NCBI GenBank assembly: GCA_027492795.1
Contig: JAPUEB010000029.1
Span: 1-64,000, forward strand
DNA from: Chryseobacterium sp.
Lineage (GTDB): Bacteria > Bacteroidota > Bacteroidia > Flavobacteriales > Weeksellaceae
Direction: 5' to 3'
DNA length: 64,000 nt
Shown here: one piece after another, positions 1 to 64,000 of the stretch
Numbering within the stretch: the first letter of the stretch is position 1
Layout of the letters: each line of letters starts with the position of its first letter
The notes under the pieces: generated by a model
Seen by the model: the letters and a program-made list of their open reading frames with translations, nothing else
Database searches by the model: none
What the model was told of the DNA's origin: nothing
Program-made: the position numbers and the translations under genes

Positions 1-70
1 AGTTATCAACTAAACTTTACGTCAACTTATTTTATGAGAGATCAGTTTCTGGTTTAACGTTTAAAATAGC

Positions 71-156
71 TCATCAACTCAAAAACTCTCAAACTCAATC
101 ACTCCTCCACTCTCAAACTCTCCCACTCTCAAACTCTCCCACTCTCAAACTCAAAT
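71..156. repeat. degenerate 8-bp tandem repeat (ACTCTCAA/ACTCTCCC)
   Basis: Direct reading shows ACTCTCAA and ACTCTCCC units alternating up to the stop codon of the MoxR gene. It is one of about ten unrelated-sequence but similar-period (7-9 bp) tandem arrays in the window. No gene is visible in bases 1-155. Confidence 0.8.
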
Positions 157-1160
157 TACGGTGCTTGAATTTTCCCCAAAATCCTATCTACAATACTTTC
201 CGTAGTAACCTCCTCCGCTTCTGCCTCAAAACTTAATCCGATCCTGTGGCGAAGTACGTCTTTTGCAACTTCTTTTACGTCTTCCGGAATCACAAAAGCG
301 CGGTTTTTCAAAAATGCCATCGCTCTTGATGCAATTGCCAAATTGATGGATGCACGCGGTGAAGCTCCAAAACTGATGTAATTTTTAAGTTCGGAAAGTC
401 CGTATTTTTCAGGAAAACGCGTGGCGAAAACCATATCTAAAATGTATTTTTCTATTTTTTCGTCCAAATAAATTTGGTTAATGATTTCTTTGGCTTCCAA
501 AACATTTTGTAAAGAGATAACAGGACGAATCTGCGGTTGATGCGATGTAGAAACCATTTTCATTACCTTTCTTTCATCTTCAAAATCCGGATAATCAATT
601 TTACATTTCAGCATAAAACGGTCGCTTTGTGCTTCAGGAAGAAGGTAGGTTCCTTCTTGATCTATAGGGTTTTGTGTTGCCAAAACTAAAAAAGGTTTTG
701 GAAGCGGCATCGTTTCGTCGCCAATGGTAACCTGTTTCTCCTGCATCGCTTCCAACAACGCCGACTGAACTTTTGAAGGAGCACGGTTAATTTCATCCGC
801 CAAAACAAAATTGGCGAAAATTGGGCCTCGTTTTATGGAAAAATCGTTTTCTTTAATGTTGTAAATCTGCGTTCCAATAACATCTGCAGGAAGCAAATCT
901 GGTGTAAATTGAATTCTGGAAAACTCGCCATGAACGGCATCTGCCAAAGTTTTAATCGCTAAGGTTTTTGCCAATCCCGGAACTCCCTCCAAAAGCACGT
1001 GACCGTTACCGAGAAGCCCTATTAAAAGGCGATCTACCATATAACTCTGCCCGATAATTGCTTTGTTAATTTCCTCCTTTAAAAGAGAAAAAAAGTAATT
1101 TTGCTCCCTTACTTTTTCCGTTAATTGTCTGATATCTTCCGCTTGATGAAGTTCCGCCAT
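156..1160 (-). CDS. MoxR family AAA+ ATPase
   Basis: A 334-residue AAA+ ATPase of the MoxR class, which usually works with von Willebrand factor A proteins as a chaperone for folding, metal insertion or stress responses. Visible motifs are Walker A (LLEGVPGLAKT), Walker B (FVLADEINRAP), sensor 1 (VLATQNPIDQEGTYLLPEAQSDRFM) and the C-terminal lid with the ASPRAS motif. An ATG 11 codons further upstream is possible, but family members start at MAEL, so the start at 1160 is chosen. In flavobacteria this gene normally heads a cluster with DUF58 and BatA/BatB genes; those would lie beyond the window's left edge. Length is normal for the family. Confidence 0.93.
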   Translation of the reverse strand: MAELHQAEDIRQLTEKVREQNYFFSLLKEEINKAIIGQSYMVDRLLIGLLGNGHVLLEGVPGLAKTLAIKTLADAVHGEFSRIQFTPDLLPADVIGTQIYNIKENDFSIKRGPIFANFVLADEINRAPSKVQSALLEAMQEKQVTIGDETMPLPKPFLVLATQNPIDQEGTYLLPEAQSDRFMLKCKIDYPDFEDERKVMKMVSTSHQPQIRPVISLQNVLEAKEIINQIYLDEKIEKYILDMVFATRFPEKYGLSELKNYISFGASPRASINLAIASRAMAFLKNRAFVIPEDVKEVAKDVLRHRIGLSFEAEAEEVTTESIVDRILGKIQAP

Positions 1161-1255
1161 AATGTTCGATAAATTTAAAATGTAAATTTCCAATAAATAC
1201 GCGCAATAATCAACACAATTAGTGCCAATAAAGCGTTAAAGTTTGTTAAAAAGCC

Positions 1256-1281
1256 GGAAGATGGAAGATGGGAGATGGAAG
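1256..1281. repeat. 7-bp tandem repeat (GATGGAA type)
   Basis: About three and a half copies of a heptamer (GATGGAA/GATGGGA) lie in the 305-bp gap between the MoxR gene and the DinB-like gene. The rest of the gap is A/T-rich and shows only a promoter. Confidence 0.7.
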
Positions 1282-1416
1282 TTTATCATTTTTCTGCTTA
1301 ATGTTCATTTTAAAAAAATTACAAAAAACTGATTTTCAAAACATTAAAAAAAAAAACAATATGATGTAAACAGACGGTATTAACTCCCCTATTGTATATT
1401 CAACCTCCCATTCTTC

Positions 1417-1447
1417 TTGTCACTCTCAACTAATTACACTATTTTTG
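1417..1447 (+). promoter_or_regulatory. Bacteroidota-type promoter of the DinB-like gene
   Basis: TTG at 1417-1419, a 20-bp spacer and TATTTTTG at 1440-1447 fit the TTG-N20-TAnnTTTG consensus of primary sigma factor promoters in this phylum. It lies 18 bp upstream of the ATG at 1466, giving a short leader. Confidence 0.65.
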
Positions 1448-1465
1448 ACAAAAAATATTTGAAAA

Positions 1466-1936
1466 ATGAACTATCATTTTCAAGCCCATCGACAGGTTCG
1501 TAAAAATCTCTTGGACATCCTGCAAAATACTGCTCCGGAAGACCTTTTACACATTCCTGACGGTTTTAATAACAACATTTACTGGAACATTGCGCATATT
1601 GTTGCTACACAGCAGCTTTTGCATTACTATTTGAGCGGAAATCCTTTCAGAATCGATAAATATTGGATAGAAACTTATAAAAAAGGAACCCTTCCCAATC
1701 TGAATGTGGCACAAAGCGAAATGGAAGATCTCGGATTTTTGCTTACCGAAACTTCAAAAATTTTGATGAAAGATTTTGATTCCGATTTTTTCTCGGATTA
1801 TACGCCTTATACCACCAGTTTCGGACTGGATTTAAAAAATATTCAGGATGCCATTATCTTCAACAATATGCACGAAAGCCTTCACTTGGGTTATGCAATG
1901 GCGCAAAAACGGGCGATTTTAGGGGAAAAGTTTTAA
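1466..1936 (+). CDS. DinB-like superfamily protein
   Basis: A 156-residue helical protein of the DinB/YfiT-like superfamily, four-helix bundles that often bind a divalent metal and in some members act as thiol-dependent transferases. The histidines expected for the metal site are visible: one in helix 2 (NIAHIVATQQ, about residue 44) and two in the last helix (MHESLHLGYAM, about residues 136 and 140). No signal peptide. It has its own promoter and stands 68 bp upstream of rlmB. The specific substrate cannot be read from the sequence; names such as damage-inducible protein come only from the family name. Confidence 0.85.
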   Translation: MNYHFQAHRQVRKNLLDILQNTAPEDLLHIPDGFNNNIYWNIAHIVATQQLLHYYLSGNPFRIDKYWIETYKKGTLPNLNVAQSEMEDLGFLLTETSKILMKDFDSDFFSDYTPYTTSFGLDLKNIQDAIIFNNMHESLHLGYAMAQKRAILGEKF

Positions 1937-1937
1937 A

Positions 1938-1961
1938 ATCCCCCTCTCCCCCAAAGGGGAG
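1938..1961. repeat. GC-rich short palindrome after the DinB-like gene
   Basis: The sequence CTCCCCCAAAGGGGAG forms a hairpin just after the stop codon, without a clear T-run. A related palindrome (CCCCCTTTGGGGG) recurs about 100 bp downstream inside the rlmB reading frame at 2051-2065. Confidence 0.6.
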
Positions 1962-2004
1962 AAATATGGCTAATTATACTTCTAAAAAATACTTATCTTA
2001 ATAG

Positions 2005-2820
2005 ATGTCAGAACAATTTCAAAATAAAGATTCTAATTTTAAACATCGTTCCCCCTTTGGGGGAAAGGGGGAGAAAGACGATTTCATATTCGGTTTGCGA
2101 CCAGTAATGGAAGCTTTAGAATCCGGAAAAACAATAGATAAAATTTTTGTACAAAACGGTTTGCAAGGCGAAATTTATATAGAGCTGAAGCAACTTTTAG
2201 GCAAACATAAAATTCGTCCAAACTACGTTCCTGTAGAGAAACTGAACCGTTTTACACGAAAAAACCATCAAGGCGTTGTCGCTTTTATTTCGGATGTTCC
2301 TTTTCATAAAATTGAGGACATTTTACCACAAATTTTTGAGGAAGGAAAGGTTCCATTTATTTTAATTTTAGACCGTTTAACGGATGTAAGAAACTTTGGA
2401 GCCATTTGTAGAACAGCAGAATGTGTAGGAATTGACGCTGTTGTAATTCCCGAGAAAGGTGCAGCTCCCATCAATTCTGATGCGATAAAAACTTCCGCCG
2501 GAGCTATTTACAATATTAAAATTTGTAAAGAAAAAAATCTTGCTCATACCGTAGATTTTCTTCAACAAAGTGGCGTTTCGGTATTTGCTGCAACGGAAAA
2601 AGCCCAAAAACTGGTTTACGATGTTGATTGTACGGAACCTTGCGCAATCGTAATGGGAAATGAAGAAACAGGGATTTCAAAAGAAGTAATGCATCACGCA
2701 GACGAAAAAATAAAACTACCCATCGAAGGAAAAACGCAAAGTTTAAACGTTTCTGTAGCTTGTGGAGCAATTCTTTACGAAGCAATGCGACAAAAATTGG
2801 TAAAAAACAGCGGAATTTAG
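2005..2820 (+). CDS. rlmB: 23S rRNA 2'-O-methyltransferase, TrmH/SpoU family
   Basis: A 271-residue SPOUT-class RNA methyltransferase that methylates a ribose of 23S rRNA (G2251 in E. coli for RlmB) using S-adenosylmethionine. An N-terminal substrate-binding domain starts at FIFGLRPVMEAL (about residue 28). The three SpoU motifs follow: DRLTDVRNFGAICRTAE (about 128-144), IVMGNEETGIS (about 214-224) and LPIEGKTQSLNVSVACGAILYE (about 237-258), forming the trefoil knot. Family members usually start close to FIFG; here about 25 extra residues precede it, and the DNA coding part of them (2051-2073) is a GC-rich palindrome like the one at 1938-1961. The extra segment looks like repeat DNA taken into the frame. 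Confidence 0.92.
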   Translation: MSEQFQNKDSNFKHRSPFGGKGEKDDFIFGLRPVMEALESGKTIDKIFVQNGLQGEIYIELKQLLGKHKIRPNYVPVEKLNRFTRKNHQGVVAFISDVPFHKIEDILPQIFEEGKVPFILILDRLTDVRNFGAICRTAECVGIDAVVIPEKGAAPINSDAIKTSAGAIYNIKICKEKNLAHTVDFLQQSGVSVFAATEKAQKLVYDVDCTEPCAIVMGNEETGISKEVMHHADEKIKLPIEGKTQSLNVSVACGAILYEAMRQKLVKNSGI

Positions 2821-2880
2821 GAATTGGATTGGTTTTTGAAAGAAACAACAGATTTCCGACCATCGACGAAATCGAAAAAA

Positions 2881-3486
2881 ATGACAAAAAATACTTTCAA
2901 AATAGTGGTTTCCGCAGCTCTGTTACTGATGTTACAATTGGTTTACGGACAGGAAAAACCTGCGATAGAAAATCCTAAAACCATCAAAAACAAGGGTTTT
3001 GAAAGAACCGCGAATCCTTACACGAAATTTGTTTACAAAAGCGGTTTCCGAAACTATACTGTTGAAAAAATTGAAAGTAAAACAGATACGAAAACTACGG
3101 TTTATAATGAGTTGAGATTTCACAGCGTTTACTCGCAAATGTACACCAGAAAAGCGATGTTCGATAATTATGGAGCTTGGACGAAAGATATTGCTTCATC
3201 CGTTGGAGAACCCATTTTGGTTTGGCGAAATGTAAAACTTTTTCCAGATTCCAAAGAAACTTTTACCGTTTTTGCGAATGGAGTAAAGGATTTTAAATTA
3301 ATGTACGCTTCCGTTTATGTTTTCGACTCGAAAGGAAAAGATTGTTTGGAGGAAAATCATCCGATGAGAAGCAAGATTATCAAACTTTTTTCTGAAAAAA
3401 TTTGGAATCTTACCGAAAGTAAAAATTTTGAAACCGCATACAAAGCAATGCTGAAGAAAAAGGCACAAGAAGAATTAGAAAAATAA
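2881..3486 (+). CDS. secreted protein of unknown function
   Basis: A 201-residue protein with a clear signal peptide (MTKNTFKIVVSAALLLMLQLVYGQ, cleavage after about residue 24), so it should reach the periplasm or beyond. A longer reading starting at a TTG (2824) is rejected because it would bury the signal peptide. The mature part is rich in Lys, Phe and Tyr with alternating strand-like stretches and a final Lys/Glu-rich helix. I do not recognise a family. It lies 60 bp after rlmB and 9 bp before a lipoprotein gene, so it is probably co-transcribed with the following two genes. Confidence 0.8.
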   Translation: MTKNTFKIVVSAALLLMLQLVYGQEKPAIENPKTIKNKGFERTANPYTKFVYKSGFRNYTVEKIESKTDTKTTVYNELRFHSVYSQMYTRKAMFDNYGAWTKDIASSVGEPILVWRNVKLFPDSKETFTVFANGVKDFKLMYASVYVFDSKGKDCLEENHPMRSKIIKLFSEKIWNLTESKNFETAYKAMLKKKAQEELEK

Positions 3487-3495
3487 GAATTATAT

Positions 3496-4554
3496 ATGAA
3501 TAAATTTTGGGCAATAGCGCTCGTTTCCACTGCATTAGTGGCTTGTAAGAAAGAAAGCAAAACCATCACAAAAATAGATCCGGTAACCGGAGACACCATT
3601 AAAATAGAAGTAAAGGCAGAAGATTCTGCAAAAGTCGCTAAAGAAATGGCTGAAAAAGCCGCTATTAAAGATTCTGCAGGGGTTTACAAGCAAACCTTGA
3701 AACTCGAAAAAGGCAAAACTTATCCGTTTACTACATTTCAAAAAGATGTTGCCACCATGAAGCTTCCTGATGGAAGTTCACAAAGTGTGACCAGACAAAA
3801 TACAGATGAAATTACCTTTACTGTAAATGATTTCAAAGACAAAATTTACGACGTAACCATCAATTTTGTTTCAAAAAACACGACACAATCTGGAGAAGGA
3901 AAAACGCAAACTGTTGATACAAAAGCTGCCGCACCAAAAGATGAAGGCTTGAAGAACCGATGGACTATCGATAAAGCAATGACCGGAAATCAACTCAATA
4001 TGAAGTTGGATGAAAACGGGAAAATTCTTTCGATTACAGGATTTGAGCCTATTTATAAAAAATTTGGCACTACTGTGAACGGTTTAACAAAAGATGCACA
4101 GCAACGTAAATTTTTGCTTGAGCAGTTGAAGGCTTCTTTCAATGAGGAAATTTTAAGGGATCAGTTTTCAAAGAACATTTTCATCATGCCAAAAAAAGGT
4201 GCGAAAATTGGTGAAAAATGGACAGTTTCCGAAAATGCATCTCCGGACGGAAAAATTAAAATTAATTCCCATTACACGCTGAAAAGTGTGAAAGACGGCG
4301 TTGCAGAAATTACAGTAACAGGTGGAATTCCAAAGCAAAGCAATAAGGAAAAACGCGGTGAAGTTACCCAAACTTTAAGCTCTGAGCTTACCCAAAACGG
4401 AACTTATAAATTTGATATTAATACAGGTTGGATTCTTAACCAAAATATCAATGTGAAAACCACTCAAAGCCAAACTTTTAGTGACGGAAAACATTCTGAA
4501 ACACAATCTTCCACTACCAACTCGAATGTAATAGTAAATCCTGCCAAAAAATAA
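3496..4554 (+). CDS. lipoprotein, DUF6263-like
   Basis: A 352-residue lipoprotein: MNKFWAIALVSTALVACKKES has a lipobox (ALVAC) with Cys at position 17. The KKES directly after the Cys lacks the acidic surface-export signal sometimes seen in flavobacteria, so a periplasm-facing location is more likely. A Lys/Ala/Glu-rich linker (about 40-60) is followed by a strand-rich domain. Overall it resembles the Bacteroidota DUF6263 lipoproteins; this is from memory of the family and was not searched. No catalytic motif is visible. It sits between a secreted protein and a DUF4834 gene with gaps of 9 and 6 bp, suggesting one transcript. Confidence 0.78.
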   Translation: MNKFWAIALVSTALVACKKESKTITKIDPVTGDTIKIEVKAEDSAKVAKEMAEKAAIKDSAGVYKQTLKLEKGKTYPFTTFQKDVATMKLPDGSSQSVTRQNTDEITFTVNDFKDKIYDVTINFVSKNTTQSGEGKTQTVDTKAAAPKDEGLKNRWTIDKAMTGNQLNMKLDENGKILSITGFEPIYKKFGTTVNGLTKDAQQRKFLLEQLKASFNEEILRDQFSKNIFIMPKKGAKIGEKWTVSENASPDGKIKINSHYTLKSVKDGVAEITVTGGIPKQSNKEKRGEVTQTLSSELTQNGTYKFDINTGWILNQNINVKTTQSQTFSDGKHSETQSSTTNSNVIVNPAKK

Positions 4555-4560
4555 AAAACG

Positions 4561-4779
4561 ATGAAATTCATCCTTTTAACCGTCCTTTCAGCGATTATTT
4601 TCTTTTTCGTATGGAATATTTTGAAACGACTTTTCTTTACCCAGTTTTACAGAAACCAAAATCAGGAGAGATTTGAACAATCAAAAAAAACTGAAACAAA
4701 AATTGGTCAAAAAGTAAACTGGGATGCCGAAACCGTTGATTACGAGGAAGTAAAAGAAGACAAAAACACCAAAAATTAG
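4561..4779 (+). CDS. small membrane protein, DUF4834 family
   Basis: A 72-residue protein with one N-terminal transmembrane helix (about residues 3-20), a basic Arg/Lys/Phe segment and a charged acidic C-terminus with the NWDAETVDYEEVKED motif typical of DUF4834 in flavobacteria. Function is unknown. It follows the lipoprotein gene by 6 bp and precedes the YfhO gene, a common arrangement for this family, so a role in envelope polymer assembly or membrane organisation can be guessed but not shown. Confidence 0.82.
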   Translation: MKFILLTVLSAIIFFFVWNILKRLFFTQFYRNQNQERFEQSKKTETKIGQKVNWDAETVDYEEVKEDKNTKN

Positions 4780-4794
4780 GAGCAAAATACAACA

Positions 4795-4828
4795 AACCCT
4801 TTCAGCGATTTGCAACGCTGAAAGGGTT
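4795..4828. repeat. perfect 13-bp palindromic repeat (copy 1)
   Basis: AACCCTTTCAGCG and CGCTGAAAGGGTT flank an 8-base loop ATTTGCAA. A second copy with the same core stem lies at 57651-57686. There is no T-run long enough to make it a standard terminator. It resembles a REP-type intergenic palindrome. Confidence 0.8.
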
Positions 4829-4854
4829 CACCATAAACACACAATTTCAAAAAA

Positions 4855-7380
4855 ATGGCCAAAAACAAAAACCTGATTTACATCGTTGGATGCCTCATTT
4901 TATTCATTATTCTAGGGTTTCTTTACGCAAATCCGGTGATTTCGGGGAAACAGCTTTTTCAGCACGATATTATTCAAGATAGAGGATTTGCAAAAGAGCT
5001 TAGAGATTATCGTGTAGCTAACGGAGAAGAAACTTATTGGACAAATTCTCAGTTCGGTGGAATGCCAACTTACCAAATGGGTGCACAATTTCGTGGCGAT
5101 ATCATAAAAAAGGTGGATAATTTGCTGAACTTCTTTCCAAAACCGGTGAATTATTTATTTTTACTTTTTTCAGGATTTTTTGTTTTGGGAATGGTCGTTG
5201 TGCGAAACTGGAAATATGCATTACTGGGAGCGCTCTTCTTCGGACTTTCAACCTATTTTTACATTATTATTGCGGCTGGACACAATGGAAAAGTTCACAC
5301 CATCGCTTATTTTGCGCCACTTTTAGCGGGAATTCTGCTCGTTTATATTAGGAAAAATTACATTTGGGGATTTATCGTGACGACGCTTTTCATGGGTTTG
5401 CAAATTGCGGCGAACCACCCGCAAATGACGTATTACCTTTTCATTGCACTCGGATTTTTATTTTTGTCGGAACTCATTCGCGCTTTTCAGCATAAAATTA
5501 CTTGGAAACATTTTGGAATTTCCACGGGAATTGTCGCTTTAGCTTGTGTTTTAGGAGTTGGAATGAACTCGCAGCGAATTATGGCAAATGCTGAATACGT
5601 AACGGAAACCGTTCGTGGAAAACAAATTTTGACCAATGAAACACATTCTGCCGACAAGTCCGGAATGGATAAAGAAAGCATGCTGATGTGGAGCTACGGA
5701 AAACTGGAAACCCTGAACCTTTTTATTCCGAGATTAATGGGCGGCGGAAGCAGCGAAAAAGAAGGCGAAAAAATGATGGGCGAAATTCAGCAGTTGGTTC
5801 AGGATAATGCGAGATCACAATCGGAAGTTGATAATATTGTAAAAGGACTTTCAAGCCCGACTTATTGGGGGGAACAACCTGGAACTTCGGGACCGGCTTA
5901 TCAAGGAGCAGTGGTGGTTTTTTTAGCGATTTTTGGGTTTTTCTTTGGATGGAAAAAGTATCGTTATTGGATTTTGGGTGCATCAATTTTGACCATTATG
6001 TTAGCTTGGGGAAGCAATTTTATGGCGCTTTCCGATGTTTTTATAGATTTTGTGCCTTTTTATAACAAATTCAGAGCTCCGAGTTCTATTTTGGTGGTGG
6101 TTGAGCTTCTTTTTCCATTAATTGCCATTATTGGATTGTATCGATTTTTTACCGATGCTAAATTAGAAGAAGATTATAAAAAGAAGATTTTAACTTATGT
6201 TTCGGGAGCGTTTATAGGACTTCTATTGATTTTTCTAATTTTTGGAAAATCGCTTTTAGGTTTCCATACAGATGCTGAAAAAACCTATCTTCCTCCATAT
6301 TTATTGGATTATTTAGTGAGTGAACGCTTCGGAATGTTCCGTGCAGATGCTTTGAAAGCGTTGCTTTACGTTGCAATTGTTGCGGCGGTTTTATTTTTAA
6401 GTTTAAAGAAAAAATTAAGTCAGAATATTGCGTTAATCGTTATTGGAGCGGTGAGTTTGTTCGATTTGTGGACGGTAAACAAACGTTATCTGAACGAAGG
6501 AAATTTTGTAGATGCCGTTTTTGCAGAAAATCCATTCCAAACGGAAGCTTCCGAACTTTTGGCTGAAAAAGTAGGTGATAATCGCGAACTTCAAGGACTT
6601 TTGGTAAATGCAAATGTGAACAAAACGCTGGAAATCATCGCGGAAAAAGACAAAGGTCATTACCGAATTTACAATCAGGCGATTAATCCTTTTGGCGAAA
6701 CCAATACTTCTTATTTTAAATCATCAATTGGAGGTTATCATGCCGTAAAGTTGCGCCGTTACGACGACCTTATCAACGAGTATTTCAGTAAAATGGACAC
6801 GGTGAAAGTTCCAAGAATTTTAAATATGCTGAATGCAAAATATATGATTTTCGGCGACACCCAAAATCCGCAAGCAACGCCAAATCCTTATGCCAACGGA
6901 AATGCGTGGTTTGTATCCGATTTGAAATTTGTAAATACTCCGAACGAAGAAATTAAACTGATTGGCGAACTTGATACCAAAAAAACAGCTGTAATTGCTG
7001 CTTCCGACAAAAGTTATTTCAACGGAAAACCAATTGAAGCAGACAGCACAGCAACATTAAAACTCACAAAATACAAAGCCAACGAACTTGAATTTCAAAC
7101 CCAAAGCAAAACGCCGCAACTCGCCGTTTTTTCAGAAATTTATTACCCAAAAGGTTGGAAAATAATGGTAGATGAAAAAGAAGTTCCTTACATAAAAGCG
7201 AATTATTTATTGCGTTCAGTTCACGTTCCAGCTGGAAATCATACGGTGAGAATGGTTTTTGAACCAGCAGTAATCGCCAAAGGAAAACTGATTTCGATGA
7301 TTGCTTTTGGGTTGTTTTTGTTGCTAACTTTAGGTGGGATTTATTGGATGTATAGAAATCGAAAAATTCAAATATCATAA
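4855..7380 (+). CDS. YfhO family membrane protein
   Basis: An 841-residue polytopic membrane protein of the YfhO family, related to GT-C glycosyltransferases. An N-terminal helix (about 7-28) is followed by an extracytoplasmic segment with an early Asp (FQHDIIQDRGFAKELRDY), where GT-C enzymes place catalytic acids. About eleven further helices extend to about residue 540. A large soluble C-terminal domain then runs to a final helix (about 812-832). Family members are thought to transfer sugars from polyprenyl carriers onto envelope polymers; in B. subtilis YfhO acts on lipoteichoic acid, but the flavobacterial substrate is unknown. The glycosyltransferase gene 43 bp downstream supports a role in surface polysaccharide. 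Confidence 0.9.
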   Translation: MAKNKNLIYIVGCLILFIILGFLYANPVISGKQLFQHDIIQDRGFAKELRDYRVANGEETYWTNSQFGGMPTYQMGAQFRGDIIKKVDNLLNFFPKPVNYLFLLFSGFFVLGMVVVRNWKYALLGALFFGLSTYFYIIIAAGHNGKVHTIAYFAPLLAGILLVYIRKNYIWGFIVTTLFMGLQIAANHPQMTYYLFIALGFLFLSELIRAFQHKITWKHFGISTGIVALACVLGVGMNSQRIMANAEYVTETVRGKQILTNETHSADKSGMDKESMLMWSYGKLETLNLFIPRLMGGGSSEKEGEKMMGEIQQLVQDNARSQSEVDNIVKGLSSPTYWGEQPGTSGPAYQGAVVVFLAIFGFFFGWKKYRYWILGASILTIMLAWGSNFMALSDVFIDFVPFYNKFRAPSSILVVVELLFPLIAIIGLYRFFTDAKLEEDYKKKILTYVSGAFIGLLLIFLIFGKSLLGFHTDAEKTYLPPYLLDYLVSERFGMFRADALKALLYVAIVAAVLFLSLKKKLSQNIALIVIGAVSLFDLWTVNKRYLNEGNFVDAVFAENPFQTEASELLAEKVGDNRELQGLLVNANVNKTLEIIAEKDKGHYRIYNQAINPFGETNTSYFKSSIGGYHAVKLRRYDDLINEYFSKMDTVKVPRILNMLNAKYMIFGDTQNPQATPNPYANGNAWFVSDLKFVNTPNEEIKLIGELDTKKTAVIAASDKSYFNGKPIEADSTATLKLTKYKANELEFQTQSKTPQLAVFSEIYYPKGWKIMVDEKEVPYIKANYLLRSVHVPAGNHTVRMVFEPAVIAKGKLISMIAFGLFLLLTLGGIYWMYRNRKIQIS

Positions 7381-7390
7381 TTTTTAACCG

Positions 7391-7418
7391 ATTGCAACCA
7401 TTGCACCAATTGCACCAA
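7391..7418. repeat. 9-bp tandem repeat upstream of glycosyltransferase
   Basis: ATTGCAACC, ATTGCACCA and ATTGCACCA follow one another and nearly fill the gap between the YfhO gene and the TTG start at 7424. Confidence 0.75.
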
Positions 7419-7423
7419 AAATT

Positions 7424-8797
7424 TTGAAACAAAAACGCATTTTAATCATCACCTATTACTGGCCTCCTGCAGGAGGGCCAGGAGTGCAGCGTTGGTTAAA
7501 ATTCACAAAATATTTGCCTGATTTCGGTTGGAAACCCACACTTTTCATTCCGCAAAATCCAAGTTATCCGATTATTGATGAAACTTTGGTAAAAGATGTT
7601 TCCGAAGATTTGGAAATCATTAAAACTAAAATTTGGGAGCCTTACCAATTAGCTGAAAAATTTGGGAAAGACAACAAAAAATTTAAAGCCGGACAATTTG
7701 ATGTGGGCGAAAACCAGTCTTGGAAATCCAAACTTTCAATTTGGGTTCGCGGTAATTTTTTTATTCCCGATGCAAGAGTTTTTTGGGTAAAACCTTCGGT
7801 GAAATTTTTGAAAAAATATTTGAAAGAAAATCATTTCGATGCCTTTGTAACAACGGGACCGCCACATTCTTTGCACTTAATTGGTTTAGACCTGAAAAAA
7901 GAATTTCCAAACCTGAAATGGATTGCCGATTTTCGTGATCCGTGGACAGAAATTTCCTACTACAAGCATTTAAAATTAACAAAATCTTCCGACCAAAAAC
8001 ATCGAAATTTGGAGGAAAAAGTTTTCAAAACTGCCGATATCACTTTGGCGACGAGCTACACCGACGCTGACAATTTTAGCAAAAAAGGTGCAAATGCGGT
8101 TTGCATTACGAATGGATACGATGTTGAGTTGGAGCGTTCGAGAGTTGGAGCGTTGGAGAGAGATGCTTCGTGGACTTCGTCCGCAGACTTTTCGTCTGTG
8201 CTCAGCATGACAGAAAACCCTCAAACTCTCAAACTCTCAAACCCTCAAACCAAATTTATCTTAAGCTACGTTGGTGTTTTGGAGCAACTGCGAAATCCTG
8301 AAATTTTGTGGAAGGTTTTGGATGAAATTATTTACGAAAATGAGGATTTTGCGAAAGATTTTGAATTGAAATTTGTGGGAAGAATTGATGATAAAATTCT
8401 ACAAAAAATCGAAAGTTATGCCTTGAAAAATTCGGTGAGAAATTTGGGCTATCTTTCCCATTCGGAAGCCAATGCAGAAATGGCGAATTCTTCACTTTTA
8501 TTGATTACCAATTTTCCGCAAGACAGTTCCAAAGGTATTATTCCGGGGAAAATTTTTGAATATTTAGCTACGGGAAAACAAATCCTATCTTTCGGTCCGA
8601 AAGATGCGGATGTTGCTAAAATATTAGAAAAAACAAACTCTGGAAAACATTTTTCTTACTACGATAAAGAAAATTTAAAGCAGTTTATCTTAGAAAAATA
8701 TAATCTGTGGAAATCTGGAAAATTGGAGAATAATTTTTCAAATATTGATGAGTTTTCGAGGAAGAACCTCACGAAGAAGTTGAGTGAAATTCTTTAA
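7424..8797 (+). CDS. glycosyltransferase family 4-like protein with an in-frame repeat insertion
   Basis: A 457-residue GT-B fold glycosyltransferase. The N-terminal domain begins with ILIITYYWPPAGGPGVQRWLKF, typical of GT4-like enzymes of surface polysaccharide synthesis. The C-terminal nucleotide-sugar domain has GIIPGKIFEYLATGKQIL, with the Glu used in donor binding. The start is TTG, since the family motif follows at once and no ATG is nearby. Residues about 234-276 are encoded by repeat DNA: an 8-bp tandem repeat, a palindrome-like phrase and a CTCTCAAA array. They separate CITNGYD from FILSYVG, which are normally close together, between the two Rossmann domains. The frame is intact, so the enzyme may still work. 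It probably forms a transcript with the YfhO gene. Confidence 0.88.
   Translation: MKQKRILIITYYWPPAGGPGVQRWLKFTKYLPDFGWKPTLFIPQNPSYPIIDETLVKDVSEDLEIIKTKIWEPYQLAEKFGKDNKKFKAGQFDVGENQSWKSKLSIWVRGNFFIPDARVFWVKPSVKFLKKYLKENHFDAFVTTGPPHSLHLIGLDLKKEFPNLKWIADFRDPWTEISYYKHLKLTKSSDQKHRNLEEKVFKTADITLATSYTDADNFSKKGANAVCITNGYDVELERSRVGALERDASWTSSADFSSVLSMTENPQTLKLSNPQTKFILSYVGVLEQLRNPEILWKVLDEIIYENEDFAKDFELKFVGRIDDKILQKIESYALKNSVRNLGYLSHSEANAEMANSSLLLITNFPQDSSKGIIPGKIFEYLATGKQILSFGPKDADVAKILEKTNSGKHFSYYDKENLKQFILEKYNLWKSGKLENNFSNIDEFSRKNLTKKLSEIL
8123..8252. repeat. composite repeat inside the glycosyltransferase frame
   Basis: Three parts are visible: GTTGGAGC-type octamers (8123-8160), a phrase running from GATGCTTCGTGGACTTCGTC to CTCAGCATGACAG (8162-8213), and CTCTCAAA octamers (8214-8252). 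The last part matches the array at 71-156. Together they add about 43 codons without breaking the frame. Confidence 0.8.
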
Positions 8798-8961
8798 CCC
8801 AATTTTCTTTGATAAAGTCTGTTTACACAGCGCTTTTTCTTTCCTTTCTGCAACTTTTTTTCTTTTTTTCATCCATAATAAAAGACTACAAATTCAGGTT
8901 ACCAGCTGAATATTTAAACATTTGTTAAAAATTCTGTAATAAGAAACGATTTGAAAACGGA

Positions 8962-8969
8962 TACATTTG
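8962..8969 (+). promoter_or_regulatory. -7 promoter element of the 29-codon gene
   Basis: TACATTTG matches TAnnTTTG and lies 28 bp before the ATG at 8998. No good TTG is seen about 20 bp upstream, so the promoter may be weak or need an activator. Confidence 0.45.
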
Positions 8970-8997
8970 TAGTGTAAAATTGAAAAAAATTACTTTT

Positions 8998-9087
8998 ATG
9001 AAAGCATTTGCCAAAATCGTCAGAGCCAAATATTACGCTTGGCTGACTCAAATGAAGGAAAATATTTTCGTTAACGGAGTGATTTAA
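8998..9087 (+). CDS. 29-residue mini-protein, unknown function
   Basis: A short frame reads MKAFAKIVRAKYYAWLTQMK followed by ENIFVNGVI and a TAA stop. It looks like a real gene for three reasons: a TAnnTTTG element lies just upstream, a strong terminator hairpin follows the stop by 8 bp, and the product is a plausible amphipathic basic helix (positive residues at 2, 6, 10, 12) with a short hydrophobic tail. It is monocistronic, between a glycosyltransferase gene and the convergent glnS. It could be a membrane-associated peptide, or the transcript could act as a small RNA. No family is recognised. Confidence 0.55.
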   Translation: MKAFAKIVRAKYYAWLTQMKENIFVNGVI

Positions 9088-9095
9088 AAAAATTG

Positions 9096-9132
9096 AAAAA
9101 CTCTTTCAACAAAAGTTTGAAAGAGTTTTTTC
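9096..9132 (+). terminator. intrinsic terminator after the mini-gene
   Basis: AAAAACTCTTTCAA pairs with TTGAAAGAGTTTTT around a 7-base loop and is followed by a T-run. Confidence 0.8.
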
Positions 9133-9190
9133 TTGATTTATGAAAAAAATTATGCTTTGATAATTTTTACCATTTATGTAGGTGAAAAAA

Positions 9191-9231
9191 TGCCACGAAT
9201 ACACGAATGATTTATTTGTGCATTCGTGGCA
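9191..9231. repeat. imperfect palindrome between convergent genes
   Basis: TGCCACGAATACA pairs with TGCATTCGTGGCA (12 of 13). It lies between the mini-gene and the convergent glnS stop and may act as a two-way terminator or be a REP-like unit. Phrases of this kind recur in Bacteroidota intergenic DNA (from memory). Confidence 0.6.
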
Positions 9232-9251
9232 AAAATAAATGATGTTTAGAA

Positions 9252-10925
9252 TTACTCCGGTTTGTAGCCGTCTTTCAAAGTAACGGTTCTGTTGAAAACC
9301 AGTTTTTCGTCTGTAGAATCCTGATCTTTTGTAAAGTAGCCAATTCTTTGGAACTGTAAAGGTTCACCAATTTCGACATTTTTCAAATCGGGTTCTGCAA
9401 ATCCCTGAACGGTTTTTAATGAATCCGGATTCACAAATTCTAAGAAATCGGTTTCCTTTTCAGCATCGGGTTGTTCTACGGTGAAAAGTCTGTCGTAAAT
9501 CCTCACATCCACAGGAAGCGCATGTTTTGCGGAAACCCAGTGCAAAGTTCCTTTCACTTTTCTTAAACTTTCTTCGGTGCCACTTCCAGATTTCGATTTG
9601 TCATCGTAAGTTGCATAAATAGTCGTGATTTCACCATTCTCGTCTTTCTCAACGCGTTCTGCTTTAATAATATAAGCCGATTTTAAACGAACTTCGCCAC
9701 CCAATTTCAAACGGAAAAACTTATTATTGGCTTCTTCCTTAAAATCTTCTCTTTCGATATACAATTCTCTGGAAAAAGGAATTTTTCTGGTTCCTGCGTT
9801 TTCGTCTTCGGGATTGTTTTCGGTTTCCAACCATTCTTCAGCATCTTCAGGATAGTTTTCAATCACTAATTTTACAGGATCTACTACCACCATCATTCTT
9901 TTAGCAATTTTATTCAAATCTTCTCGAACAAAAAACTCCAAAAGTTGAATATCAATAAGGTTTTCGCGTTTTGCAACACCCACTCTTTCAATAAAATTTC
10001 GGATGGCAGTTGGTGTGTAACCTTTTCTGCGCATGCCCGAAATTGTTGGCATTCTTGGATCGTCCCAACCTGTAACGAGCTTTTCGGCAACCAATCGTTG
10101 CAATTTTCTTTTGGATGTAATCATATAAGATACGTTCATCCTTGCAAATTCTCGTTGTTTGTTACGGATGGTTCCGTCTTCATATACCTGATCAAGATAC
10201 CAATCATACAACGGACGATGATTTTCAAATTCCAATGAACATAAAGAATGCGAAATTTGCTCGATATAATCGCTTTCTCCGTGCGCCCAATCGTACATCG
10301 GATAGATTTTCCATTCGGTTCCGGTGCGGTGATGCGGACGTTTCAAAATTCTGTACATCACAGGATCGCGCATGTTCATATTTGGGGAAGTCATGTCGAT
10401 TTTTGCACGAAGCGACATCGAACCTTCCTCGAACTCGCCGTTTTTCATTTTTTCAAAAAGTTCCAAACTTTCTTCAATCGGGCGGTTTCTGAAAGGCGAT
10501 TCTACACCGTCTTCAAACGGATTTTTTCTTTGTTCGGTAATTTCTTCGGAAGATTGTTCGTCAACGTAGGCTTTTCCGTCTTTAATCATTTGGACGGCCC
10601 AATCGTACAATTGATGAAAATAATCGGAAGCATACAATTCCTGATCCCAATTAAAACCAAGCCAAGCCACATCTTTTTTGATGGAATCTACAAATTCCTG
10701 CTCTTCTTTTTCAGGATTGGTATCATCGAAACGGAGATTGACGGGAGCGCCATATTTTTCGCCCAAACCAAAGTTGATACATATAGCTTTGGTGTGTCCA
10801 ACATGCAGATAACCATTTGGTTCCGGTGGAAAACGGAAACGCAGTTGATCTTTTCCGAGTCCGTTTTTTAAATCTTCTTCTATAATTTGCTCAATAAAAT
10901 TGAGGGATTTTTTTTCTTCTTCCAT
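9252..10925 (-). CDS. glnS: glutamine--tRNA ligase
   Basis: A 557-residue class I aminoacyl-tRNA synthetase that charges tRNA-Gln in the cytoplasm. The HIGH-type motif is in FPPEPNGYLHVGHTKAI (about 32-48) and the KMSKS-type loop in VSYMITSKRKL (about 268-278). The C-terminal half shows the two-barrel anticodon-binding domain of the GlnRS/GluRS-eukaryotic lineage, which supports GlnRS rather than bacterial GluRS. Length matches the family. The gene is monocistronic. Confidence 0.97.
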   Translation of the reverse strand: MEEEKKSLNFIEQIIEEDLKNGLGKDQLRFRFPPEPNGYLHVGHTKAICINFGLGEKYGAPVNLRFDDTNPEKEEQEFVDSIKKDVAWLGFNWDQELYASDYFHQLYDWAVQMIKDGKAYVDEQSSEEITEQRKNPFEDGVESPFRNRPIEESLELFEKMKNGEFEEGSMSLRAKIDMTSPNMNMRDPVMYRILKRPHHRTGTEWKIYPMYDWAHGESDYIEQISHSLCSLEFENHRPLYDWYLDQVYEDGTIRNKQREFARMNVSYMITSKRKLQRLVAEKLVTGWDDPRMPTISGMRRKGYTPTAIRNFIERVGVAKRENLIDIQLLEFFVREDLNKIAKRMMVVVDPVKLVIENYPEDAEEWLETENNPEDENAGTRKIPFSRELYIEREDFKEEANNKFFRLKLGGEVRLKSAYIIKAERVEKDENGEITTIYATYDDKSKSGSGTEESLRKVKGTLHWVSAKHALPVDVRIYDRLFTVEQPDAEKETDFLEFVNPDSLKTVQGFAEPDLKNVEIGEPLQFQRIGYFTKDQDSTDEKLVFNRTVTLKDGYKPE

Positions 10926-10968
10926 TGTTTAGAATTGTAGAGTGCGAATTTACGGATTCTTGGGGAAA

Positions 10969-11000
10969 AGAAAAACTCCGAAGTTTTGAGGCTTCGGAGC
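10969..11000 (-). terminator. terminator of the 11-19 kb minus operon
   Basis: On the minus strand CTCCGAAG and CTTCGGAG form an 8-bp stem followed by TTTTTC. It stands 27 bp after the stop of the frameshifted lipoprotein gene, the last gene of the operon. Confidence 0.8.
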
Positions 11001-11026
11001 AAAAAAAACTACTTTATTTCATTCTA

Positions 11027-11922
11027 CTACTTCAACCATACTTCGACTCGTCCTAAAGGAACTACATTATTCAGTTTAACTTTTTTGGCGATAAATGAAT
11101 ATGATTTAAAGCTATCATTTAGGTTTTTCACAACAGATTCTGCGAGTAGCTGATCTGAATCATTGAAATACCTGACCTCATTTTCATCTAAATTGTACGA
11201 TAATTTTTCGCTTCCCACCGCGACAAAGCCGATCCTATTTAGGTAAATTACCATTTCTTTTGCTGCTTTTCTATCTTCCTCTCTGCAAATTTGGAAGTAA
11301 ATAGGAAAAGTATTAAAAATAGCAGAAGCATGCTTCGCTTCCGAATTTTGTAACAATTGCTTGGTAGTTTCTATTGCCTGTTTGGTTGACTCCTTTTCCG
11401 TTGCAAGCACCGTTTGTTTAAGTTCAGCTTCTGCAATAGTTTTTGAGGCACTAATGATGCTATCGAACATTTCTTTATAATCACTTTTTGGAAGTGAATT
11501 ATTAAAGTCATATTCATTCAGGCGATAAAGTGCATCTCTAAGGAAATTGATGGATGTAGTTCGATTGGTTAATTTTTCCAATGTTTCTGCCAAAGTACTA
11601 CCTACACTTGCATCGATCTCTTTGAATGCTAAATTGCCGGCAAAAGTTTTTGCAAATGCTAAGGCGGCATCCGGAGGTGGTTCCGCTAAAATGCGAACAA
11701 ATTTTTTGATTTTGTTGAATTTTTTTCTGCTACTACTTCTTTTTCATGGATAATTAAAGCTCCTCTTTTAGTAGCATCAAAATCTGCATAATACAAAGCT
11801 TGCTTCTTCTCGTTGTCTAGCTGCGGTAGATGCTTAATGTTCATGGAGTGCTCCTTGAGAGTAGAGCAACTATTGAGAAACAGCAAAATACATAAAGGGT
11901 GTAATCGTTTTAGAAATTTCAT
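11027..11922 (-). pseudogene. lipoprotein gene split by a frameshift
   Basis: The minus strand starts at 11922 with a lipoprotein signal (MKFLKRLHPLCILLFLNSC, Cys19). This frame ends after 78 codons at 11686. The continuing coding sense is in the next frame (KKFVRILAEPPPDAALAFAK and on through MAETLEKLTN to 11027). Adding one base to the T7 run at 11720-11726 (A7 on the coding strand) joins both into one protein of roughly 297 residues. The 3' half is helical and Lys/Glu-rich, with a C-terminal part that resembles LytR_C-type wall-linked domains (YLNRIGFVAVGS ... ENEVRYFNDSDQLLAE). It may be a true pseudogene, a sequencing error in a homopolymer, or phase variation by slippage. It is the last gene of the operon. 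Confidence 0.75.
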
Positions 11923-11993
11923 GGTTATTATTTTTAAATATTACGTTTTATGATAAGAGTGACATGCTGCATTTGATCAACTTGTCATTAATA

Positions 11994-12677
11994 TCATTCA
12001 TCCAACACATACCAAGCTGAGCCAGCTTCATCCCCAACTCCACCCAATTCAAAATTATTCTTGAAGTAGGACATGGCTTTTCTGAAAACATTTTCGTTAT
12101 CATGTTTTGAAGTGTAAATTCCAACGCTACCATCTGAGTCGATGATTATTTTGAAGTTTTCAAAATCCAATGTATAGGCTTTTTCATTTAGACTATCATC
12201 TCCTTCCACAAAAACTAGTGTAGATGGTCCTTGTTTTTTGTAGGTGAAGCCTTGCTCTTCAAAAAATTTCTTCAAAACCATACGTTTATCATCGAAAGAA
12301 CCTTTTAGCACTGCATTTTTGAAATCTTGAGCTGAGACAGTAGCATTTCCACTCTTGGCATTTTCAGTACCGGATTTACCGCATTTTCCTGTTATGACTA
12401 CCTGTTCGATTTTTTTTGCTGATTTTGTAATATAAAGTTTGTCCGTGGAATTTGCAAAACCCCACGATGCAACACAGCCATTATCATTGATATCATTAAA
12501 TTGTTTTGTATAGGCCTCAATATCTTTACAGGATGATGCATTATTGGCAATCCTGATCAGATTGTTAACCATTTTTTCGCAGTCACTTGCCGAGTTTTGT
12601 GGATAGGGAATGGGAATGTTTTGTGCATTAAAAAATGCTGTTGCACTTAGCAAAATTGTTAATAAATAAATTTTCAT
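11994..12677 (-). CDS. secreted protein of unknown function
   Basis: A 227-residue protein with a signal peptide (MKIYLLTILLSATAFFNAQ) and several Cys residues in the mature part (SDCEKM, SSCKDI, NGCVAS, GKCGKSG), which suggests disulfide bonds in the periplasm or outside. The middle has alternating strands and helices; no catalytic motif is seen. The GKCGKS motif is similar to GNCGKS in the 360-residue product two genes upstream, a weak hint of shared ancestry or partnership. It lies 31 bp after the 495-residue gene and 71 bp before the frameshifted lipoprotein gene in one presumed operon. Confidence 0.75.
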   Translation of the reverse strand: MKIYLLTILLSATAFFNAQNIPIPYPQNSASDCEKMVNNLIRIANNASSCKDIEAYTKQFNDINDNGCVASWGFANSTDKLYITKSAKKIEQVVITGKCGKSGTENAKSGNATVSAQDFKNAVLKGSFDDKRMVLKKFFEEQGFTYKKQGPSTLVFVEGDDSLNEKAYTLDFENFKIIIDSDGSVGIYTSKHDNENVFRKAMSYFKNNFELGGVGDEAGSAWYVLDE

Positions 12678-12708
12678 TGGTAGGATAATTTGGAGTTAGA
12701 TGATTTTT

Positions 12709-14196
12709 TTATTTCCTTTTTAATGTTTCCAAAAACTGTAAGGTGGCTGCTGTTATTTCTTCTGCATTTTTTCTATTGCGTTCGTCGCGCTCGGCTTTTT
12801 TTTGTCTTGCAATTTCAGCTCTTCTTTCTTCTTCTTCTTTAGCTATTCTTTGCTTTTCTTCATAGTTACCTCTTTCAGCTAAGTATTTTTCCTTAACATA
12901 AAACTGTGTTCGGTTTACACCCGGCAAATCATCCAACCTAAAATCTTGAGTAACAAAATTTTCTGTAACTTCATTTACAATGGATTTTACAGCATTTTTA
13001 TCGTAGCTGTCCACTAAAAAAACGAACCCCCAATTGTTATTATAAGATGACTGATCTCCAAAGTAATAACAGGCCTTGCTCGCGTCATTTTTTTGGCAAA
13101 AATTGGTTTCAGACTTAGAATTCGTAAAACTGCCGTCTTTATCAAATGTTTTTCTAGAATAATAAAAATCTTCTAAATATTTTACTCTTGCGTTATTATC
13201 ATTAAAATCATTATATATTTTTACCAGTTCATCGAAAGTTATTGGTTTAGAATAATTCAATAGTGCTTCACTACCTCTTGGTGGTACAGGTGTTATTTCT
13301 AAATAGTCTGGTTCTAATTTTAGCATGACATCATTTTTTCTAAAGTATTCTACTCCATTTCTATCAGTATATCTCTTTTCCCAGCTTTTAATATCCAGCA
13401 AAGACTTTATATTTGCCATTTGCAAAGGATTTGCGGAAACACTTATTGTTTTACGCATTTTTTGTGCGCTTACAATTGCATTAATGTTGTTTTTAAAAAT
13501 TAATTCTTGCTTCTTCTCTATATATTCGTATTTACTATTATTCAAAACATCTTTTGATTTTGCACCAATGTATGGATATTTTTGCTTTAGGAGATTAACA
13601 ATGCCACTTGCAGCATCTTCAAAATTAGTTGTTGTACTTAAGTCGTTTATTGAAAAATTTTGAATCACAGCATTATCTTTTTTTGTAATAAGAAGATAAT
13701 ATGACGTTTCATAATCTGTATCAAGGATTGCCAAAGAATTTTGATTCTCGAAAATTGATTTGTCTCCTAATTTTTCTATCAGCTTTAAGCCATTTGTTTT
13801 AAAGAGTTTTTCCAAATTCTCAATATATCCTGAAACTATTTCTATTTGTACTATTTTATCTTCTAAAGTTGTTAGATTGATTTTGCTATTTTCACTGTCT
13901 AAATAGAGATAAATGTTTTTGTAGTCGATTTCTTCTTTTTTTTTATAGTTTTCATCGTATTGGTAGGTGATATCTTCTACTACTTTTTGAACACTTATAT
14001 TGTTGTTAGTAAGCATTGTTTCTAATGCTGAGTTGGCTTCATCTATTGAAACTCCTAATAGTGTGAGAAAGCCTGAAGGTGTAACAGTTACAGATTTGTT
14101 AGGAGATGGTTTGCTGGTAATAACTTTTTTCTTTGTTTGTGCAGCTGTAAGTGAAAACACTACAATTAGGACTAGGGTTAAGATTTTATATTTCAT
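12709..14196 (-). CDS. large secreted protein with C-terminal helical tail, unknown
   Basis: A 495-residue protein with a signal peptide (MKYKILTLVLIVVFSLTAAQ). A short N-terminal region (SGFLTLLGVSIDEANSALETML) precedes two long alpha/beta regions and a strongly charged, Glu/Arg/Lys-rich helix at about 435-480 that could form a coiled coil. No known domain is recognised and no catalytic motif stands out. Base composition is AT-richer than the neighbouring glnS. It is the fifth gene of the presumed operon, 17 bp from the upstream gene. Confidence 0.75.
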   Translation of the reverse strand: MKYKILTLVLIVVFSLTAAQTKKKVITSKPSPNKSVTVTPSGFLTLLGVSIDEANSALETMLTNNNISVQKVVEDITYQYDENYKKKEEIDYKNIYLYLDSENSKINLTTLEDKIVQIEIVSGYIENLEKLFKTNGLKLIEKLGDKSIFENQNSLAILDTDYETSYYLLITKKDNAVIQNFSINDLSTTTNFEDAASGIVNLLKQKYPYIGAKSKDVLNNSKYEYIEKKQELIFKNNINAIVSAQKMRKTISVSANPLQMANIKSLLDIKSWEKRYTDRNGVEYFRKNDVMLKLEPDYLEITPVPPRGSEALLNYSKPITFDELVKIYNDFNDNNARVKYLEDFYYSRKTFDKDGSFTNSKSETNFCQKNDASKACYYFGDQSSYNNNWGFVFLVDSYDKNAVKSIVNEVTENFVTQDFRLDDLPGVNRTQFYVKEKYLAERGNYEEKQRIAKEEEERRAEIARQKKAERDERNRKNAEEITAATLQFLETLKRK

Positions 14197-14213
14197 GATT
14201 TTATTTTTTTAGT

Positions 14214-15296
14214 TTAATAAATCGAAATACTGTATTCATCAAATATCTTTTTGATCTCTTCTAATTTTGCCTTGTTTTTAACACTTATTCTTACATCCCC
14301 AACAAGTTCAGTACATGTGAGTTTACTTGTACCGCCCATTTCTTTCTGATAGCAAGATTTTGAAACGGAAATATCAAAATCTGTAGTTGAATAAATTTTA
14401 GTAATCTGCCATCTATCATTAATATCTCTAGTTGTAAATGAATAGCCTTGTTGAACTAGTGAAGTTAATATTTCATTAGCGATATAATTATTGTAAGATT
14501 GCCAATTCTCATTGAAGCCCGGTTTTACCCAAATTTTTTTGTTTTCTGATTTTTTACTTTTAGTCGCTGTATTTTCATTTGATTTTCCGCAATTTCCTGC
14601 AGAAGGTATATTTGGAGTACCATTATCACAGGTTGCAAAACATAATTTATCAGATGCTCCTGTACCGCATTGATTATGATACCAAATATCCTCTTTAGGA
14701 ACGCTTAAATCTTGTGGAAAACAAACAGATCTTATTTCTACATTTAAGCTAACTTCGTTAGAATCAGAAAACCCTGAATGAAATTCGTCTAATGTACTAG
14801 ATGCTTTTTTCGGAAATAATTTTAGATTCTTTCCATTATTGCTTGCATTTCCAACGGGATCATTAATCCCATTTCCAACTACAAATGCTCTAAAAGATAC
14901 AGGTCTGTTGTATTCATTTTTAAAAAAAACGGTGGTTTCGTACTTCCCGCTATAAATACTGCGATTTGGTTTTACAATAGCTTTAAAGTAAATTCCTTGA
15001 AAACAATTGCTGGCTTTTATCCAACCTGTTTCTCTAACTCCATTTGCTTTAAGAACAGTTTTTACTGTGTTTTTAGAATTTGTAGTTCCAGTGGATTTTT
15101 GACTATTTGCAGGTTTTGATTTCTTCATACTTGCGTTCAGAGCTTCCCTTTGTGAGATGATGCGTTTGTTTTTTTCTGCATCCATTGGTATCACTAGGTC
15201 TTCATGCCTATTAGTAGACACTGTTTTTTTATAATCTTGCGCTTTGCCAATTCCTATAGCGAGCAAATACATTGTGATGATAATTATTTTTTTCAT
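14214..15296 (-). CDS. secreted Cys-containing protein of unknown function
   Basis: A 360-residue protein with a signal peptide (MKKIIIITMYLLAIGIGKAQ). A Ser/Lys/Asn-rich linker (about 55-85) precedes a strand-rich domain with IYFKAIVKPNRSIYSGKYETTVFFKNEYNRPVSFRAFVVG, which looks like an immunoglobulin-like or jelly-roll fold, then a Cys cluster (QCGTGASDKLCFATC, GNCGKS). The last 100 residues form a separate alpha/beta unit. The mosaic suggests a surface or periplasmic binding protein. I do not recognise a family. Gaps to neighbours are 17 and 19 bp. Confidence 0.75.
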   Translation of the reverse strand: MKKIIIITMYLLAIGIGKAQDYKKTVSTNRHEDLVIPMDAEKNKRIISQREALNASMKKSKPANSQKSTGTTNSKNTVKTVLKANGVRETGWIKASNCFQGIYFKAIVKPNRSIYSGKYETTVFFKNEYNRPVSFRAFVVGNGINDPVGNASNNGKNLKLFPKKASSTLDEFHSGFSDSNEVSLNVEIRSVCFPQDLSVPKEDIWYHNQCGTGASDKLCFATCDNGTPNIPSAGNCGKSNENTATKSKKSENKKIWVKPGFNENWQSYNNYIANEILTSLVQQGYSFTTRDINDRWQITKIYSTTDFDISVSKSCYQKEMGGTSKLTCTELVGDVRISVKNKAKLEEIKKIFDEYSISIY

Positions 15297-15315
15297 TGTT
15301 TAATTTTTTATCCTA

Positions 15316-15735
15316 TTATTTTTTAAAAAATGTTAACACTAACTCTTCATCTACTATTTTAGTATCGAAAACAATATTCTTAGTATTGCTTTTTTGGAGT
15401 TGCGATAGATTTTTTATTAGTGTTTTATCTTTAGTGGTCACGATAATTTCTTTAAGAACTTTATTTTCATCACACTCAAAAGTTAAGAAGGATTCATGTA
15501 CGCTACTCCCTACGTAACATTTGTTTGAGCATTGTTTCAAATCATCAATTCCGATATTTTTAAAGTTTTCTAAAATTGTTTGCTCAGTAAAATCATCTAT
15601 GGATTTATTTATTGATTCTTCCAAATGAGAAATTAGAACATTGTAATTCTCTTGGAGGGTTCTAGTGTTTTGTGCTAATACCGCATGAGAGAATAATAGA
15701 AATGTCAACAAGATTAAATTTTTGATTTTTTTCAT
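15316..15735 (-). CDS. small secreted protein, unknown
   Basis: A 139-residue protein with a signal peptide (MKKIKNLILLTFLLFSHAVLAQ, cleaved near residue 22). Two Cys residues lie close together (LKQCSNKCYVGSS) and a third follows (LTFECDEN). The mature part is one small alpha/beta domain. It lies 11 bp after the wall-hydrolase gene, where immunity or accessory proteins of hydrolases are often found; that role is only a guess from position. Confidence 0.7.
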   Translation of the reverse strand: MKKIKNLILLTFLLFSHAVLAQNTRTLQENYNVLISHLEESINKSIDDFTEQTILENFKNIGIDDLKQCSNKCYVGSSVHESFLTFECDENKVLKEIIVTTKDKTLIKNLSQLQKSNTKNIVFDTKIVDEELVLTFFKK

Positions 15736-15746
15736 AAACTAATTAT

Positions 15747-17291
15747 TTAAATGGTATTAATATCTATTTCTTTTCCGTTGATTTTTCCCTTGCCTAAGGA
15801 AATGGTAAGTTTTCTGGATAGAGTAACTAATTTGAATTGCGGTCGGCTTAGCTTTGCTCTTAGAAAACTTAAAATTGATAGATTGGTGTTAATTTCATCT
15901 TTATGAATAGTATTCCAAATAATAACATTATCTGGCACAGAACTTTTCCATAGTGTTTTTATATCTTCACCACTTTCTGTTACTTTAATTGGGTAATCTT
16001 CTGCCCATTTAAATATGTGTTGAAAAATTTCAGTAGTATTATTAAAATCTGAGGAAAAATTTGCAACATCTTTATAAGTAAGTCCTTTTAAACTTCCATT
16101 TAGTGTAAGCAAATCAAAAAACCAACAAAATTCTTGTAGGGTACAAAATGGAGATTGCCGAGAATCTAATGCCCATTTCTTTGCCATAGCTTTTGCTGCT
16201 ACAGCTTTAGACTTTACTTTTGCAAGTTGATAATTTTTACTTTCTTCAATGTTGAGTAGTGCTTGTAACTCTAATTTTACAGCTTTTTTAACATCTTTTT
16301 TAGTGCTATTTCTATCTATAAAATTTTCATTGACGATTTCCAAGCCCCTTTTTACACTACTATTGCAAATTTCCCAAAGTAATTCTCCATAGTTCGGCAT
16401 TTTTTCTAAAACAACTTCTTTCGTTAAATACTTTATGAGTGGTTGCAAAGAGTTACTTCCAATATTCCACTGCAAAACACCGCAAGAAATACCATGTCCG
16501 TCAAAATTTCCCGTTACTGCTATGAAAGGATTAGTAGATGAAGTTTCAAAGAAACTAATCATGGAAAGTGCTTTTTTTACCCATGCTTCATCTACAAAAT
16601 CGTAGTTTTCGTTCAATGCATTAAAGGTATCTTTACCAGCAACTCCATCAACCGATAAATTTTTTGATTTTTGAAATCTCTCAACGGCATCTTTTGTTAT
16701 TTTACCAAAAATTCCGTCAATAATATCAGTATAAAAGCCTATGTTTTTTAGTGCTTGTTGCAACTTTACCACCTCGGTATTTCTATCTCCATATTCTAAA
16801 GTTTGGTTAATCTCTAAATCATAATTATTAAAATCTGTATCAATGGCAGATAATAATTCTAAATTCTTAATCCTCCTAATTCCCAAAAGTAATTCCAATG
16901 GATATGATTTTAAACTCACAGAATCATCCTGATTTCCACCCAAGAGAATAATTTCTGTTGGTGTGTGAGAATGGTAAAATCCAACATGTCCATATTCTGT
17001 ATTTTCTGGATCAGCAGGACTTTTTAGAATCACCACGTCATAACCTACAATTGCTTCAGATAAAACCACGGAATTTCCGACTTTAAGCCAAGACCGAGCC
17101 ATTAGAGAATTGCTCTGTAAAGCACCTGTCTGTTTGGCAATAAAATTTACAAAAGCAGAACACCATGGAGTTTCGTCATGTTTAACATTGCTGTCAATTG
17201 ATTTCAGCATTTGGATAATTTTTTCGTTATCCAAAACACCTTTTACTTCTTTTTCTCCCAAATAAGTTTGGGCAATTTCAAATGCGTTCAT
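15747..17291 (-). CDS. three-domain peptidoglycan hydrolase-like protein
   Basis: A 514-residue protein with three regions. Residues 1-145 resemble the TIGR02594/CHAP-like cysteine amidases: a Cys in ETPWCSAFVNFIAK (about 43) and a His in EYGHVGFYHS (about 100) would be the catalytic pair. Residues about 160-230 are a PG_binding_1 domain (LEYGDRNTEVVKLQQALKNIGFYTDIIDGIFGKITKDAVERFQ). Residues about 235-514 form a lysozyme- or chitosanase-like domain with SFFETSSTNPFIAVTGNFDGHGISCGVLQWNIG, where Glu and Asp could act as catalytic acids. There is no signal peptide, unlike all its neighbours, so export needs a dedicated route, or lysis, or it acts inside. It lies 6 bp after the coiled-coil gene. 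Confidence 0.78.
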   Translation of the reverse strand: MNAFEIAQTYLGEKEVKGVLDNEKIIQMLKSIDSNVKHDETPWCSAFVNFIAKQTGALQSNSLMARSWLKVGNSVVLSEAIVGYDVVILKSPADPENTEYGHVGFYHSHTPTEIILLGGNQDDSVSLKSYPLELLLGIRRIKNLELLSAIDTDFNNYDLEINQTLEYGDRNTEVVKLQQALKNIGFYTDIIDGIFGKITKDAVERFQKSKNLSVDGVAGKDTFNALNENYDFVDEAWVKKALSMISFFETSSTNPFIAVTGNFDGHGISCGVLQWNIGSNSLQPLIKYLTKEVVLEKMPNYGELLWEICNSSVKRGLEIVNENFIDRNSTKKDVKKAVKLELQALLNIEESKNYQLAKVKSKAVAAKAMAKKWALDSRQSPFCTLQEFCWFFDLLTLNGSLKGLTYKDVANFSSDFNNTTEIFQHIFKWAEDYPIKVTESGEDIKTLWKSSVPDNVIIWNTIHKDEINTNLSILSFLRAKLSRPQFKLVTLSRKLTISLGKGKINGKEIDINTI

Positions 17292-17297
17292 ATTTTA

Positions 17298-18971
17298 TTA
17301 TTGTGATATTTTTATTAATCCTTTTTGTTTGCTCGTTAGATTGTATGAAAGTCCTACAAAAAATCCTACTTTAAAGTTTTCTGTTGTTAAATCTTTTTGT
17401 GTGGTATTAGTATCAACTAGTGTATTTTCATTATATATAGATTTTAAATCAGATACTTTTCTGAAAGAAGGTCCAATTGTGAGGATAACTTTATCTCTTT
17501 TACCAATTAGTAGGCTAGGACCAATAAACACCGATTCTATACTAAATTTGGCTACATCTAAAGATGCTCCTAACGAAATTCCTCCGGCAAAATTTCCATT
17601 TTCACGAAAACTTGCGTGGAATAAACCTGCCAATGTTGGGTAAAACTTGTTTTTACTAATTTCCTTTGGCTTGTTATTATATATTTCGTATAATTTGTCT
17701 TTTGCGCCAAAGTCGAAAACGGTTCCGATGCTAAAATCGAAGCGAATGCCACCTTTTAAATATTCAAAATATTTGAAATTTTTGTTTTTTTCTGTAAGAT
17801 AGGAGTCCGCTAATCTATTTTTGCCTTCGATTGCAATACTAAACTCTATAAAATCTTCTATTCCTTGTATTGGTACAGAACTGATGGTGTATGTGTTTTC
17901 ATTTGATAATTCTCGATCTATGATTTCTAATTGATTGAGTTTTTTGCTTAAATTGATTGCTTGTACCAATTTGTCAACTTCTAAAATAGCTTTATTCATT
18001 CTATCATATTCAGAGGTTATGAGTGTCGACAGTATCTCTTTTTCTTTATCCAAATTTTTCAGTTGATGTATGAAGTTTCTATTTTGAACATTGTTAAACT
18101 CATCTAAAAAATTTTGATAATTATTTTTAAATACTTTCACTACTCCATAAGCATATTTTAAGTTTTTTTTATTCAAAAGGAATGATGTTTCAATTGAATC
18201 ACTATCAACTCTTGAATCTTTTTTAAGTTTAAGGTATGTTTGATGATCTAAGTCTGGCCTGTTAATTTTGTCAATGTAATTATTAAAATTTTGATTGAGC
18301 TTTATTATTTCTCTAGCATTTGATATTACCATTCGATAATATTTATTAAGATCATTCAAATTGTTAAAAACTTCTTTTTCAAGAATTTTTTTAGTTTTAG
18401 AATTAGCAATCAAACGATTTATTTGAATTTGTTTTTCCAACCTTTTGTTGTTTAGACTATCAATTATATTTTGTAATGAATCTACTTTAGCACTGTCTTT
18501 CTTGTCTATGAGCTCAAGTTTTAAAGATTCTTTTTGGTATTTTTGTTTGATTATTTCCAATTCTAACCTCAAATCTTCATATTTTTTTTGATTGCTATCT
18601 TGAACAACTTTTTCATTTTCTTTATTACTGAAAAAATTATTTATTAATATATTTTCATTAATTGCCTCAATAGATTTTAAAGTTGGATTTAATACAGGTG
18701 AAATATCACCGGAAACTTTTTGCAATTCTGTGTGTTCAATGTTTTCATAGGAAATATATTTGTCTTGAGCCTCAATTCTTACAGTAAAAAAAAGTGGGTT
18801 AATGTTTTTAATCTTTAAAATGGTCGGAATTTTTTGTTTTAAGTTTAGATTAGCGTTATCAAATTTTCCATCTTTAAAATCGTAAATTATAACTTGGTTT
18901 ATTGCATCTTTTTGGCCGAATACCAAATATTGCATTAGAATAAATATAGTTGTGTGTAGTTTTGTTTTCAT
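17298..18971 (-). CDS. coiled-coil protein with C-terminal outer-membrane-like domain
   Basis: A 557-residue protein. The start at 18971 is chosen because a signal peptide follows directly (MKTKLHTTIFILMQYLVFGQ); an upstream start would hide it. After a small strand-rich part, residues about 120-370 are a long Lys/Glu/Leu/Asn-rich coiled-coil region. The last 170 residues show alternating amphipathic strands and glycine-rich turns (GGISLGASLDVAKFSIESVFIGPSLLIG ... KVGFFVGLSYNL) ending near the C-terminus, like a small outer-membrane beta barrel. First gene of the minus operon, divergent from the response regulator. It could anchor the secreted partners to the outer membrane. Confidence 0.78.
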   Translation of the reverse strand: MKTKLHTTIFILMQYLVFGQKDAINQVIIYDFKDGKFDNANLNLKQKIPTILKIKNINPLFFTVRIEAQDKYISYENIEHTELQKVSGDISPVLNPTLKSIEAINENILINNFFSNKENEKVVQDSNQKKYEDLRLELEIIKQKYQKESLKLELIDKKDSAKVDSLQNIIDSLNNKRLEKQIQINRLIANSKTKKILEKEVFNNLNDLNKYYRMVISNAREIIKLNQNFNNYIDKINRPDLDHQTYLKLKKDSRVDSDSIETSFLLNKKNLKYAYGVVKVFKNNYQNFLDEFNNVQNRNFIHQLKNLDKEKEILSTLITSEYDRMNKAILEVDKLVQAINLSKKLNQLEIIDRELSNENTYTISSVPIQGIEDFIEFSIAIEGKNRLADSYLTEKNKNFKYFEYLKGGIRFDFSIGTVFDFGAKDKLYEIYNNKPKEISKNKFYPTLAGLFHASFRENGNFAGGISLGASLDVAKFSIESVFIGPSLLIGKRDKVILTIGPSFRKVSDLKSIYNENTLVDTNTTQKDLTTENFKVGFFVGLSYNLTSKQKGLIKISQ

Positions 18972-19022
18972 GGTTATTTTTTCCACAAATCTCCCCCAAA
19001 AACCAATACCAAACAATTACAC

Positions 19023-19149
19023 AAAAGGGTGATATTTCATTAAACAGACGTTTAGTAAAATATTTTTCGCGGCAATTGAAATTTTAATTAATTTTATAAA
19101 AACTAAATTCTAAAAAACCCAAACTCGAAAAATCACCCGAAAGGGTAAT
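19023..19149. promoter_or_regulatory. candidate operator sites between divergent operons
   Basis: AAAAGGGTGAT at 19023-19033 and ATCACCCGAAAGGGTAAT at 19132-19149 share the GGGTGAT/ATCACCC core in opposite directions. They stand in the 226-bp region between the divergent 557-residue gene and the response regulator gene. Paired inverted sites of this kind suit a dimeric LuxR-type regulator, but binding is inferred. Confidence 0.4.
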
Positions 19150-19197
19150 TGACCACCTCTGTTTTTTCGCTGAAATTTGTTTTGAAAAACTGAAAAT

Positions 19198-19827
19198 ATG
19201 CCCATAAAAGTTGCCATAGTAGAAGATGACCGACATTATAACAATGCTTTGAAAAAAATTATTGATTATGATGCAGATTTACTATGCGTAGGTCAGTTTT
19301 TTGAAGGTGGTGAAGCTCTTAAAAAACTACATTCCATCGAACCCGATGTGGTTTTGATGGACATAAAACTTCCCAATTTTCTGGGAACAGAAATTGTTTC
19401 ACAATTGAGCACCGATATGGAAAATACCCAATTCATTATGTGTACCAGTTTTGAGGATGACGAGAACATCTTCAAATCACTTAAAGCCGGTGCTGCAGGT
19501 TATTTAGTGAAAGGCGACAGTATGGAGAAAATAATCGCATCCGTAAAAGAAGTGTACAACGGTGGCGCTCCTATGAGTTTTTCGGTGGCAAAAAAAGTGC
19601 TGCAATATTTCAAAAACGAAAAGAAAAATTTTGAACTGAATTCCCTTACCGTTACCGAACGGGAAGTATTGGAAATGCTTGCACAAGGACTTCTTTATAA
19701 AGAAATAGCCGATAAAAAATGCGTGAGTTTGGATACGGTAAAAAAACACATCGGCCACATTTATCGCAAACTTCAGGTAAACAATAAAATAGAAGCTATA
19801 AATATGTTTAACAAAAATAAAAATTAG
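19198..19827 (+). CDS. NarL/LuxR-type response regulator
   Basis: A 209-residue DNA-binding response regulator. The receiver domain (1-120) has the acidic pair in VAIVEDD, the phosphorylation Asp in VVLMDIKLPNFLG (about residue 56), Thr/Ser in MCTSFED and Lys in YLVKGDS. The output domain (about 145-205) is a LuxR-type HTH (LTVTEREVLEMLAQGLLYKEIADKKCVSLDTVKKHIGHIYRKL). It opens the plus operon that ends with its likely partner kinase 2.8 kb downstream, and it faces the divergent secreted-protein operon, which it probably controls. Confidence 0.93.
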   Translation: MPIKVAIVEDDRHYNNALKKIIDYDADLLCVGQFFEGGEALKKLHSIEPDVVLMDIKLPNFLGTEIVSQLSTDMENTQFIMCTSFEDDENIFKSLKAGAAGYLVKGDSMEKIIASVKEVYNGGAPMSFSVAKKVLQYFKNEKKNFELNSLTVTEREVLEMLAQGLLYKEIADKKCVSLDTVKKHIGHIYRKLQVNNKIEAINMFNKNKN

Positions 19828-19832
19828 AAATT

Positions 19833-20486
19833 ATGGAAACAAAAAAATTAGAAGAAATCTTAAATTTGATTGATGAAAGCCATCATCAAAAATTAATTAC
19901 GAAAGAAGATTTAATCAGTATTGCCAATTATTCTATTAACATTTACCAGTTAAAAGTTGATATCAAAAGTTTCAACGCAATTTTATTGGATCATACTTTA
20001 TCTCCTGGTGAAATAACTAAAATAGAATCATTAGAAATTATAAATAAATTCGATAGCGAACCCGCACTAATGCCTTATATCACAAAGCAAGAAATTTCAA
20101 AAAACACTATCATAGATTATCACAGCAGAAGACAAAATTTACCCATATATTTTGGAGATAATGATGGGAGGTTGATGTTACAGATAGGTTCAGACGACGG
20201 AAGCTTTGCTACAAGTCCTATAAAAACAGTTTTTGATAATTATTGTAGAACTCATAATCCAAATAATCGTCCTTCGCCAAACAGAATTATCATATCTTAC
20301 GCAGAAGATATCGTCCCAATTATGAACCTTTATCAAAATTATCCAGATATGATTTGTGAATTAAGAACCGGTATTAATATTTCTGGGAAAAATGATTTTG
20401 ACGGCCGTACTACTGTAGTTCTAAATTGTATAGCAAATGGAAGTATCATTAAAAGTTATGATACATTTCAATTATCTCCACCATAA
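19833..20486 (+). CDS. unknown protein in two-component operon
   Basis: A 217-residue protein without signal peptide or membrane helix. The N-terminal third is helical and Lys/Glu-rich; the rest is mixed with many Asn, Asp and Pro residues (HNPNNRPSPNRIIISYAEDIVPIMNLYQNYPDM). I do not recognise a domain. It starts 5 bp after the response regulator stop, so it is certainly in the same transcript and may be translated with it. Presumably a cytoplasmic or secreted accessory protein of the system; no function is assigned. Confidence 0.75.
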   Translation: METKKLEEILNLIDESHHQKLITKEDLISIANYSINIYQLKVDIKSFNAILLDHTLSPGEITKIESLEIINKFDSEPALMPYITKQEISKNTIIDYHSRRQNLPIYFGDNDGRLMLQIGSDDGSFATSPIKTVFDNYCRTHNPNNRPSPNRIIISYAEDIVPIMNLYQNYPDMICELRTGINISGKNDFDGRTTVVLNCIANGSIIKSYDTFQLSPP

Positions 20487-20535
20487 AAAATATTTCTAGT
20501 CATCACTAATATAATAACTTCAAAACATAATAACC

Positions 20536-20904
20536 ATGAAAACATTTTACAGAAAATTTCCAAAAGACTTGGGTGACTACATTACTCTTGAAATTGAAAT
20601 TAGTACAGAAGCTTCAATTGTTACTACACTAAAATATTGTGACAAAGAAATAAATTATAGTAATAAAGATAGGAAAATTAGCATCAATATTCCCAAAAAT
20701 TGTAATGAAATAGAAATTAAATTAATAGCCGACTTTCTACTGATAGATGACCTACAGAAAAATGGTAGTATAAGAAATACATTGATAATAACGAAAATAG
20801 GCAATAACAGAAAAAGTAAACACTTACCTTTTATTAACAAAGATAAAAGTGATTTGGTAGATGACAAAATAAAAAGTGAAGTAATTAAAATAAAATTGCA
20901 ATGA
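20536..20904 (+). CDS. small unknown protein in two-component operon
   Basis: A 122-residue protein, strand-rich in the first half (ITLEIEISTEASIVTTLKYCDKEI) and very Lys-rich at the end. No signal peptide. Its stop overlaps the next start by 4 bp (ATGA), which indicates translational coupling to the outer-membrane protein gene. The strand pattern could be a small beta sandwich. No family is recognised. Confidence 0.7.
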   Translation: MKTFYRKFPKDLGDYITLEIEISTEASIVTTLKYCDKEINYSNKDRKISINIPKNCNEIEIKLIADFLLIDDLQKNGSIRNTLIITKIGNNRKSKHLPFINKDKSDLVDDKIKSEVIKIKLQ

Positions 20905-21968
20905 AAAATTACAAAATAGTTGTAACTGTATTTTTATTAATTTCTGGCGGGCTAAAATCTCAAAACTCAATGCTACCAGAAATTACATCTGCTCCGTCCG
21001 TGATGATTTTGGAACTCTCACCCTCCGATTTAAATGTTGCAAACAACAAATCTTCAATTGTTTTTAGCTTAGTTAACTCATTCAAAGAAAATGGTGGATT
21101 GCCAAACAACTATGCTTTAGAAATCACTCCCTATTGGACTTATCCTTGGAAAAACAGAACTTATTTCAATTTTATTGGAATTAATGAAAAAACTGAAAAA
21201 CAATTTTTTTTTTCTGGATTGAAGATGACATCACTTTCAATGTCATTTAAAAAAAATCTTGAAATAAATAACTTTGAAAACAGTAATAATATTGCTGTTT
21301 CTTACGGTTTTAGGTCTAACATTTTCAAAATTGAAAGTCAAAAAAAAATTGAAATTTTTGCTAAATGTAGTAATGAATTAGATGAGTTAAACTTAAAATT
21401 AAAGGATAAAAAAATAGAAGAAAAAGTTTACAATGAAAAAAGAAATGAAATAAAATTGGCAAATAATGCTGCCAAAAAAATCGATCCCTTATTCAGTGTC
21501 GACTTAGCCTCTGCATACAGCATCGTTTTCTTAAATAATAAATTTCAGGAAAGGCAATTTGGCAAATACGGTTTGTGGATTACCATGAATAGTGGTTTTT
21601 ATTTGAATAAAGATATTTCAGCGGACAAAAGGGGAAAAGTAAATTTCTACGCCATTGGCAGATATCTAAAAGATGGTACAATTTACAATCCTGATAGCGG
21701 TTTTAGTAAAACTGAAAACTATGATATCGGAGGAAAAATAGAATTAGTTTATGATAAATTTTCAATTGGTTACGAATATGTACACCGCATCAATCCTATA
21801 GAAAACACTCACCGCTCCAACGGTATCATCAATTATGAAGTAATGCCCAATGTTGTCATCAACGCTGCTTTTGGCAGAAACTATGGCAACAAAGACAACA
21901 TTATCTCATTTTTAGGACTCAATTGGGGATTAGATAATGTTAAAAAAAGTTTGTTTGATGAAAAATAA
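20901..21968 (+). CDS. putative outer-membrane protein, unknown family
   Basis: A 355-residue protein with a signal peptide (MKNYKIVVTVFLLISGGLKSQ). The mature part has many alternating strands with aromatic ends and polar turns (ISADKRGKVNFYAIGRYLKDG, YDIGGKIELVYDKFSIGYEYVHRI, NVVINAAFGRNYGNKDNIISFLGLNWGL), as in beta-barrel outer-membrane proteins. A short Lys/Glu-rich helical insertion lies at about 148-195. Start overlaps the upstream gene by 4 bp. In context it may be the outer-membrane partner of the secreted proteins of the divergent operon. Confidence 0.75.
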   Translation: MKNYKIVVTVFLLISGGLKSQNSMLPEITSAPSVMILELSPSDLNVANNKSSIVFSLVNSFKENGGLPNNYALEITPYWTYPWKNRTYFNFIGINEKTEKQFFFSGLKMTSLSMSFKKNLEINNFENSNNIAVSYGFRSNIFKIESQKKIEIFAKCSNELDELNLKLKDKKIEEKVYNEKRNEIKLANNAAKKIDPLFSVDLASAYSIVFLNNKFQERQFGKYGLWITMNSGFYLNKDISADKRGKVNFYAIGRYLKDGTIYNPDSGFSKTENYDIGGKIELVYDKFSIGYEYVHRINPIENTHRSNGIINYEVMPNVVINAAFGRNYGNKDNIISFLGLNWGLDNVKKSLFDEK

Positions 21969-21979
21969 TTAACAAGAAA

Positions 21980-22582
21980 ATGACTCCTTATCAACATTAC
22001 AGCTACATTGTTCTTGTAGGAATTTGTTTCATGTTTTCCCTCGTTTACAGGACAAAAAAAAAATCGGTGCTGTTCATCTATTTAGGAACCGTGATGCTGG
22101 TTGAGTTAGTTTCTGTGCTGAAAATTATAGATAACAACATTCTTCATTCCTACTCAACTTTAATTTATATTTTGTTTTTCACCTATTATTTTTCCAAAAT
22201 TTCAAAAAAATTTGTTCCCATATTTTATGTTTTAGGAGGCATAGCTTTTCTGTCAACAGCGATGATAAAATTGACCTACAACACAGTATTTCCTATTGAA
22301 ATGGGCATAATCCTTAGCAGTTTTTATATCCTCTCCTCAATATTATACTTCTATGAAAGTGTCAATATTAACCAAGCAGGATTTATAACAGATAAAGAAT
22401 CATTTTGGGTAAGCTTCGCTATATTGTTTTGGAGCATATTCTTCATATTTAGAGTAGTTCCTATGTATGGTTTAGCCAAAAAAGACATCGAATTTCTAAA
22501 ACAAATTCAGATGGTTTATAAAATTGCTGTTTTCTGTACATACATTCTATTTGCGGCAGCTTCAACAAGAAAAAGAATATAA
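21980..22582 (+). CDS. seven-helix membrane protein next to a histidine kinase
   Basis: A 200-residue integral membrane protein with about seven hydrophobic helices (around 8-25, 32-52, 58-72, 77-97, 104-124, 136-156, 168-188) and very short loops; no enzyme motif. It lies 11 bp after the outer-membrane protein gene and 6 bp before the kinase gene. The kinase has only one helix and no sensor domain, so this protein is a good candidate for the sensing unit, by inference from context. Confidence 0.75.
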   Translation: MTPYQHYSYIVLVGICFMFSLVYRTKKKSVLFIYLGTVMLVELVSVLKIIDNNILHSYSTLIYILFFTYYFSKISKKFVPIFYVLGGIAFLSTAMIKLTYNTVFPIEMGIILSSFYILSSILYFYESVNINQAGFITDKESFWVSFAILFWSIFFIFRVVPMYGLAKKDIEFLKQIQMVYKIAVFCTYILFAAASTRKRI

Positions 22583-22588
22583 AAAAAT

Positions 22589-23407
22589 ATGCAGAGTTTA
22601 CCCGATGATATTAAATTAACCTATTATGTTGCCATCTTTATTATGGTGATTTTAGTATTCTTTATCATTTTGATAGTTGTATTTTACAACCGCAAACAAA
22701 CTCTCTTCATTAAAGAAAAACAACTCGCAGAATCCGAACATCAGAAGCAAATTCTTCAAAATGAATTAGAAAAACAAAAACTCATTGTGCAAGAAAGGGA
22801 ACGCATTTCCCACGATATGCACGACGATTTGGGCGCAGGAATTTCTGCAATGAAACTGCAGGCAGAATTTTTAAAACAAAAAATAAAAGACGAAACCGTT
22901 CTTGAAGATATTGACGATCTTTTGAAAACCTCTGAAGAAATGAATATCAGCATGCGCGAAATGCTTTGGAGCCTTAATTCACAAAACGACACCATCGGGA
23001 ATTTAATAAAATACGCATCCTCTTACGCAGAAAATTTTTTCAGAAAGACTGCTGTGAAGGTTAAAATAAATGAAGAAAATATTTGTAGTGATCAAGCTAT
23101 TTCCGCAGAACAAAGGAGAAATATCTTTCTCTGCATCAAAGAGGCGCTGAATAATGTTTACAAGCACAGCGAAGCATCCTTAACCGAAGTTTTTTTTGAA
23201 CAGGAAAATAGTATTTTACATATCACTGTGAAAGATAACGGCAAAGGAATTGGTGCTGATGTTGAAAAAGGAAACGGAATGAATAATATGCAATTTAGAA
23301 TGCGTGAAATTGGCGGAACTTTTACCAAAGAGGTTTCTTCGTTTGGAACCTTACTTCACTTTAGTATTGACCTGCAAAATCGCAGCAGAATGTCGTCCAG
23401 ATTATAA
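22589..23407 (+). CDS. sensor histidine kinase, NarL/DegS type
   Basis: A 272-residue kinase: one N-terminal transmembrane helix (about 11-31), a short coiled coil, then a HisKA_3 dimerisation domain with the phosphorylated His in RERISHDMHDDLGAGISAMKL (about residue 73-76) and a HATPase domain with the N box (KEALNNVYKHSEA) and G boxes (VKDNGKGIG, GNGMNNMQFRMREIGG). This class partners with LuxR-type response regulators, and one opens the same operon. There is no extracellular sensor domain, so signal input likely comes from the upstream seven-helix protein. Confidence 0.92.
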   Translation: MQSLPDDIKLTYYVAIFIMVILVFFIILIVVFYNRKQTLFIKEKQLAESEHQKQILQNELEKQKLIVQERERISHDMHDDLGAGISAMKLQAEFLKQKIKDETVLEDIDDLLKTSEEMNISMREMLWSLNSQNDTIGNLIKYASSYAENFFRKTAVKVKINEENICSDQAISAEQRRNIFLCIKEALNNVYKHSEASLTEVFFEQENSILHITVKDNGKGIGADVEKGNGMNNMQFRMREIGGTFTKEVSSFGTLLHFSIDLQNRSRMSSRL

Positions 23408-23717
23408 ATAGGCTTAATTTTTCTTTAGAATTATTTGTATAAAATATCTAAAAAAAGTTTAATTTATTTACCATTATAATTAATTATGTTTAAAATTTAC
23501 ATCATTAGACAGATAAATAATAAATCAGGGCGAAAAATTATTTGAAATTGAGTTTTTGGCTTACAATTTGGTGTTACGGAGGCAATCTAAATTCTCTACT
23601 AGTGAAAGAAAAGATTACTGCAAACCTCAAAGCGAATTATTATTAATTCGAAAGATGGTTAAGGAAAGAAATTCTTGCAGATAAAGTAATTTAGAGGTTT
23701 CTCCAAAAATAAAAAAA
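23408..23717. other. non-coding stretch after the kinase gene
   Basis: About 310 bp with no convincing reading frame of more than 20 codons. AT-rich, no clear tandem repeat, and followed by a strong plus-strand terminator. It could be a long 3' UTR or hold a small RNA; nothing decisive is seen. Confidence 0.5.
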
Positions 23718-23750
23718 AATTGAGCTCCGGAATTTTTTCGGAGCTTTTCG
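23718..23750 (+). terminator. intrinsic terminator
   Basis: AGCTCCG and CGGAGCT form a 7-bp stem around a T-rich loop, followed by TTTTCGTTT. It ends the plus operon or a small RNA upstream of the epimerase gene. Confidence 0.75.
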
Positions 23751-23803
23751 TTTAAAATCTGAAGAATTTTCACTTATTTAGAAACTTAATCCGCTTTAGT
23801 GTT

Positions 23804-23811
23804 TATTTTTG
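23804..23811 (+). promoter_or_regulatory. -7 promoter element of the epimerase gene
   Basis: TATTTTTG fits TAnnTTTG and lies 49 bp before the ATG at 23861. No clear TTG is seen at the right distance upstream. Confidence 0.5.
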
Positions 23812-23860
23812 CAAAAGATTTTCAAAATACACCATCTTTAATCTAAAAAAATAAGCTTGC

Positions 23861-24841
23861 ATGAAAATTTTTCTCACCGGAGCAACAGGATATCTTGGCG
23901 AATATGTTTTAAAGCTACTGCTTGCCGAGGGAAATACCGTTCACGCACTTTGCAGAAATCCGGAAAGACTTTCGGTAAAGCACCCCAATCTTAACCCTTT
24001 CAAAGGAGATATCAATAATGCGGCTTCAATTGAAGATGCGATGGAAGGTTGTGAACAGGTTTACCATCTTGCTGCGTTTGCAAAACCTTGGGCAAAAGAT
24101 CCAAAAACATATTTCAGAATGAATGTAGATGCCGTGAAAAGCATTTTGGATATAGCTCTTCAAAAAAAAGTTGCAAAAGTTGTTTTCACTTCTACTGCAG
24201 GAGTTTTTGGCCCTTCCAAAAAACTTCCGGTAAAAGAATTAGACGTTCGTACAGTACCCGAATTTAATGAATACGAAGAATCTAAAACCATTGCCGAGGA
24301 GCTTTGCAGGAAATATGTTTCTGAAAAAAATATGAATATCGTCATTGTTAATCCTTCACGAATTTATGGACCGGGGGTGGACAATGAAAGCAACTCCATC
24401 ACAAAAATCCTAAAAATGTTTGATGAAGGCAAATGGAAAACAATTCCTGGAGACGGAAGCACTATCGGAAACTATGTACATGTGGAAGATGTTGCCAATG
24501 GACACATTTTGGCGATGAAGTACGGCAAAGCTGGCGAACGTTACAGCTTGGGAGGCGAAAACCTTTCTTACCTGACGTTTTTTGAAACCATGAGAGAAAT
24601 TACCGGAAAAAAACATGCTCTTTATAAAATTCCGGTTCCTTTGATGATGTTTGCCGGCAAACTGATGCTAATCCGCGAAAAAATTACCGGAACCCCACCA
24701 TTACTCACTCCAAAATGGATTAGAAAGTACAGTTACAATTGGGCTTTGGATGTTTCAAAAGCACAAAATGAACTGGGATATACCTACAGAAATTTTAAAG
24801 AAGGAATACAGCAAACCTACAACACTTTTAAAAAAAAATAA
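23861..24841 (+). CDS. NAD-dependent epimerase/dehydratase family protein
   Basis: A 326-residue extended short-chain dehydrogenase. The NAD(P)-binding motif is FLTGATGYLGEYVLKLL (residues 3-19); the active-site Tyr and Lys lie in YEESKTIAEEL (about 139-149), preceded by Ser/Thr in FTSTAGVFGPS. It resembles the dihydroflavonol-4-reductase-like or sterol-dehydrogenase-like branch. The substrate is unknown. It lies 3 bp before another SDR gene, so both may act in one lipid or pigment pathway. Confidence 0.88.
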   Translation: MKIFLTGATGYLGEYVLKLLLAEGNTVHALCRNPERLSVKHPNLNPFKGDINNAASIEDAMEGCEQVYHLAAFAKPWAKDPKTYFRMNVDAVKSILDIALQKKVAKVVFTSTAGVFGPSKKLPVKELDVRTVPEFNEYEESKTIAEELCRKYVSEKNMNIVIVNPSRIYGPGVDNESNSITKILKMFDEGKWKTIPGDGSTIGNYVHVEDVANGHILAMKYGKAGERYSLGGENLSYLTFFETMREITGKKHALYKIPVPLMMFAGKLMLIREKITGTPPLLTPKWIRKYSYNWALDVSKAQNELGYTYRNFKEGIQQTYNTFKKK

Positions 24842-24844
24842 ACC

Positions 24845-25639
24845 ATGGAAAAGAAATTCGCCCTCATAACTGGCGGAAGCTCCGGAATTGGCGCTGCAAT
24901 TGGCGAAGAACTGGCAAAAAGAGGACACAGCCTGCTTATTGTAGCGTTAGAAGACGACCTTCTAAAAAATTATAAAATAAATATCGAAAAAAAATATCCT
25001 ATTTCCTGCCATATTTTCGGAACCGATCTTTCTGATGTAAATGCACCTGAAAAAATTGAAAAATGGGTTACAGAAAACGATTTCCAGATCAATATCCTTG
25101 TAAATAATGCCGGAATTGGCTCAAAAAACAATTTCGATAAAATTGATATTGAGTTTTATAAAAAACAAATTACCATTAACGTAATGAATATGGTTTTACT
25201 CACTCGTCTCCTCATCAATAATCTAAAAAAATCTACACCTTCATACATTTTGAACCTCGGAAGTTTGGGAGGTTTTTTCAATATTCCAGAAAAAGCAAGT
25301 TATGTAGCTACAAAAGCCTTTGTGCATACTTTCACAAAATCCATAAGCTATGAGCTGGAAAACACAGGTGTGAACATTACATTGGTTTGTCCAGGTGGTG
25401 TAAGTACGAATGAAAACAACAAAAAAGTGATTGCAGAACTAAAAGGCCTATCAAGAAAATCGATTTTTGAACCGGAAGAAATTGCAAAAATTGCAGTAGA
25501 AGGAATGTTCAGAAAACAAAAAGTCATTATTCCCGGATTGATTAATAAATTTGCACTGAATATCAACCGGCTTACTCCTGAATTTCTACGAAAAATAATC
25601 ATCAAGAACCAACTTGTGAAAAAAAGCAAATATGAATAA
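24845..25639 (+). CDS. short-chain dehydrogenase/reductase
   Basis: A 264-residue classical SDR oxidoreductase. Visible: TGGSSGIGAAIGEEL cofactor motif (about 8-22), NNAGIG (about 88-93), catalytic Ser in LNLGSLGG and Tyr/Lys in SYVATKAF (about 154-161), and the PGG turn after it. The C-terminal basic tail fits the 17-beta-hydroxysteroid dehydrogenase/DltE-like branch. Substrate unknown. It starts 3 bp after the epimerase stop, so the pair is translated from one message. Confidence 0.9.
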   Translation: MEKKFALITGGSSGIGAAIGEELAKRGHSLLIVALEDDLLKNYKINIEKKYPISCHIFGTDLSDVNAPEKIEKWVTENDFQINILVNNAGIGSKNNFDKIDIEFYKKQITINVMNMVLLTRLLINNLKKSTPSYILNLGSLGGFFNIPEKASYVATKAFVHTFTKSISYELENTGVNITLVCPGGVSTNENNKKVIAELKGLSRKSIFEPEEIAKIAVEGMFRKQKVIIPGLINKFALNINRLTPEFLRKIIIKNQLVKKSKYE

Positions 25640-25697
25640 AATAGGTACAAATTTTGAAGCTGGTAAAATTTTAACTAAAACAACATCGTTTCATACA

Positions 25698-26177
25698 ATG
25701 AGATTACTATTAACAGCAGCAGCACTCGCTATATCATTATCTTTAAACGCTCAGCTTCGATTTGAAACAAAGAGTGTAATACGCCCAATCAACATAAAGC
25801 TGAGCAAAAGCCAAACCGACAAAATGAACAATACAGGTTCAGAAAAAGATTTTGTGGAATATAAAAACGGAGGCGCCCAAGAAACGCTCGGCGAAGAATA
25901 TTTTTTAAGCATTGCAAATCCAAACAAAATACCCATAATTTTCGCAACGGGAACCGCAGACTTTATGACTGTGGAAACAGCAGAAGCAAGTACAGTATGG
26001 CAGTCCAGAACAGTAGATTTATGGCAAAACATTATCATCAAAACCGGAAAAAAACAATTCTCCTACTCCATTAAGACCAATCATTGCTATTCTTTTGTTT
26101 GGAAACGCGGAGAAAACGCCTGGGATTTGAAAAAAGTGAAATGTGATAGCTACGCAGACGAAAAAAAGGAAAAATGA
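25698..26177 (+). CDS. secreted protein of unknown function
   Basis: A 159-residue protein. The start at 25698 is chosen because a good signal peptide follows (MRLLLTAAALAISLSLNAQ); an upstream start that overlaps the SDR gene would put 22 unrelated residues before it. The mature part is a single strand-rich domain with IIIKTGKKQFSYSIKTNHCYSFVWKRGENAWDLKKVKCDS, two Cys possibly forming a disulfide. No family is recognised. It is convergent with menC, whose stop is directly adjacent. Confidence 0.75.
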   Translation: MRLLLTAAALAISLSLNAQLRFETKSVIRPINIKLSKSQTDKMNNTGSEKDFVEYKNGGAQETLGEEYFLSIANPNKIPIIFATGTADFMTVETAEASTVWQSRTVDLWQNIIIKTGKKQFSYSIKTNHCYSFVWKRGENAWDLKKVKCDSYADEKKEK

Positions 26178-27203
26178 TTATTGAAACCACATCTGGTCGC
26201 CTTTCAACAAAAGATTTCCCTCAAAATTATTGGTAAACAAACTTCCGGTGCCCAAACCTTGCGGCATCGGATTTTTTTTCGTGAAGGTGTATTGTGCAAT
26301 CGCATTCAAGCCGATATTGCTTTCCAAAGCGGAAGTAATCCACCACCCGATTCCTAAATTTTCGGCAAGGGAAATCCACTCATCACAACCGGAAAAACCG
26401 CCAACTAAAGAAGGTTTTAAAATAATATATTGTGGTTTTATGGTTTCTAAAAGCTGTTTTTTCTCGTCAAAATCTACAATTCCGATCAATTCCTCATCCA
26501 AAGCAATCGGAGTTGGCGTTTCTGCGCACAATCTCGCCATGAGTGAATCTTCGGACTTCGGATTTCGGACTTCGGACTTCTTAATCGGCTGCTCAATCGA
26601 ATGCACTTCCAAATCCGCCAATTCCTGCAAAACAATTTTCGCTTCCTCAAAACTAAAAGCTCCGTTTGCATCCACACGGATTTCCAGTTTTTCGGCAGGA
26701 AATTTCTCTCTCAATTGTCTTAAAACTTCTTTTTCGGAAGCCCAATTCACGCCGATTTTTAGTTTAATGCAATCAAAACCCAAATCCAGTTTTTCCTGAA
26801 TTTGTTCCTGCATAAAATCGACATTTCCCATCCAAATCAGTCCGTTGATTTTTATGGAAGCCTTTCCATCGGTAAATTCACTTGGAAAATAGAGATTTTC
26901 GCCGTTTTTTAAATTTAAAATTGCCTGTTCATAACCCAACCAAATAGACGGAAAATGTTTGAGTTCTTCTTTTAAGATTTCTTCATCCAGATTGATATTT
27001 TCACAAAGCCATTTCAGTTTTTCCTCATATTCGGGAACGTCATCATAGCTCAATCCACGAAAAATCCCGCATTCTCCGATACCTTTTTTCCCATTTTCAA
27101 AAACTTCGAGAATATACGTTTCTTTGGTATTCAAAACGCCTCGCGAAGTTCCGCTGGGTCGTTTGAATTCTAAAATATATTGAAAATATTGGGAAGTTTT
27201 CAT
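26178..27203 (-). CDS. menC: o-succinylbenzoate synthase, Bacteroidota type
   Basis: A 341-residue enolase-superfamily enzyme that dehydrates SHCHC to o-succinylbenzoate in menaquinone synthesis, the respiratory quinone pathway of flavobacteria. The KxK motif is in CIKLKIG (Lys147, Lys149), metal ligands are Asp178 (RVDANGAF), Glu204 (SIEQP) and Asp236 (ALDEE), and Lys263 is in LKPSLVGG. The ending PQGLGTGSLFTNNF is typical of Bacteroidota MenC; a dipeptide epimerase is the alternative. Residues about 208-220 (KSEVRNPKSEDS) come from a 7-bp tandem repeat inserted in frame in the loop after SIEQPIKK, not far from the active site. Confidence 0.82.
   Translation of the reverse strand: MKTSQYFQYILEFKRPSGTSRGVLNTKETYILEVFENGKKGIGECGIFRGLSYDDVPEYEEKLKWLCENINLDEEILKEELKHFPSIWLGYEQAILNLKNGENLYFPSEFTDGKASIKINGLIWMGNVDFMQEQIQEKLDLGFDCIKLKIGVNWASEKEVLRQLREKFPAEKLEIRVDANGAFSFEEAKIVLQELADLEVHSIEQPIKKSEVRNPKSEDSLMARLCAETPTPIALDEELIGIVDFDEKKQLLETIKPQYIILKPSLVGGFSGCDEWISLAENLGIGWWITSALESNIGLNAIAQYTFTKKNPMPQGLGTGSLFTNNFEGNLLLKGDQMWFQ
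26548..26580. repeat. 7-bp tandem repeat inside menC
   Basis: TCGGACT/TCGGATT heptamers, about four and a half copies, lie within the coding frame of menC on the minus strand. The repeat resembles the intergenic arrays of this window in period and style. Confidence 0.8.
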
Positions 27204-27207
27204 AAGG

Positions 27208-27696
27208 CTATTTTTCTTTGTTTAGTAATTCTTCCAAAGAATCATAAACTACTAATAAATCTTCTTTTTGTGGATTTTTTTGATGAAATATCAATGATGT
27301 ATAAAATAATACCTCATCAATTTTTATAACATTGTCAATTTTATCAACCTCATTTTTTGAATCGCTGAATTGATACCATCTATTAAAAGTGTTAAAACGC
27401 TTAAGTTCTTTTTTATCAAAATAGGAACAAAAATAAATGATTGAGTTTTTCCTTTCTAATAGAAAATTAGTAATAATTTCGCTAATTGTAGCAGAAACCC
27501 CTAAATCTAAAGGCTCATTAATTGTAGAAACTTTTGCAATTACAATCTGGAAAATAGTGTTGAAATCATTTCGATTAGTAACAGAGTTAAAAGTTTCATC
27601 TTTAGAAAGCTTTATAATATAAGAAATACCATTTTTGGTAGAAAAATGGTATTCATAATCTTTATCAATTTTAAAGTATTTATAAGGCTTTCTCAA
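27208..27696 (-). CDS. DUF6169-like protein of unknown function
   Basis: A 162-residue soluble protein. The start is a TTG at 27696 that lies inside the end of the upstream 51-codon gene (17-bp overlap), which points to translational coupling. The order of strands and helices (ISYIIKLSKDETF ... VFQ-like NTIFQIVIAK ... SIIYFCSYFDKKELKRFNTFNRWYQ) resembles the DUF6169 family, recalled rather than searched. Family members often stand next to a short partner gene. It precedes menC by 4 bp. Confidence 0.7.
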   Translation of the reverse strand: MRKPYKYFKIDKDYEYHFSTKNGISYIIKLSKDETFNSVTNRNDFNTIFQIVIAKVSTINEPLDLGVSATISEIITNFLLERKNSIIYFCSYFDKKELKRFNTFNRWYQFSDSKNEVDKIDNVIKIDEVLFYTSLIFHQKNPQKEDLLVVYDSLEELLNKEK

Positions 27697-27835
27697 CTTT
27701 AGAACCTTTTTTCACAAGTTCTTTTGAAGCAAGTTGCTTTTCCAAATCTTTCCGTAAAGATTCCTGCTTTTCAAGAGCCTTTTTAATAATTTTTATCGCC
27801 TCTTCACGAGTAACTTTTATAGGATTGTCTTTCAT
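27680..27835 (-). CDS. 51-residue basic helical protein paired with DUF6169-like gene
   Basis: A short frame from ATG at 27835 reads MKDNPIKVTREEAIKIIKKA and continues as a Lys/Glu-rich amphipathic helix to a TAA at 27680. It overlaps the TTG start of the next gene by 17 bp. Overlapping small-large gene pairs of this form are typical of toxin-antitoxin or subunit pairs. No family is recognised. Confidence 0.6.
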   Translation of the reverse strand: MKDNPIKVTREEAIKIIKKALEKQESLRKDLEKQLASKELVKKGSKVEKAL

Positions 27836-27870
27836 AAAATTGCAAATTTAATTAAAAATAAACATACAAA

Positions 27871-27924
27871 AACTCTGCCTCTCTCAACCTCATCCTCATC
27901 CTTTACCTCATCCTCTACCTCACC
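27871..27924. repeat. degenerate 6-7 bp tandem repeat after fbp
   Basis: CCTCATC/CCTTTAC/CCTCTAC-type units run directly up to the stop codon of fbp (25927 on the minus strand lies at the border, 27925-27927). Same style as the arrays at 71, 41320 and 45272. Confidence 0.7.
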
Positions 27925-28944
27925 CTAATCCTTTATCGCGTCCATCCTCATAAATTCCTCCGCTTTTTCCACCATTTCCTTGCTTCCGCAGAAAAACGGA
28001 ACTCTTTGGTGCAATTCTGTTGGTTCAATTTCCAAAATTCTTGTAAAACCGTCAGAAGCTTTTCCACCAGCTTGTTCAGCCAAAAATGCCATCGGATTGC
28101 ACTCGTATAAAAGACGAAGTTTTCCGTTCGGCGCGTTTGCATAAGATGGATAAATGTAAATTCCACCTTTAATCATATTTCTATGAAAATCTGAAACCAA
28201 AGAACCGATGTAGCGCGACGTGTAAGGACGATCGCCTTCCATCATTTGGCAATATTTCAGGTAATTTTTCACACCTTGAGGAAATTTGATGTAATTTCCT
28301 TCGTTGATGGAGTAAATTTTACCTTTTTCAGGATATTGCATATTTGGGTGGGAAAGATAATACGTTCCCAAACTTGGATCGAGGGTAAAACCGTTCACGC
28401 CATTTCCTGTCGTATAAACAATCATCGTGGAAGAACCATAAACAACGTAACCTGCTGCAGCCTGATTCACGCCTTTTTGTAAAAAATCTTCCAATTGAAC
28501 AGGAGTTCCCGGCTCCGTAACTCTTCTGTAAATAGAAAAAATAGTTCCCACAGAAACGTTCACATCAATATTGGAGGAACCGTCTAAAGGATCGATTAAC
28601 ACCACATATTTACTTAAATGTCCATTCGGTCCACATTTTATATCCACAAAATTATCACTTTCTTCGGAGGCGATTCCGCAAACTACTTCTCTTTGGGAGA
28701 GTGCCGTGATAAAAACTTCATTGGCAATTACGTCCAATTTTTGTTGGCTTTCACCCTGAACATTCGTTAATCCTACATTTCCTACGATATCTGCAATTCC
28801 GGCCTTGTTTACATCGCGGTTCACGACTTTGGAAGCCAATCTTATCGCACTTAAAAGACGCGAAAGTTCGCCTGTAGAATATTGAAAATCGTCCTGTTTA
28901 TCAATGATAAATTCACCTAAAGTTTGTAAAGCGTTTTCTGACAT
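27925..28944 (-). CDS. fbp: class I fructose-1,6-bisphosphatase
   Basis: A 339-residue enzyme that removes the 1-phosphate from fructose 1,6-bisphosphate in gluconeogenesis in the cytoplasm. The metal-binding motif [12 protein letters not shown] lies at about residues 116-127, Glu ligands are in IASEESDNF (about 92-100), and the substrate site includes [35 protein letters not shown] (about 260-294). Length is normal. The stop codon is followed at once by a tandem repeat. Confidence 0.96.
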
Positions 28945-29043
28945 TTCTGTTGTTTTGAGATTTCCACAAATTTCGTGAAATTATTTCATATATCCACAGA
29001 AATGACGAACATCATAAAAAATCTGTGTTGATTTTGCAGTAAT

Positions 29044-29266
29044 TTTATCGCAAAGACCGCAACGAAATATATTAAAATGAAGAATCTGTTTCGCAAAGGC
29101 GTTTCACTTAGCCATCGTTTATTCAAAAATGCGTTTGAAAAAGAAACAGCATACCATATGTTTTGAAGAAAAACTAAAATCTCCCTATTCTTTTGCTAAG
29201 TGAAACGCCATTGCGCTCGTAAGATTTATTAATTATTAGAATTTTCTTTGCGTCTTTTGCGATAAA
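29044..29266. repeat. 223-bp nested inverted repeat, MITE-like
   Basis: Outer arms TTTATCGCAAAGACCGCAA and TTTGCGTCTTTTGCGATAAA are near-complementary; inner arms at 29092-29112 and 29195-29215 pair over 21 bases with one mismatch (core GGCGTTTCACTTAGC). No reading frame is present. The remainder of the 473-bp gap between fbp and the aspartate kinase gene (28945-29417) is AT-rich and holds no recognisable gene. Confidence 0.65.
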
Positions 29267-29417
29267 TTTTCAAGCGTTTTTTGTGAACATCCTATTTATT
29301 TCTCAAATTATTACGTTTTGCGCCCGAAAATCTCATTCTAAATTAATATTTTTGAAAATTATTTTAGTCTGTAAAAAGGTAAATATCTTTATATTTTATT
29401 GATTTTTAGAAAATTAA

Positions 29418-30656
29418 ATGAAAGTTTTTAAGTTTGGAGGGGCATCTGTGAAAGATGCAGAAAGTGTGAAAAATGTGGCGCTGGTTTTGGAAAATCAGGG
29501 CTTTGAAAACTGTTTGCTAGTAGTTTCGGCAATGGGGAAAACCACTAATGCATTGGAAAAGGCAGTAGAATTTTATTTTAAAAAAGATCAATACGAAGAA
29601 GAAATCGAAAAAGTAAAACAAAACCACATCGATATCGCAAAAGGACTTTTTTCCGAAAATCACTCCGTATTTTCCGAAATTTCTTTGTTTTTTGATGATA
29701 TTGATGCGTTTTTACGAAGAAATAAATCGCCCAATTACAATTTTGTTTACGATCAAGTGGTGAGTTGTGGCGAAATGATTTCTTCAAAAATTTTAAGCGA
29801 ATATTTGAACGAAATTCAGTTTACCAACCAATGGTTGGATGCGCGAGATTACATAAAAACCGACGATAACTACCGTGAAGGCTCTGTAAATTGGGCAAAA
29901 ACCGAGGAAAATATTTCTACTTTAAATAAAACAGTTTGTTACGTAACGCAGGGTTTTATCGGTTCGGACGATAATAATTTTACCGTAACTTTGGGAAGAG
30001 AGGGCTCGGATTATTCTGCCGCAATTTTTGCGTATTGTTTGGATGCAGATTCCATGACGATTTGGAAAGACGTTCCGGGTGTAATGACGGGAGATCCGCG
30101 GAAATTTGAAAATGTATCTCTTCTATCCAATATTTCCTACGAAGAAGCGATAGAAATGGCGTATTACGGAGCCTCTGTAATTCACCCAAAAACGCTGCAA
30201 CCATTGAAGCAGAAGCATATTCCGTTTTTTGTAAAATCTTTTTTGGAGCCGGAAAAATCGGGAACAAAAGTAAGTGTAACGGATAAAAATAAATACGAGG
30301 AATCTTATATTTTAAAGGAAAATCAAATTTTGATGCGCATTGCAACTAGGGATTTTTCCTTCATTGCGGAAGAACATTTGAGTATGATTTTCAAGGAATT
30401 GGCAAAGAATAAAATCAAGATTTCTTTGATGCAAAATTCTGCCATTTCACTAGCTTTATGTTTGGAAGATAAATACGGAAATATTGATGTTTTCAATGAA
30501 GAATTAAGTCAAAATTTCAACACAGAAGTGGTAAAAAACGTTTCGCTTTTTACGGTGAGAAATGCCGATATGAAAGACCTAAACCGTTTTTACAAAAACA
30601 AAAAAGTATTGCTGGAACAGATTTCCCGACAAACAATACAAATGGTAACCAACTGA
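29418..30656 (+). CDS. lysC: aspartate kinase
   Basis: A 412-residue amino-acid kinase that phosphorylates aspartate in the first step toward lysine, methionine, threonine and diaminopimelate. The nucleotide/substrate motif KFGGASV starts at residue 5; LGREGSDYSAAIFAYCLDADSMTIWKDVPGVMTGDP (about 192-227) carries the active-site region. A C-terminal regulatory region (about 300-412) corresponds to ACT domains, with shorter spacing than in E. coli LysC. Monofunctional: no homoserine dehydrogenase domain. It precedes the OlsF-like gene by 13 bp. The symbol follows usual naming for monofunctional aspartokinases. Confidence 0.9.
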   Translation: MKVFKFGGASVKDAESVKNVALVLENQGFENCLLVVSAMGKTTNALEKAVEFYFKKDQYEEEIEKVKQNHIDIAKGLFSENHSVFSEISLFFDDIDAFLRRNKSPNYNFVYDQVVSCGEMISSKILSEYLNEIQFTNQWLDARDYIKTDDNYREGSVNWAKTEENISTLNKTVCYVTQGFIGSDDNNFTVTLGREGSDYSAAIFAYCLDADSMTIWKDVPGVMTGDPRKFENVSLLSNISYEEAIEMAYYGASVIHPKTLQPLKQKHIPFFVKSFLEPEKSGTKVSVTDKNKYEESYILKENQILMRIATRDFSFIAEEHLSMIFKELAKNKIKISLMQNSAISLALCLEDKYGNIDVFNEELSQNFNTEVVKNVSLFTVRNADMKDLNRFYKNKKVLLEQISRQTIQMVTN

Positions 30657-30669
30657 TAACCTGAAAACT

Positions 30670-32499
30670 ATGAGCCTAATTTCGAAAGAGGATTTAATAA
30701 AAGCATCAGGACTGAAGAAAATTGGATTTCTGAAAAATCCGGTTGCAAGGGCGTTGATGAGCGTTACCAAGATTAATGAGGTTAATAAGCTCTACGACAA
30801 GCTGAAAGACAAAGAAGGCAAAGATTTTTTTGATTCTTTTGTTCGCGAAAGAGAATTGAAATACATCGTTTTCGAGGAAGATTTGGCTAAAATTCCTAAA
30901 ACTGGACCGTTTATTTTGGTTTCCAATCATCCGCTTGGTGCAATTGACGGTATTTTGATGACGAAAATTCTTTCGGAAATTCGCCCAGATTTCAAAGTGA
31001 TGGGAAATTTTCTTTTGGAGAAAATAAAGCCGATGGAACCTTACGTGATTTCGGTGAACCCATTTGAAAACAGAAAAGAAATAAGAAGCAGCGCGAGCGG
31101 AATGCGCGAAACGCTGAAACACCTTGAAAACGGCGGCTGTGTGGGAATTTTTCCCGCAGGTGAAGTTTCTAATAAGAATAATGAATTTGGTGAAATTTTA
31201 GATAAAAACTGGGAAAAACCGGCTTTGAAATTGATAAAAATGGCTAAAGTTCCAGTGGTTCCGATGTATTTTCATGCAAAAAACAGTCAGTTGTTTTACC
31301 AAATGGCGAAACTGCATCCGAATTTGCAAACCGTGATGCTTCCTGCGGAAATGATGCACAAAAGGGACAAACCCATAAGAATCCGTATCGGAAAACCGGT
31401 TTCCGTAAAAATTTTGGAGGAACAGGAAAGCATTGAGGAAATCGGAGAATTTTTGCAGAACAAAATCTATATGCTGAAATCCTATTATGAAAAGCGAAAA
31501 AGCATTCCCGAAATTCTGAAAATACCGAATCTGAAGCTGAATTTTTCATTAGGAAAAGAAGAAAACCGTATTTACAATATCATCGACGAAACGCCTACGG
31601 AAGACATCTTAAAAGAAATAGAGGAACTGCGTAAAAGCACCGACAAACTGCTATTCAAAAACGGAAATTATGAGGTTTTCTTTACCAATTACGGTGAAAT
31701 TCCGTCCATAATGCGAGAAATAGGAAGACAGCGAGAAATTACTTTTCGTGCTGTTGGTGAAGGCTCCAACCTTCCCTACGATTTGGACGAATATGATCAA
31801 TATTATCACCATCTTTTCTTGTGGGACGATGCCGCCAAAAAACTCGCCGGAGCCTACAGAATGGGACTTGGCAAAGAAATTTTGAAAAAACAGGGAATTG
31901 AAGGTTTTTACACCGCTTCTCTCTTTGAGTTCGACCAAGAACTGCATCCTTTTTTCCGAAAAGTGATTGAAATGGGACGAGCTTATATTTCACCGGAATA
32001 TCAACAAAAACCATTACCGCTTTTCCTTTTGTGGAGAGGAATTGTACACGTTTGCCTTCGCAATCCAGACCATAAATTTTTGATGGGTGGTGTAAGTATT
32101 TCTGATAAATTTTCAGAATTTTCAAAATCGTTGATGATTGAATTTATGCGTTCCCACTACTACGATTCGGCTGTTGCGCAATATATTCATCCGAAAAACG
32201 AGTTTAAAGTAAAGCTTCGCGAACGCGATAAAAATCTCTTTTTCGATGAAATGGAAAGTGACCTGAACAAGCTCGATAAAGTAATCGACGATTTGGAACC
32301 GGAATTGAGACTTCCCGTTTTAATCAAAAAATATATTAAGCAAAACGCAAAAGTAATCGCTTTCAACGTAGATCCCAATTTCAATGATGCGATTGATGGA
32401 TTAATGTACATCCGCATCAGCGAACTCCCTGAAAGCACCATAAAACCAGTTTTAGAGGAAATGAGTGAACAAATGCAGCGCGAACAGGAAAATAATTAA
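30670..32499 (+). CDS. olsF: bifunctional acyltransferase, ornithine lipid synthase (OlsF)-like
   Basis: A 609-residue protein with two acyltransferase parts. Residues about 50-270 are a PlsC-like domain with FILVSNHPLGAIDGILM as the catalytic His/Asp block and GIFPAGEVS as the glycerol-phosphate-type motif. Residues about 300-520 are a hemolysin-type GNAT domain (EVFFTNYGEIPSIMREIGRQREITFRAVGEG ... LFLWDDAAKKLAGAYRMGLGKEIL). This order is that of OlsF, which makes ornithine lipid from ornithine and two acyl-ACPs in Flavobacterium and Serratia. It acts at the inner membrane face. A lysophospholipid acyltransferase role alone would not explain the GNAT half. Confidence 0.8.
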   Translation: MSLISKEDLIKASGLKKIGFLKNPVARALMSVTKINEVNKLYDKLKDKEGKDFFDSFVRERELKYIVFEEDLAKIPKTGPFILVSNHPLGAIDGILMTKILSEIRPDFKVMGNFLLEKIKPMEPYVISVNPFENRKEIRSSASGMRETLKHLENGGCVGIFPAGEVSNKNNEFGEILDKNWEKPALKLIKMAKVPVVPMYFHAKNSQLFYQMAKLHPNLQTVMLPAEMMHKRDKPIRIRIGKPVSVKILEEQESIEEIGEFLQNKIYMLKSYYEKRKSIPEILKIPNLKLNFSLGKEENRIYNIIDETPTEDILKEIEELRKSTDKLLFKNGNYEVFFTNYGEIPSIMREIGRQREITFRAVGEGSNLPYDLDEYDQYYHHLFLWDDAAKKLAGAYRMGLGKEILKKQGIEGFYTASLFEFDQELHPFFRKVIEMGRAYISPEYQQKPLPLFLLWRGIVHVCLRNPDHKFLMGGVSISDKFSEFSKSLMIEFMRSHYYDSAVAQYIHPKNEFKVKLRERDKNLFFDEMESDLNKLDKVIDDLEPELRLPVLIKKYIKQNAKVIAFNVDPNFNDAIDGLMYIRISELPESTIKPVLEEMSEQMQREQENN

Positions 32500-32548
32500 T
32501 CTGTAAATCAGCTCATTTTCAAAAAAAGCCATTTTTTTTGCCCTAAAA

Positions 32549-32580
32549 TTTGCGAGATATAGTGAAAGATGTTATTTTTG
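32549..32580 (+). promoter_or_regulatory. promoter of tRNA-Phe
   Basis: TTTG at 32549-32552, a 20-bp spacer and TATTTTTG at 32573-32580 give a near-perfect Bacteroidota promoter 24 bp before the tRNA. Confidence 0.75.
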
Positions 32581-32604
32581 CACCACTTTAATCAACAAAG
32601 CAAT

Positions 32605-32677
<73 letters not shown>

Positions 32678-32685
32678 CTTTTATA

Positions 32686-32731
32686 AATCCTAATTCGCTA
32701 TATTACAGCAAGTTAGGATTTTTTATTTTTA
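32686..32731 (+). terminator. terminator supplied by the element to tRNA-Phe
   Basis: AATCCTAA and TTAGGATT form an 8-bp stem around a 19-base loop, followed by TTTTTATTTTT. It lies 9 bp after the tRNA, inside the element. Confidence 0.7.
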
Positions 32732-32759
32732 TTTTGTGGCTACATTTGTGGCTACATTT
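32731..32759. repeat. 29-bp direct repeat, left copy
   Basis: The sequence ATTTTGTGGCTACATTTGTG and nine more bases is identical to 38644-38672. It contains the 12-mer GTGGCTACATTT twice. Such repeats near both ends of integrative elements are often arm-type binding sites for the recombinase. Confidence 0.85.
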
Positions 32760-32784
32760 GTAAAAACGCTCCAAAAAAATTAAT

Positions 32785-33274
32785 TTCATTTTACCAAAGT
32801 TTGCCAAACATTTACCAAACCTATTTTTTTGATTTAGGGAAGTTTAGGGGTTATTTAGGGAAGTGTTTTCTTCTGAACATTTTTAACAATTCACTGAAAT
32901 TTAGTGAACATTTACTGAACATTTCGTAATGTTATTTTTTTTCAATTTACCCCAATTTACCCAACATTTACACCAGCTCATATTTTTTGTGAAATTGGTT
33001 CGCAATAGTTCGCAAAAGTTCAAATGTCCTACATTGTAATACATTTATTCAAATTAAAAATTAAAAATATCTTTTTTAAAGATGCTGACTTTTTAAGGTG
33101 TCGAACCGCCGAACCGAAATAGATTTTTCTCGATGAAAAAAAAATTTGCCGACTATTACATTACATTAATAAGATACCTTATTACATTATCTTATTACAT
33201 TATATATTTAAAGGTGTCGATAGTGTGTTGATAGTGTGCTGCACTCGGTGCTGATAGTGTGCTGAAAAAAACCG
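32785..33274. other. repeat-dense non-coding block of the element
   Basis: No gene. Successive clusters of short direct repeats: TTTACCAAA/TTTGCCAAAC (32789-32821), TTTAGGGAAG/TTTAGGGG (32832-32863), TGAACATTTA with TTCACT/AGTGAA (32874-32925), AATTTACCC (32943-32972), AGTTCGCAA (32997-33020), CTTATTACATTAT (33178-33210) and GATAGTGTGCTG (33216-33264). The pattern is that of an iteron-rich origin or a transfer or control region, next to a minus-strand gene that could encode its binding protein. Confidence 0.6.
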
Positions 33275-33970
33275 TCAAATAGAATTTCTAATTTTTACCA
33301 AAATTTCTTTTTTGCGGTCTTTTAGTTCCGACTTTTTATTTTTTGCCTTGGAAGTTTCGGCGTTGAAAATAATATTTTCGAGTGTGGTGTTTATGCCTAT
33401 TCGGAATCCTCGAAAACCTAATGATGAAAAATATTTTAGATTCCAATCGGTTTCTAATGTTATGATTATTTTATCCCAATGATAGCGAGTAAATGGTAGA
33501 TTAAAAATATTTTCGCCAATCGTTGCAAAACCAAACATTCTTGCAGTTACAAAAGCCTTATTTGTATTTACTTCTCTTTTGTTGCCAACGATAGACCTCA
33601 TCGCCAAAAACATTATCAAACATTCAATATCAAAATCTTGCTTAACGTTTTTGTAAAAATCCCAAAAAATGTCCGAGTTTATTCCAGTAAAAACCTTGCA
33701 AGTATTGTTTTTATATATTTTTTCTCCCTGCTTGAATGCAGTTTTTGAATTTCCCAATTTTACACTCCAAAATTTTGCCGAACGTTCAAATCTTTGCAAG
33801 TCGGTTTCTTCATATTCCGCCAAATCTTCTATTTTTTTGGAATGTGAGTAAATGTGAAAATATAAAACTTCATTCAAGAAATTTTGCAAAGATTTTTGTT
33901 TTGAAATTACACCCTGCAGTAATTCGATTGGAAAATTGAAGTAAAGCGTGTTTTCTTTTGTTTTAGCCAC
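33275..33970 (-). CDS. unknown protein, possible DNA-binding/replication protein of the element
   Basis: A 231-residue soluble protein. Its GTG start overlaps the stop of the nuclease gene by one base (TAGTG), so it is translationally coupled. The middle is helical and basic; a region around LPFTRYHWDKIIITLETDWNLKYFSSLGFRGFRIGI could be a winged helix; the C-terminus is very Lys-rich. No family is recognised. As last gene of the operon it ends at a block of repeats, where replication or control proteins of mobile elements often bind. This role is inference. Confidence 0.7.
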   Translation of the reverse strand: MAKTKENTLYFNFPIELLQGVISKQKSLQNFLNEVLYFHIYSHSKKIEDLAEYEETDLQRFERSAKFWSVKLGNSKTAFKQGEKIYKNNTCKVFTGINSDIFWDFYKNVKQDFDIECLIMFLAMRSIVGNKREVNTNKAFVTARMFGFATIGENIFNLPFTRYHWDKIIITLETDWNLKYFSSLGFRGFRIGINTTLENIIFNAETSKAKNKKSELKDRKKEILVKIRNSI

Positions 33971-34434
33971 TATCTCAAATTTTGAATATAATTATCAAGA
34001 AAAGTTTTGAAGTCGGAAAATTCACGAATTATTAAGTAAATTCCGCCCGCTTTTTCTATTTTGCGCTGATACTTTTTTTGGGCTTCATTTTGGTAGCGGT
34101 CTTTTGTCCATTTACATTTTACCTCAACTTTTATTGAACGCCCCGAAACCGTCAAACTTATATCAGCTTGTCCCGATGTGTTATTATTTCTGATAAAGAT
34201 AGGATTTTCGCCACCTTTGTAGGTAATTCTTCCCATACTCACTACTTTCTCCGCTTGCCAACCTCTAAAAATTGTGTAGTGAATAATGCACTTCTCTAAC
34301 TCGGTTGCGTTGTGGTCTGAATAATATTTTTTTACTGCATTTGCACCATCTCGCTTCTTCCTGAAATCAAATATCAAATTTTCCAACTGCTTCACGGTTT
34401 CGGATTTTTGATATTTATTTTTGATGGTCTGCAT
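33970..34434 (-). CDS. PD-(D/E)XK / VRR-NUC-like nuclease
   Basis: A 154-residue protein. Helices at 1-60 precede a small nuclease-like core: GQADISLTVSGRSIKVEVKCKWTKDRYQNEAQKKYQRKIEKAGGIYLIIREFSDF. The Asp of ADISL, the ExK of VEVKCK and the Gln of AQKKYQ match the motif order of VRR-NUC and Holliday-junction-type PD-(D/E)XK enzymes. It could process element DNA or act on invading DNA. Its stop overlaps the start of the 231-residue gene. Such nucleases are common cargo of small integrative elements and phages. Confidence 0.75.
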   Translation of the reverse strand: MQTIKNKYQKSETVKQLENLIFDFRKKRDGANAVKKYYSDHNATELEKCIIHYTIFRGWQAEKVVSMGRITYKGGENPIFIRNNNTSGQADISLTVSGRSIKVEVKCKWTKDRYQNEAQKKYQRKIEKAGGIYLIIREFSDFKTFLDNYIQNLR

Positions 34435-34495
34435 TGGTTAAAAAAAGTTTATCTTTGCCCTGTGTGTAGTTGCCACTATCCACAAATTTGAACAT

Positions 34496-34526
34496 TAAGG
34501 GAACGTTTCAAACGCTCCCTTTTTTG
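34496..34526 (+). terminator. hairpin between small gene and nuclease gene
   Basis: GGGAACGTTT and AAACGCTCCC form a stem with one mismatch, followed on the plus strand by TTTTTTG. It would block plus-strand transcription coming into the element genes; on the minus strand it lies in the leader of the nuclease gene. Confidence 0.6.
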
Positions 34527-34528
34527 TT

Positions 34529-34666
34529 TCAAATATTTTCTAAAAATTCGGTGGTAAGAAATCCCGATTCGTTACAAATCCCGTTATCAAACACGATACA
34601 AAAAACCTCATCAAAACTTAATTTCGTGGCTTTTGCGACTTCCAAAATAATTCTGATGATGTTCAT
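34529..34666 (-). CDS. 45-residue protein coupled to HTH gene
   Basis: A short frame reads MNIIRIILEVAKATKLSFDE and continues VFCIVFDNGICNESGFLTTEFLENI. Its ATG overlaps the stop of the HTH_17 gene (TAATG), a strong sign of translational coupling. It looks like a small folded helical protein with two Cys; no family is recognised. A hairpin follows the stop. Confidence 0.6.
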   Translation of the reverse strand: MNIIRIILEVAKATKLSFDEVFCIVFDNGICNESGFLTTEFLENI

Positions 34667-34950
34667 TAGTTCAGTTTATTTTGGTTGATATAATCGTCAA
34701 TCTCGGAACGTTTGTAATACACTCTATTTTGAACGCCAAAAGCCGTTAATGTTCCATTTTTTGTCCATCTCCATAAAGTTGAACGGTCTATTTTGAGCAA
34801 TTCGCAAACTTCCGAACGTGTCAAATATTCGGTTGGTTGTTTTGGCTGAAATTGTTTTGATAGTTTTTCTTCCAGTTCCGGAATAAGTGAGTTTTTTAAT
34901 GCGTTGATGAGGTCGCTAGGTGAAGTTCCAATAAATTGAATCGTGTCCAT
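34666..34950 (-). CDS. helix-turn-helix (HTH_17, excisionase-like) protein
   Basis: A 94-residue protein; the start MDTIQFIGTSPSDLINALKN at 34950 matches the usual beginning of these proteins. Residues about 45-92 are a MerR-like HTH_17 domain (YLTRSEVCELLKIDRSTLWRWTKNGTLTAFGVQNRVYYKRSEIDDYI). Proteins of this type in Bacteroidota elements act as recombination directionality factors or regulators. Upstream lie a palindrome and two direct repeats that may be its sites. Confidence 0.85.
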   Translation of the reverse strand: MDTIQFIGTSPSDLINALKNSLIPELEEKLSKQFQPKQPTEYLTRSEVCELLKIDRSTLWRWTKNGTLTAFGVQNRVYYKRSEIDDYINQNKLN

Positions 34951-34986
34951 ACTGCAATTATTAAGATTTGTTTTGGCAAAATTGCA

Positions 34987-35039
34987 GTATTGCAATACGT
35001 TTCTGTTATCCTGAAACGTGTCCTTATTATCCTGAAAAC
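34987..35039. promoter_or_regulatory. candidate operator of the HTH gene
   Basis: A perfect 12-bp palindrome GTATTGCAATAC (34987-34998) and two direct repeats TTATCCTGAAA (35006 and 35027, 21 bp apart, two helical turns) lie just upstream of the HTH start. Confidence 0.5.
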
Positions 35040-35072
35040 AAAATAACTACCTAAAAATTAGATAGTTATTTT
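35040..35072 (-). terminator. hairpin overlapping the stop of the 241-residue gene
   Basis: AAATAACTA and TAGTTATTT pair; the stop codon at 35066 is within the stem. On the minus strand TTTTGTTTT follows. Confidence 0.55.
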
Positions 35073-35791
35073 AAATTTATTTGTTTCTCGCTTGGCAGAT
35101 TGAAGAGGTTTTGTTTGTCCTGTGAAAGTCGGTTATCATCAAATAACGCCTTTCTCAAATCCTCTTCTGTGGGTTGCTCATCCAAATTCTGAAAGTGAAA
35201 ATGTTCCAATATCATTCTCGCAACATTGAGAGGGCTGATTTTTCCATTTTTCCTTTTTGGTTCGATTAGATTCTTTTGGATTAGTTCCGTGAATAAATAG
35301 CCTATTGCCTGAATGTTTGTTATTTTTGAATTTATTTTTTGCGTTTGGTTTGCTGAAAGTTGAATTTCAATTTCCGTGTTTTGCGGTTTTTCATAATTCA
35401 GTTTCAATAATTCTAATTTTACAAAATTCAATATTTCAGAATGAGCCTTTGAAATTTCAATGTATCGCATTTGTCTTTTCGTTTGAAAATTCAAAAGCTT
35501 AACCTCATCATTTTGAAATTTTATTTCTATTTCATCGGCGTTTTTTTCAGATGGTCCGAAAGTGTGTTTCACAAAATAATTCAAAATTCTTTTATCTTCA
35601 TAATCGTTTTTTATTTCGTCAAATTCCTTTAACGTAATTTTTTTAATTTGATTTTGAAGATTAATGATTTCTGAATATTGATATTCCAAATAGGTCAAAT
35701 AATCCGCTAAACTCACCTCATCAAATTGCCCAAAATCTTTGATGTAGTTATCTTGAAACCTTTGAAAGTTATCATAAATTGCCAATTCCAT
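35066..35791 (-). CDS. unknown protein of the integrative element
   Basis: A 241-residue soluble, strongly helical protein, rich in Gln, Asn, Lys and Glu. The end (INSKITNIQAIGYLFTELIQKNLIEPKRKNGKISPLNVARMILEHFHF) looks like a small helical module as in RteC-type regulators of Bacteroides elements, but the likeness is weak. It follows the HTH gene by 18 bp. No function assigned. Confidence 0.7.
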   Translation of the reverse strand: MELAIYDNFQRFQDNYIKDFGQFDEVSLADYLTYLEYQYSEIINLQNQIKKITLKEFDEIKNDYEDKRILNYFVKHTFGPSEKNADEIEIKFQNDEVKLLNFQTKRQMRYIEISKAHSEILNFVKLELLKLNYEKPQNTEIEIQLSANQTQKINSKITNIQAIGYLFTELIQKNLIEPKRKNGKISPLNVARMILEHFHFQNLDEQPTEEDLRKALFDDNRLSQDKQNLFNLPSEKQINLK

Positions 35792-35809
35792 ATTTGAACA
35801 TTTTTAAGT

Positions 35810-36223
35810 TTAATTTCTGAAATTATAATTCAGTTCGTATGTAAGAAAGTAGTAATAAAACAAAGCCTTTGTTTCTTTGGAAAGATGAGGTTTTTCGTCT
35901 GAAAACAATTTATTGATGTAGAATTTATCTAATGCAATTTGTTTCGCCAAATCGTTTCTTTTAATTCCAAATTCTCGCATTCGTTCCTGAATCCATTCCG
36001 TTGTAATTTCAGACACATTCAAACTGAAAACATTCGGCTGTATTTTCTCATTGGGGAAGACTTCTTTTGCCCTTTCAATAAGTTGTTTTTGGTTCAAAAT
36101 ATATCCGTTCAACAATCTTTTTTGAAATACCTTCACTATATCGTTTTCACATTCAAACTCAATCCCTAATTTTTTATAATTCTGAATGGATTCCTTTTGT
36201 TCCTGATTTAATGTTTTCTCCAT
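35810..36223 (-). CDS. XRE-like helix-turn-helix protein
   Basis: A 137-residue protein. A charged helical N-terminus (1-70) is followed by a likely HTH (VSEITTEWIQERMREFGIKRNDLAKQIALDKFYINKLFSDEKPHLSKETKALFYYYF, about 68-125) in which EWIQERMREFGIKRNDLAKQIALDKFYINKLF aligns with the XRE helices 1-3. Probably a repressor or regulator of the element. Confidence 0.75.
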   Translation of the reverse strand: MEKTLNQEQKESIQNYKKLGIEFECENDIVKVFQKRLLNGYILNQKQLIERAKEVFPNEKIQPNVFSLNVSEITTEWIQERMREFGIKRNDLAKQIALDKFYINKLFSDEKPHLSKETKALFYYYFLTYELNYNFRN

Positions 36224-36233
36224 TTCTAAAGAT

Positions 36234-36497
36234 TCAATATAAATTATTTTTCGGCGGATAATAACGTCCTTTCCCAGTTTCTACCATTATGCTAATAATG
36301 CCGTCCAAACTTTGGCACATTGGCAAAATATTGAAATATTTTTTTTTATCGTCCTGCATAATCCTAAATAATCCATCTCTAATTTTCCAAAAATTATCAA
36401 TATGAAAAACAAAGTCATCATCATTTTTAATTAACTCCTCAAATTTTTGTTTCATATCTTCATTGTAGAAAGTTTTATTTTCGGTTTGAATTTCCAT
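36234..36497 (-). CDS. 87-residue unknown protein beside Fic
   Basis: A small acidic protein; the start at 36497 (MEIQTENKTFYNEDMKQKFE) is preferred over one 11 codons earlier, although that one would sit directly after the Fic stop. It has an all-in-one alpha/beta look with a conserved-looking core FVFHIDNFWKIRDGLFRIMQDDKKKYFNILP. Immediate neighbour of the fic gene, so a partner or antitoxin role is possible but unsupported by homology. Confidence 0.65.
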   Translation of the reverse strand: MEIQTENKTFYNEDMKQKFEELIKNDDDFVFHIDNFWKIRDGLFRIMQDDKKKYFNILPMCQSLDGIISIMVETGKGRYYPPKNNLY

Positions 36498-36536
36498 ATA
36501 ATTGATTTTTATAAAGTTCGATTTTGACAAAATTTG

Positions 36537-37286
36537 TCATTTTTCGCCATTTCCAGACACTTTTATTATCCGCTCCATCGTTTCCCTTACATTTTCGGCG
36601 ATGAGGTCTAAAAACGGTTGTTTGTCGTTTTCGGTTTGGGCGGTTTCCAATGCGTTGTAATATTTCAATCGGTTTTCGGCATCGCCTTTTAAAATTGCAA
36701 TCGGGAATCCGTTTTGTATCAAAATAAGATTCATCAAAAGGCGTGAAGTTCGTCCGTTGCCGTCGATAAATGGGTGTATCGTTACCAGTCTTTCGTGCAT
36801 TTCGGCGGAAAGTTCCACAGGGTGCAAATGGTCTTTGTTTTCGTTATACCAAATAAATAAATCTTCCATTTGTTTTGCCACTAAAAAGGGTTGTGGCGGA
36901 ACGTGTTTTGCTCCCGAAATTAGCACCTGCACATTTCTATATTTTCCTGCATTGGCGTTATCTATTCCCTGCAAAATGAGTGAATGAATTTGCAGTAAAT
37001 TACGCTCGTTAATCGGTTCTATATTTTGGGCAATTTCTTTTATAAAGTCGATTGCGTGGGAATGATTCACGGCTTCCAAATGCTCATTCAAAGACTTTCC
37101 GCCAATGGTTAAACCTTTCTCAATTACCAAAGCCGTTTCCTGCAAAGTGAGTGTATTGCCCTCTATTTTGTTACTTTCATAGGTGTATTCAATCTCAAAT
37201 GCCTTTGCCACTTTTTCGCCGTTGTTTTGGCGCAAATGGTTTAGTTTTTCTTTCAGTTCGTCCAGTATTTTATAATTGGTTTTCAT
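36537..37286 (-). CDS. Fic family protein (AMPylase-type)
   Basis: A 249-residue Fic-domain protein, which modifies target proteins, usually with AMP. The catalytic motif HPFIDGNGRTSRLL (about 172-185) is complete. The N-terminal helix contains the inhibitory motif S-x-x-x-E-G (YESNKIEGNTLTL, about 32-44), which marks it as a class II, self-inhibited Fic protein. It starts 4 bp after the integrase stop in the same transcript. It may act as a toxin or defence effector kept in check by its own helix. Confidence 0.93.
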   Translation of the reverse strand: MKTNYKILDELKEKLNHLRQNNGEKVAKAFEIEYTYESNKIEGNTLTLQETALVIEKGLTIGGKSLNEHLEAVNHSHAIDFIKEIAQNIEPINERNLLQIHSLILQGIDNANAGKYRNVQVLISGAKHVPPQPFLVAKQMEDLFIWYNENKDHLHPVELSAEMHERLVTIHPFIDGNGRTSRLLMNLILIQNGFPIAILKGDAENRLKYYNALETAQTENDKQPFLDLIAENVRETMERIIKVSGNGEK

Positions 37287-37290
37287 TGGA

Positions 37291-38604
37291 TTAAGATATT
37301 TTTTGTTTTTTCTCCTCCGCTATTTTCTTAAATGTTTTGGCGGTCTTCAATGCGTGGTCTTCCGCCGTTTTCCCGATGTAGTTCAGAAAAACGGTTTCGG
37401 TTTTGTGTCCTGTAATACTCATTAATTCAGCGGTTGTAAATCGGTTATCGCCGTAATAGTTTGTGGCAAATGAACGCCTACAAATGTGGGAAGATACCAG
37501 TTTGTATTTTTCGGTTTCGCCTATTTCGTTTCGCTTGGTTTCATCATTGAAAATTCTACCTTTCACGGTGTTTGTGATTCCTGCAAGTCTGCAAACGGTC
37601 TTGATGTAGCGGTTAAACAAAGTTTTGTTTGATTCGCCTCTTTTCCCGAAACTCGGTGGAAAATCTCCGCCGTATTTGTCCAAAACTTCCTGCACCTCAT
37701 CATTAATCGGTATTGCTACTTTGGTTTTGGTCTTTTCCTGTGTCAATCCGATGAGGTCAAAACTCGCTCCGTCTGAATCGGTGGAGGTGTAAATCATTTC
37801 CTTTGTCATTCTCAAAAGGTCGCTCACTCTTTGCCCTGTATTCACTCCGATAATTAACCAGTCTTTGGCGTGTTGCAAGTCGGCCCCGATGATTTGGGCG
37901 TTTTTTATCTTTTCAATTTCCTTGAACGACAAAAACACTTTCACGGCTTCGCTCGATTTGATTTTTAGGGCGTTCACGGATTTGTTGATGGTCTTATCAT
38001 CAAAGTTTCGTGCATTGAGTAGCACGGTTTTTAGTTTTCTCAAAATTTCGTTGGCGGTCGATTCCATATTTCCCAAATCATCAATCATAAATTTTTTGAA
38101 GTTCAGAATAAAACGGCTGTCAATATCCGAAATAGAAATCTTTACTTTTTTCTTTTTCTCATATTGTTGGAATTTTTTCCGCAACTGATAAAATTTTCGC
38201 TCGGTCGTTATTTTGGTTTCATTTTTCAGTTTTCTGAAATCTAAATAATTTTCCAAATACACCAAAAATAAATTGTCATCGGGTTTGGTTTCTGCATTCT
38301 CATCGGGGCGGTCGAAATATTTATCAATCTTATTTTTTAGCCAATCATTTGAGAATGAAACGCCGTTTGTATAATCCTCCGTGTATTGCTCCTGCAAGTA
38401 GGGAATTAATTTCTGTAGGTTGGTGGAAAGGTTTTTGTTTTCGGGGCTGTTTTGTTTCGGAAGTCCTTTTGCTTCGCTCCAGTCATTTGAATTGATTTTA
38501 AGACCTGTGGAGGTTCTCATCCTTAAATTTCGTGAAACTTGGAAGATGATTTGGATTGGAGCGTTTTCGCCCGATGAACGCAGATAGAATTTGGGTAATG
38601 CCAT
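37291..38604 (-). CDS. tyrosine recombinase / integrase
   Basis: A 437-residue site-specific recombinase of the Bacteroidota phage-integrase type. An N-terminal arm-binding domain (1-90) is followed by a SAM-like core-binding domain (about 110-210) and a catalytic domain: Arg in GVNTGQRVSDLLRM, the HxxR block in SSHICRRSFATNYY, the His in SITGHKTETVFLNYIG, and the nucleophilic Tyr in that last segment. The start at 38604 is preferred because MALPKFYLR is the usual beginning. It lies at the distal end of the element and would catalyse its integration into tRNA-Phe. Confidence 0.95.
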   Translation of the reverse strand: MALPKFYLRSSGENAPIQIIFQVSRNLRMRTSTGLKINSNDWSEAKGLPKQNSPENKNLSTNLQKLIPYLQEQYTEDYTNGVSFSNDWLKNKIDKYFDRPDENAETKPDDNLFLVYLENYLDFRKLKNETKITTERKFYQLRKKFQQYEKKKKVKISISDIDSRFILNFKKFMIDDLGNMESTANEILRKLKTVLLNARNFDDKTINKSVNALKIKSSEAVKVFLSFKEIEKIKNAQIIGADLQHAKDWLIIGVNTGQRVSDLLRMTKEMIYTSTDSDGASFDLIGLTQEKTKTKVAIPINDEVQEVLDKYGGDFPPSFGKRGESNKTLFNRYIKTVCRLAGITNTVKGRIFNDETKRNEIGETEKYKLVSSHICRRSFATNYYGDNRFTTAELMSITGHKTETVFLNYIGKTAEDHALKTAKTFKKIAEEKKQKIS

Positions 38605-38643
38605 CACAAAATAATTTGAACGGAACAAAGATAGCGATAAAAA

Positions 38644-38672
38644 ATTTTGTGGCTACATTTGTGGCTACATTT
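38644..38672. repeat. 29-bp direct repeat, right copy
   Basis: Identical to 32731-32759 and in the same direction. It lies 39 bp upstream of the integrase start, so it might also take part in integrase gene control. Confidence 0.85.
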
Positions 38673-38785
38673 ATGCAATTTCTTACAATTTTTTGCAATT
38701 CTTTAAAATTAGAATCTTTGTGAAATCCCTTTAATAAAGGGTTTTTAGATTTGGTTTTGTTTTTTGTGATTTTATTGTTCAGGTT

Positions 38786-38798
38786 CTGGAGAAACCAC
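38786..38798. other. attachment site, distal end
   Basis: CTGGAGAAACCAC is an exact copy of the tRNA-Phe 3' end at 32666-32678. It marks the right boundary of the element. Confidence 0.82.
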
Positions 38799-38799
38799 G

Positions 38800-38828
38800 A
38801 AACCACTTACAATATGTAAGTGGTTTTT
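38800..38828 (+). terminator. strong terminator, probably the original one of tRNA-Phe
   Basis: AAACCACTTACA and TGTAAGTGGTTT form a perfect 12-bp stem with a 3-base loop followed by TTTT. It lies directly outside the element and would have followed the tRNA gene before insertion. Confidence 0.8.
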
Positions 38829-38841
38829 TTGATAAAAAAAT

Positions 38842-38868
38842 CCCCAATTTTTTATTGGGGAGTTTTTT
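38842..38868. terminator. bidirectional terminator
   Basis: CCCCAA/TTGGGG stem with T-runs on both strands, 8 bp after the stop of the minus-strand gene at 38876. Confidence 0.75.
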
Positions 38869-38875
38869 ATGCTGT

Positions 38876-39223
38876 TTATTTATTCACTTTATATCTTTTA
38901 TCGGGGGTGCCGTCTTTTTTAAGGCGTTGGTTTTCTTTATATCTTTTGTCGGGGGTGCCGTCTTTTTTCAGTTTTATGGCAGTGTTTGAAACTGTTTTTG
39001 GAGGTGTAGTTTTTTTAGTAGAATTAGCGGCTACCACAGAGTTAGCAGAAACAGTTTTTGTTTTTTTGTCGTTCTGCGCCTGTACTGGCATTGCTTTCTT
39101 GTGGTTGTCCACTTTCATCACCTTTGGAGGTGCGGCTGGTGCAGAGGTTCTTGGTTGTGTTTGTTGTGCAGTTGCAAGTCCAAGCCCGAAAAGGAGTGAC
39201 ATTGCTGTGATTAATTTTTTCAT
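38876..39223 (-). CDS. small secreted protein with KKDGTPDKRYK repeats
   Basis: A 115-residue protein with a signal peptide (MKKLITAMSLLFGLGLATAQ). The mature part is Lys/Ala/Thr-rich and of low complexity, without predicted fold, and ends in two near-identical copies of LKKDGTPDKRYK. The repeat is also clear in the DNA (38883-38918 and 38936-38971). Similar tails occur in small exported proteins of Chryseobacterium relatives (recalled). It could be a surface, biofilm or metal-binding peptide. A TAAATTTG -7 element lies upstream. Confidence 0.75.
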   Translation of the reverse strand: MKKLITAMSLLFGLGLATAQQTQPRTSAPAAPPKVMKVDNHKKAMPVQAQNDKKTKTVSANSVVAANSTKKTTPPKTVSNTAIKLKKDGTPDKRYKENQRLKKDGTPDKRYKVNK

Positions 39224-39566
39224 TGTTTTAAAAATTTTAATGATTTTTACAAAACAAATTTATCAAAATTCGTGCGCAAATACTTGTAGGAAAGAAGTTT
39301 AACTCAATTTTATTACTCTGTATTAAATTTGGTTAAATTTTGTATAGAAAACTTTCAGATTAAAAAAAAATGACGACATTGGATTTTTTCTGAAATTTCA
39401 ATTGTTTCGCCTGTTTCATTTATTTATAAGACTTCAACCTTCTTTGTTTTAGTTTTAAACGATTTTTTGGCAGAATTGGCAGTTGAATTTTATGAGCCAA
39501 ATGAATCCTCCACAAAACAAAATTGGCATTTTTTTAGTTATCTTCGCAAACAAATTCTTTTTATTA
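39224..39566. other. intergenic region with divergent promoter elements
   Basis: No gene. CAAATTTA at 39255-39262 is a minus-strand TAAATTTG element for the repeat-tailed gene; TAAATTTG at 39324-39331 is a plus-strand candidate, 236 bp from the thioredoxin-like gene. The rest is AT-rich without clear repeats. Confidence 0.5.
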
Positions 39567-40739
39567 ATGAAAAAAATATTTGCGCTTTTTATACTTTTAT
39601 TTTCGGTTTACAGCTTTGCGCAGGATGGAATTGTTTTTGAGAAAACTTCTTTTAAGGATATTCTTGCCAAAGCAAAAAAAGAAAATAAACTGGTTTTTTT
39701 AGATGCGATGGCTTCTTGGTGCGGCCCATGCAAAATGATGGAAAAAAATGTTTTCCCGAAAAAAAACGTTGGTAGTTTCTACAACAAAAACTTCATCAAC
39801 GCTACCTTTGACATGGAAAAAGGCGAAGGCAGAGAAATCGCCGCTAAATATGGGATTGGCTCCTATCCTACCTATCTTTTCATTAACGGCGACGGACAGC
39901 TGATTACAAAAAACATGGGTTATATGCCTGAAGACACTTTTTTGGAACTCGGTAAGGAAGCAGCTTCTGCCAATACAAAATTTGGCTCCATGAAAGAGCG
40001 TTTTGAAAAGGGTGAAAAAAATCCTGAATTTTTAATCAACATTATCAAGCTGCATGGAACTTCAGATTATGATTTTGCCAAAAAAGCTTCGGAAAGATAT
40101 TTTCAAAACAAAAAGGACAAAACTTTCAGCAAAGAGGAAGCTTCCTATCTTCTGGGCTTCATAAAAACGGTGGACGATCCGAATTTTAAGGTTTTCATGG
40201 ATAATAAGGCAGCTCTGGATGGCTACTTCCCTGCTGAAGCCTACAAACAGTTTGAAAACAATCTTCGCATGCAAAAAATAATAGACACTTCTATAGATGA
40301 GGCTACCAAAACCATCAAGGAAGATTATTTCCTGCAAAATTCAATACCAATTATTGGTGAAGAAGGCTCAAAAATTTCGCTGCACCGCTTGAAAATCAAT
40401 TACTACAACATGGTGGAAAAATTTCCGGAATACGAAAAAGCAGTTTTGGAATATTTTCAAAAAATAGATGCCGTAGATCCTAAAGATTTATTGCCCGCTG
40501 CGAAAAATTTCATGGAAAAAGCCACCAATCCTTCCTCCCTGAAAGCCGCAGAAATGTGGGCTGAAAAAGCGGTAATGCAGCGCGAAACAGCAGATAACAC
40601 TTATGTTCTTGCAAAACTTTACCAAAAAAACGGAAAAAAAGATTTGGCTAAACTATTTGCTGAAGCTTCTGTAAGGCTCTCTAAACAATTGGAAATGGAT
40701 TCTTCTGCCGCAGAAAAACTTTTGACAGAATTAAAATAA
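39567..40739 (+). CDS. secreted thioredoxin-fold protein
   Basis: A 390-residue protein. The start at 39567 gives a signal peptide directly (MKKIFALFILLFSVYSFAQ). A thioredoxin domain (about 25-140) has the redox motif in DAMASWCGPCKMMEKNVF and the cis-Pro in IGSYPTYLFI. The remaining 250 residues are helical, with TPR-like regions near the end (NTYVLAKLYQKNGKKDLAKLFAEASVRLS). It is probably a periplasmic thiol-disulfide protein. Followed by a TTG-started secreted protein gene 4 bp downstream. Confidence 0.88.
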   Translation: MKKIFALFILLFSVYSFAQDGIVFEKTSFKDILAKAKKENKLVFLDAMASWCGPCKMMEKNVFPKKNVGSFYNKNFINATFDMEKGEGREIAAKYGIGSYPTYLFINGDGQLITKNMGYMPEDTFLELGKEAASANTKFGSMKERFEKGEKNPEFLINIIKLHGTSDYDFAKKASERYFQNKKDKTFSKEEASYLLGFIKTVDDPNFKVFMDNKAALDGYFPAEAYKQFENNLRMQKIIDTSIDEATKTIKEDYFLQNSIPIIGEEGSKISLHRLKINYYNMVEKFPEYEKAVLEYFQKIDAVDPKDLLPAAKNFMEKATNPSSLKAAEMWAEKAVMQRETADNTYVLAKLYQKNGKKDLAKLFAEASVRLSKQLEMDSSAAEKLLTELK

Positions 40740-40743
40740 TTTT

Positions 40744-41319
40744 TTGAAAAACTTTTGTATAATAACTGCTCTTATTTGGGGGATTTTTGGATTTTCCCAG
40801 GACAAGAAATTGGTTTATATGAAAGGAAATACACTTTTTTTGCCTGTGGGAATTGCAAATTTGGGGTTGGAATTTGAAATTTCTAAAAATTTCTCTCTGC
40901 AAGGTGATGTTTTTATTTCTCCTTGGAAATCTTTTGCAGGAAACCACGCCCAAGTTTATATGGGACATTTGGAAGGACGCTACTATTTTCATGAAGTTTT
41001 TAGAAAATGGTACGTAGGCGCAAACGCAGGAACCGGTGTTTTTGACCTTACCAAATGGAATTATATTGGGAGCGATAAGTTTCAACGAGGCTTCAACTGG
41101 ATGTTGGGCGGAACCGTAGGTTACCAGTTTCAATGGAAAGAACAATGGAATATTGACGCTTTTTTAGGATTTGGAACGGTACAATCCCTGTATCACGGTT
41201 ATGAGCCGCAGGAAAATCCACCAGGTTTTTATAGGTACGACGGAGCAACCGGATGGAACAAAAGTGGTGAATTTTTACCTTACAGAGGTGGAATTATGAT
41301 TGCCTATCAACTGAAATAG
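40744..41319 (+). CDS. outer-membrane beta-barrel protein, DUF3575-like
   Basis: A 191-residue protein started by a TTG, chosen because a signal peptide follows immediately (MKNFCIITALIWGIFGFSQ) and no ATG is available. Alternating strands (LFLPVGIANLGLEFEISKNFSLQGDVFISPW, HLEGRYYF, WYVGANAGTGVF, WMLGGTVGYQFQWKEQWNIDAFLGFG, GGIMIAYQL) and the order of motifs fit DUF3575 barrels. It lies 4 bp after the thioredoxin-like gene. Its stop is followed at once by a long tandem repeat. Confidence 0.8.
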   Translation: MKNFCIITALIWGIFGFSQDKKLVYMKGNTLFLPVGIANLGLEFEISKNFSLQGDVFISPWKSFAGNHAQVYMGHLEGRYYFHEVFRKWYVGANAGTGVFDLTKWNYIGSDKFQRGFNWMLGGTVGYQFQWKEQWNIDAFLGFGTVQSLYHGYEPQENPPGFYRYDGATGWNKSGEFLPYRGGIMIAYQLK

Positions 41320-41455
41320 TGAATGGTGAATGGTGAATGGTGAATGGTGAATAGTAAAATTGAACTTTGAATTTTGAACTTTGAACCCTGAACTTTGAAC
41401 CCTGAACTTTGAATTTTGAACTTTGAACCCTGAACCTTGAACCCTGAACCTTGAA
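41320..41455. repeat. 136-bp array of 7-bp repeats filling an intergenic gap
   Basis: Five GAATGGT-type heptamers are followed by about fifteen TGAACTT, TGAACCC, TGAATTT and TGAACCT heptamers. The array starts directly after a stop codon and ends three bases before the next ATG. Confidence 0.9.
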
Positions 41456-41458
41456 ATA

Positions 41459-41662
41459 ATGAATATAAAATCTACAAAATACCTCATCATCGCCGTAATT
41501 ACCTTTGTAATTCTTTTTCTGATGAACTACATTGGAAATCCGGCTGAAGACAGGCTATATCGTGCATTACTTACGGCTGTTGCAGGCGTGATAGGACTTA
41601 CTGTTGGGTTGTGGCTTGTGTACAGAAATCGGAAAGACGACACCCACCATGATTTTGATTAA
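41459..41662 (+). CDS. small two-helix membrane protein
   Basis: A 67-residue protein with two transmembrane helices (about 8-25 and 36-55) and a charged Asp/His-rich tail (NRKDDTHHDFD). No family is recognised. Its ATG comes directly after the tandem array, so its leader consists of repeat DNA if it is transcribed from upstream. Confidence 0.72.
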   Translation: MNIKSTKYLIIAVITFVILFLMNYIGNPAEDRLYRALLTAVAGVIGLTVGLWLVYRNRKDDTHHDFD

Positions 41663-41676
41663 TTAATCTGAAAAAA

Positions 41677-42846
41677 TCACTGTTTCGAGATTGTAAAAAT
41701 TTTTCCAGCCGAATCTTTCAAGGTAATTGTATTTTTTCCTTTTAAAGGATTGTTTATCAAAATATCACAAAGGCTTAAGACTTTTGGTGCAACACCTTCT
41801 ATTTCTATAACTTCGTCTCCAATTTTGGCTTTCTGCATATGTTTTCCGAAAAGCGAGGAAACAACAGTTTTTCCATCGCGATAAATGATTGCAATGTTTC
41901 CATTACCCTTACTTTCAAATTTCATTTCAGAATTTCTAAAATAGAGCTTATTTTTCTTTAAATCAAAAACCGGATCCAAAAGTTTAAGAATTTCATAGCC
42001 TAATTTTGAATCTGTACTTTTTGAAACTCGGATGTACTGGTTTTCAATTTTCAGTTTCCCTACTTCTGCCGTAACCGTCTTAACCCGAAGCAAATCCTCA
42101 TCTTTATTGGGGCCGAACAAGCCAAAATGTGAAGTTCCAATGCCTTTTTGATGTTCTTTTATTCCATTATATTTGTTCAAAACTTCATAAGCAATTGTGT
42201 TCATGTCGATTGATGATGTAAATCCACTGTCGATTAAATAGGAAATGTTTATTTTTTTGTCTGCATCAAAACTCACCACCACATAAGGATAAAGTGTATT
42301 TTTATTTACTTTTTCCATTTTGTATTCGGAATAATCTTTTAAATCAATGCGTTTCAAATCGTTGGTAATGATAAGGACATTTCTGGTATAATCCAATTTG
42401 AAAATAGAATTCCTAAAAGCATTGCTGCCTATCAAACCATCAATACCGAAACAGGTTTTCAGGAAGTTATCTTTTGCGACATTGGTGATGAATTCCTGTT
42501 CTGTGAATTTCAAACTTCCCAATTCAAAATTTTGTTTATAGACGATTTGTGCCTGCTTCATCATAATGTTTGCATCAACAACACTAGTCTTTTTTATATT
42601 TACAACATCATCAATGTCATCAAAAAAAATGTTTTGTGCACCAGTATCCAGCATGAAATCCCGAACTTCACCTCTGTATTTTACTTTTATAATTGGTAAT
42701 CCTTCAATCAGTTTAAAGGGAATTTCTTCATAATAATTTTTAGAATCAATATCACCTACCAAAAATCCTATTTGTCCAAAAGATTTGGAACAAAATAAAA
42801 TAATTGCAAGAAAAATTATTGATGAAATTGTTTTCCTAATCCTCAT
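41677..42846 (-). CDS. retropepsin-like aspartic protease with PDZ-like end
   Basis: A 389-residue exported protein with an N-terminal signal (MRIRKTISSIIFLAIILFCSKSFGQ). Two aspartic protease half-sites are visible: DFMLDTGAQNIFF (about 62-74) and YLIDSGFTSSID (about 206-217), each with the D-T/S-G motif. The last 80 residues resemble a PDZ domain (AKIGDEVIEIEGVAPKVLSLCDILINNPLKG). Its start overlaps the stop of the NamZ-like gene by 11 bp, so both are probably translated together. Substrate unknown. Confidence 0.85.
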   Translation of the reverse strand: MRIRKTISSIIFLAIILFCSKSFGQIGFLVGDIDSKNYYEEIPFKLIEGLPIIKVKYRGEVRDFMLDTGAQNIFFDDIDDVVNIKKTSVVDANIMMKQAQIVYKQNFELGSLKFTEQEFITNVAKDNFLKTCFGIDGLIGSNAFRNSIFKLDYTRNVLIITNDLKRIDLKDYSEYKMEKVNKNTLYPYVVVSFDADKKINISYLIDSGFTSSIDMNTIAYEVLNKYNGIKEHQKGIGTSHFGLFGPNKDEDLLRVKTVTAEVGKLKIENQYIRVSKSTDSKLGYEILKLLDPVFDLKKNKLYFRNSEMKFESKGNGNIAIIYRDGKTVVSSLFGKHMQKAKIGDEVIEIEGVAPKVLSLCDILINNPLKGKNTITLKDSAGKIFTISKQ

Positions 42847-44029
42847 ACATCACATATTTTACACGAACTTTTTCAAAAGCCTCCAAGTCATTTTTCCAAC
42901 TTGCTTTTATTTCCTTTTCAGATTTTCCGGAGATGATTTGTTTTCGTAATTCGTCTGTTCCTGCAAGTTTATCGAAGAAAAGGTTTTTCAAAAAGAAATC
43001 CTGTTGCGGATTGTTGTAATTTTTGTACGCTTTTATAAGCCATTCCAAATTTAGTTCGCGCAAATCCTTTGAATAAGTCGAGAGATTTTCCCCGAAACAT
43101 TGTTTTCCGTTCAGAAAGGGATCTTTTGCTCCTGCTGTTGGTTTTGGAGTAAACTGGTATTGAAAATTTTTCGTCCAAGGTGAACCATAAATCTGAAATG
43201 GCAAATCGGTTCCGCGTCCTACAGAAACCTGCGTTCCTTCAAAAAAACATAAACTTGGGTACAGATTGATGGATTGGTCATTCGGAAGGTTTGGCGAAGG
43301 TTTATCAAGCATTTCGTATCGCTGTTTTTTATGATAACCTAACATCGGAATTACCTTATATTTCGCCTGTACTCCATTTTTTAGCCACTTTTCGCCATTC
43401 ACCATTTTTCCGTATTCGCCCATGGTGAGTCCGTAAACCACGGGAACTTTATGCATTCCTACAAAACTTGAAAATTTTTCTTTTAAAACAGGTCCGTCAA
43501 TATATCCGTCATGCGGATTTGGCCGATCCAATACCAAAACTTCCACATTATTTTCAGCTCCGGCTTCCATTACGTAAGTTAAAGTTGAAATATAGGTATA
43601 AAAACGAACTCCAACATCCTGAATATCAAAAAGAACCAAATCAATACCTTTCAGCTGTTCCGGTTTTGGTTTTTTGTTGTCGCCGTACAAGGAAACGATG
43701 GGAATTCCTGTTTTGGTATCTACGCCGTTTTTCACGTGTTCACCGGCATCTGCAGTTCCTCGGAAACCATGTTCGGGCGCGAAAATAGATTTTATTTTGA
43801 TGTTGTTTTTCACCAAAAAATCCACCAAATGCGTTTTGTCGTTCAGCAAACCGGTTTGGTTGGTTACAATTCCTATGGTCTTGTTTTTCAAAAGAGGGAG
43901 GTAAAGTTCCGGTCGGTCTGCACCTGTTTTGAAACAGTTTTTATCGGTATTTTGTGCTTTGCAGCTGGTAATTCCCAAAAAAATTAGGGTAATAAGAAGT
44001 AAATATTTAATTTTGGCGTATAAACTCAT
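42836..44029 (-). CDS. exo-N-acetylmuramidase NamZ-like lipoprotein (DUF1343)
   Basis: A 397-residue DUF1343 protein. Characterised members (NamZ, GH171) remove N-acetylmuramic acid from peptidoglycan ends. The start at 44029 gives a lipoprotein signal (MSLYAKIKYLLLITLIFLGITSC). Family blocks are visible: GIVTNQTG, FAPEHGFRGTADAGEHV, DTKTGIPIVSLYG, VLFDIQDVGVRFYTYISTL, LDRPNPHDGYIDGP and CFFEGTQVSVGRGTDLPFQ. It likely acts in the periplasm in cell-wall recycling. Its start codon is only 4 bp from the start of the divergent FtsX-like gene, so each promoter must lie inside the other gene. Confidence 0.92.
   Translation of the reverse strand: MSLYAKIKYLLLITLIFLGITSCKAQNTDKNCFKTGADRPELYLPLLKNKTIGIVTNQTGLLNDKTHLVDFLVKNNIKIKSIFAPEHGFRGTADAGEHVKNGVDTKTGIPIVSLYGDNKKPKPEQLKGIDLVLFDIQDVGVRFYTYISTLTYVMEAGAENNVEVLVLDRPNPHDGYIDGPVLKEKFSSFVGMHKVPVVYGLTMGEYGKMVNGEKWLKNGVQAKYKVIPMLGYHKKQRYEMLDKPSPNLPNDQSINLYPSLCFFEGTQVSVGRGTDLPFQIYGSPWTKNFQYQFTPKPTAGAKDPFLNGKQCFGENLSTYSKDLRELNLEWLIKAYKNYNNPQQDFFLKNLFFDKLAGTDELRKQIISGKSEKEIKASWKNDLEAFEKVRVKYVMYED
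44008..44015 (+). promoter_or_regulatory. -7 element for the FtsX-like gene, inside namZ-like gene
   Basis: TAATTTTG fits TAnnTTTG and lies 18 bp before the TTG start at 44034, within the coding region of the divergent gene. Confidence 0.45.
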
Positions 44030-44033
44030 CGGC

Positions 44034-45263
44034 TTGAAATTTCCTTTATATTTCTCTAAAAAAATTGCTTTTTCCAAAGATAACAAAAATAATCTCTCGC
44101 GGATTATCATTTTCATTGGCAGACTGTCGGTTGCTTTGGGAATTATTGTTTCTCTGATTACCGTTTCTGTAGGTTACGGTTCAAAGGAAGCGATAAAACT
44201 TCGCATGGCAGATTTCAGCGGACATATCAATGTAAAATCCAAGCGTTCCAATTCTTCTTACGATTCTTCGGTGTTGGATAAAGTTGGACTCAATCTTCAA
44301 AAAATTAAGGAAAATCCTGATGTTGCCGGAATTCAAAGTTATGCTTCGGTTACCGGAATTTTGCGTAACGAACACAATTTTGCAGGCATCATTTACAAAG
44401 GTGTAGGAAAAGATTTTGACCATGAAAGATTCAAAAAATTCCTTATTGAAGGTAAAACTCCAGAAGTTACGGAAAAGGGATTTAACAATACAATTACCAT
44501 TTCAGAAAAAATTGCAAACGACCTTCATTTAAAAGTAAAGGACAGTATTGTAGCCGTTTTTTCGCGACAAAACCAAAACCTTATTTATCGAAAATTTGAA
44601 GTTGTAGGAATTTATAAAACTGATATCAAAATGATTGATGATCAGTTTGTTATTGGCGGTATCAATCATGCAAGAAAAATTCTGGACATGAAGGATGGAG
44701 AAATCGGCGGACTGGATATTTTTCTGAAAAACGTAAACGATATTGATAAGGACGCTCCGAAAATTGAAAACGTTGTCGGCATCAAAAATTATGTAGAAAA
44801 AGCCACCGAAAAATATCCACAAATCGTGGACTGGATTAATATTTTTGATAATAATATTGCCGTAATTATTGTTATCATGCTTTTTGTTGTGATTATCAAT
44901 ATCATCATGGTTTTGCTGATTTTAATTATCGAGCGTACAAATTCCATCGGTTTGCTGAAAACTTTGGGTGCTCACAACGGACAAATCCGCACAATCTTCA
45001 TCAATTACACACTTTTGATTATGATTCCGGGACTTATTTTGGGAAATGTAATTGGACTTGGTTTTCTAATTCTTCAAAAGGTTTTTGGCATCATCAAACT
45101 TAATCCGGAAAATTATTATATCAGTGTAGTTCCCGTAGATCTCAATCCATTAATTCCCATCATAATTTCCGGTGGAATTCTCCTGATTTCTGCATTTGCA
45201 TTAATTTTCCCGAGTTATCTCATCAGCAAAATTTCTCCGGTGAAGTCGATAAAGTATAATTGA
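44034..45263 (+). CDS. FtsX/LolC-like ABC transporter permease
   Basis: A 409-residue inner-membrane protein. The TTG at 44034 is chosen as start because family members begin with the motif LKFPLYFSKKIAFSKDNKNNLSRII; a longer reading would run antisense through the NamZ gene. One helix (about 25-47), a large periplasmic MacB-type domain (50-265) and three C-terminal helices of the FtsX domain (about 275-300, 320-345, 370-395) are visible. It probably forms a lipoprotein-release or substrate-extruding complex with an ATPase encoded elsewhere. Confidence 0.87.
   Translation: MKFPLYFSKKIAFSKDNKNNLSRIIIFIGRLSVALGIIVSLITVSVGYGSKEAIKLRMADFSGHINVKSKRSNSSYDSSVLDKVGLNLQKIKENPDVAGIQSYASVTGILRNEHNFAGIIYKGVGKDFDHERFKKFLIEGKTPEVTEKGFNNTITISEKIANDLHLKVKDSIVAVFSRQNQNLIYRKFEVVGIYKTDIKMIDDQFVIGGINHARKILDMKDGEIGGLDIFLKNVNDIDKDAPKIENVVGIKNYVEKATEKYPQIVDWINIFDNNIAVIIVIMLFVVIINIIMVLLILIIERTNSIGLLKTLGAHNGQIRTIFINYTLLIMIPGLILGNVIGLGFLILQKVFGIIKLNPENYYISVVPVDLNPLIPIIISGGILLISAFALIFPSYLISKISPVKSIKYN
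44075..44082 (-). promoter_or_regulatory. -7 element for the NamZ-like gene, inside the FtsX-like gene
   Basis: On the minus strand TATCTTTG fits TAnnTTTG and lies 45 bp before the ATG at 44029. Confidence 0.45.
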
Positions 45264-45271
45264 TTGTTGCT

Positions 45272-45329
45272 GGTTCCAAGTTCCAAGTTCCAAGTTCTTT
45301 TCTTAACCTTAAACTTCAAACCTTAAACA
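45272..45329. repeat. two neighbouring 7-bp tandem repeats
   Basis: AGTTCCA heptamers (45272-45297) and TTAAACC/TTCAAAC-type heptamers (45303-45329) occupy the gap between the permease and cysteine synthase genes. Confidence 0.75.
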
Positions 45330-45349
45330 CTACTCTACAAATATTGTCT

Positions 45350-45357
45350 TATCTTTG
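45350..45357 (+). promoter_or_regulatory. -7 promoter element of the cysteine synthase gene
   Basis: TATCTTTG fits TAnnTTTG and lies 29 bp before the ATG at 45387. Confidence 0.5.
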
Positions 45358-45386
45358 TGGCTGCTAATTTTTAGGCTTACATTTTT

Positions 45387-46367
45387 ATGAAATACGCACA
45401 AAATATCCTCGAAACTATTGGTAATACGCCGTTAATTAAATTAAACAAAGTTTTGGGAGAAGATTTTCCGGCTTTGGTTTTGGCAAAAGTGGAAACTTTC
45501 AACCCGGGAAATTCTGTAAAAGACAGAATGGCTCTGAAAATGATTGAAGACGCCGAAAAAGATGGCCGACTAAAACCAGGCGGAACCATCATCGAAGGAA
45601 CTTCCGGAAATACAGGAATGGGACTTGCTCTTGCCGCAATTGTGAAAGGCTACAAATGTATTTTCGTAACCAACTCCAAACAAAGTAAGGAAAAAGCCGA
45701 TGTTTTGCGCGCTCTTGGTGCAGAAGTTATTATTTGTCCTACCGATGTGAAGCCTACAGATCCGCGTTCTTACTATTCTGTCTCAAAAAGATTGGCTACA
45801 GAAACTGAAAATGGGTGGTACGTAAACCAATACGATAATTTATCGAACAGACAGGCTCATTACGAAAGCACTGCGCCGGAAATTTGGGAACAAACCGAAG
45901 GAAAACTTACTCATTTTGTTGTTGGAGCCGGAACAGGCGGAACGATTACGGGTTGTGGAAAATTTTTCAAAGAAAAAAATGAAAATATAAAGGTGATTGG
46001 TGTAGATACTTACGGTTCTATCCTGAAAGAAATTCACGAAACCGGCGAAGTTCATCTGGAAAACGCCTACACCTACATCACAGAAGGAATTGGTGAAGAT
46101 ATTCTGCCGGAAAACTACGATATGTCCGTAATTGACCATTTTGAAAAAGTAACCGATAAGGACGGAGCTGTTTATGCGAGAAAACTGGCAAAAGATGAAG
46201 GTATTTTCTGCGGATATTCAGCTGGAAGCGCCATTTCTGCCATCAAACAGATGCAGGATCAGTTTACGAAAGATGATGTAATTGTGGTGTTGCTTCACGA
46301 CCACGGTTCGCGATACGTTGCAAAGGTTTATAACGACGATTGGATGAAGGAGCAAGGTTGGCTTTAG
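45387..46367 (+). CDS. cysteine synthase family PLP enzyme
   Basis: A 326-residue fold type II PLP enzyme that makes cysteine from an activated serine and sulfide, or cystathionine by beta replacement. The PLP lysine is in FNPGNSVKDRMA (about residue 45), the substrate loop in EGTSGNTGMGLA (about 71-82) and the phosphate-binding loop in GAGTGGTITG (about 179-188). Length and the ENAYTYITEGIGEDILPENYDMSVID block place it near the CBS-core branch, so cystathionine beta-synthase is the main alternative. A terminator follows. Confidence 0.92.
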   Translation: MKYAQNILETIGNTPLIKLNKVLGEDFPALVLAKVETFNPGNSVKDRMALKMIEDAEKDGRLKPGGTIIEGTSGNTGMGLALAAIVKGYKCIFVTNSKQSKEKADVLRALGAEVIICPTDVKPTDPRSYYSVSKRLATETENGWYVNQYDNLSNRQAHYESTAPEIWEQTEGKLTHFVVGAGTGGTITGCGKFFKEKNENIKVIGVDTYGSILKEIHETGEVHLENAYTYITEGIGEDILPENYDMSVIDHFEKVTDKDGAVYARKLAKDEGIFCGYSAGSAISAIKQMQDQFTKDDVIVVLLHDHGSRYVAKVYNDDWMKEQGWL

Positions 46368-46433
46368 GAGTTGGAGAGTGGAAGAGCTTTAGCTTTGTCT
46401 TCAATTTTTAATGAAAATAATTTAGAAATAATG

Positions 46434-46459
46434 CACGGAGTTTTTCCGTGTTTTTTTTA
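46434..46459 (+). terminator. terminator of the cysteine synthase gene
   Basis: CACGGA and TCCGTG form a 6-bp stem with an 8-base loop followed by TTTTTTTT. A weak GGAGTTGGAGAG repeat lies between it and the stop codon. Confidence 0.75.
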
Positions 46460-46494
46460 TATTTAATCATTCAAAATTGTAGAAAAAAGTGAAG

Positions 46495-47019
46495 ATGATG
46501 AAAATTAAGAATTCCATTTTATTTTTACCGATATTTTTTTTCTACAGCTGTAAAGAAAATAAAAAGGCTAATCTTCATACATTTCAAATTGAAAAAAATG
46601 TAATTCCAGATTCTATTTCACGAAAATTCAATGCGTACAATGTAAACAACAACATCATAGCAACACAATCTCTGCGCATTGGTTTGCAAAGTTATCCTTC
46701 TTCAGATCGCAACTACATTTGCAAAGCATTATTGCTTAATGACACTTTGAATGTTTGGATTAATAATTACAATGGAAGTTTTAGCAATGGAATTTTAATC
46801 CATATTTACAACGAGAATTTCAAAATTAAATCAGTAAATCCAAATGTTATACGAGGTATTAAATTTGAAAATTTCGAGTCCATACAACAAGAATTAATAC
46901 TCAACAAATCAAATTACAAAAAAGGAGACTCCATTTTTGGAAAACTGGACTTTGAATGTATCGTTGACTCTGTAAAATATAAAAAAATGTATGGGTTTTT
47001 TAAAACAAAAATCGAATGA
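46495..47019 (+). CDS. lipoprotein of unknown function
   Basis: A 174-residue lipoprotein with MMKIKNSILFLPIFFFYSCKEN; the Cys at position 19 is followed by Lys/Glu. The ATG at 46495 is taken as start over a GTG two codons earlier. The mature part is a strand-rich single domain with many Asn residues. No family is recognised. Monocistronic between a terminator and the palindromic element at 47.1 kb. Confidence 0.75.
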   Translation: MMKIKNSILFLPIFFFYSCKENKKANLHTFQIEKNVIPDSISRKFNAYNVNNNIIATQSLRIGLQSYPSSDRNYICKALLLNDTLNVWINNYNGSFSNGILIHIYNENFKIKSVNPNVIRGIKFENFESIQQELILNKSNYKKGDSIFGKLDFECIVDSVKYKKMYGFFKTKIE

Positions 47020-47079
47020 CACTTGCACATTGCTAGAGTTTTCGGAAAAAATTATGAGTTGAATCTATCGATGAAGTAA

Positions 47080-47235
47080 GAACCTGTTTAAATTTTTTAT
47101 TTATAAAATAAGTATCGGAAATTTTCTTTTCCCCAACCCTAAAGGGTGGAAAATTTCCTTAATGAACCTTAATTTGCTCCTTTTAGGGTTGGGGTAAACA
47201 AATTAAGGTTCATTTTGAAAATCTTAAACAGGCTC
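47080..47235. repeat. 156-bp palindromic element with complementary hairpin loops
   Basis: Terminal arms GAACCTGTTTAAA and CTTAAACAGGCTC are inverted repeats (11 of 13). Inside, GGAAATTTTC/GAAAATTTCC (47117-47126, 47149-47158) and AATGAACCTTAATTTG/CAAATTAAGGTTCATT (47161-47176, 47199-47214) form two perfect hairpins, each with a 22-nt loop. The loops pair with each other over 13 contiguous bases (CCCCAACCCTAAA with TTTAGGGTTGGGG). No reading frame. MITE- or REP-like. Confidence 0.8.
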
Positions 47236-47290
47236 TAAATGTTTGCGCTTCAACGTAAAACAAAACTAACCTGAAGAAATTCGGAAACCC

Positions 47291-47593
47291 TTACTCCAAA
47301 TCTTCAAAATTTTCCGCCACAATAAACCTTCGGCCAACTAATCTCCGGTTTTCGTCGCGCAGTTTTTCCACTTGCTGCAAAAGTTGGTGTATCACTTCTA
47401 AACCCGGAATATTCACTTCCAAGTCGTAATGCCAATTTGTAAAACGCTCAAATGCGGGAAGCTCTTCATAAAGAAGATATTTGATGTTGTTTTCGGTTTC
47501 TGTTTTTACGAGACCGCTTTCTTCAAGGGAATCGAAAAAAGTGATTTCTATGTTGTATAGTTGTACGAGTTCTTCTCGGGAAATTCTGTCCAT
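47291..47593 (-). CDS. cbpM: chaperone modulator CbpM family
   Basis: A 100-residue protein of the CbpM type, which binds the J domain of CbpA and controls it. An N-terminal MerR-like region (ISREELVQLYNIEITFFDSLEESGLV) precedes a helical part (WHYDLEVNIPGLEVIHQLLQQVEKLRDENRRL). It lies 4 bp after the cbpA-like gene, the usual order. Confidence 0.87.
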   Translation of the reverse strand: MDRISREELVQLYNIEITFFDSLEESGLVKTETENNIKYLLYEELPAFERFTNWHYDLEVNIPGLEVIHQLLQQVEKLRDENRRLVGRRFIVAENFEDLE

Positions 47594-47597
47594 AATT

Positions 47598-48524
47598 TTA
47601 AGAATTTTTCAGTTGTTCAAAAAGTTCTTTTTGCTTTTCCGTAAGGTTGATTGGGATTTTCACCTCATAGGATACATATAAATCACCGTGTTGTCCTTCT
47701 TTTTTATACACCGGGAAACCTTTTCCTTTCAGCCGAACCGTAGTTCCGTTTTGGGTTTCGGGTTTTACTTTCAGGTTCACGCTTCCGTTTAAAGTTTCTA
47801 TTTTCACGTCGCCGCCTAAAACTGCGGTGTAAAGATCTATTTCCACTTTCGTTTTCAAATCGTTCCCAATTCTTTCAAATTGTACGTCGTTCGGAATATT
47901 GAACGTAATGTATAAATCACCGTTCGGTCCGCCGTTGTGTCCCAGATTACCGTGACCTTTCAGTTTTATTTGCTGTCCGTCATAAACTCCAGCAGGAATG
48001 GTTATTCGTACTTTTTTACCATTGATTTCAAAAGTTTGAGGATGAGAAACTGCAGCGTCTCTTAAATTGAGATTCAGTTCTGCATGAATGTCCTGACCTT
48101 TGAATTTTCCGGCTGAACTTCCACGTGAACTTCTTCCGAAACCGCCTCCTGCAGCGCCGCCAAACATACTTTGGAAAAAATCTGAATAATCCTCACCTTC
48201 GCCAAAATCCGCTCCCGAAAAGCCACCAAAACCACCGCCATAATTCTGACTTTGCTGATATTGCCGTTGCTGCTGTTGAGCTTTTTCGTATTCTTCTCCA
48301 TGTTTCCAGTTTTCGCCGTATTTATCGTACTTTGTACGGTTATCTGGATTGGAGAGCACTTCATTGGCTTCGTTTATTTCCTTGAATTTTTTTTCTGCTT
48401 CCTTGTCGCCCGGATTAAGATCCGGATGGTATTTTCGGGCAAGTTTTCGATAGGCTTTTTTGATGTCGTCCGATGAAGCATTTTTTTCAAGCCCCAGAAT
48501 TTTATAATAGTCTATAAATGCCAT
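47598..48524 (-). CDS. cbpA: J-domain co-chaperone, CbpA type
   Basis: A 308-residue DnaJ-like protein. The J domain (5-70) has the HPD motif in [13 protein letters not shown] (about 32-34), followed by a Gln- and Gly/Phe-rich linker (about 80-140) and two C-terminal client-binding domains (about 145-300) with no zinc-finger between them, which separates CbpA from DnaJ. It works with DnaK in the cytoplasm. The neighbour cbpM supports the name. Confidence 0.92.
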
Positions 48525-48597
48525 AAAAATGAGCGTTTAGCCAAAATTAGTTATTTGTAATAAATTTTTCAAGAATTTTTTTAAAAAAAAATTGAGA

Positions 48598-48623
48598 AAG
48601 TCCGTATTTAAGAACGGGCTTTT
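48598..48623 (-). terminator. terminator overlapping the receiver gene end
   Basis: On the minus strand AGCCCGT and ACGGACT pair (one mismatch) across the stop codon and are followed by TTTCTCAATTTTTTTTT. Confidence 0.6.
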
Positions 48624-48991
48624 TTTGCTTCCGTAAATTCTTTTACCTTTTCAATCATTTCGTCGAAATCAAAAGGTTTCGGGAAGAATGCATCCGCTCC
48701 TGCCTTCATAGCGCTCTCTTGTATGTTTTTACCGGCAGACATAAGTATTACTACAATGTTTTTGGTAATTTCATTGTTCTTCAGTTTTGTGCAAACTTCT
48801 CTGCCGTCTTCGCCGGAAAGAAAAACATCCAGTAAGATTAGGTCTGGCAAATTTTGTTCTTTATTATTCTGAAAAATCTCACGACAATGAGTATTGGTTT
48901 GCACCTCGAATCCCTCAAAATCGAAAAGCAGGCGTAATGAATCTAAAATGGCTATGTTATCATCTATAATTAGTATTTTTTTGGAGGACAT
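48608..48991 (-). CDS. single-domain response regulator
   Basis: A 127-residue CheY-like receiver. Acidic pocket in ILIIDDNIAI, phosphorylation Asp in LPDLILLDVFLSGEDG (about 54), Ser in LMSAGK and Lys in FFPKPFDFDE. No output domain, so it signals through a partner or a phosphorelay. It follows the PAS kinase gene by 6 bp and is its likely target. Confidence 0.92.
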   Translation of the reverse strand: MSSKKILIIDDNIAILDSLRLLFDFEGFEVQTNTHCREIFQNNKEQNLPDLILLDVFLSGEDGREVCTKLKNNEITKNIVVILMSAGKNIQESAMKAGADAFFPKPFDFDEMIEKVKEFTEAKKARS

Positions 48992-48997
48992 TTCTTA

Positions 48998-51256
48998 CTA
49001 TTTTACTGTGTTTGATGTTCTTTTTTTGGGAATTGTGAAGCAGAATTTTGACCCTTCATTTATTTTGCTTGTAACCTTGATATTCCCGTTGCTGCGGTGG
49101 ATGATTTCGGAGGCAATGTACAGCCCGAGTCCTAATCCCTCAAAAGTATTGTCCTCGTCCTCGTGTACACGGTAAAATTGCTCAAAAATCTTTTCCAGTT
49201 TATCCTGTGGAAGTCCAATTCCGAAATCTTTTACGCTGAAACCCGCATTTCCGGCATCATCGCAAAAAGTTTGCACCACAATTTTTTCGGATTTTGGGGA
49301 ATATTTTATGCCGTTGGAAATAAAATTCGTCATGACTTGAGAAATCCTGCTTCGATCTGCAAAGGCTTCACCTGCCTTATTATTATGAAAAATAATCTCG
49401 TGTCTTGGAAAGGATATTCTGAAGTGCTGTACTACCTCATGAGCAAGTTCATCAAAATCAAATTCTGATTCTTTGAGCTGAAGTTTTCCGTTTTCAATTT
49501 TTGTTACGTCCAAAAGGTCGGTTACCAAATTGCTCAGTCTGTCCACCTGTCCTTCCAATTTGCTGGCATAGTCTGCCGCTTTTTCATTTCCTTCCTTCTT
49601 CATCATTCTTTCTAGAGCCTGCGCATACAGTTTTATGGATGTAAGCGGTGTTTTTAGCTCGTGGCTGGTAATGGCAAGGAAATCGTCTTTCTGTTTTTGG
49701 AACATTTTGAAATCATGGATATCGGTATTGGAACCGGACCATTTTAAAATTTCGCCTGATGAAGATTTTGCAGGAATTCCGCGTGCCAAAAACCAACGGT
49801 AGGTCCCCGGATTTCTGCGATCTTCCAAACGGTATTCTATATCGTAATAGGTTCCTGTTTCTAAACTGTCTTTCCAAGTTTGTAAAACCCTTTCAAAATC
49901 ATCGGGGTGCAGCAAATCCGCCCAGTTTTTTAGAAATTCTTTTCCGCGTGGCAAACCTGAAAATTCATACCATCTTTCGTTGAAATAATCCACCTCACCG
50001 TTTGGTTCTGCACTCCAGATAATTTGCGGAACGGTATCTGCCATGCTTTTGAAACGAAGCTCGCTTTCCTGCAAGTTTTTTTTAAGCTGCAGCTCATCGG
50101 TAACATCTTGTCCTACCGAAATAATGGTTTTCTCGTCTTCTTCCAAACCAATTGGTGTAAAAATATAGTTCATGAATCTTGAGTTATCGAACTGTGGAAT
50201 TTTCACTTCCTCCTCTTTTATGCGGATTTGCTTACCGGTTTCGTAAGCTTTCTTCAGGTATTCCATAATCGGATGGTCTTTCATTTCAGGATATACATCG
50301 GATAATTTTCTGCCGATACGGTTTTCATTTTTTTTCCATAAATCCGTTGTACCCTGGTTGCTCATTTCAATAACGAAATCATTACCTTTCAATACACTTA
50401 TCGCAAAAGGTACACTTGCGATAACTTCTCGGAGCCTTTCTTCGCTGGTAGAAAGTGCGCGGTTGGTAAGTACCTGTTGCGTAACATCTACACCCATGTT
50501 CAGAATTCCATAGATTTCTCCGTGTATATTACGAATGGGTTTGTAGGAAAGGTTAATATAAAAAGTCTTTATTACGCCATCATATTCAAAATCAACTTTT
50601 GCTGCATCCTCGCGATAAATTTCACCGGTACTATACACATTTTTTAAAATTTCTATGATAGGTTGGTTTTTTAGTTCCGGAAGTGCGTCTTCGAGCTTCA
50701 AACCTACTACATCGTATGATTTTCCCCAATATTGTCGGGCTTTATCATTGATTACATCCACAATTAAGTCTTCCCCTCTAAAAAAAACAGTTGGAATTTC
50801 CGACTCCATAACCAAATTTCGAAATCTTGAATCGCTTTCTTTTCTCTCTATCTTGGCAAGTACTTTTTCCGTTACATCATTCGCCATAACGATAACTCCA
50901 ACAATTTCCTCGTTGCTATTTTTCAACGGAGCGTAAGTAAAATCATAATTGAAAATTTGATTTTCGCATACTTTTTTGAAGGTGAATTTTTGTTCTCTTC
51001 CCTGCTGTTTGCCGTTATTTTTATAAACATTCTTCAGGTGAACAATTAAATCTGTGTTTGCAAATATGGGCTTATCTTCTAAAAGTGGTAATCCGATGCT
51101 ATCCTCATCCAGTCCCATTATGTTTCGCATCAAAGGATTTGCAGCTTCAATAATCATGTTTTCGCCTTTCAAAACTGCAAGCGCTACCGGCGCCTGACTG
51201 AAGAGGTTGAGAAGCGTTTCCGGTTTCACCGCATTATTTTCTAGAAAATTTTTCAT
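48998..51256 (-). CDS. multi-PAS sensor histidine kinase
   Basis: A 752-residue cytoplasmic kinase without transmembrane helices. Four PAS domains follow one another (about 10-130, 145-260, 270-390, 400-520), the last of the PAS_3 type with PAC motif. HisKA lies at about 530-600 with the phosphorylated His in FLAITSHELKTPLTSIKLYAQAL, and HATPase at about 640-748 with NFISNGIKYSPKSEKI, VKDFGIGLP and GLGLGLYIASEII. It senses a soluble signal, perhaps light, redox or a small ligand; the ligand is not evident. Co-transcribed with the receiver gene downstream. Confidence 0.92.
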   Translation of the reverse strand: MKNFLENNAVKPETLLNLFSQAPVALAVLKGENMIIEAANPLMRNIMGLDEDSIGLPLLEDKPIFANTDLIVHLKNVYKNNGKQQGREQKFTFKKVCENQIFNYDFTYAPLKNSNEEIVGVIVMANDVTEKVLAKIERKESDSRFRNLVMESEIPTVFFRGEDLIVDVINDKARQYWGKSYDVVGLKLEDALPELKNQPIIEILKNVYSTGEIYREDAAKVDFEYDGVIKTFYINLSYKPIRNIHGEIYGILNMGVDVTQQVLTNRALSTSEERLREVIASVPFAISVLKGNDFVIEMSNQGTTDLWKKNENRIGRKLSDVYPEMKDHPIMEYLKKAYETGKQIRIKEEEVKIPQFDNSRFMNYIFTPIGLEEDEKTIISVGQDVTDELQLKKNLQESELRFKSMADTVPQIIWSAEPNGEVDYFNERWYEFSGLPRGKEFLKNWADLLHPDDFERVLQTWKDSLETGTYYDIEYRLEDRRNPGTYRWFLARGIPAKSSSGEILKWSGSNTDIHDFKMFQKQKDDFLAITSHELKTPLTSIKLYAQALERMMKKEGNEKAADYASKLEGQVDRLSNLVTDLLDVTKIENGKLQLKESEFDFDELAHEVVQHFRISFPRHEIIFHNNKAGEAFADRSRISQVMTNFISNGIKYSPKSEKIVVQTFCDDAGNAGFSVKDFGIGLPQDKLEKIFEQFYRVHEDEDNTFEGLGLGLYIASEIIHRSNGNIKVTSKINEGSKFCFTIPKKRTSNTVK

Positions 51257-51525
51257 TGCTTGCGAATTTAAAGATTCTGTTTTTCTTCCGTGTTACATAT
51301 TTTCCACTTTTAGGGCTTTTTACCTTATAAAATTGAATTTAATTTGATAAAAAGTTATTGAAAAATTAATTAAGCTGTTTTTTGAAGAAAATTGTCTTTA
51401 TAAAAACACATCAAATTATAAATATGCACCAAATATTTCACCTAAGTTCAATTGATTTTCAATATATTATGATTTACGCTTTATTTCGGGAAAAACAAAA
51501 GATAAAATCTTCTAAAAAGCTTTAA
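51257..51525. other. intergenic region upstream of the PAS kinase
   Basis: AT-rich, with no gene or clear repeat. It must hold the minus-strand promoter of the kinase operon, but no perfect TAnnTTTG element was found. Confidence 0.4.
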
Positions 51526-51555
51526 TATAAAAAAACCGAACAAAAAGTCCGGTTT
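51526..51555 (-). terminator. terminator of the M1 peptidase gene
   Basis: On the minus strand AAACCGGAC and GTTCGGTTT pair with one mismatch and a T-run follows (TTTTTTTATATT). It lies 26 bp after the stop codon. Confidence 0.75.
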
Positions 51556-51580
51556 CATTCAAAAAAATATTTCAAAATTC

Positions 51581-54088
51581 CTATTTATACGCCTCAATCG
51601 TCTTGTTAATCAAATCCACCTGTTGATTGATGGTTGGACTTTGTGGATTGGCTCTCAACACTTGCATTTTTTTGTTCAAACCTTCTTTCAGCATATTTAC
51701 AATCATCATTTTTGCTTGTGGGTTTTGTGCGATCTGGCTTTTTGCCTGATTCAAAATTTTTGTGAGATTCTGAGTGGCTTTTACGTTGTCCGAACTCATT
51801 ATCCAGTTGAAACCTTCTTCCGCAGATGCTCCCAAAACAGGGTTTTGAAATTTTAAAAACGGATAAAATGCCGCCACAGAAGCAATTGCAGGCATTTGCT
51901 TTTCAATTTTATTTTTTACGATAACTGGAAGCAAAGTGGTGATTAAATCCTCGGACGCGCTTTCCAAATCGAGTTTATCTGCCAAAGAAACCACTTTGGA
52001 AGGGTCAATTACGGAAATTCCAGCAAGAGAAGATCCTTTTACCGCGTTTGAAAGGGCAGAAATTCCCTTTTCGAAAAGTGGAAGGTATTTTTTGTCATTT
52101 GTCTTCGCCAAAGCTGAAATTGCGGCTGCCTGAACCAAAGTTTTCGGGTCGGAAGATGCCAATTTTTCTACCTCTGAAATTAAAGATTTTTGGTCGTTTT
52201 TAGATAAATCCAATACAGAAAGGGCTTTCATGCGGATTCTAAAAAATGGGTCTTTCAAAGCGGACTGCACAATTTTTATAGCGGAAGGATTTTTCCCAAT
52301 GTTTTCCCCTCCATTTTCCACCGCTCTGTATCGGCTGCGGAAATCTTTGGAATTTTGGTAAATCGCAAGGTAGTTTTCCGGCGTTAAATTCGCTTCAATT
52401 TGAGCCAATAAAACACCGTCTGGATTGAGATTGACAAAATCTGGTTTTGCGGAACCATTGATGATAAAATCATTTTTAGATTTTGCATTTGCCCAAAAAC
52501 TGTATCTTTTCGGCTTACCGTTTTCGTAAACGTCCATTGTCAGAGGGAATTGAAACAATTCACCCTGTGTTTGGTTTACGGAAACCGTAGTTTGTTTTTT
52601 CATCGGGTCGTAACTTGTAGAAACCGTCATTTTCGGATGTCCGCTTCCGTAATACCACTGGTTGAAGAACCAATTCAAGTCTTTCCCAGAAACTTTTTCC
52701 AAAGAAAGCCTTAACTGATGCGCTTCTCCAGTTCCGTATTCATGAGTTTTTAAATAATCATTCAAACCTGCGAAAAAAGCATCATCTCCCAAATAATTTC
52801 TCAACATGTGTAGAATTGCGCCGCCTTTGTTGTAGGAAACTCCATCGAAAACATCCTCGCGAGAATGATAATTGAAACGCACCAAATTTTTGGAAATATT
52901 GGAAGGATCTCGCCTGTAACTTTCCAAAGAGGTCATCAAATGGTAATCGGCAAGGTCTTTTCCGTATTTATATTCGTTCCAAAGGTATTCGGAATAATCT
53001 GCAAAACTCTCATTCACAGTAAGATTGCTCCAGCTTTCCGCCGTTACCAAATCTCCGAACCAGTGGTGAAAAAGTTCGTGCGAAATCACATCTTCCCATT
53101 TATTTTCATCCACCAAATCGCCCGCTTTTTGGTAGGCCATTTCACCATGAAGTGTAGCCGTGGTATTTTCCATCGCTCCGGAAACGTAATCTCTACCAAC
53201 AATCTGCGCATATTTTGCCCATGGAAAATCGTAATTCAGTTTTTTGGAAAAAAATTCAATCATTTCTGGTGTGTTGCCAAAAATTTGCTTTGCCACAGGT
53301 TCGTATTCTTTTTCCACATAATAATCTACGGGAATATTTCTCCATTTATCCTTCACCACGGCATAATCTCCCACTCCCATGAAAAATAGATACGGCGCAT
53401 GTTTTTTTTCCATCACCCAATGATCGGTGCGCAAATTCCCGCTTTCTTTGGTTGAGTTTTTCAAAATTCCGTTGGAAAGCGTGACATATTTATCGGGAAC
53501 CGTCATGTAAATTTCCTGCGTGGTTTTTTGGTTGGGCTTGTCGATGGTTGGAAACCAAGCGGAAGAAGATTCGGTTTCTCCCTGTGTCCAAATTTGTGTA
53601 GGTTTATCTGCATCTTTTCCTTGCGGATTGATGAAGTAAAGTCCTTTTGCGTCGGTAATTGCAAAACTTCCCTCCTGTTTCACCTCTTTTGGACGAGCGG
53701 TGTATTTGATATAAACTGTGTAATTTTCGTTGCGATTGTAGGTTTTATCGAGGTTGATTTTTAGCAAATCATTTTTGTAATCATATTTTAAAGGTGATTT
53801 TGCGCCGTTTTTGTCCAATGCAACTTCGTGAATGAGCATCGCTTTTGCATCCAAAACCAAAGAATCCGACGGATAAAAATATGGACTTGCTGTAAGCCAT
53901 TCTTCACCACTCATCTGCTCTTTTTCATAATCGAATTTCACCTTTAATTTGGTATGTTTCAATTCTGTAGATTTTGTGTGAGTTGCCCTGTAAACGCTTT
54001 CTCTACCGGAAGTTTCGGTTTGTGCATTTACAAAATTGATATTCAAAAAAGCACCTAGAAACAGGGCTGAAATAAGGATTTTTTTCAT
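51581..54088 (-). CDS. M1 family zinc aminopeptidase
   Basis: An 835-residue secreted metallopeptidase with a signal peptide (MKKILISALFLGAFLNINFVNAQ). The exopeptidase motif GAMENTTATLHG lies at about 305-316 and the zinc site HELFHHWFGDLVTAESWSNLTVNESFADY at about 338-366 (HExxH plus Glu). A catalytic Tyr region and a C-terminal HEAT-like helical part follow (about 600-835). It removes N-terminal residues from peptides in the periplasm or outside. Monocistronic with a good terminator. Confidence 0.95.
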   Translation of the reverse strand: MKKILISALFLGAFLNINFVNAQTETSGRESVYRATHTKSTELKHTKLKVKFDYEKEQMSGEEWLTASPYFYPSDSLVLDAKAMLIHEVALDKNGAKSPLKYDYKNDLLKINLDKTYNRNENYTVYIKYTARPKEVKQEGSFAITDAKGLYFINPQGKDADKPTQIWTQGETESSSAWFPTIDKPNQKTTQEIYMTVPDKYVTLSNGILKNSTKESGNLRTDHWVMEKKHAPYLFFMGVGDYAVVKDKWRNIPVDYYVEKEYEPVAKQIFGNTPEMIEFFSKKLNYDFPWAKYAQIVGRDYVSGAMENTTATLHGEMAYQKAGDLVDENKWEDVISHELFHHWFGDLVTAESWSNLTVNESFADYSEYLWNEYKYGKDLADYHLMTSLESYRRDPSNISKNLVRFNYHSREDVFDGVSYNKGGAILHMLRNYLGDDAFFAGLNDYLKTHEYGTGEAHQLRLSLEKVSGKDLNWFFNQWYYGSGHPKMTVSTSYDPMKKQTTVSVNQTQGELFQFPLTMDVYENGKPKRYSFWANAKSKNDFIINGSAKPDFVNLNPDGVLLAQIEANLTPENYLAIYQNSKDFRSRYRAVENGGENIGKNPSAIKIVQSALKDPFFRIRMKALSVLDLSKNDQKSLISEVEKLASSDPKTLVQAAAISALAKTNDKKYLPLFEKGISALSNAVKGSSLAGISVIDPSKVVSLADKLDLESASEDLITTLLPVIVKNKIEKQMPAIASVAAFYPFLKFQNPVLGASAEEGFNWIMSSDNVKATQNLTKILNQAKSQIAQNPQAKMMIVNMLKEGLNKKMQVLRANPQSPTINQQVDLINKTIEAYK

Positions 54089-54454
54089 TTTTTTCTTTTA
54101 AATATTTGCTGATATATTACTGTAGCAAAGTTATCTTTTTTATTCTTTAACTTTTGCCTTGATGCAAAAGTTACAAAAATTGCCTCCTAGATTTTAGAAT
54201 TAATAAAGGAATCGGCGAACCTTTGGTTTCAAGACTGGATTTTTTTGCTAAAAAATTAAAATTTCTTTTCAAAAATTTCCAAACTTGCGCGGAAAGTAAA
54301 TTAGTTGATGAATTAAGATTTGTGCCGCGCTTCGAACAATGGAAATTTTAAATTTGTTATAATTAACCCGATTTGTTACAAAGAAATTTCAATTTTTATT
54401 AACGCAAAAAACTCCTAGGTCACTATAAAATAACAAATATAAAATCAAATAGAA
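54089..54454. other. intergenic region with short palindrome
   Basis: AACTTTTG and CAAAAGTT at 54150-54173 form a small palindrome. A 52-codon plus-strand stretch (about 54197-54349, ending PRFEQWKF) has protein-like composition but no start codon and may be a gene fossil. No intact gene is seen. Confidence 0.4.
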
Positions 54455-54682
54455 TTATTTGGATTTTGGGGAGATCAAGATATCAAAAATATCGTTTACA
54501 ATGTTTTCGTATTCTCCCTTTTTCAGTTGTTCTTTGCTTTTGTTGAAGGCTTTTTTCAGTTCGCTTTCAGGGTTTTCTTCATCGATGATTTCTACTGTTT
54601 TTACGCCTTTTATTTGTTCAAAAACCTTTTTGAGCGCTTCTGCATCGGCGGTTTCTTCGATATTTATTTTTAGATGTTTCAT
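54455..54682 (-). CDS. small DUF2683-like, antitoxin-like protein
   Basis: A 75-residue acidic protein starting MKHLKINIEETADAEALKKV. A strand and two helices precede a Glu/Lys-rich C-terminus. The form resembles DUF2683 proteins and RHH-like antitoxins, but no toxin gene adjoins it. An upstream start nine codons earlier is less likely, since MKHLKI begins the family-like strand. Confidence 0.65.
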   Translation of the reverse strand: MKHLKINIEETADAEALKKVFEQIKGVKTVEIIDEENPESELKKAFNKSKEQLKKGEYENIVNDIFDILISPKSK

Positions 54683-54776
54683 TTTTACTTTTTTTATTTT
54701 ACTCCTCAAGCGATAAGTCGCATGAGGATAGCAATGTGTCGCGCTCTGCGCGAAATGATTTGACTTTTCTATTTTC

Positions 54777-56096
54777 CTATTCTTTAGTAAAAACCAATTG
54801 ATTGCCCATTTGCGAAAAATTCATTTGCTTTTTTTCGGGGACGAAATTCATTTCAATTTCTGCCATATCAAATTTGAAACTGGTTTTGGAAGTGGCTACC
54901 AGAGGGAATTCCTGTTGTCCGGTTCCCTGTCCGAAAAGTTGACCGTTTTTTACAAAAATGGTAAGTTTTATAGGGAAATTCGGATTAGAATAAGTTCCTT
55001 CCAGCTTTTTTAAATCGGCTTCTGCAACTTCAACGGTTTTGAATGACGGAATGTCAAAATCTGTTCCATAAGCAGATTTCAAAGCGTTTATAGAAATCTG
55101 ATTGTTATCAAAGTTGCTTTGATTGGTGATCATAGCGAAAGACACTTTTCCATCTGGAAAATAGTACAAAACCGAGTTAAAATCATCAATTCCGCCGTTG
55201 TGTCCAAAACCCATTTTTTGATTGAATGGAACTTCAAAAATTCCCAAACCATAATGGTCTTGATAATTTTGCATATTCTTCAAACTTTCCTTCGAAACTA
55301 ATTTACCATTTGCCAAAGCAATCATGAATTGAAGTAACTCTGAAGGCGTAGAAACCAGATTTCCGGCACCAACCGGAATTGACATATCCGTTTCATCACT
55401 TTTCTCGTATTTATTTTCCAAAAAAGAATAGGAATTCGCCGCATTTTTCTTGGTGTCAATTTTCTCTCCAACTTTGGTCAATTTTAAGCCAAGAGGTTTG
55501 GAAATGCGTTCCTCAATTAACGAAGCATAAGGTTTTTTGTAAATTTTTTCTAAGATAAATGCCAAAAGAACATAGTTGGAATTGCTGTAAGAATATTTGG
55601 AATTTGGCTCGAAATCACTACCCGATTTTAATATTTTTGCCACTAAATCGGCTTGTGAGATTGGTTTAGTGTTGTAAGAATAATACTCTGCAACATCATC
55701 TGTAAAATTGTGAATTCCCGAACGGTGCCGCAAAAGATTTTCAATGGTGATTTTTTCTGAATTTTTCACCTTTGGAAAATAGGTTTTCAAAACATCGGAA
55801 AGTTTGAGCTTACCCTCCTCAATAGTTTGCATCACCAAAACAGCTGTAAAAGTTTTGGAAATAGACCCAATTCTGTAAACCGTATTTTCATTGGCTTTTT
55901 GATTGGTTTCAACATCAGAAAAACCAACCGTTTTTGTGTAAACAATTTTATCGTCTTTAGCAATGGCAAAACTTCCCATCATTTTATGGTTTTCCTCTAA
56001 AGTTTTGAAATAATTGTCAAGCTTTATTTTGTTGATGTTCTGTGAACAGGCCATTCCGAAAAAACCCAGAGAAAAAGCGAGAAACAGTTTTTGCAT
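54777..56096 (-). CDS. serine hydrolase, class C beta-lactamase/DD-peptidase-like
   Basis: A 439-residue exported protein. The start at 56096 gives a lipoprotein-type signal (MQKLFLAFSLGFFGMACSQ). The catalytic Ser/Lys motif is GSISKTF (about 74-80), the second motif YSYSNSNYV (Tyr-x-Asn, about 165-173) and the third HNGG (about 295). A small lipocalin-like C-terminal region follows (about 345-439). Proteins of this type act as D-Ala-D-Xaa peptidases or esterases more often than as resistance enzymes. The specific substrate is unknown. Confidence 0.9.
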   Translation of the reverse strand: MQKLFLAFSLGFFGMACSQNINKIKLDNYFKTLEENHKMMGSFAIAKDDKIVYTKTVGFSDVETNQKANENTVYRIGSISKTFTAVLVMQTIEEGKLKLSDVLKTYFPKVKNSEKITIENLLRHRSGIHNFTDDVAEYYSYNTKPISQADLVAKILKSGSDFEPNSKYSYSNSNYVLLAFILEKIYKKPYASLIEERISKPLGLKLTKVGEKIDTKKNAANSYSFLENKYEKSDETDMSIPVGAGNLVSTPSELLQFMIALANGKLVSKESLKNMQNYQDHYGLGIFEVPFNQKMGFGHNGGIDDFNSVLYYFPDGKVSFAMITNQSNFDNNQISINALKSAYGTDFDIPSFKTVEVAEADLKKLEGTYSNPNFPIKLTIFVKNGQLFGQGTGQQEFPLVATSKTSFKFDMAEIEMNFVPEKKQMNFSQMGNQLVFTKE

Positions 56097-56207
56097 GATA
56101 ATCTTTTGCAAATAGGTATTAAAAATATAAGATTTGTTACAAAAAATCAATCTAAAATACTGATTAATAGCGTTTAAATAAGTTTCGGCTAAAGCCTATT
56201 TTTATGT

Positions 56208-56232
56208 TAAAAAAAACGGGCTAAAGCCCGTT
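56208..56232 (-). terminator. terminator of thyA
   Basis: AACGGGCTTTAGCCCGTT is a perfect palindrome on the minus strand followed by TTTTTTAAC. A second, smaller GGCTTTAGCC palindrome lies 30 bp further (56187-56196). The distance from the thyA stop is 114 bp. Confidence 0.8.
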
Positions 56233-56345
56233 CCTATTGATATCTATAATTCAAAATTCATTTTATAGAATTTAATAATTTCTCGCAGATTTAGCAAATG
56301 ACGTAGATTTCTTTCTTTTTTCCCGAAGATCAATTATCATTCATC

Positions 56346-57140
56346 TTAAATGGCAACGGGAGCTTTAATTCCCGGATGTGGATTGTAATTTTCTAACGTA
56401 AAATCTTCAAAATCAAAATCGAAAATATCTTTAATTTCTGGATTGATTTTCATTGTCGGCAATTCTCTCGGATCTCGGGAAAGTTGTCGATTGACCTGCT
56501 CAAAATGGTTGTTGTAAATATGAACGTCGCCGAAAGTATGCACGTAATCTCCAACTTCCAGTCCGCAAACCTGCGCAACCATCATGCATAAAAGCGCGTA
56601 ACTTGCGATGTTAAAAGGAACTCCTAGAAAAACGTCCGCACTTCTTTGGTACAATTGAAGCGACAATTTTCCGTCCGCTACATAAAACTGAAACATCGTA
56701 TGACAAGGCGCTAAAGCCATTTTTGGAATTTCCGCAGCGTTCCACGCAGAAACGATCAATCTTCGAGAATCGGGATTCTTTTTGATTTGTTCGATGACTT
56801 CCGAAAACTGGTCTACAATTTTATCGTCCGCTCCTCTCCAACTTCTCCACTGCGCTCCGTAAACAGGACCTAAATCGCCGTTTTCATCTGCCCATTCGTT
56901 CCAAATGGAAACTCCGTTGTCGGTGAGATATTTGATGTTGGTATCACCTTTCAAAAACCATAAAAGTTCATAAATAATCGACTTTAAATGCACTTTTTTT
57001 GTCGTTACCAAAGGAAAACCTTTCGATAAATCGTAACGCAACTGATACCCGAAAACGCTTCGTGTTCCTGTTCCTGTACGGTCGGTTTTATCGGTTCCAT
57101 GGTCTAAAATATGCTGAAGTAAATCGAGGTAGTTTTGCAT
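56346..57140 (-). CDS. thyA: thymidylate synthase
   Basis: A 264-residue ThyA enzyme that methylates dUMP to dTMP with methylenetetrahydrofolate. The catalytic Cys is in [12 protein letters not shown] (about 146), the phosphate-binding Arg residues in [18 protein letters not shown] and [11 protein letters not shown], and the Asp/Asn substrate site in [19 protein letters not shown]. Length and motifs are typical. Monocistronic or paired with the upstream GreA-like gene, separated by a short tandem repeat. Confidence 0.98.
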
Positions 57141-57150
57141 TTTTTGCTGG

Positions 57151-57175
57151 GTGTTGAATGTTGGATGATGGATGT
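57151..57175. repeat. 7-bp tandem repeat upstream of thyA
   Basis: GTTGAAT, GTTGGAT, GATGGAT heptamers lie 10 bp upstream of the thyA start on the minus strand, in the likely leader. Confidence 0.7.
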
Positions 57176-57197
57176 TTTTTACAAAATAAGCAATTTT

Positions 57198-57638
57198 TTA
57201 CCAAATTTTGAGGATGGTTTGGGATAAGTTATTCACAATAAAATTTTCGGCAATTTTCTTTCCGTGCATTGCCTTTGCAATAGGAGATTCCGGCGATATG
57301 ACAAATATTTTTCTTTTTTCAAAAACTATTTCACCCAAAGAAACCGCAATGTAAAAAAGTCCTTTTTCTGTTTCTACAAAAGAGCCGTTTCCTACAGCTT
57401 GATGCGGATTTACGTTTAAAAATTTTAGAAAATTTTCTGATTTTTGATGCTCGTTGAGCTGAATTTGAAGGTTGTTGATTTCCTGCTGCAACATCTCACG
57501 ACCAGTTTCATATTTGTCACCCATCGAACTTTTGGTTTCGTTGTTGGATTCGCGGGTTTCGGTGATGAGATGCTCCAAATTTTGAATTTTCTCGGAGATT
57601 TTTTCGCGGACTATTTTAAGGATTTCTAACTTGTTCAT
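57198..57638 (-). CDS. GreA/GreB-like protein
   Basis: A 146-residue protein with an N-terminal coiled coil (about 1-65; LEILKIVREKISEKIQNLEHLITETRESNNETKSSMGDKYETGREMLQQEINNLQIQL) and a C-terminal FKBP-like domain as in Gre transcript cleavage factors (GLFYIAVSLGEIVFEKRKIFVISPESPIAKAMHGKKIAENFIVN). Similar Bacteroidota proteins are often labelled 3-oxoacyl-ACP synthase, which the sequence does not support. Probably an RNA polymerase secondary-channel factor. Confidence 0.75.
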   Translation of the reverse strand: MNKLEILKIVREKISEKIQNLEHLITETRESNNETKSSMGDKYETGREMLQQEINNLQIQLNEHQKSENFLKFLNVNPHQAVGNGSFVETEKGLFYIAVSLGEIVFEKRKIFVISPESPIAKAMHGKKIAENFIVNNLSQTILKIW

Positions 57639-57650
57639 TGGTTTTTGGGA

Positions 57651-57686
57651 CTACCCTTTCAGCGATTTGAAACGCTGAAAGGGTAG
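57651..57686. repeat. perfect 14-bp palindromic repeat (copy 2)
   Basis: CTACCCTTTCAGCG and CGCTGAAAGGGTAG flank loop ATTTGAAA. The inner 12 bp of each arm match the repeat at 4795-4828; the outermost bases differ but remain paired. Confidence 0.8.
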
Positions 57687-57706
57687 TTATCATTAACACG
57701 ATTCGT

Positions 57707-59059
57707 TTATTTTTCAAAAACTTCAAATCCGGAAACATCCATATTGAAGCCTTTATCTTGGTTGAAATCTCTTTTTCTTCCTTTAAAAACATCTTTGAAA
57801 ATTCCGTTCAGTTGAGGATCTACAATTTTGAAATTTACGGGTTGTTTTGAAAAGTTGAGAACGGTAAAAACCTCATCTTTGCCATTTTTTCGAACGTAAG
57901 CGAAAATTTTATCATCGGCTGTAGTCTTCAAGATGTAGGTTGTAACTGCTGTATCGCCGCCTCGCAAAGCAGGATTTGTTGATTTTAAATTCAATAAAGT
58001 TTTATAAAAATCATGAAGTTCATTGGTTCCGGTCCATGGAATTGGATCTTTTTCAAAAAATTCCAGACGTTTGGTTCTTAATGGCAATTCCTGACCGTTA
58101 TATATCAAAGGAACACCGTTCCAAGTGATGGAAAAAACTGCCAAAGGTTTTGCGAAAACGCCGTATTTTTCATATTCGGTGCCGTTCCAAGTGTTTTCAT
58201 CATGATTGGAGGTGAACCAAGCGCGCATAGAACCATCGCCGATTGCGGAATATTTCATCAAAAGATTTTTTAAATCTTGAAAAGAGACTTTTCCATCGTT
58301 AAAATCTTTCGTTTTGTGCATCCAAGTCCAAATATAGCTTGCATCGAAGACTTTTCCGTAATCTGGATTGTCGAGTTCATCAAATTCGCCGAGAAAAAAC
58401 AAAGGCTTTATTTTTTCCACTTCCGGTCTTGCCTGTTGCCAAAAATCAACTTCTACCCAAGCTGCAAGGTCGCAACGGAATCCGTCGATATTGGTTTCGC
58501 GTACCCAAAATTTCATCGCATCAATCATGGCTTCGCGCATTTTTGGATTTTTGTAGTCCAGTTCGATAATGTCGTCCATTCCGGACGCAATTTGAAAATC
58601 ATTGGTTTTTGGATCTTTCAAGTAAAAATCGGGATTGGTTTTCGTCCAAACGTGGTCCCAACCTGTGTGATTTGCCACCCAATCGATGATCACTTTAAAA
58701 CCCATTTTGTGCGCTTCATCCACCAAATGCTTAAAATCTGCCATCGTTCCAAACTCTGGATTGATGGAAGTGTAATCTTGTGCTGCGTATTGACTTCCGA
58801 GGGTTCCTTTTTTGTTTTTTTGTGCAATTGGCGTTATCGGCATCAACCAAATTGTTTTCACGCCCATATCTTTTAGGCGCGGCAAATGTTTTTCAAAAGC
58901 GCGGAAAGTTCCTTCCGGAGTGTATTGGCGGATGTTTACTTCGTAAATATTGGTGGTGCGTTTCCATTCTGAAGGAAGTTCCATAGTTTTTGCTGGTTTT
59001 TGTGTGGTGCAGGACAAAATTCCTAAACCGATGATTGCTAAAATTAGTATTTTTTTCAT
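57707..59059 (-). CDS. alpha-amylase family (GH13) lipoprotein
   Basis: A 450-residue GH13 glycoside hydrolase with a lipoprotein signal (MKKILILAIIGLGILSC). The four conserved regions are present: DWVANH (about 132-137), GFRCDLAAW with the nucleophile Asp (about 202-210), FFLGEFDE with the acid Glu (about 236-243) and FTSNHDEN (about 300-307). A small beta domain ends the protein. It would cleave alpha-glucans in the periplasm or on the surface. No SusCD genes adjoin it. Confidence 0.93.
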   Translation of the reverse strand: MKKILILAIIGLGILSCTTQKPAKTMELPSEWKRTTNIYEVNIRQYTPEGTFRAFEKHLPRLKDMGVKTIWLMPITPIAQKNKKGTLGSQYAAQDYTSINPEFGTMADFKHLVDEAHKMGFKVIIDWVANHTGWDHVWTKTNPDFYLKDPKTNDFQIASGMDDIIELDYKNPKMREAMIDAMKFWVRETNIDGFRCDLAAWVEVDFWQQARPEVEKIKPLFFLGEFDELDNPDYGKVFDASYIWTWMHKTKDFNDGKVSFQDLKNLLMKYSAIGDGSMRAWFTSNHDENTWNGTEYEKYGVFAKPLAVFSITWNGVPLIYNGQELPLRTKRLEFFEKDPIPWTGTNELHDFYKTLLNLKSTNPALRGGDTAVTTYILKTTADDKIFAYVRKNGKDEVFTVLNFSKQPVNFKIVDPQLNGIFKDVFKGRKRDFNQDKGFNMDVSGFEVFEK

Positions 59060-59150
59060 TTCTAAATATCTTAAAATTAAAATAATTTCCTTACTGAATT
59101 AAAGGAAATCGTAATGTTACAAAGTTATGATTTGTAAACTGTTTTCCATT

Positions 59151-59173
59151 AAAAAAGCCCGAAAAAATCGGGC
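59151..59173 (-). terminator. terminator of the pRiA4b ORF-3-like gene
   Basis: GCCCGA and TCGGGC with a 5-base loop, followed by TTTTTT on the minus strand, 21 bp after the stop. Confidence 0.8.
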
Positions 59174-59194
59174 GTTTATTTTTGATTATCAATT

Positions 59195-59782
59195 TTAATT
59201 ATCATCATCTTCATCGAAAACTTCATCATTGTAGGTTTCTTCCTCTTCATCGTCGAACGTTTCATCGTCTTCATCCTCGAAACTTTGATTTCCGAAATCG
59301 TCATCGAAACCGAAGCCGTCTTCATCGTCCAACAAAGGCATCACAGATTTTTTGTTTTTGCCAGAACCGCCACTTTTTCCCGGCGCCTTTAAAGGAACGT
59401 TTCCGAAACGGAAAACGGTGATTGGATAGTTAACCGCCGGTTTTTCCTCGTCTATCTCCACCAATTCGCAGAAAAACTCCCACAAATCCATAAAACCATA
59501 CTGAAACTGCGCTTTGTCCCCCACTTTCTCGAAGGCTTCATTCACATAAATATCCGACATTATTTCGCCATCGCCCTCATCGCTCATATCTTCCAGAGGA
59601 ACAGATTTCAGGATCATCCCGTCGTCCTCCAACAAATTGAAAACTGAAAGTTCTTCACCCTGCAAACTGAAAGCACTTTTTATCCCCAAATGCAGGTTCC
59701 AAAGCGTTTGCAAACCCTTTATCTCCACATCTCGGAAAATGTCTTCTTTGGTATCTAAAATTACCCTTATCTTATAAACCAT
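59195..59782 (-). CDS. plasmid pRiA4b ORF-3-like protein with acidic tail
   Basis: A 195-residue protein. The first 130 residues match the pRiA4b ORF-3/IS1096 passenger type (VYKIRVILDTKEDIFRDVEIKGLQTLWNLHLGIKSAF ... DKAQFQYGFMDLWEFFCELVEI). The last 50 residues are almost all Asp, Glu and Phe (GFGFDDDFGNQSFEDEDDETFDDEEEETYNDEVFDED). Despite the family name no transposon surrounds it. Function unknown. Confidence 0.82.
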   Translation of the reverse strand: MVYKIRVILDTKEDIFRDVEIKGLQTLWNLHLGIKSAFSLQGEELSVFNLLEDDGMILKSVPLEDMSDEGDGEIMSDIYVNEAFEKVGDKAQFQYGFMDLWEFFCELVEIDEEKPAVNYPITVFRFGNVPLKAPGKSGGSGKNKKSVMPLLDDEDGFGFDDDFGNQSFEDEDDETFDDEEEETYNDEVFDEDDDN

Positions 59783-59904
59783 TGCTGCTTTTAAAAATAT
59801 TATTAGATTGTATTTCGGTTACAAATATAAAACAATTGAAAACGGACGAAAAAATATTTTAATTTTTTTTTTCAAAAAAGATTTTATTAAATTCCTGCCC
59901 TATT

Positions 59905-60939
59905 TTATTGGCTTTTATCGAGCAAAAAACTAAACTTCGTGCCCTCCAAATATACACTTTCCACGGAAATATTTTCATGATGTGCCTCCAAAATGTGCTT
60001 CACGATTGCCAAACCAAGTCCGGAACCTCCATCTTTTCGGCTGCGGCTGGTTTCTACGCGGTAAAAACGCTCAAAAATCCTTGGCAATGCTTCGGGTTTT
60101 ATGCCCATTCCGTTGTCTTGAACCTCTATATAAACTTTGGTCTTTAAAATATTGGTTTTTACGGTTATTTGTGCCTGTTCGCGGTTTGCGTAATGAATAG
60201 CGTTGGAAATTAAATTGATCAACACCTGAAAAATCTTTTGCTTATCTGCATATACAAACATTTGCTGCTGCGAAGTCTGCATATTGAGGTTGGCCTGTTT
60301 TTTTTGAGCCTCCATTTCCAAAAGGTCAAAAATTTCCTTAATTAAAAGATTGATATCAAAACGGGTAAGATTTAGTGTAATTTCACCGGATTCATATTGG
60401 TTGATCGCGTCGAGATCTTTCACAATATTCAGCAAACGCTCTACAGATTTATCAATTCTCTCTAAATATTTATCTCGAATGGCGAGATTTTCTATACCAC
60501 CGTCCATTAAAGTTTCTACGTAGCCTTGTATGGAAAAAAGTGGTGTTTTTAGCTCGTGCGAAACGTTTCCCACGTATTCTTTCCGGTAATTTTCCATCTC
60601 CTTCATGGTATCGATTTCCCACGCATTTTTTTCCTGAAGTTCGGTTACTTTTTCGCCTAAAGTTTTGAAATTGAGGTCTTCACTCATTTCATCTGTAAAT
60701 TCTTCGGGTAAAATGGTGGAAATTTTTCGGATTTGTTTTTTCCCGTAAAAATTGAAGAGATAATCGATTACCAAATAATTGATAATCGCCATCAACAGCG
60801 TGCTGATTCCTAAAGTGAAAAAAAACTGCCTGTTGGTTTCGGAGAACTGATGTTTAGCAGAATCGAACACATAAACCACCAATAGCATTACGGCTGTTAA
60901 AAGTAGTGAGGCAAAAAATGTGAGGCGATGAAACTTCAT
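59905..60939 (-). CDS. PhoR-type sensor histidine kinase
   Basis: A 344-residue kinase with two N-terminal transmembrane helices (about 7-24 and 38-63) and only a short periplasmic loop. HisKA at about 115-185 (YVGNVSHELKTPLFSIQGYVETLMDG) and HATPase at about 230-340 (NLISNAIHYANRE, VQDNGMGIKP, GGSGLGLAIVKHI). No PAS domain, unlike E. coli PhoR. It lies 36 bp after its response regulator gene. A link to phosphate is possible but not shown. Confidence 0.92.
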   Translation of the reverse strand: MKFHRLTFFASLLLTAVMLLVVYVFDSAKHQFSETNRQFFFTLGISTLLMAIINYLVIDYLFNFYGKKQIRKISTILPEEFTDEMSEDLNFKTLGEKVTELQEKNAWEIDTMKEMENYRKEYVGNVSHELKTPLFSIQGYVETLMDGGIENLAIRDKYLERIDKSVERLLNIVKDLDAINQYESGEITLNLTRFDINLLIKEIFDLLEMEAQKKQANLNMQTSQQQMFVYADKQKIFQVLINLISNAIHYANREQAQITVKTNILKTKVYIEVQDNGMGIKPEALPRIFERFYRVETSRSRKDGGSGLGLAIVKHILEAHHENISVESVYLEGTKFSFLLDKSQ

Positions 60940-60975
60940 GTATCTTTACAAACCCAATTTTCAGGTTTTACAAAT

Positions 60976-61653
60976 TTACACAACTAATTTGTAACCGATA
61001 CCTTTTAAAGTTTGAATAGAATCAATTCCCAGTTTTTCTCGAAGACGGCGGATGTGGACATCAATGGTTCTTTCTCCCACAATTACATCGTTTCCCCACA
61101 CTTTTTCTAAAATTTCCTCACGTTTAAAGACTTTTTCGGTGTTGGAAGCGAGAAGATAAAGCAAATCGAACTCTTTTTTGGGAAGAAGAAACGGAATTCC
61201 ACTTTTTGAGACTTTGAAATTATCGCGGTCTATAATAAGGTCGCCGATTTCCAAAACTTTATTTTGCTCAGCAACCTGACTTGTTAACTGTAAAAGCGCA
61301 TTAACTTTGGAGATAAGGACTTTAGGTTTGATTAATTTTACGATATAATCATTAGCTCCAGCTTGAAAACCTGCAAGCTGTGAAAACTCTTCGCTTCTTG
61401 CAGATAGAAAAACGATTAATGTTTTTTGCAGATCTTTTATTTGGCGGAGTTCTTGGCAGGTTTCGATGCCGTCTTTTTCGGGCATCATCACATCCAGAAG
61501 GATAAGGTCGGGAATTATTTCTTTTGCTTTTGCGATGCCCTCGTTGCCGTTGTTGGCAGTGAAAACCTGATATCCCTCCTTCTCCAGATTATAGGATAAA
61601 ATCTCCAGAATATCCTGTTCATCATCAATTAAAAGAATTTTTCTTTGACTCAT
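60976..61653 (-). CDS. OmpR/PhoB-type response regulator
   Basis: A 225-residue regulator: receiver domain with ILLIDDEQDI, phosphorylation Asp in DLILLDVMMPEKDG (about 54), and Lys in YIVKLIKPKV; then a winged-helix output domain (about 130-225) with KKEFDLLYLLASNTEKVFKREEILEKVWGNDVIVGERTIDVHIRRLREKLG. The TIDVHIRRLR block is the DNA recognition helix. First gene of the two-gene operon, divergent from the TonB receptor gene. Confidence 0.95.
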   Translation of the reverse strand: MSQRKILLIDDEQDILEILSYNLEKEGYQVFTANNGNEGIAKAKEIIPDLILLDVMMPEKDGIETCQELRQIKDLQKTLIVFLSARSEEFSQLAGFQAGANDYIVKLIKPKVLISKVNALLQLTSQVAEQNKVLEIGDLIIDRDNFKVSKSGIPFLLPKKEFDLLYLLASNTEKVFKREEILEKVWGNDVIVGERTIDVHIRRLREKLGIDSIQTLKGIGYKLVV

Positions 61654-61807
61654 CTTTACTTTTTAACCTTTCAAAATTAGTCAAATTTCGGGTGCAAAAT
61701 CACAGGTTTGCCAAAGTTCATAATTATTTAACATAGATGGTGTTTTCGTTCAGAATTATTTAATCTAATCTTAAAATACCTGCAACAGAAAATCGCTTTA
61801 TCCAAAG

Positions 61808-61815
61808 TATTTTTG
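61808..61815 (+). promoter_or_regulatory. -7 promoter element of the TonB receptor gene
   Basis: TATTTTTG fits TAnnTTTG and lies 20 bp before the ATG at 61836, giving a very short leader. Confidence 0.55.
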
Positions 61816-61835
61816 CACCAAGTAAAAAGTAGAAA

Positions 61836-64000
61836 ATGAACAACAATTTGCGCAAAACTCTCATTGCGGCGGCATTCTTCACAGGAGGCTTTCTTTTTTC
61901 ACAAACACACGTGCTGGAAGGAAGAATTTTGGATGATAAGGACAATACTCCGATACAGGGAGTTACGGTAAAAGTAAAGGATAAAGAAGTGGTGACGGAT
62001 GTTTCGGGAAATTATTCCATCGCATTGGAGCCGGGTTCCAATTACTCCATCATCGTATATTCTCCGGAATATGGAACCAAGGAAATTACCGACATTACAA
62101 TAAATGCCACCGAAAACACCCACCTCGACGTTCTTTTGCACAGACAGCAAACCAAAGAATCAAATATTGAAGGTGTGGTTTTGAAGGCAAGTGCGAGAAA
62201 GGAAACCGTAGCTTCCACGATTGCTTTGCAAAAAAATTCTGCTGTAGTTTCGCAAGTAATTGGTGTGGAAGCCATCAAAAAAAGTCCGGATAGAAATACC
62301 GGCGAAGTTTTGAAAAGGGTTTCCGGCGTAAGTTTGTTTGAAGGAAAATACATCGTGGTAAGAGGACTTTCCGACCGTTATAACCAAGCGATGTTGAACG
62401 GAATTCAGCTTTCCAGTACAGAACCGGACAAAAAAACCTTCTCTTTCGACCTTTTTCCTGCAAACGTTATCGAAACTTTGGTCATCAACAAAACATTTAT
62501 TCCAGAATATACTGGAGAATGGGCAGGAGGATTGATTCAGGTAAACACGAAAGACATTCCGAACAGCAAATTTTTCAATGTTCAGGTTGGTGTTGGTGCG
62601 AATACCATCACCATCAACAGGGAATTTGCGATGCAAAAGGCAGGAAAATACGACTGGTTGGGAATAGATGACGGTTCCAGAGCGCTTCCTTCCAATTTCC
62701 CTGCGAAAAATGCGTTCAGCATACTTTCCGACAACGAAAAAGTGGAATTAGGCAAACAATATGCGAAAAATTTAGGCTATCATAATATCGGTTGGCCAGA
62801 AAACCAAAGTTTGCAGATTGATGGTGGATTTAACTCTAAAATTTTCGGGAAAGAGTTGGGTGTAATTGCAGTTTTGAATTACAGCAACAACAAAAGAAGA
62901 ACCGAAACGATGAACCGTTTCTTCACCATCAATGGGCAAAATGCAGACGTAAATTTCGATTATTTTACAGAAAAATTCAACAATGATGTAATTCTTGGAG
63001 GAATGGTGAATTTAGCCTTGAAACTAAATGCCAACAACAAGATTTCCCTAAAAAACATCATCACACACAATACCAACAACCACGTTTCTTTCCGTTCTGG
63101 AAAAGACTTTGAGTTCGATCCAATTAACGGAACCAATATTAAGGCAAGGGAATTGGGCTTTAAAGAAACCGTTTTTTATAACTCTACATTAACGGGAGCG
63201 CACAAATTTGCTGGTTTGAACCTTAACTGGTACGGAAGTTTTGGAGTTTTGGACCAATATGTTCCGATGTTGCAGCGTTTGCAGTATAACCAATACACCA
63301 ATCTTGCAGGAAGTCCATATTTAGCCTTAATTTCCAATGGTTTATCGCAAAAATCTGGAAGTTTCTTCTACTCCACCCTTAACGATTATCTGTATAATGC
63401 AGGAGGAGATTTATCAAAATCTTTTGAGCTTTTTGGGCAAAAACAGACCGTAAAAGGAGGATATTTATTTCAAGTAAAGGACAGAATTTATAATTCCAGA
63501 CCATTTTCTGCGAGACTTGCAGGATTTAATCAAACTTTGCTTTCGCAACCGTTTGAAACCATCTTCAACCCTGAAAATTTCGGAACGGGAGGAAATAAAT
63601 TCACATTTGAAGAAATTGGAGGAAACCAATACCGCTACATCGCAAACACCATCTTGAATGCGGGATTCCTTCAGTTTGACAATAATATCACAGAAAGCAT
63701 AAGGGCTGTTTGGGGATTAAGGGTAGAAAATTTCGACCAAATCATCGGAAGCACAAAAAAGAGCGACAGTCGTTTCGTTTATTCAAAAGTAACCGACTTT
63801 TTACCGGCATTGAATCTTACTTTCAAGCTAAACAATAAGATGAATTTACGTGTTGCAGGTTCGCAAACCGTAGTAAGGCCAGAATTTAGAGAACTTTCGC
63901 CTTTGGCTTATTACGACTTCGATTTGGGAGCAACCGTAGTTGGAAACAAAGAATTGAAAAGAACGAAAGTAAGCAACGCAGATATTCGTTGGGAATTTTA
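61836..64000 (+). CDS. TonB-dependent receptor, 3' end outside the window
   Basis: An open frame of 721 codons starting MNNNLRKTLIAAAFFTGGFL with a signal peptide ending near FSQ (about 23) and still open at the window end. Residues about 25-110 are a carboxypeptidase-regulatory-like domain (VLEGRILDDKDNTPIQGVTVKVKDKEVVTDVSGNYSI). A plug domain follows (about 125-235) with VIGVEAIKKSPDRNTGEVLKRVSGVSLFEGKYIVVRGLSDRYNQAMLNG, then barrel strands of an outer-membrane receptor. No SusD-type gene is visible inside the window. The substrate (siderophore, peptide, sugar or metal) cannot be read. A minus-strand frame in the same region is a shadow. Confidence 0.93.
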   Translation, partial: MNNNLRKTLIAAAFFTGGFLFSQTHVLEGRILDDKDNTPIQGVTVKVKDKEVVTDVSGNYSIALEPGSNYSIIVYSPEYGTKEITDITINATENTHLDVLLHRQQTKESNIEGVVLKASARKETVASTIALQKNSAVVSQVIGVEAIKKSPDRNTGEVLKRVSGVSLFEGKYIVVRGLSDRYNQAMLNGIQLSSTEPDKKTFSFDLFPANVIETLVINKTFIPEYTGEWAGGLIQVNTKDIPNSKFFNVQVGVGANTITINREFAMQKAGKYDWLGIDDGSRALPSNFPAKNAFSILSDNEKVELGKQYAKNLGYHNIGWPENQSLQIDGGFNSKIFGKELGVIAVLNYSNNKRRTETMNRFFTINGQNADVNFDYFTEKFNNDVILGGMVNLALKLNANNKISLKNIITHNTNNHVSFRSGKDFEFDPINGTNIKARELGFKETVFYNSTLTGAHKFAGLNLNWYGSFGVLDQYVPMLQRLQYNQYTNLAGSPYLALISNGLSQKSGSFFYSTLNDYLYNAGGDLSKSFELFGQKQTVKGGYLFQVKDRIYNSRPFSARLAGFNQTLLSQPFETIFNPENFGTGGNKFTFEEIGGNQYRYIANTILNAGFLQFDNNITESIRAVWGLRVENFDQIIGSTKKSDSRFVYSKVTDFLPALNLTFKLNNKMNLRVAGSQTVVRPEFRELSPLAYYDFDLGATVVGNKELKRTKVSNADIRWEF

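Follow-up and report, generated by a model that had tools for sequence, protein, structure and literature searches.

What do two divergent, tightly packed operons, one with a response regulator and a histidine kinase and the other with a wall hydrolase among exported proteins, do together in a Chryseobacterium genome? The DNA analysed, referred to here as the window, is a stretch of 64,000 nt from Chryseobacterium sp. (GCA_027492795.1, contig JAPUEB010000029.1, positions 1 to 64,000). A sequence-only reading of the window had proposed one system under two-component control, and had offered an export or release machine for the hydrolase, a lysis device or a toxin system as candidate functions. 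The features of the locus are as follows.

11027..11922, minus strand: A, cargo family 3 lipoprotein gene that is interrupted by a frameshift near 11700
11994..12677, minus strand: B, exported protein with a Sec-type signal peptide and no family
12709..14196, minus strand: C, exported protein (Sec-type), with one full-length distant and one partial relative in 246 genomes
14214..15296, minus strand: D, exported protein with a Sec-type signal peptide and one partial relative in 246 genomes
15316..15735, minus strand: E, small exported protein with a Sec-type N-terminus and no family
15747..17291, minus strand: F, wall hydrolase without a signal peptide (TIGR02594, PG_binding_1 and a phage-lysin-like C-terminal region)
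17298..18971, minus strand: G, exported protein with a long middle region, a conserved C-terminal region and a putative outer-membrane barrel, whose relatives are cargo elsewhere
18986..18989, minus strand: -7 TTTG of the G-operon promoter, 24 nt past the operator
19014..19033, minus strand: operator of the G-operon promoter, ATCACCCTTTTGTGTAATTG
19132..19151, plus strand: operator of the RR promoter, ATCACCCGAAAGGGTAATTG
19176..19179, plus strand: -7 TTTG of the RR promoter, 24 nt past the operator
19198..19827, plus strand: RR, LuxR/NarL-type response regulator (Response_reg, E 6e-21; GerE, E 7e-16)
19833..20486, plus strand: X, hypervariable protein, predicted to be cytosolic in the window, with the C-terminal tail SYDTFQLSPP; its position and tail motif are kept in 80 loci (best 80 of 111)
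20536..20904, plus strand: J, small cargo protein without a signal peptide, related to cargo family 7
20901..21968, plus strand: K, exported outer-membrane beta-barrel cargo by its model, 41-43% identical to cargo of five loci
21980..22582, plus strand: TM, hypervariable polytopic membrane protein and putative sensor subunit, with relatives in the same position at 80 loci (best 80 of 111) and in Flavobacterium
22589..23407, plus strand: HK, HisKA_3 histidine kinase by domain search, with a single N-terminal membrane helix

All genes named in the sequence-only reading are present where it had placed them, and its LuxR-type regulator and kinase are borne out by the Response_reg and GerE domains of RR and the HisKA_3 domain of HK. 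The gene between RR and J (19833-20486) is X, a core part of the system. TM is indeed polytopic, but the seven helices assigned to it are an approximate number. Among the proteins described as exported and without a family, B, C, D, E and G carry Sec-type signal peptides in a simple hydrophobicity check, but the call for A (11027-11593) covered only the 3' part of a lipoprotein gene that extends to 11922. The frameshift near 11700 in this gene sits in a homopolymer-rich stretch and could be decay or a sequencing error. The exported gene G is also present, but it probably begins with the ATG at 18971 instead of the TTG at 19016 that was assigned earlier. Profile searches (Pfam, NCBIfam, PHROGs) revealed no family above chance for X, B, C, D, E, G, J or K. 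The tight spacing holds, with intergenic gaps of 6-31 bp between the minus-strand genes, which run G, F, E, D, C, B, A from the shared upstream region, and of -4 to 49 bp between the plus-strand genes. The G+C content of the cluster (0.285-0.32) is lower than that of most of the remaining window (mostly 0.33-0.40).

A scan of 84,980 species genomes with two kinases yielded 111 relatives, and the best 80 of 111, nearly all from Chryseobacterium, were kept. RR, TM and HK are recognisable in 79-80 of these best 80 loci, and comparison of the loci shows a constant gene order with a fourth gene, X, between RR and TM. The expected co-occurrence of at least five genes was found in part: RR, X, TM and HK recur in about 80 loci, whereas K (J in few), G and A recur only in subsets. 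The window RR is 58-67% identical to the RRs of related loci and the window HK 53-62% identical to the HKs of the best 80 of 111; BLAST matched the window X weakly (26-31%) to those of L050 and L124. One relative of G adjoins an RR and an HK that share 58% and 56% identity with their window counterparts. The chromosomal position of the locus is constant: in Chryseobacterium it is flanked by rplQ and eno, and in Cloacibacterium L097, Kaistella L124 and the window by the gene for glutaminyl-tRNA synthetase on one side and a menC-like gene on the other (all names by sequence recognition). TM was also found in Flavobacterium-like genomes of another family (the genus name is inferred), where the loci are again RR-X-TM-HK, with RR 64-67% identical and a diverged core sequence. 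No description of the RR-X-TM-HK system was found in the open-licence papers searched, preprints aside. The PhoPR-type system of Riemerella (PMC5399024) was rejected as a match, as its regulator is apparently of a different type.

Some loci depart from this arrangement. Upstream of its full system, Kaistella L124 has an additional TM-HK pair without a regulator of its own (L124:4511-5922). In a distant version from another genus of the Flavobacterium-like family (L228:6213-9704), two small proteins ending in GGRPPVDLE and GGLPPKDLN are followed by TM, HK and RR, with no operator. At L207:5501-6288 only the operator and a truncated RR are left, and X, TM and HK are gone between RR and eno.

A palindromic operator with the consensus ATYACMCnnnnGKGTRATTG lies upstream of RR in about 70 of the best 80 of 111 loci. 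Where cargo is present, a second copy separates HK from the first cargo gene in 54 of 61 loci; where cargo is absent (19 loci), no second copy was found. TTTG, the -7 promoter motif of Bacteroidota (PMC2483708), stands exactly 24 nt past the operator in 64/68 RR promoters and 40/43 cargo promoters (shuffle maxima 5 and 3). Because this distance is fixed, the operator end seems to replace the -33 element. The 64-kb window holds just two operators, at the RR promoter and the G-operon promoter; both fit the geometry, and they are the shared upstream inverted sites noticed earlier, now seen to match the operator of about 70 related loci. A similar arrangement of paired divergent operators, 84-102 bp apart, is present in five genomes of the Flavobacterium-like genus. 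Together with the comparison of the core, the operator strongly supports one system under two-component control with shared inverted sites, as the sequence-only reading had proposed.

The 2.96-Mb genome of the window contains only four exact operator sites, two of them in the window, and a reversed-pattern control gave 0. One unlinked site, with TTTG at +24, precedes the gene for an 865-residue fn3-like protein (L135:8528-11198) that ends in Por_Secre_tail (type IX secretion). The other (L136:8420-13126) precedes a plus-strand operon that starts with an outer-membrane-like protein and continues with a 156-aa membrane protein and acetyltransferase-like, ATP-grasp-like, beta-lactamase-fold and trypsin-like pieces; the trypsin-like gene seems split. 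Across 197 Weeksellaceae genomes, the kinase (E <= 1e-50) was found in 69 and the operator in 50. HK is present in 46 of the 50 operator-bearing genomes, and a 47th (G153) keeps a truncated RR remnant. Conversely, 23 of the 69 HK genomes have no exact operator match, and some of these represent a diverged kinase group. In Chryseobacterium L197, L198 and L199, an unlinked operator near gapA precedes the gene for a 135-aa protein, and the same gapA-side spot is the site of lone G-like genes in L017 and L018.

The core genes differ greatly in conservation. Median pairwise identities across the best 80 of 111 loci are.97 for rplQ,.94 for eno,.84 for RR,.70 for HK,.29 for TM and.15 for X. TM and X distances correlate with each other (rho.42), and neither X (.03) nor TM (.01) distances track eno. 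With one genome per species, 115 of the 140 locus pairs whose enolases are at least 98.5% identical carry different X classes. In L058/L080, DNA identity is.91-.98 in RR, drops to.35-.59 in X and TM, is.54 over the first 90 nt of HK and returns to.81-.96 thereafter. Considering L060/L095 as well, the close pairs have.91-.98 in RR, about.35-.60 across X, TM and the initial 90 nt of HK, and about.8-.98 in the kinase core. The cassette border therefore lies within the first ~90 nt of HK, that is, in its membrane helix, and in keeping with this border the N-terminal part of the kinase fails to track eno (rho.09), unlike the kinase core (.42). As judged from these identities, X, TM and the start of HK undergo allelic replacement within a conserved frame.

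The X proteins are 194-330 residues long and end in one of two tail types. Type I is YDxGxLxP-like (e.g., YYDxGxLxP at the extreme C-terminus), and type II has endings such as CPPGC, CPQQCP or PP. Within each of the two main TM classes, every locus has the matching tail type (45/45 and 32/32; 77/77 in all), as do 4/4 Flavobacterium-like loci, which lie outside the set that defined the classes. Since X and TM are adjacent, joint movement could yield this match without contact, so direct contact between X and TM is what we infer from their pairing. Within the same class, some loci have an X predicted to be a lipoprotein and others an X without a signal peptide, although the tails are near-identical; a single binding face does not easily explain this. 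The AF2 model of the window X has a pLDDT of 82, and a fold search with it gave no match in PDB or BFVD.

Cargo is present at 61 of the best 80 of 111 loci, and 19 have no linked cargo. Within these best 80, the recurrent cargo includes a protein of 107-129 residues that has two hydrophobic stretches (26 loci), barrels like K (18), lipoproteins like A (9), proteins like G (4) and a trypsin-like protease (3), along with J-related small beta proteins and other exported proteins. K is 41-43% identical to cargo of L058, L066, L088, L095 and L119. Its model is an outer-membrane barrel, in line with its earlier description as a putative outer-membrane protein, and the best PDB matches are EstA, the VhGalP/NanC porins and FapF. 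J matches cargo family 7 (E 8e-5, z 6.4), members of which precede K-like genes at other loci. Relatives of G are cargo in L059, L069, L085 and L121 and, through the L059 member, in Flavobacterium L222 and L224. G relatives are scattered in the family (9/197 genomes), some of them outside the RR-X-TM-HK system. G was rejected as a marker of the system, being found also alone near gapA and beside a caspase-like gene. The latter G homologue (L014:5905-10996) adjoins a caspase-like peptidase (Peptidase_C14) and a LytTR regulator, and no RR-X-TM-HK genes were found in the stretch examined. C and D are nearly unique, with one or two distant relatives each among 246 genomes in order-wide searches, and the surroundings of the C relative (L229) and of the D relative (L246) hold no RR-X-TM-HK-type system.

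We consider it probable that the locus acts as a two-component switch whose sensor cassette can be swapped and which governs envelope genes. Sequence evidence for the circuit is strong and shows directly the order of the genes, the geometry of operator and promoter, the replacement of the cassette and the pairing of X with TM. TM and HK would form a split membrane sensor kinase, and X, through its C-terminal tail, would be the partner or signal carrier that TM reads. Once active, HK would phosphorylate RR. RR would then bind at its own promoter, where the palindrome overlaps the -33 element, and raise expression of RR-X-(cargo)-TM-HK. RR would also bind the second operator copy ahead of the cargo operon, and outer-membrane, exported and wall-acting proteins would be produced as a species-specific set. 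In this reading phosphate would pass from HK to RR, and RR would activate rather than repress. The cargo of this genome would be J-K and the divergent G-F-E-D-C-B-A operon, with the same operator on two unlinked operons. RR and the kinase core would stay in place, and recombination would replace the cargo as well as X-TM together with the beginning of HK.

The variability of X and TM may also be read as a pherotype or kin recognition system, in which like cells use TM-HK to read an X, or X tail, that is released or displayed, and the cargo acts as intercellular surface effectors. This ComQXPA-like reading, drawn by analogy, is possible but on balance unlikely. The pattern is that of ComX/ComP/ComA, since ComQXPA of Bacillus has a hypervariable signal gene and sensor membrane region beside a conserved HisKA_3 (PF07730) core and a LuxR-type regulator (PMC4008528). 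Close species mostly differ in class as well (the 115/140 pairs above), in a comparison that covers one genome per species. However, X is a folded protein, often without an export signal, no processing enzyme was found, and the tail of X is conserved within a class rather than being its most variable part. We would hold only doubtfully to a pherotype-like self/non-self system in a Gram-negative Bacteroidota, where the X tail is read by its cognate swappable membrane subunit and recognition of like induces a swappable surface and wall-acting set. To our knowledge, peptide-pheromone-like systems are hardly known in this phylum.

In pattern, ComQXPA is the closest precedent, with several specificity classes in close relatives and a membrane sensor that varies while the kinase core it is coupled to is conserved. 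Unlike in ComQXPA, however, the membrane sensor TM is a separate gene, X ends in a YDxGxLxP- or CPP-type tail and is no short Trp-containing ComX, the host is Gram-negative, and swappable envelope cargo stands under the same operator. A ComQ isoprenyl transferase gene is neither present in the window locus nor recurrent in the best 80 of 111 loci. Because two defining ComQXPA genes are absent, RR-X-TM-HK is not a member of that family.

The agr system (AgrBDCA) of staphylococci also resembles RR-X-TM-HK, having a variable signal and sensor part in a conserved frame and autoregulated divergent promoters. However, AgrA is a LytTR regulator and AgrC belongs to another kinase family, both different from RR and HK, and the RR-X-TM-HK system has neither an AgrB protease nor an AgrD peptide. 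NarL/LuxR-type systems with HisKA_3 kinases (DesKR, DegSU type) share the families of RR and HK. A Response_reg plus GerE regulator and a HisKA_3 kinase indeed stand in the same locus, adjacent in 80 loci (best 80 of 111), and phosphotransfer from HK to RR and DNA binding by RR are predicted, with an operator that is conserved and co-occurs with HK. Unlike the DesKR/DegSU type, the system has separate hypervariable TM and X, a fixed site with variable cargo and an operator over the -33 element.

A response to envelope stress or damage, in which X-TM senses a changing insult (phage, toxin or antibiotic), the cargo repairs or remodels the wall and outer membrane, and the variability reflects an arms race, is likewise a tentative alternative that we think improbable. 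The cargo does comprise wall enzymes and a protease besides envelope proteins. In 11 of the best 80 of 111 loci an Amidase_2 gene without a signal peptide is found upstream of RR, and such wall amidases bear an operator-like site (<=2 mismatches) in a few genomes (3/10 tested vs ~0.7% expected by chance). However, no known stress sensor domains were found, the cargo is wholly different between close species, and the PADLOC models matched the core only through GerE-type, receiver-type or chance matches, with nothing pointing to defence.

The wall hydrolase F was central to the functions proposed earlier. Its domains (TIGR02594, E 9e-25; PG_binding_1, E 2e-18) and its lack of a signal peptide agree with that description. 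Full-length F is absent from 199 relatives. In other Bacteroidota, a phylum-wide search turned up its C-terminal half in rare lysin-like proteins that bind PG. Phages gave weak matches, and a scan of viral contigs gave nothing for the C-terminal part. From this comparison F is taken to be optional, non-conserved cargo. An export, release or lysis machine for F, similar to holin-endolysin or type 10 secretion, is thus very unlikely. It would account for a signal-less wall hydrolase among the cargo, with phage-lysin-like PG-binding and C-terminal parts, and for the signal-less Amidase_2 and small 2-helix membrane protein at other loci. However, hydrolases like F are not a conserved part of the system, the window proteins scanned gave no match to a holin or spanin family, and 19 of the best 80 of 111 loci have no cargo at all; a conserved holin, spanin or hydrolase, as in the known systems, is missing. 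Amidase_2 and the small membrane protein were also rejected as a fixed lysis pair, because they occur together in only 4 loci, against totals of 11 and 26 loci, respectively. An interbacterial toxin-immunity cluster, with F as a delivered wall-degrading effector and E (or D) as its exported immunity protein, is a still fainter prospect, for although a small exported protein directly follows the signal-less hydrolase and F has a weak PDB match to a chain of 4nso named 'Effector protein', the locus has no secretion apparatus or delivery domain, and E is not conserved and has no relatives that could show pairing. The export, lysis and toxin proposals therefore lack support, F, B, C, D and E being non-conserved cargo.

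The proposed two-component switch with a swappable sensor cassette is common in Chryseobacterium, occurs in some Flavobacterium and is apparently undescribed, as far as the papers searched show. The operator followed by 24 nt and TTTG would be a readable regulatory code that predicts targets in any genome. Because sensor and output modules are swapped around a constant kinase and regulator, signal specificity and the purpose of this diversity may be tested by cassette exchange.
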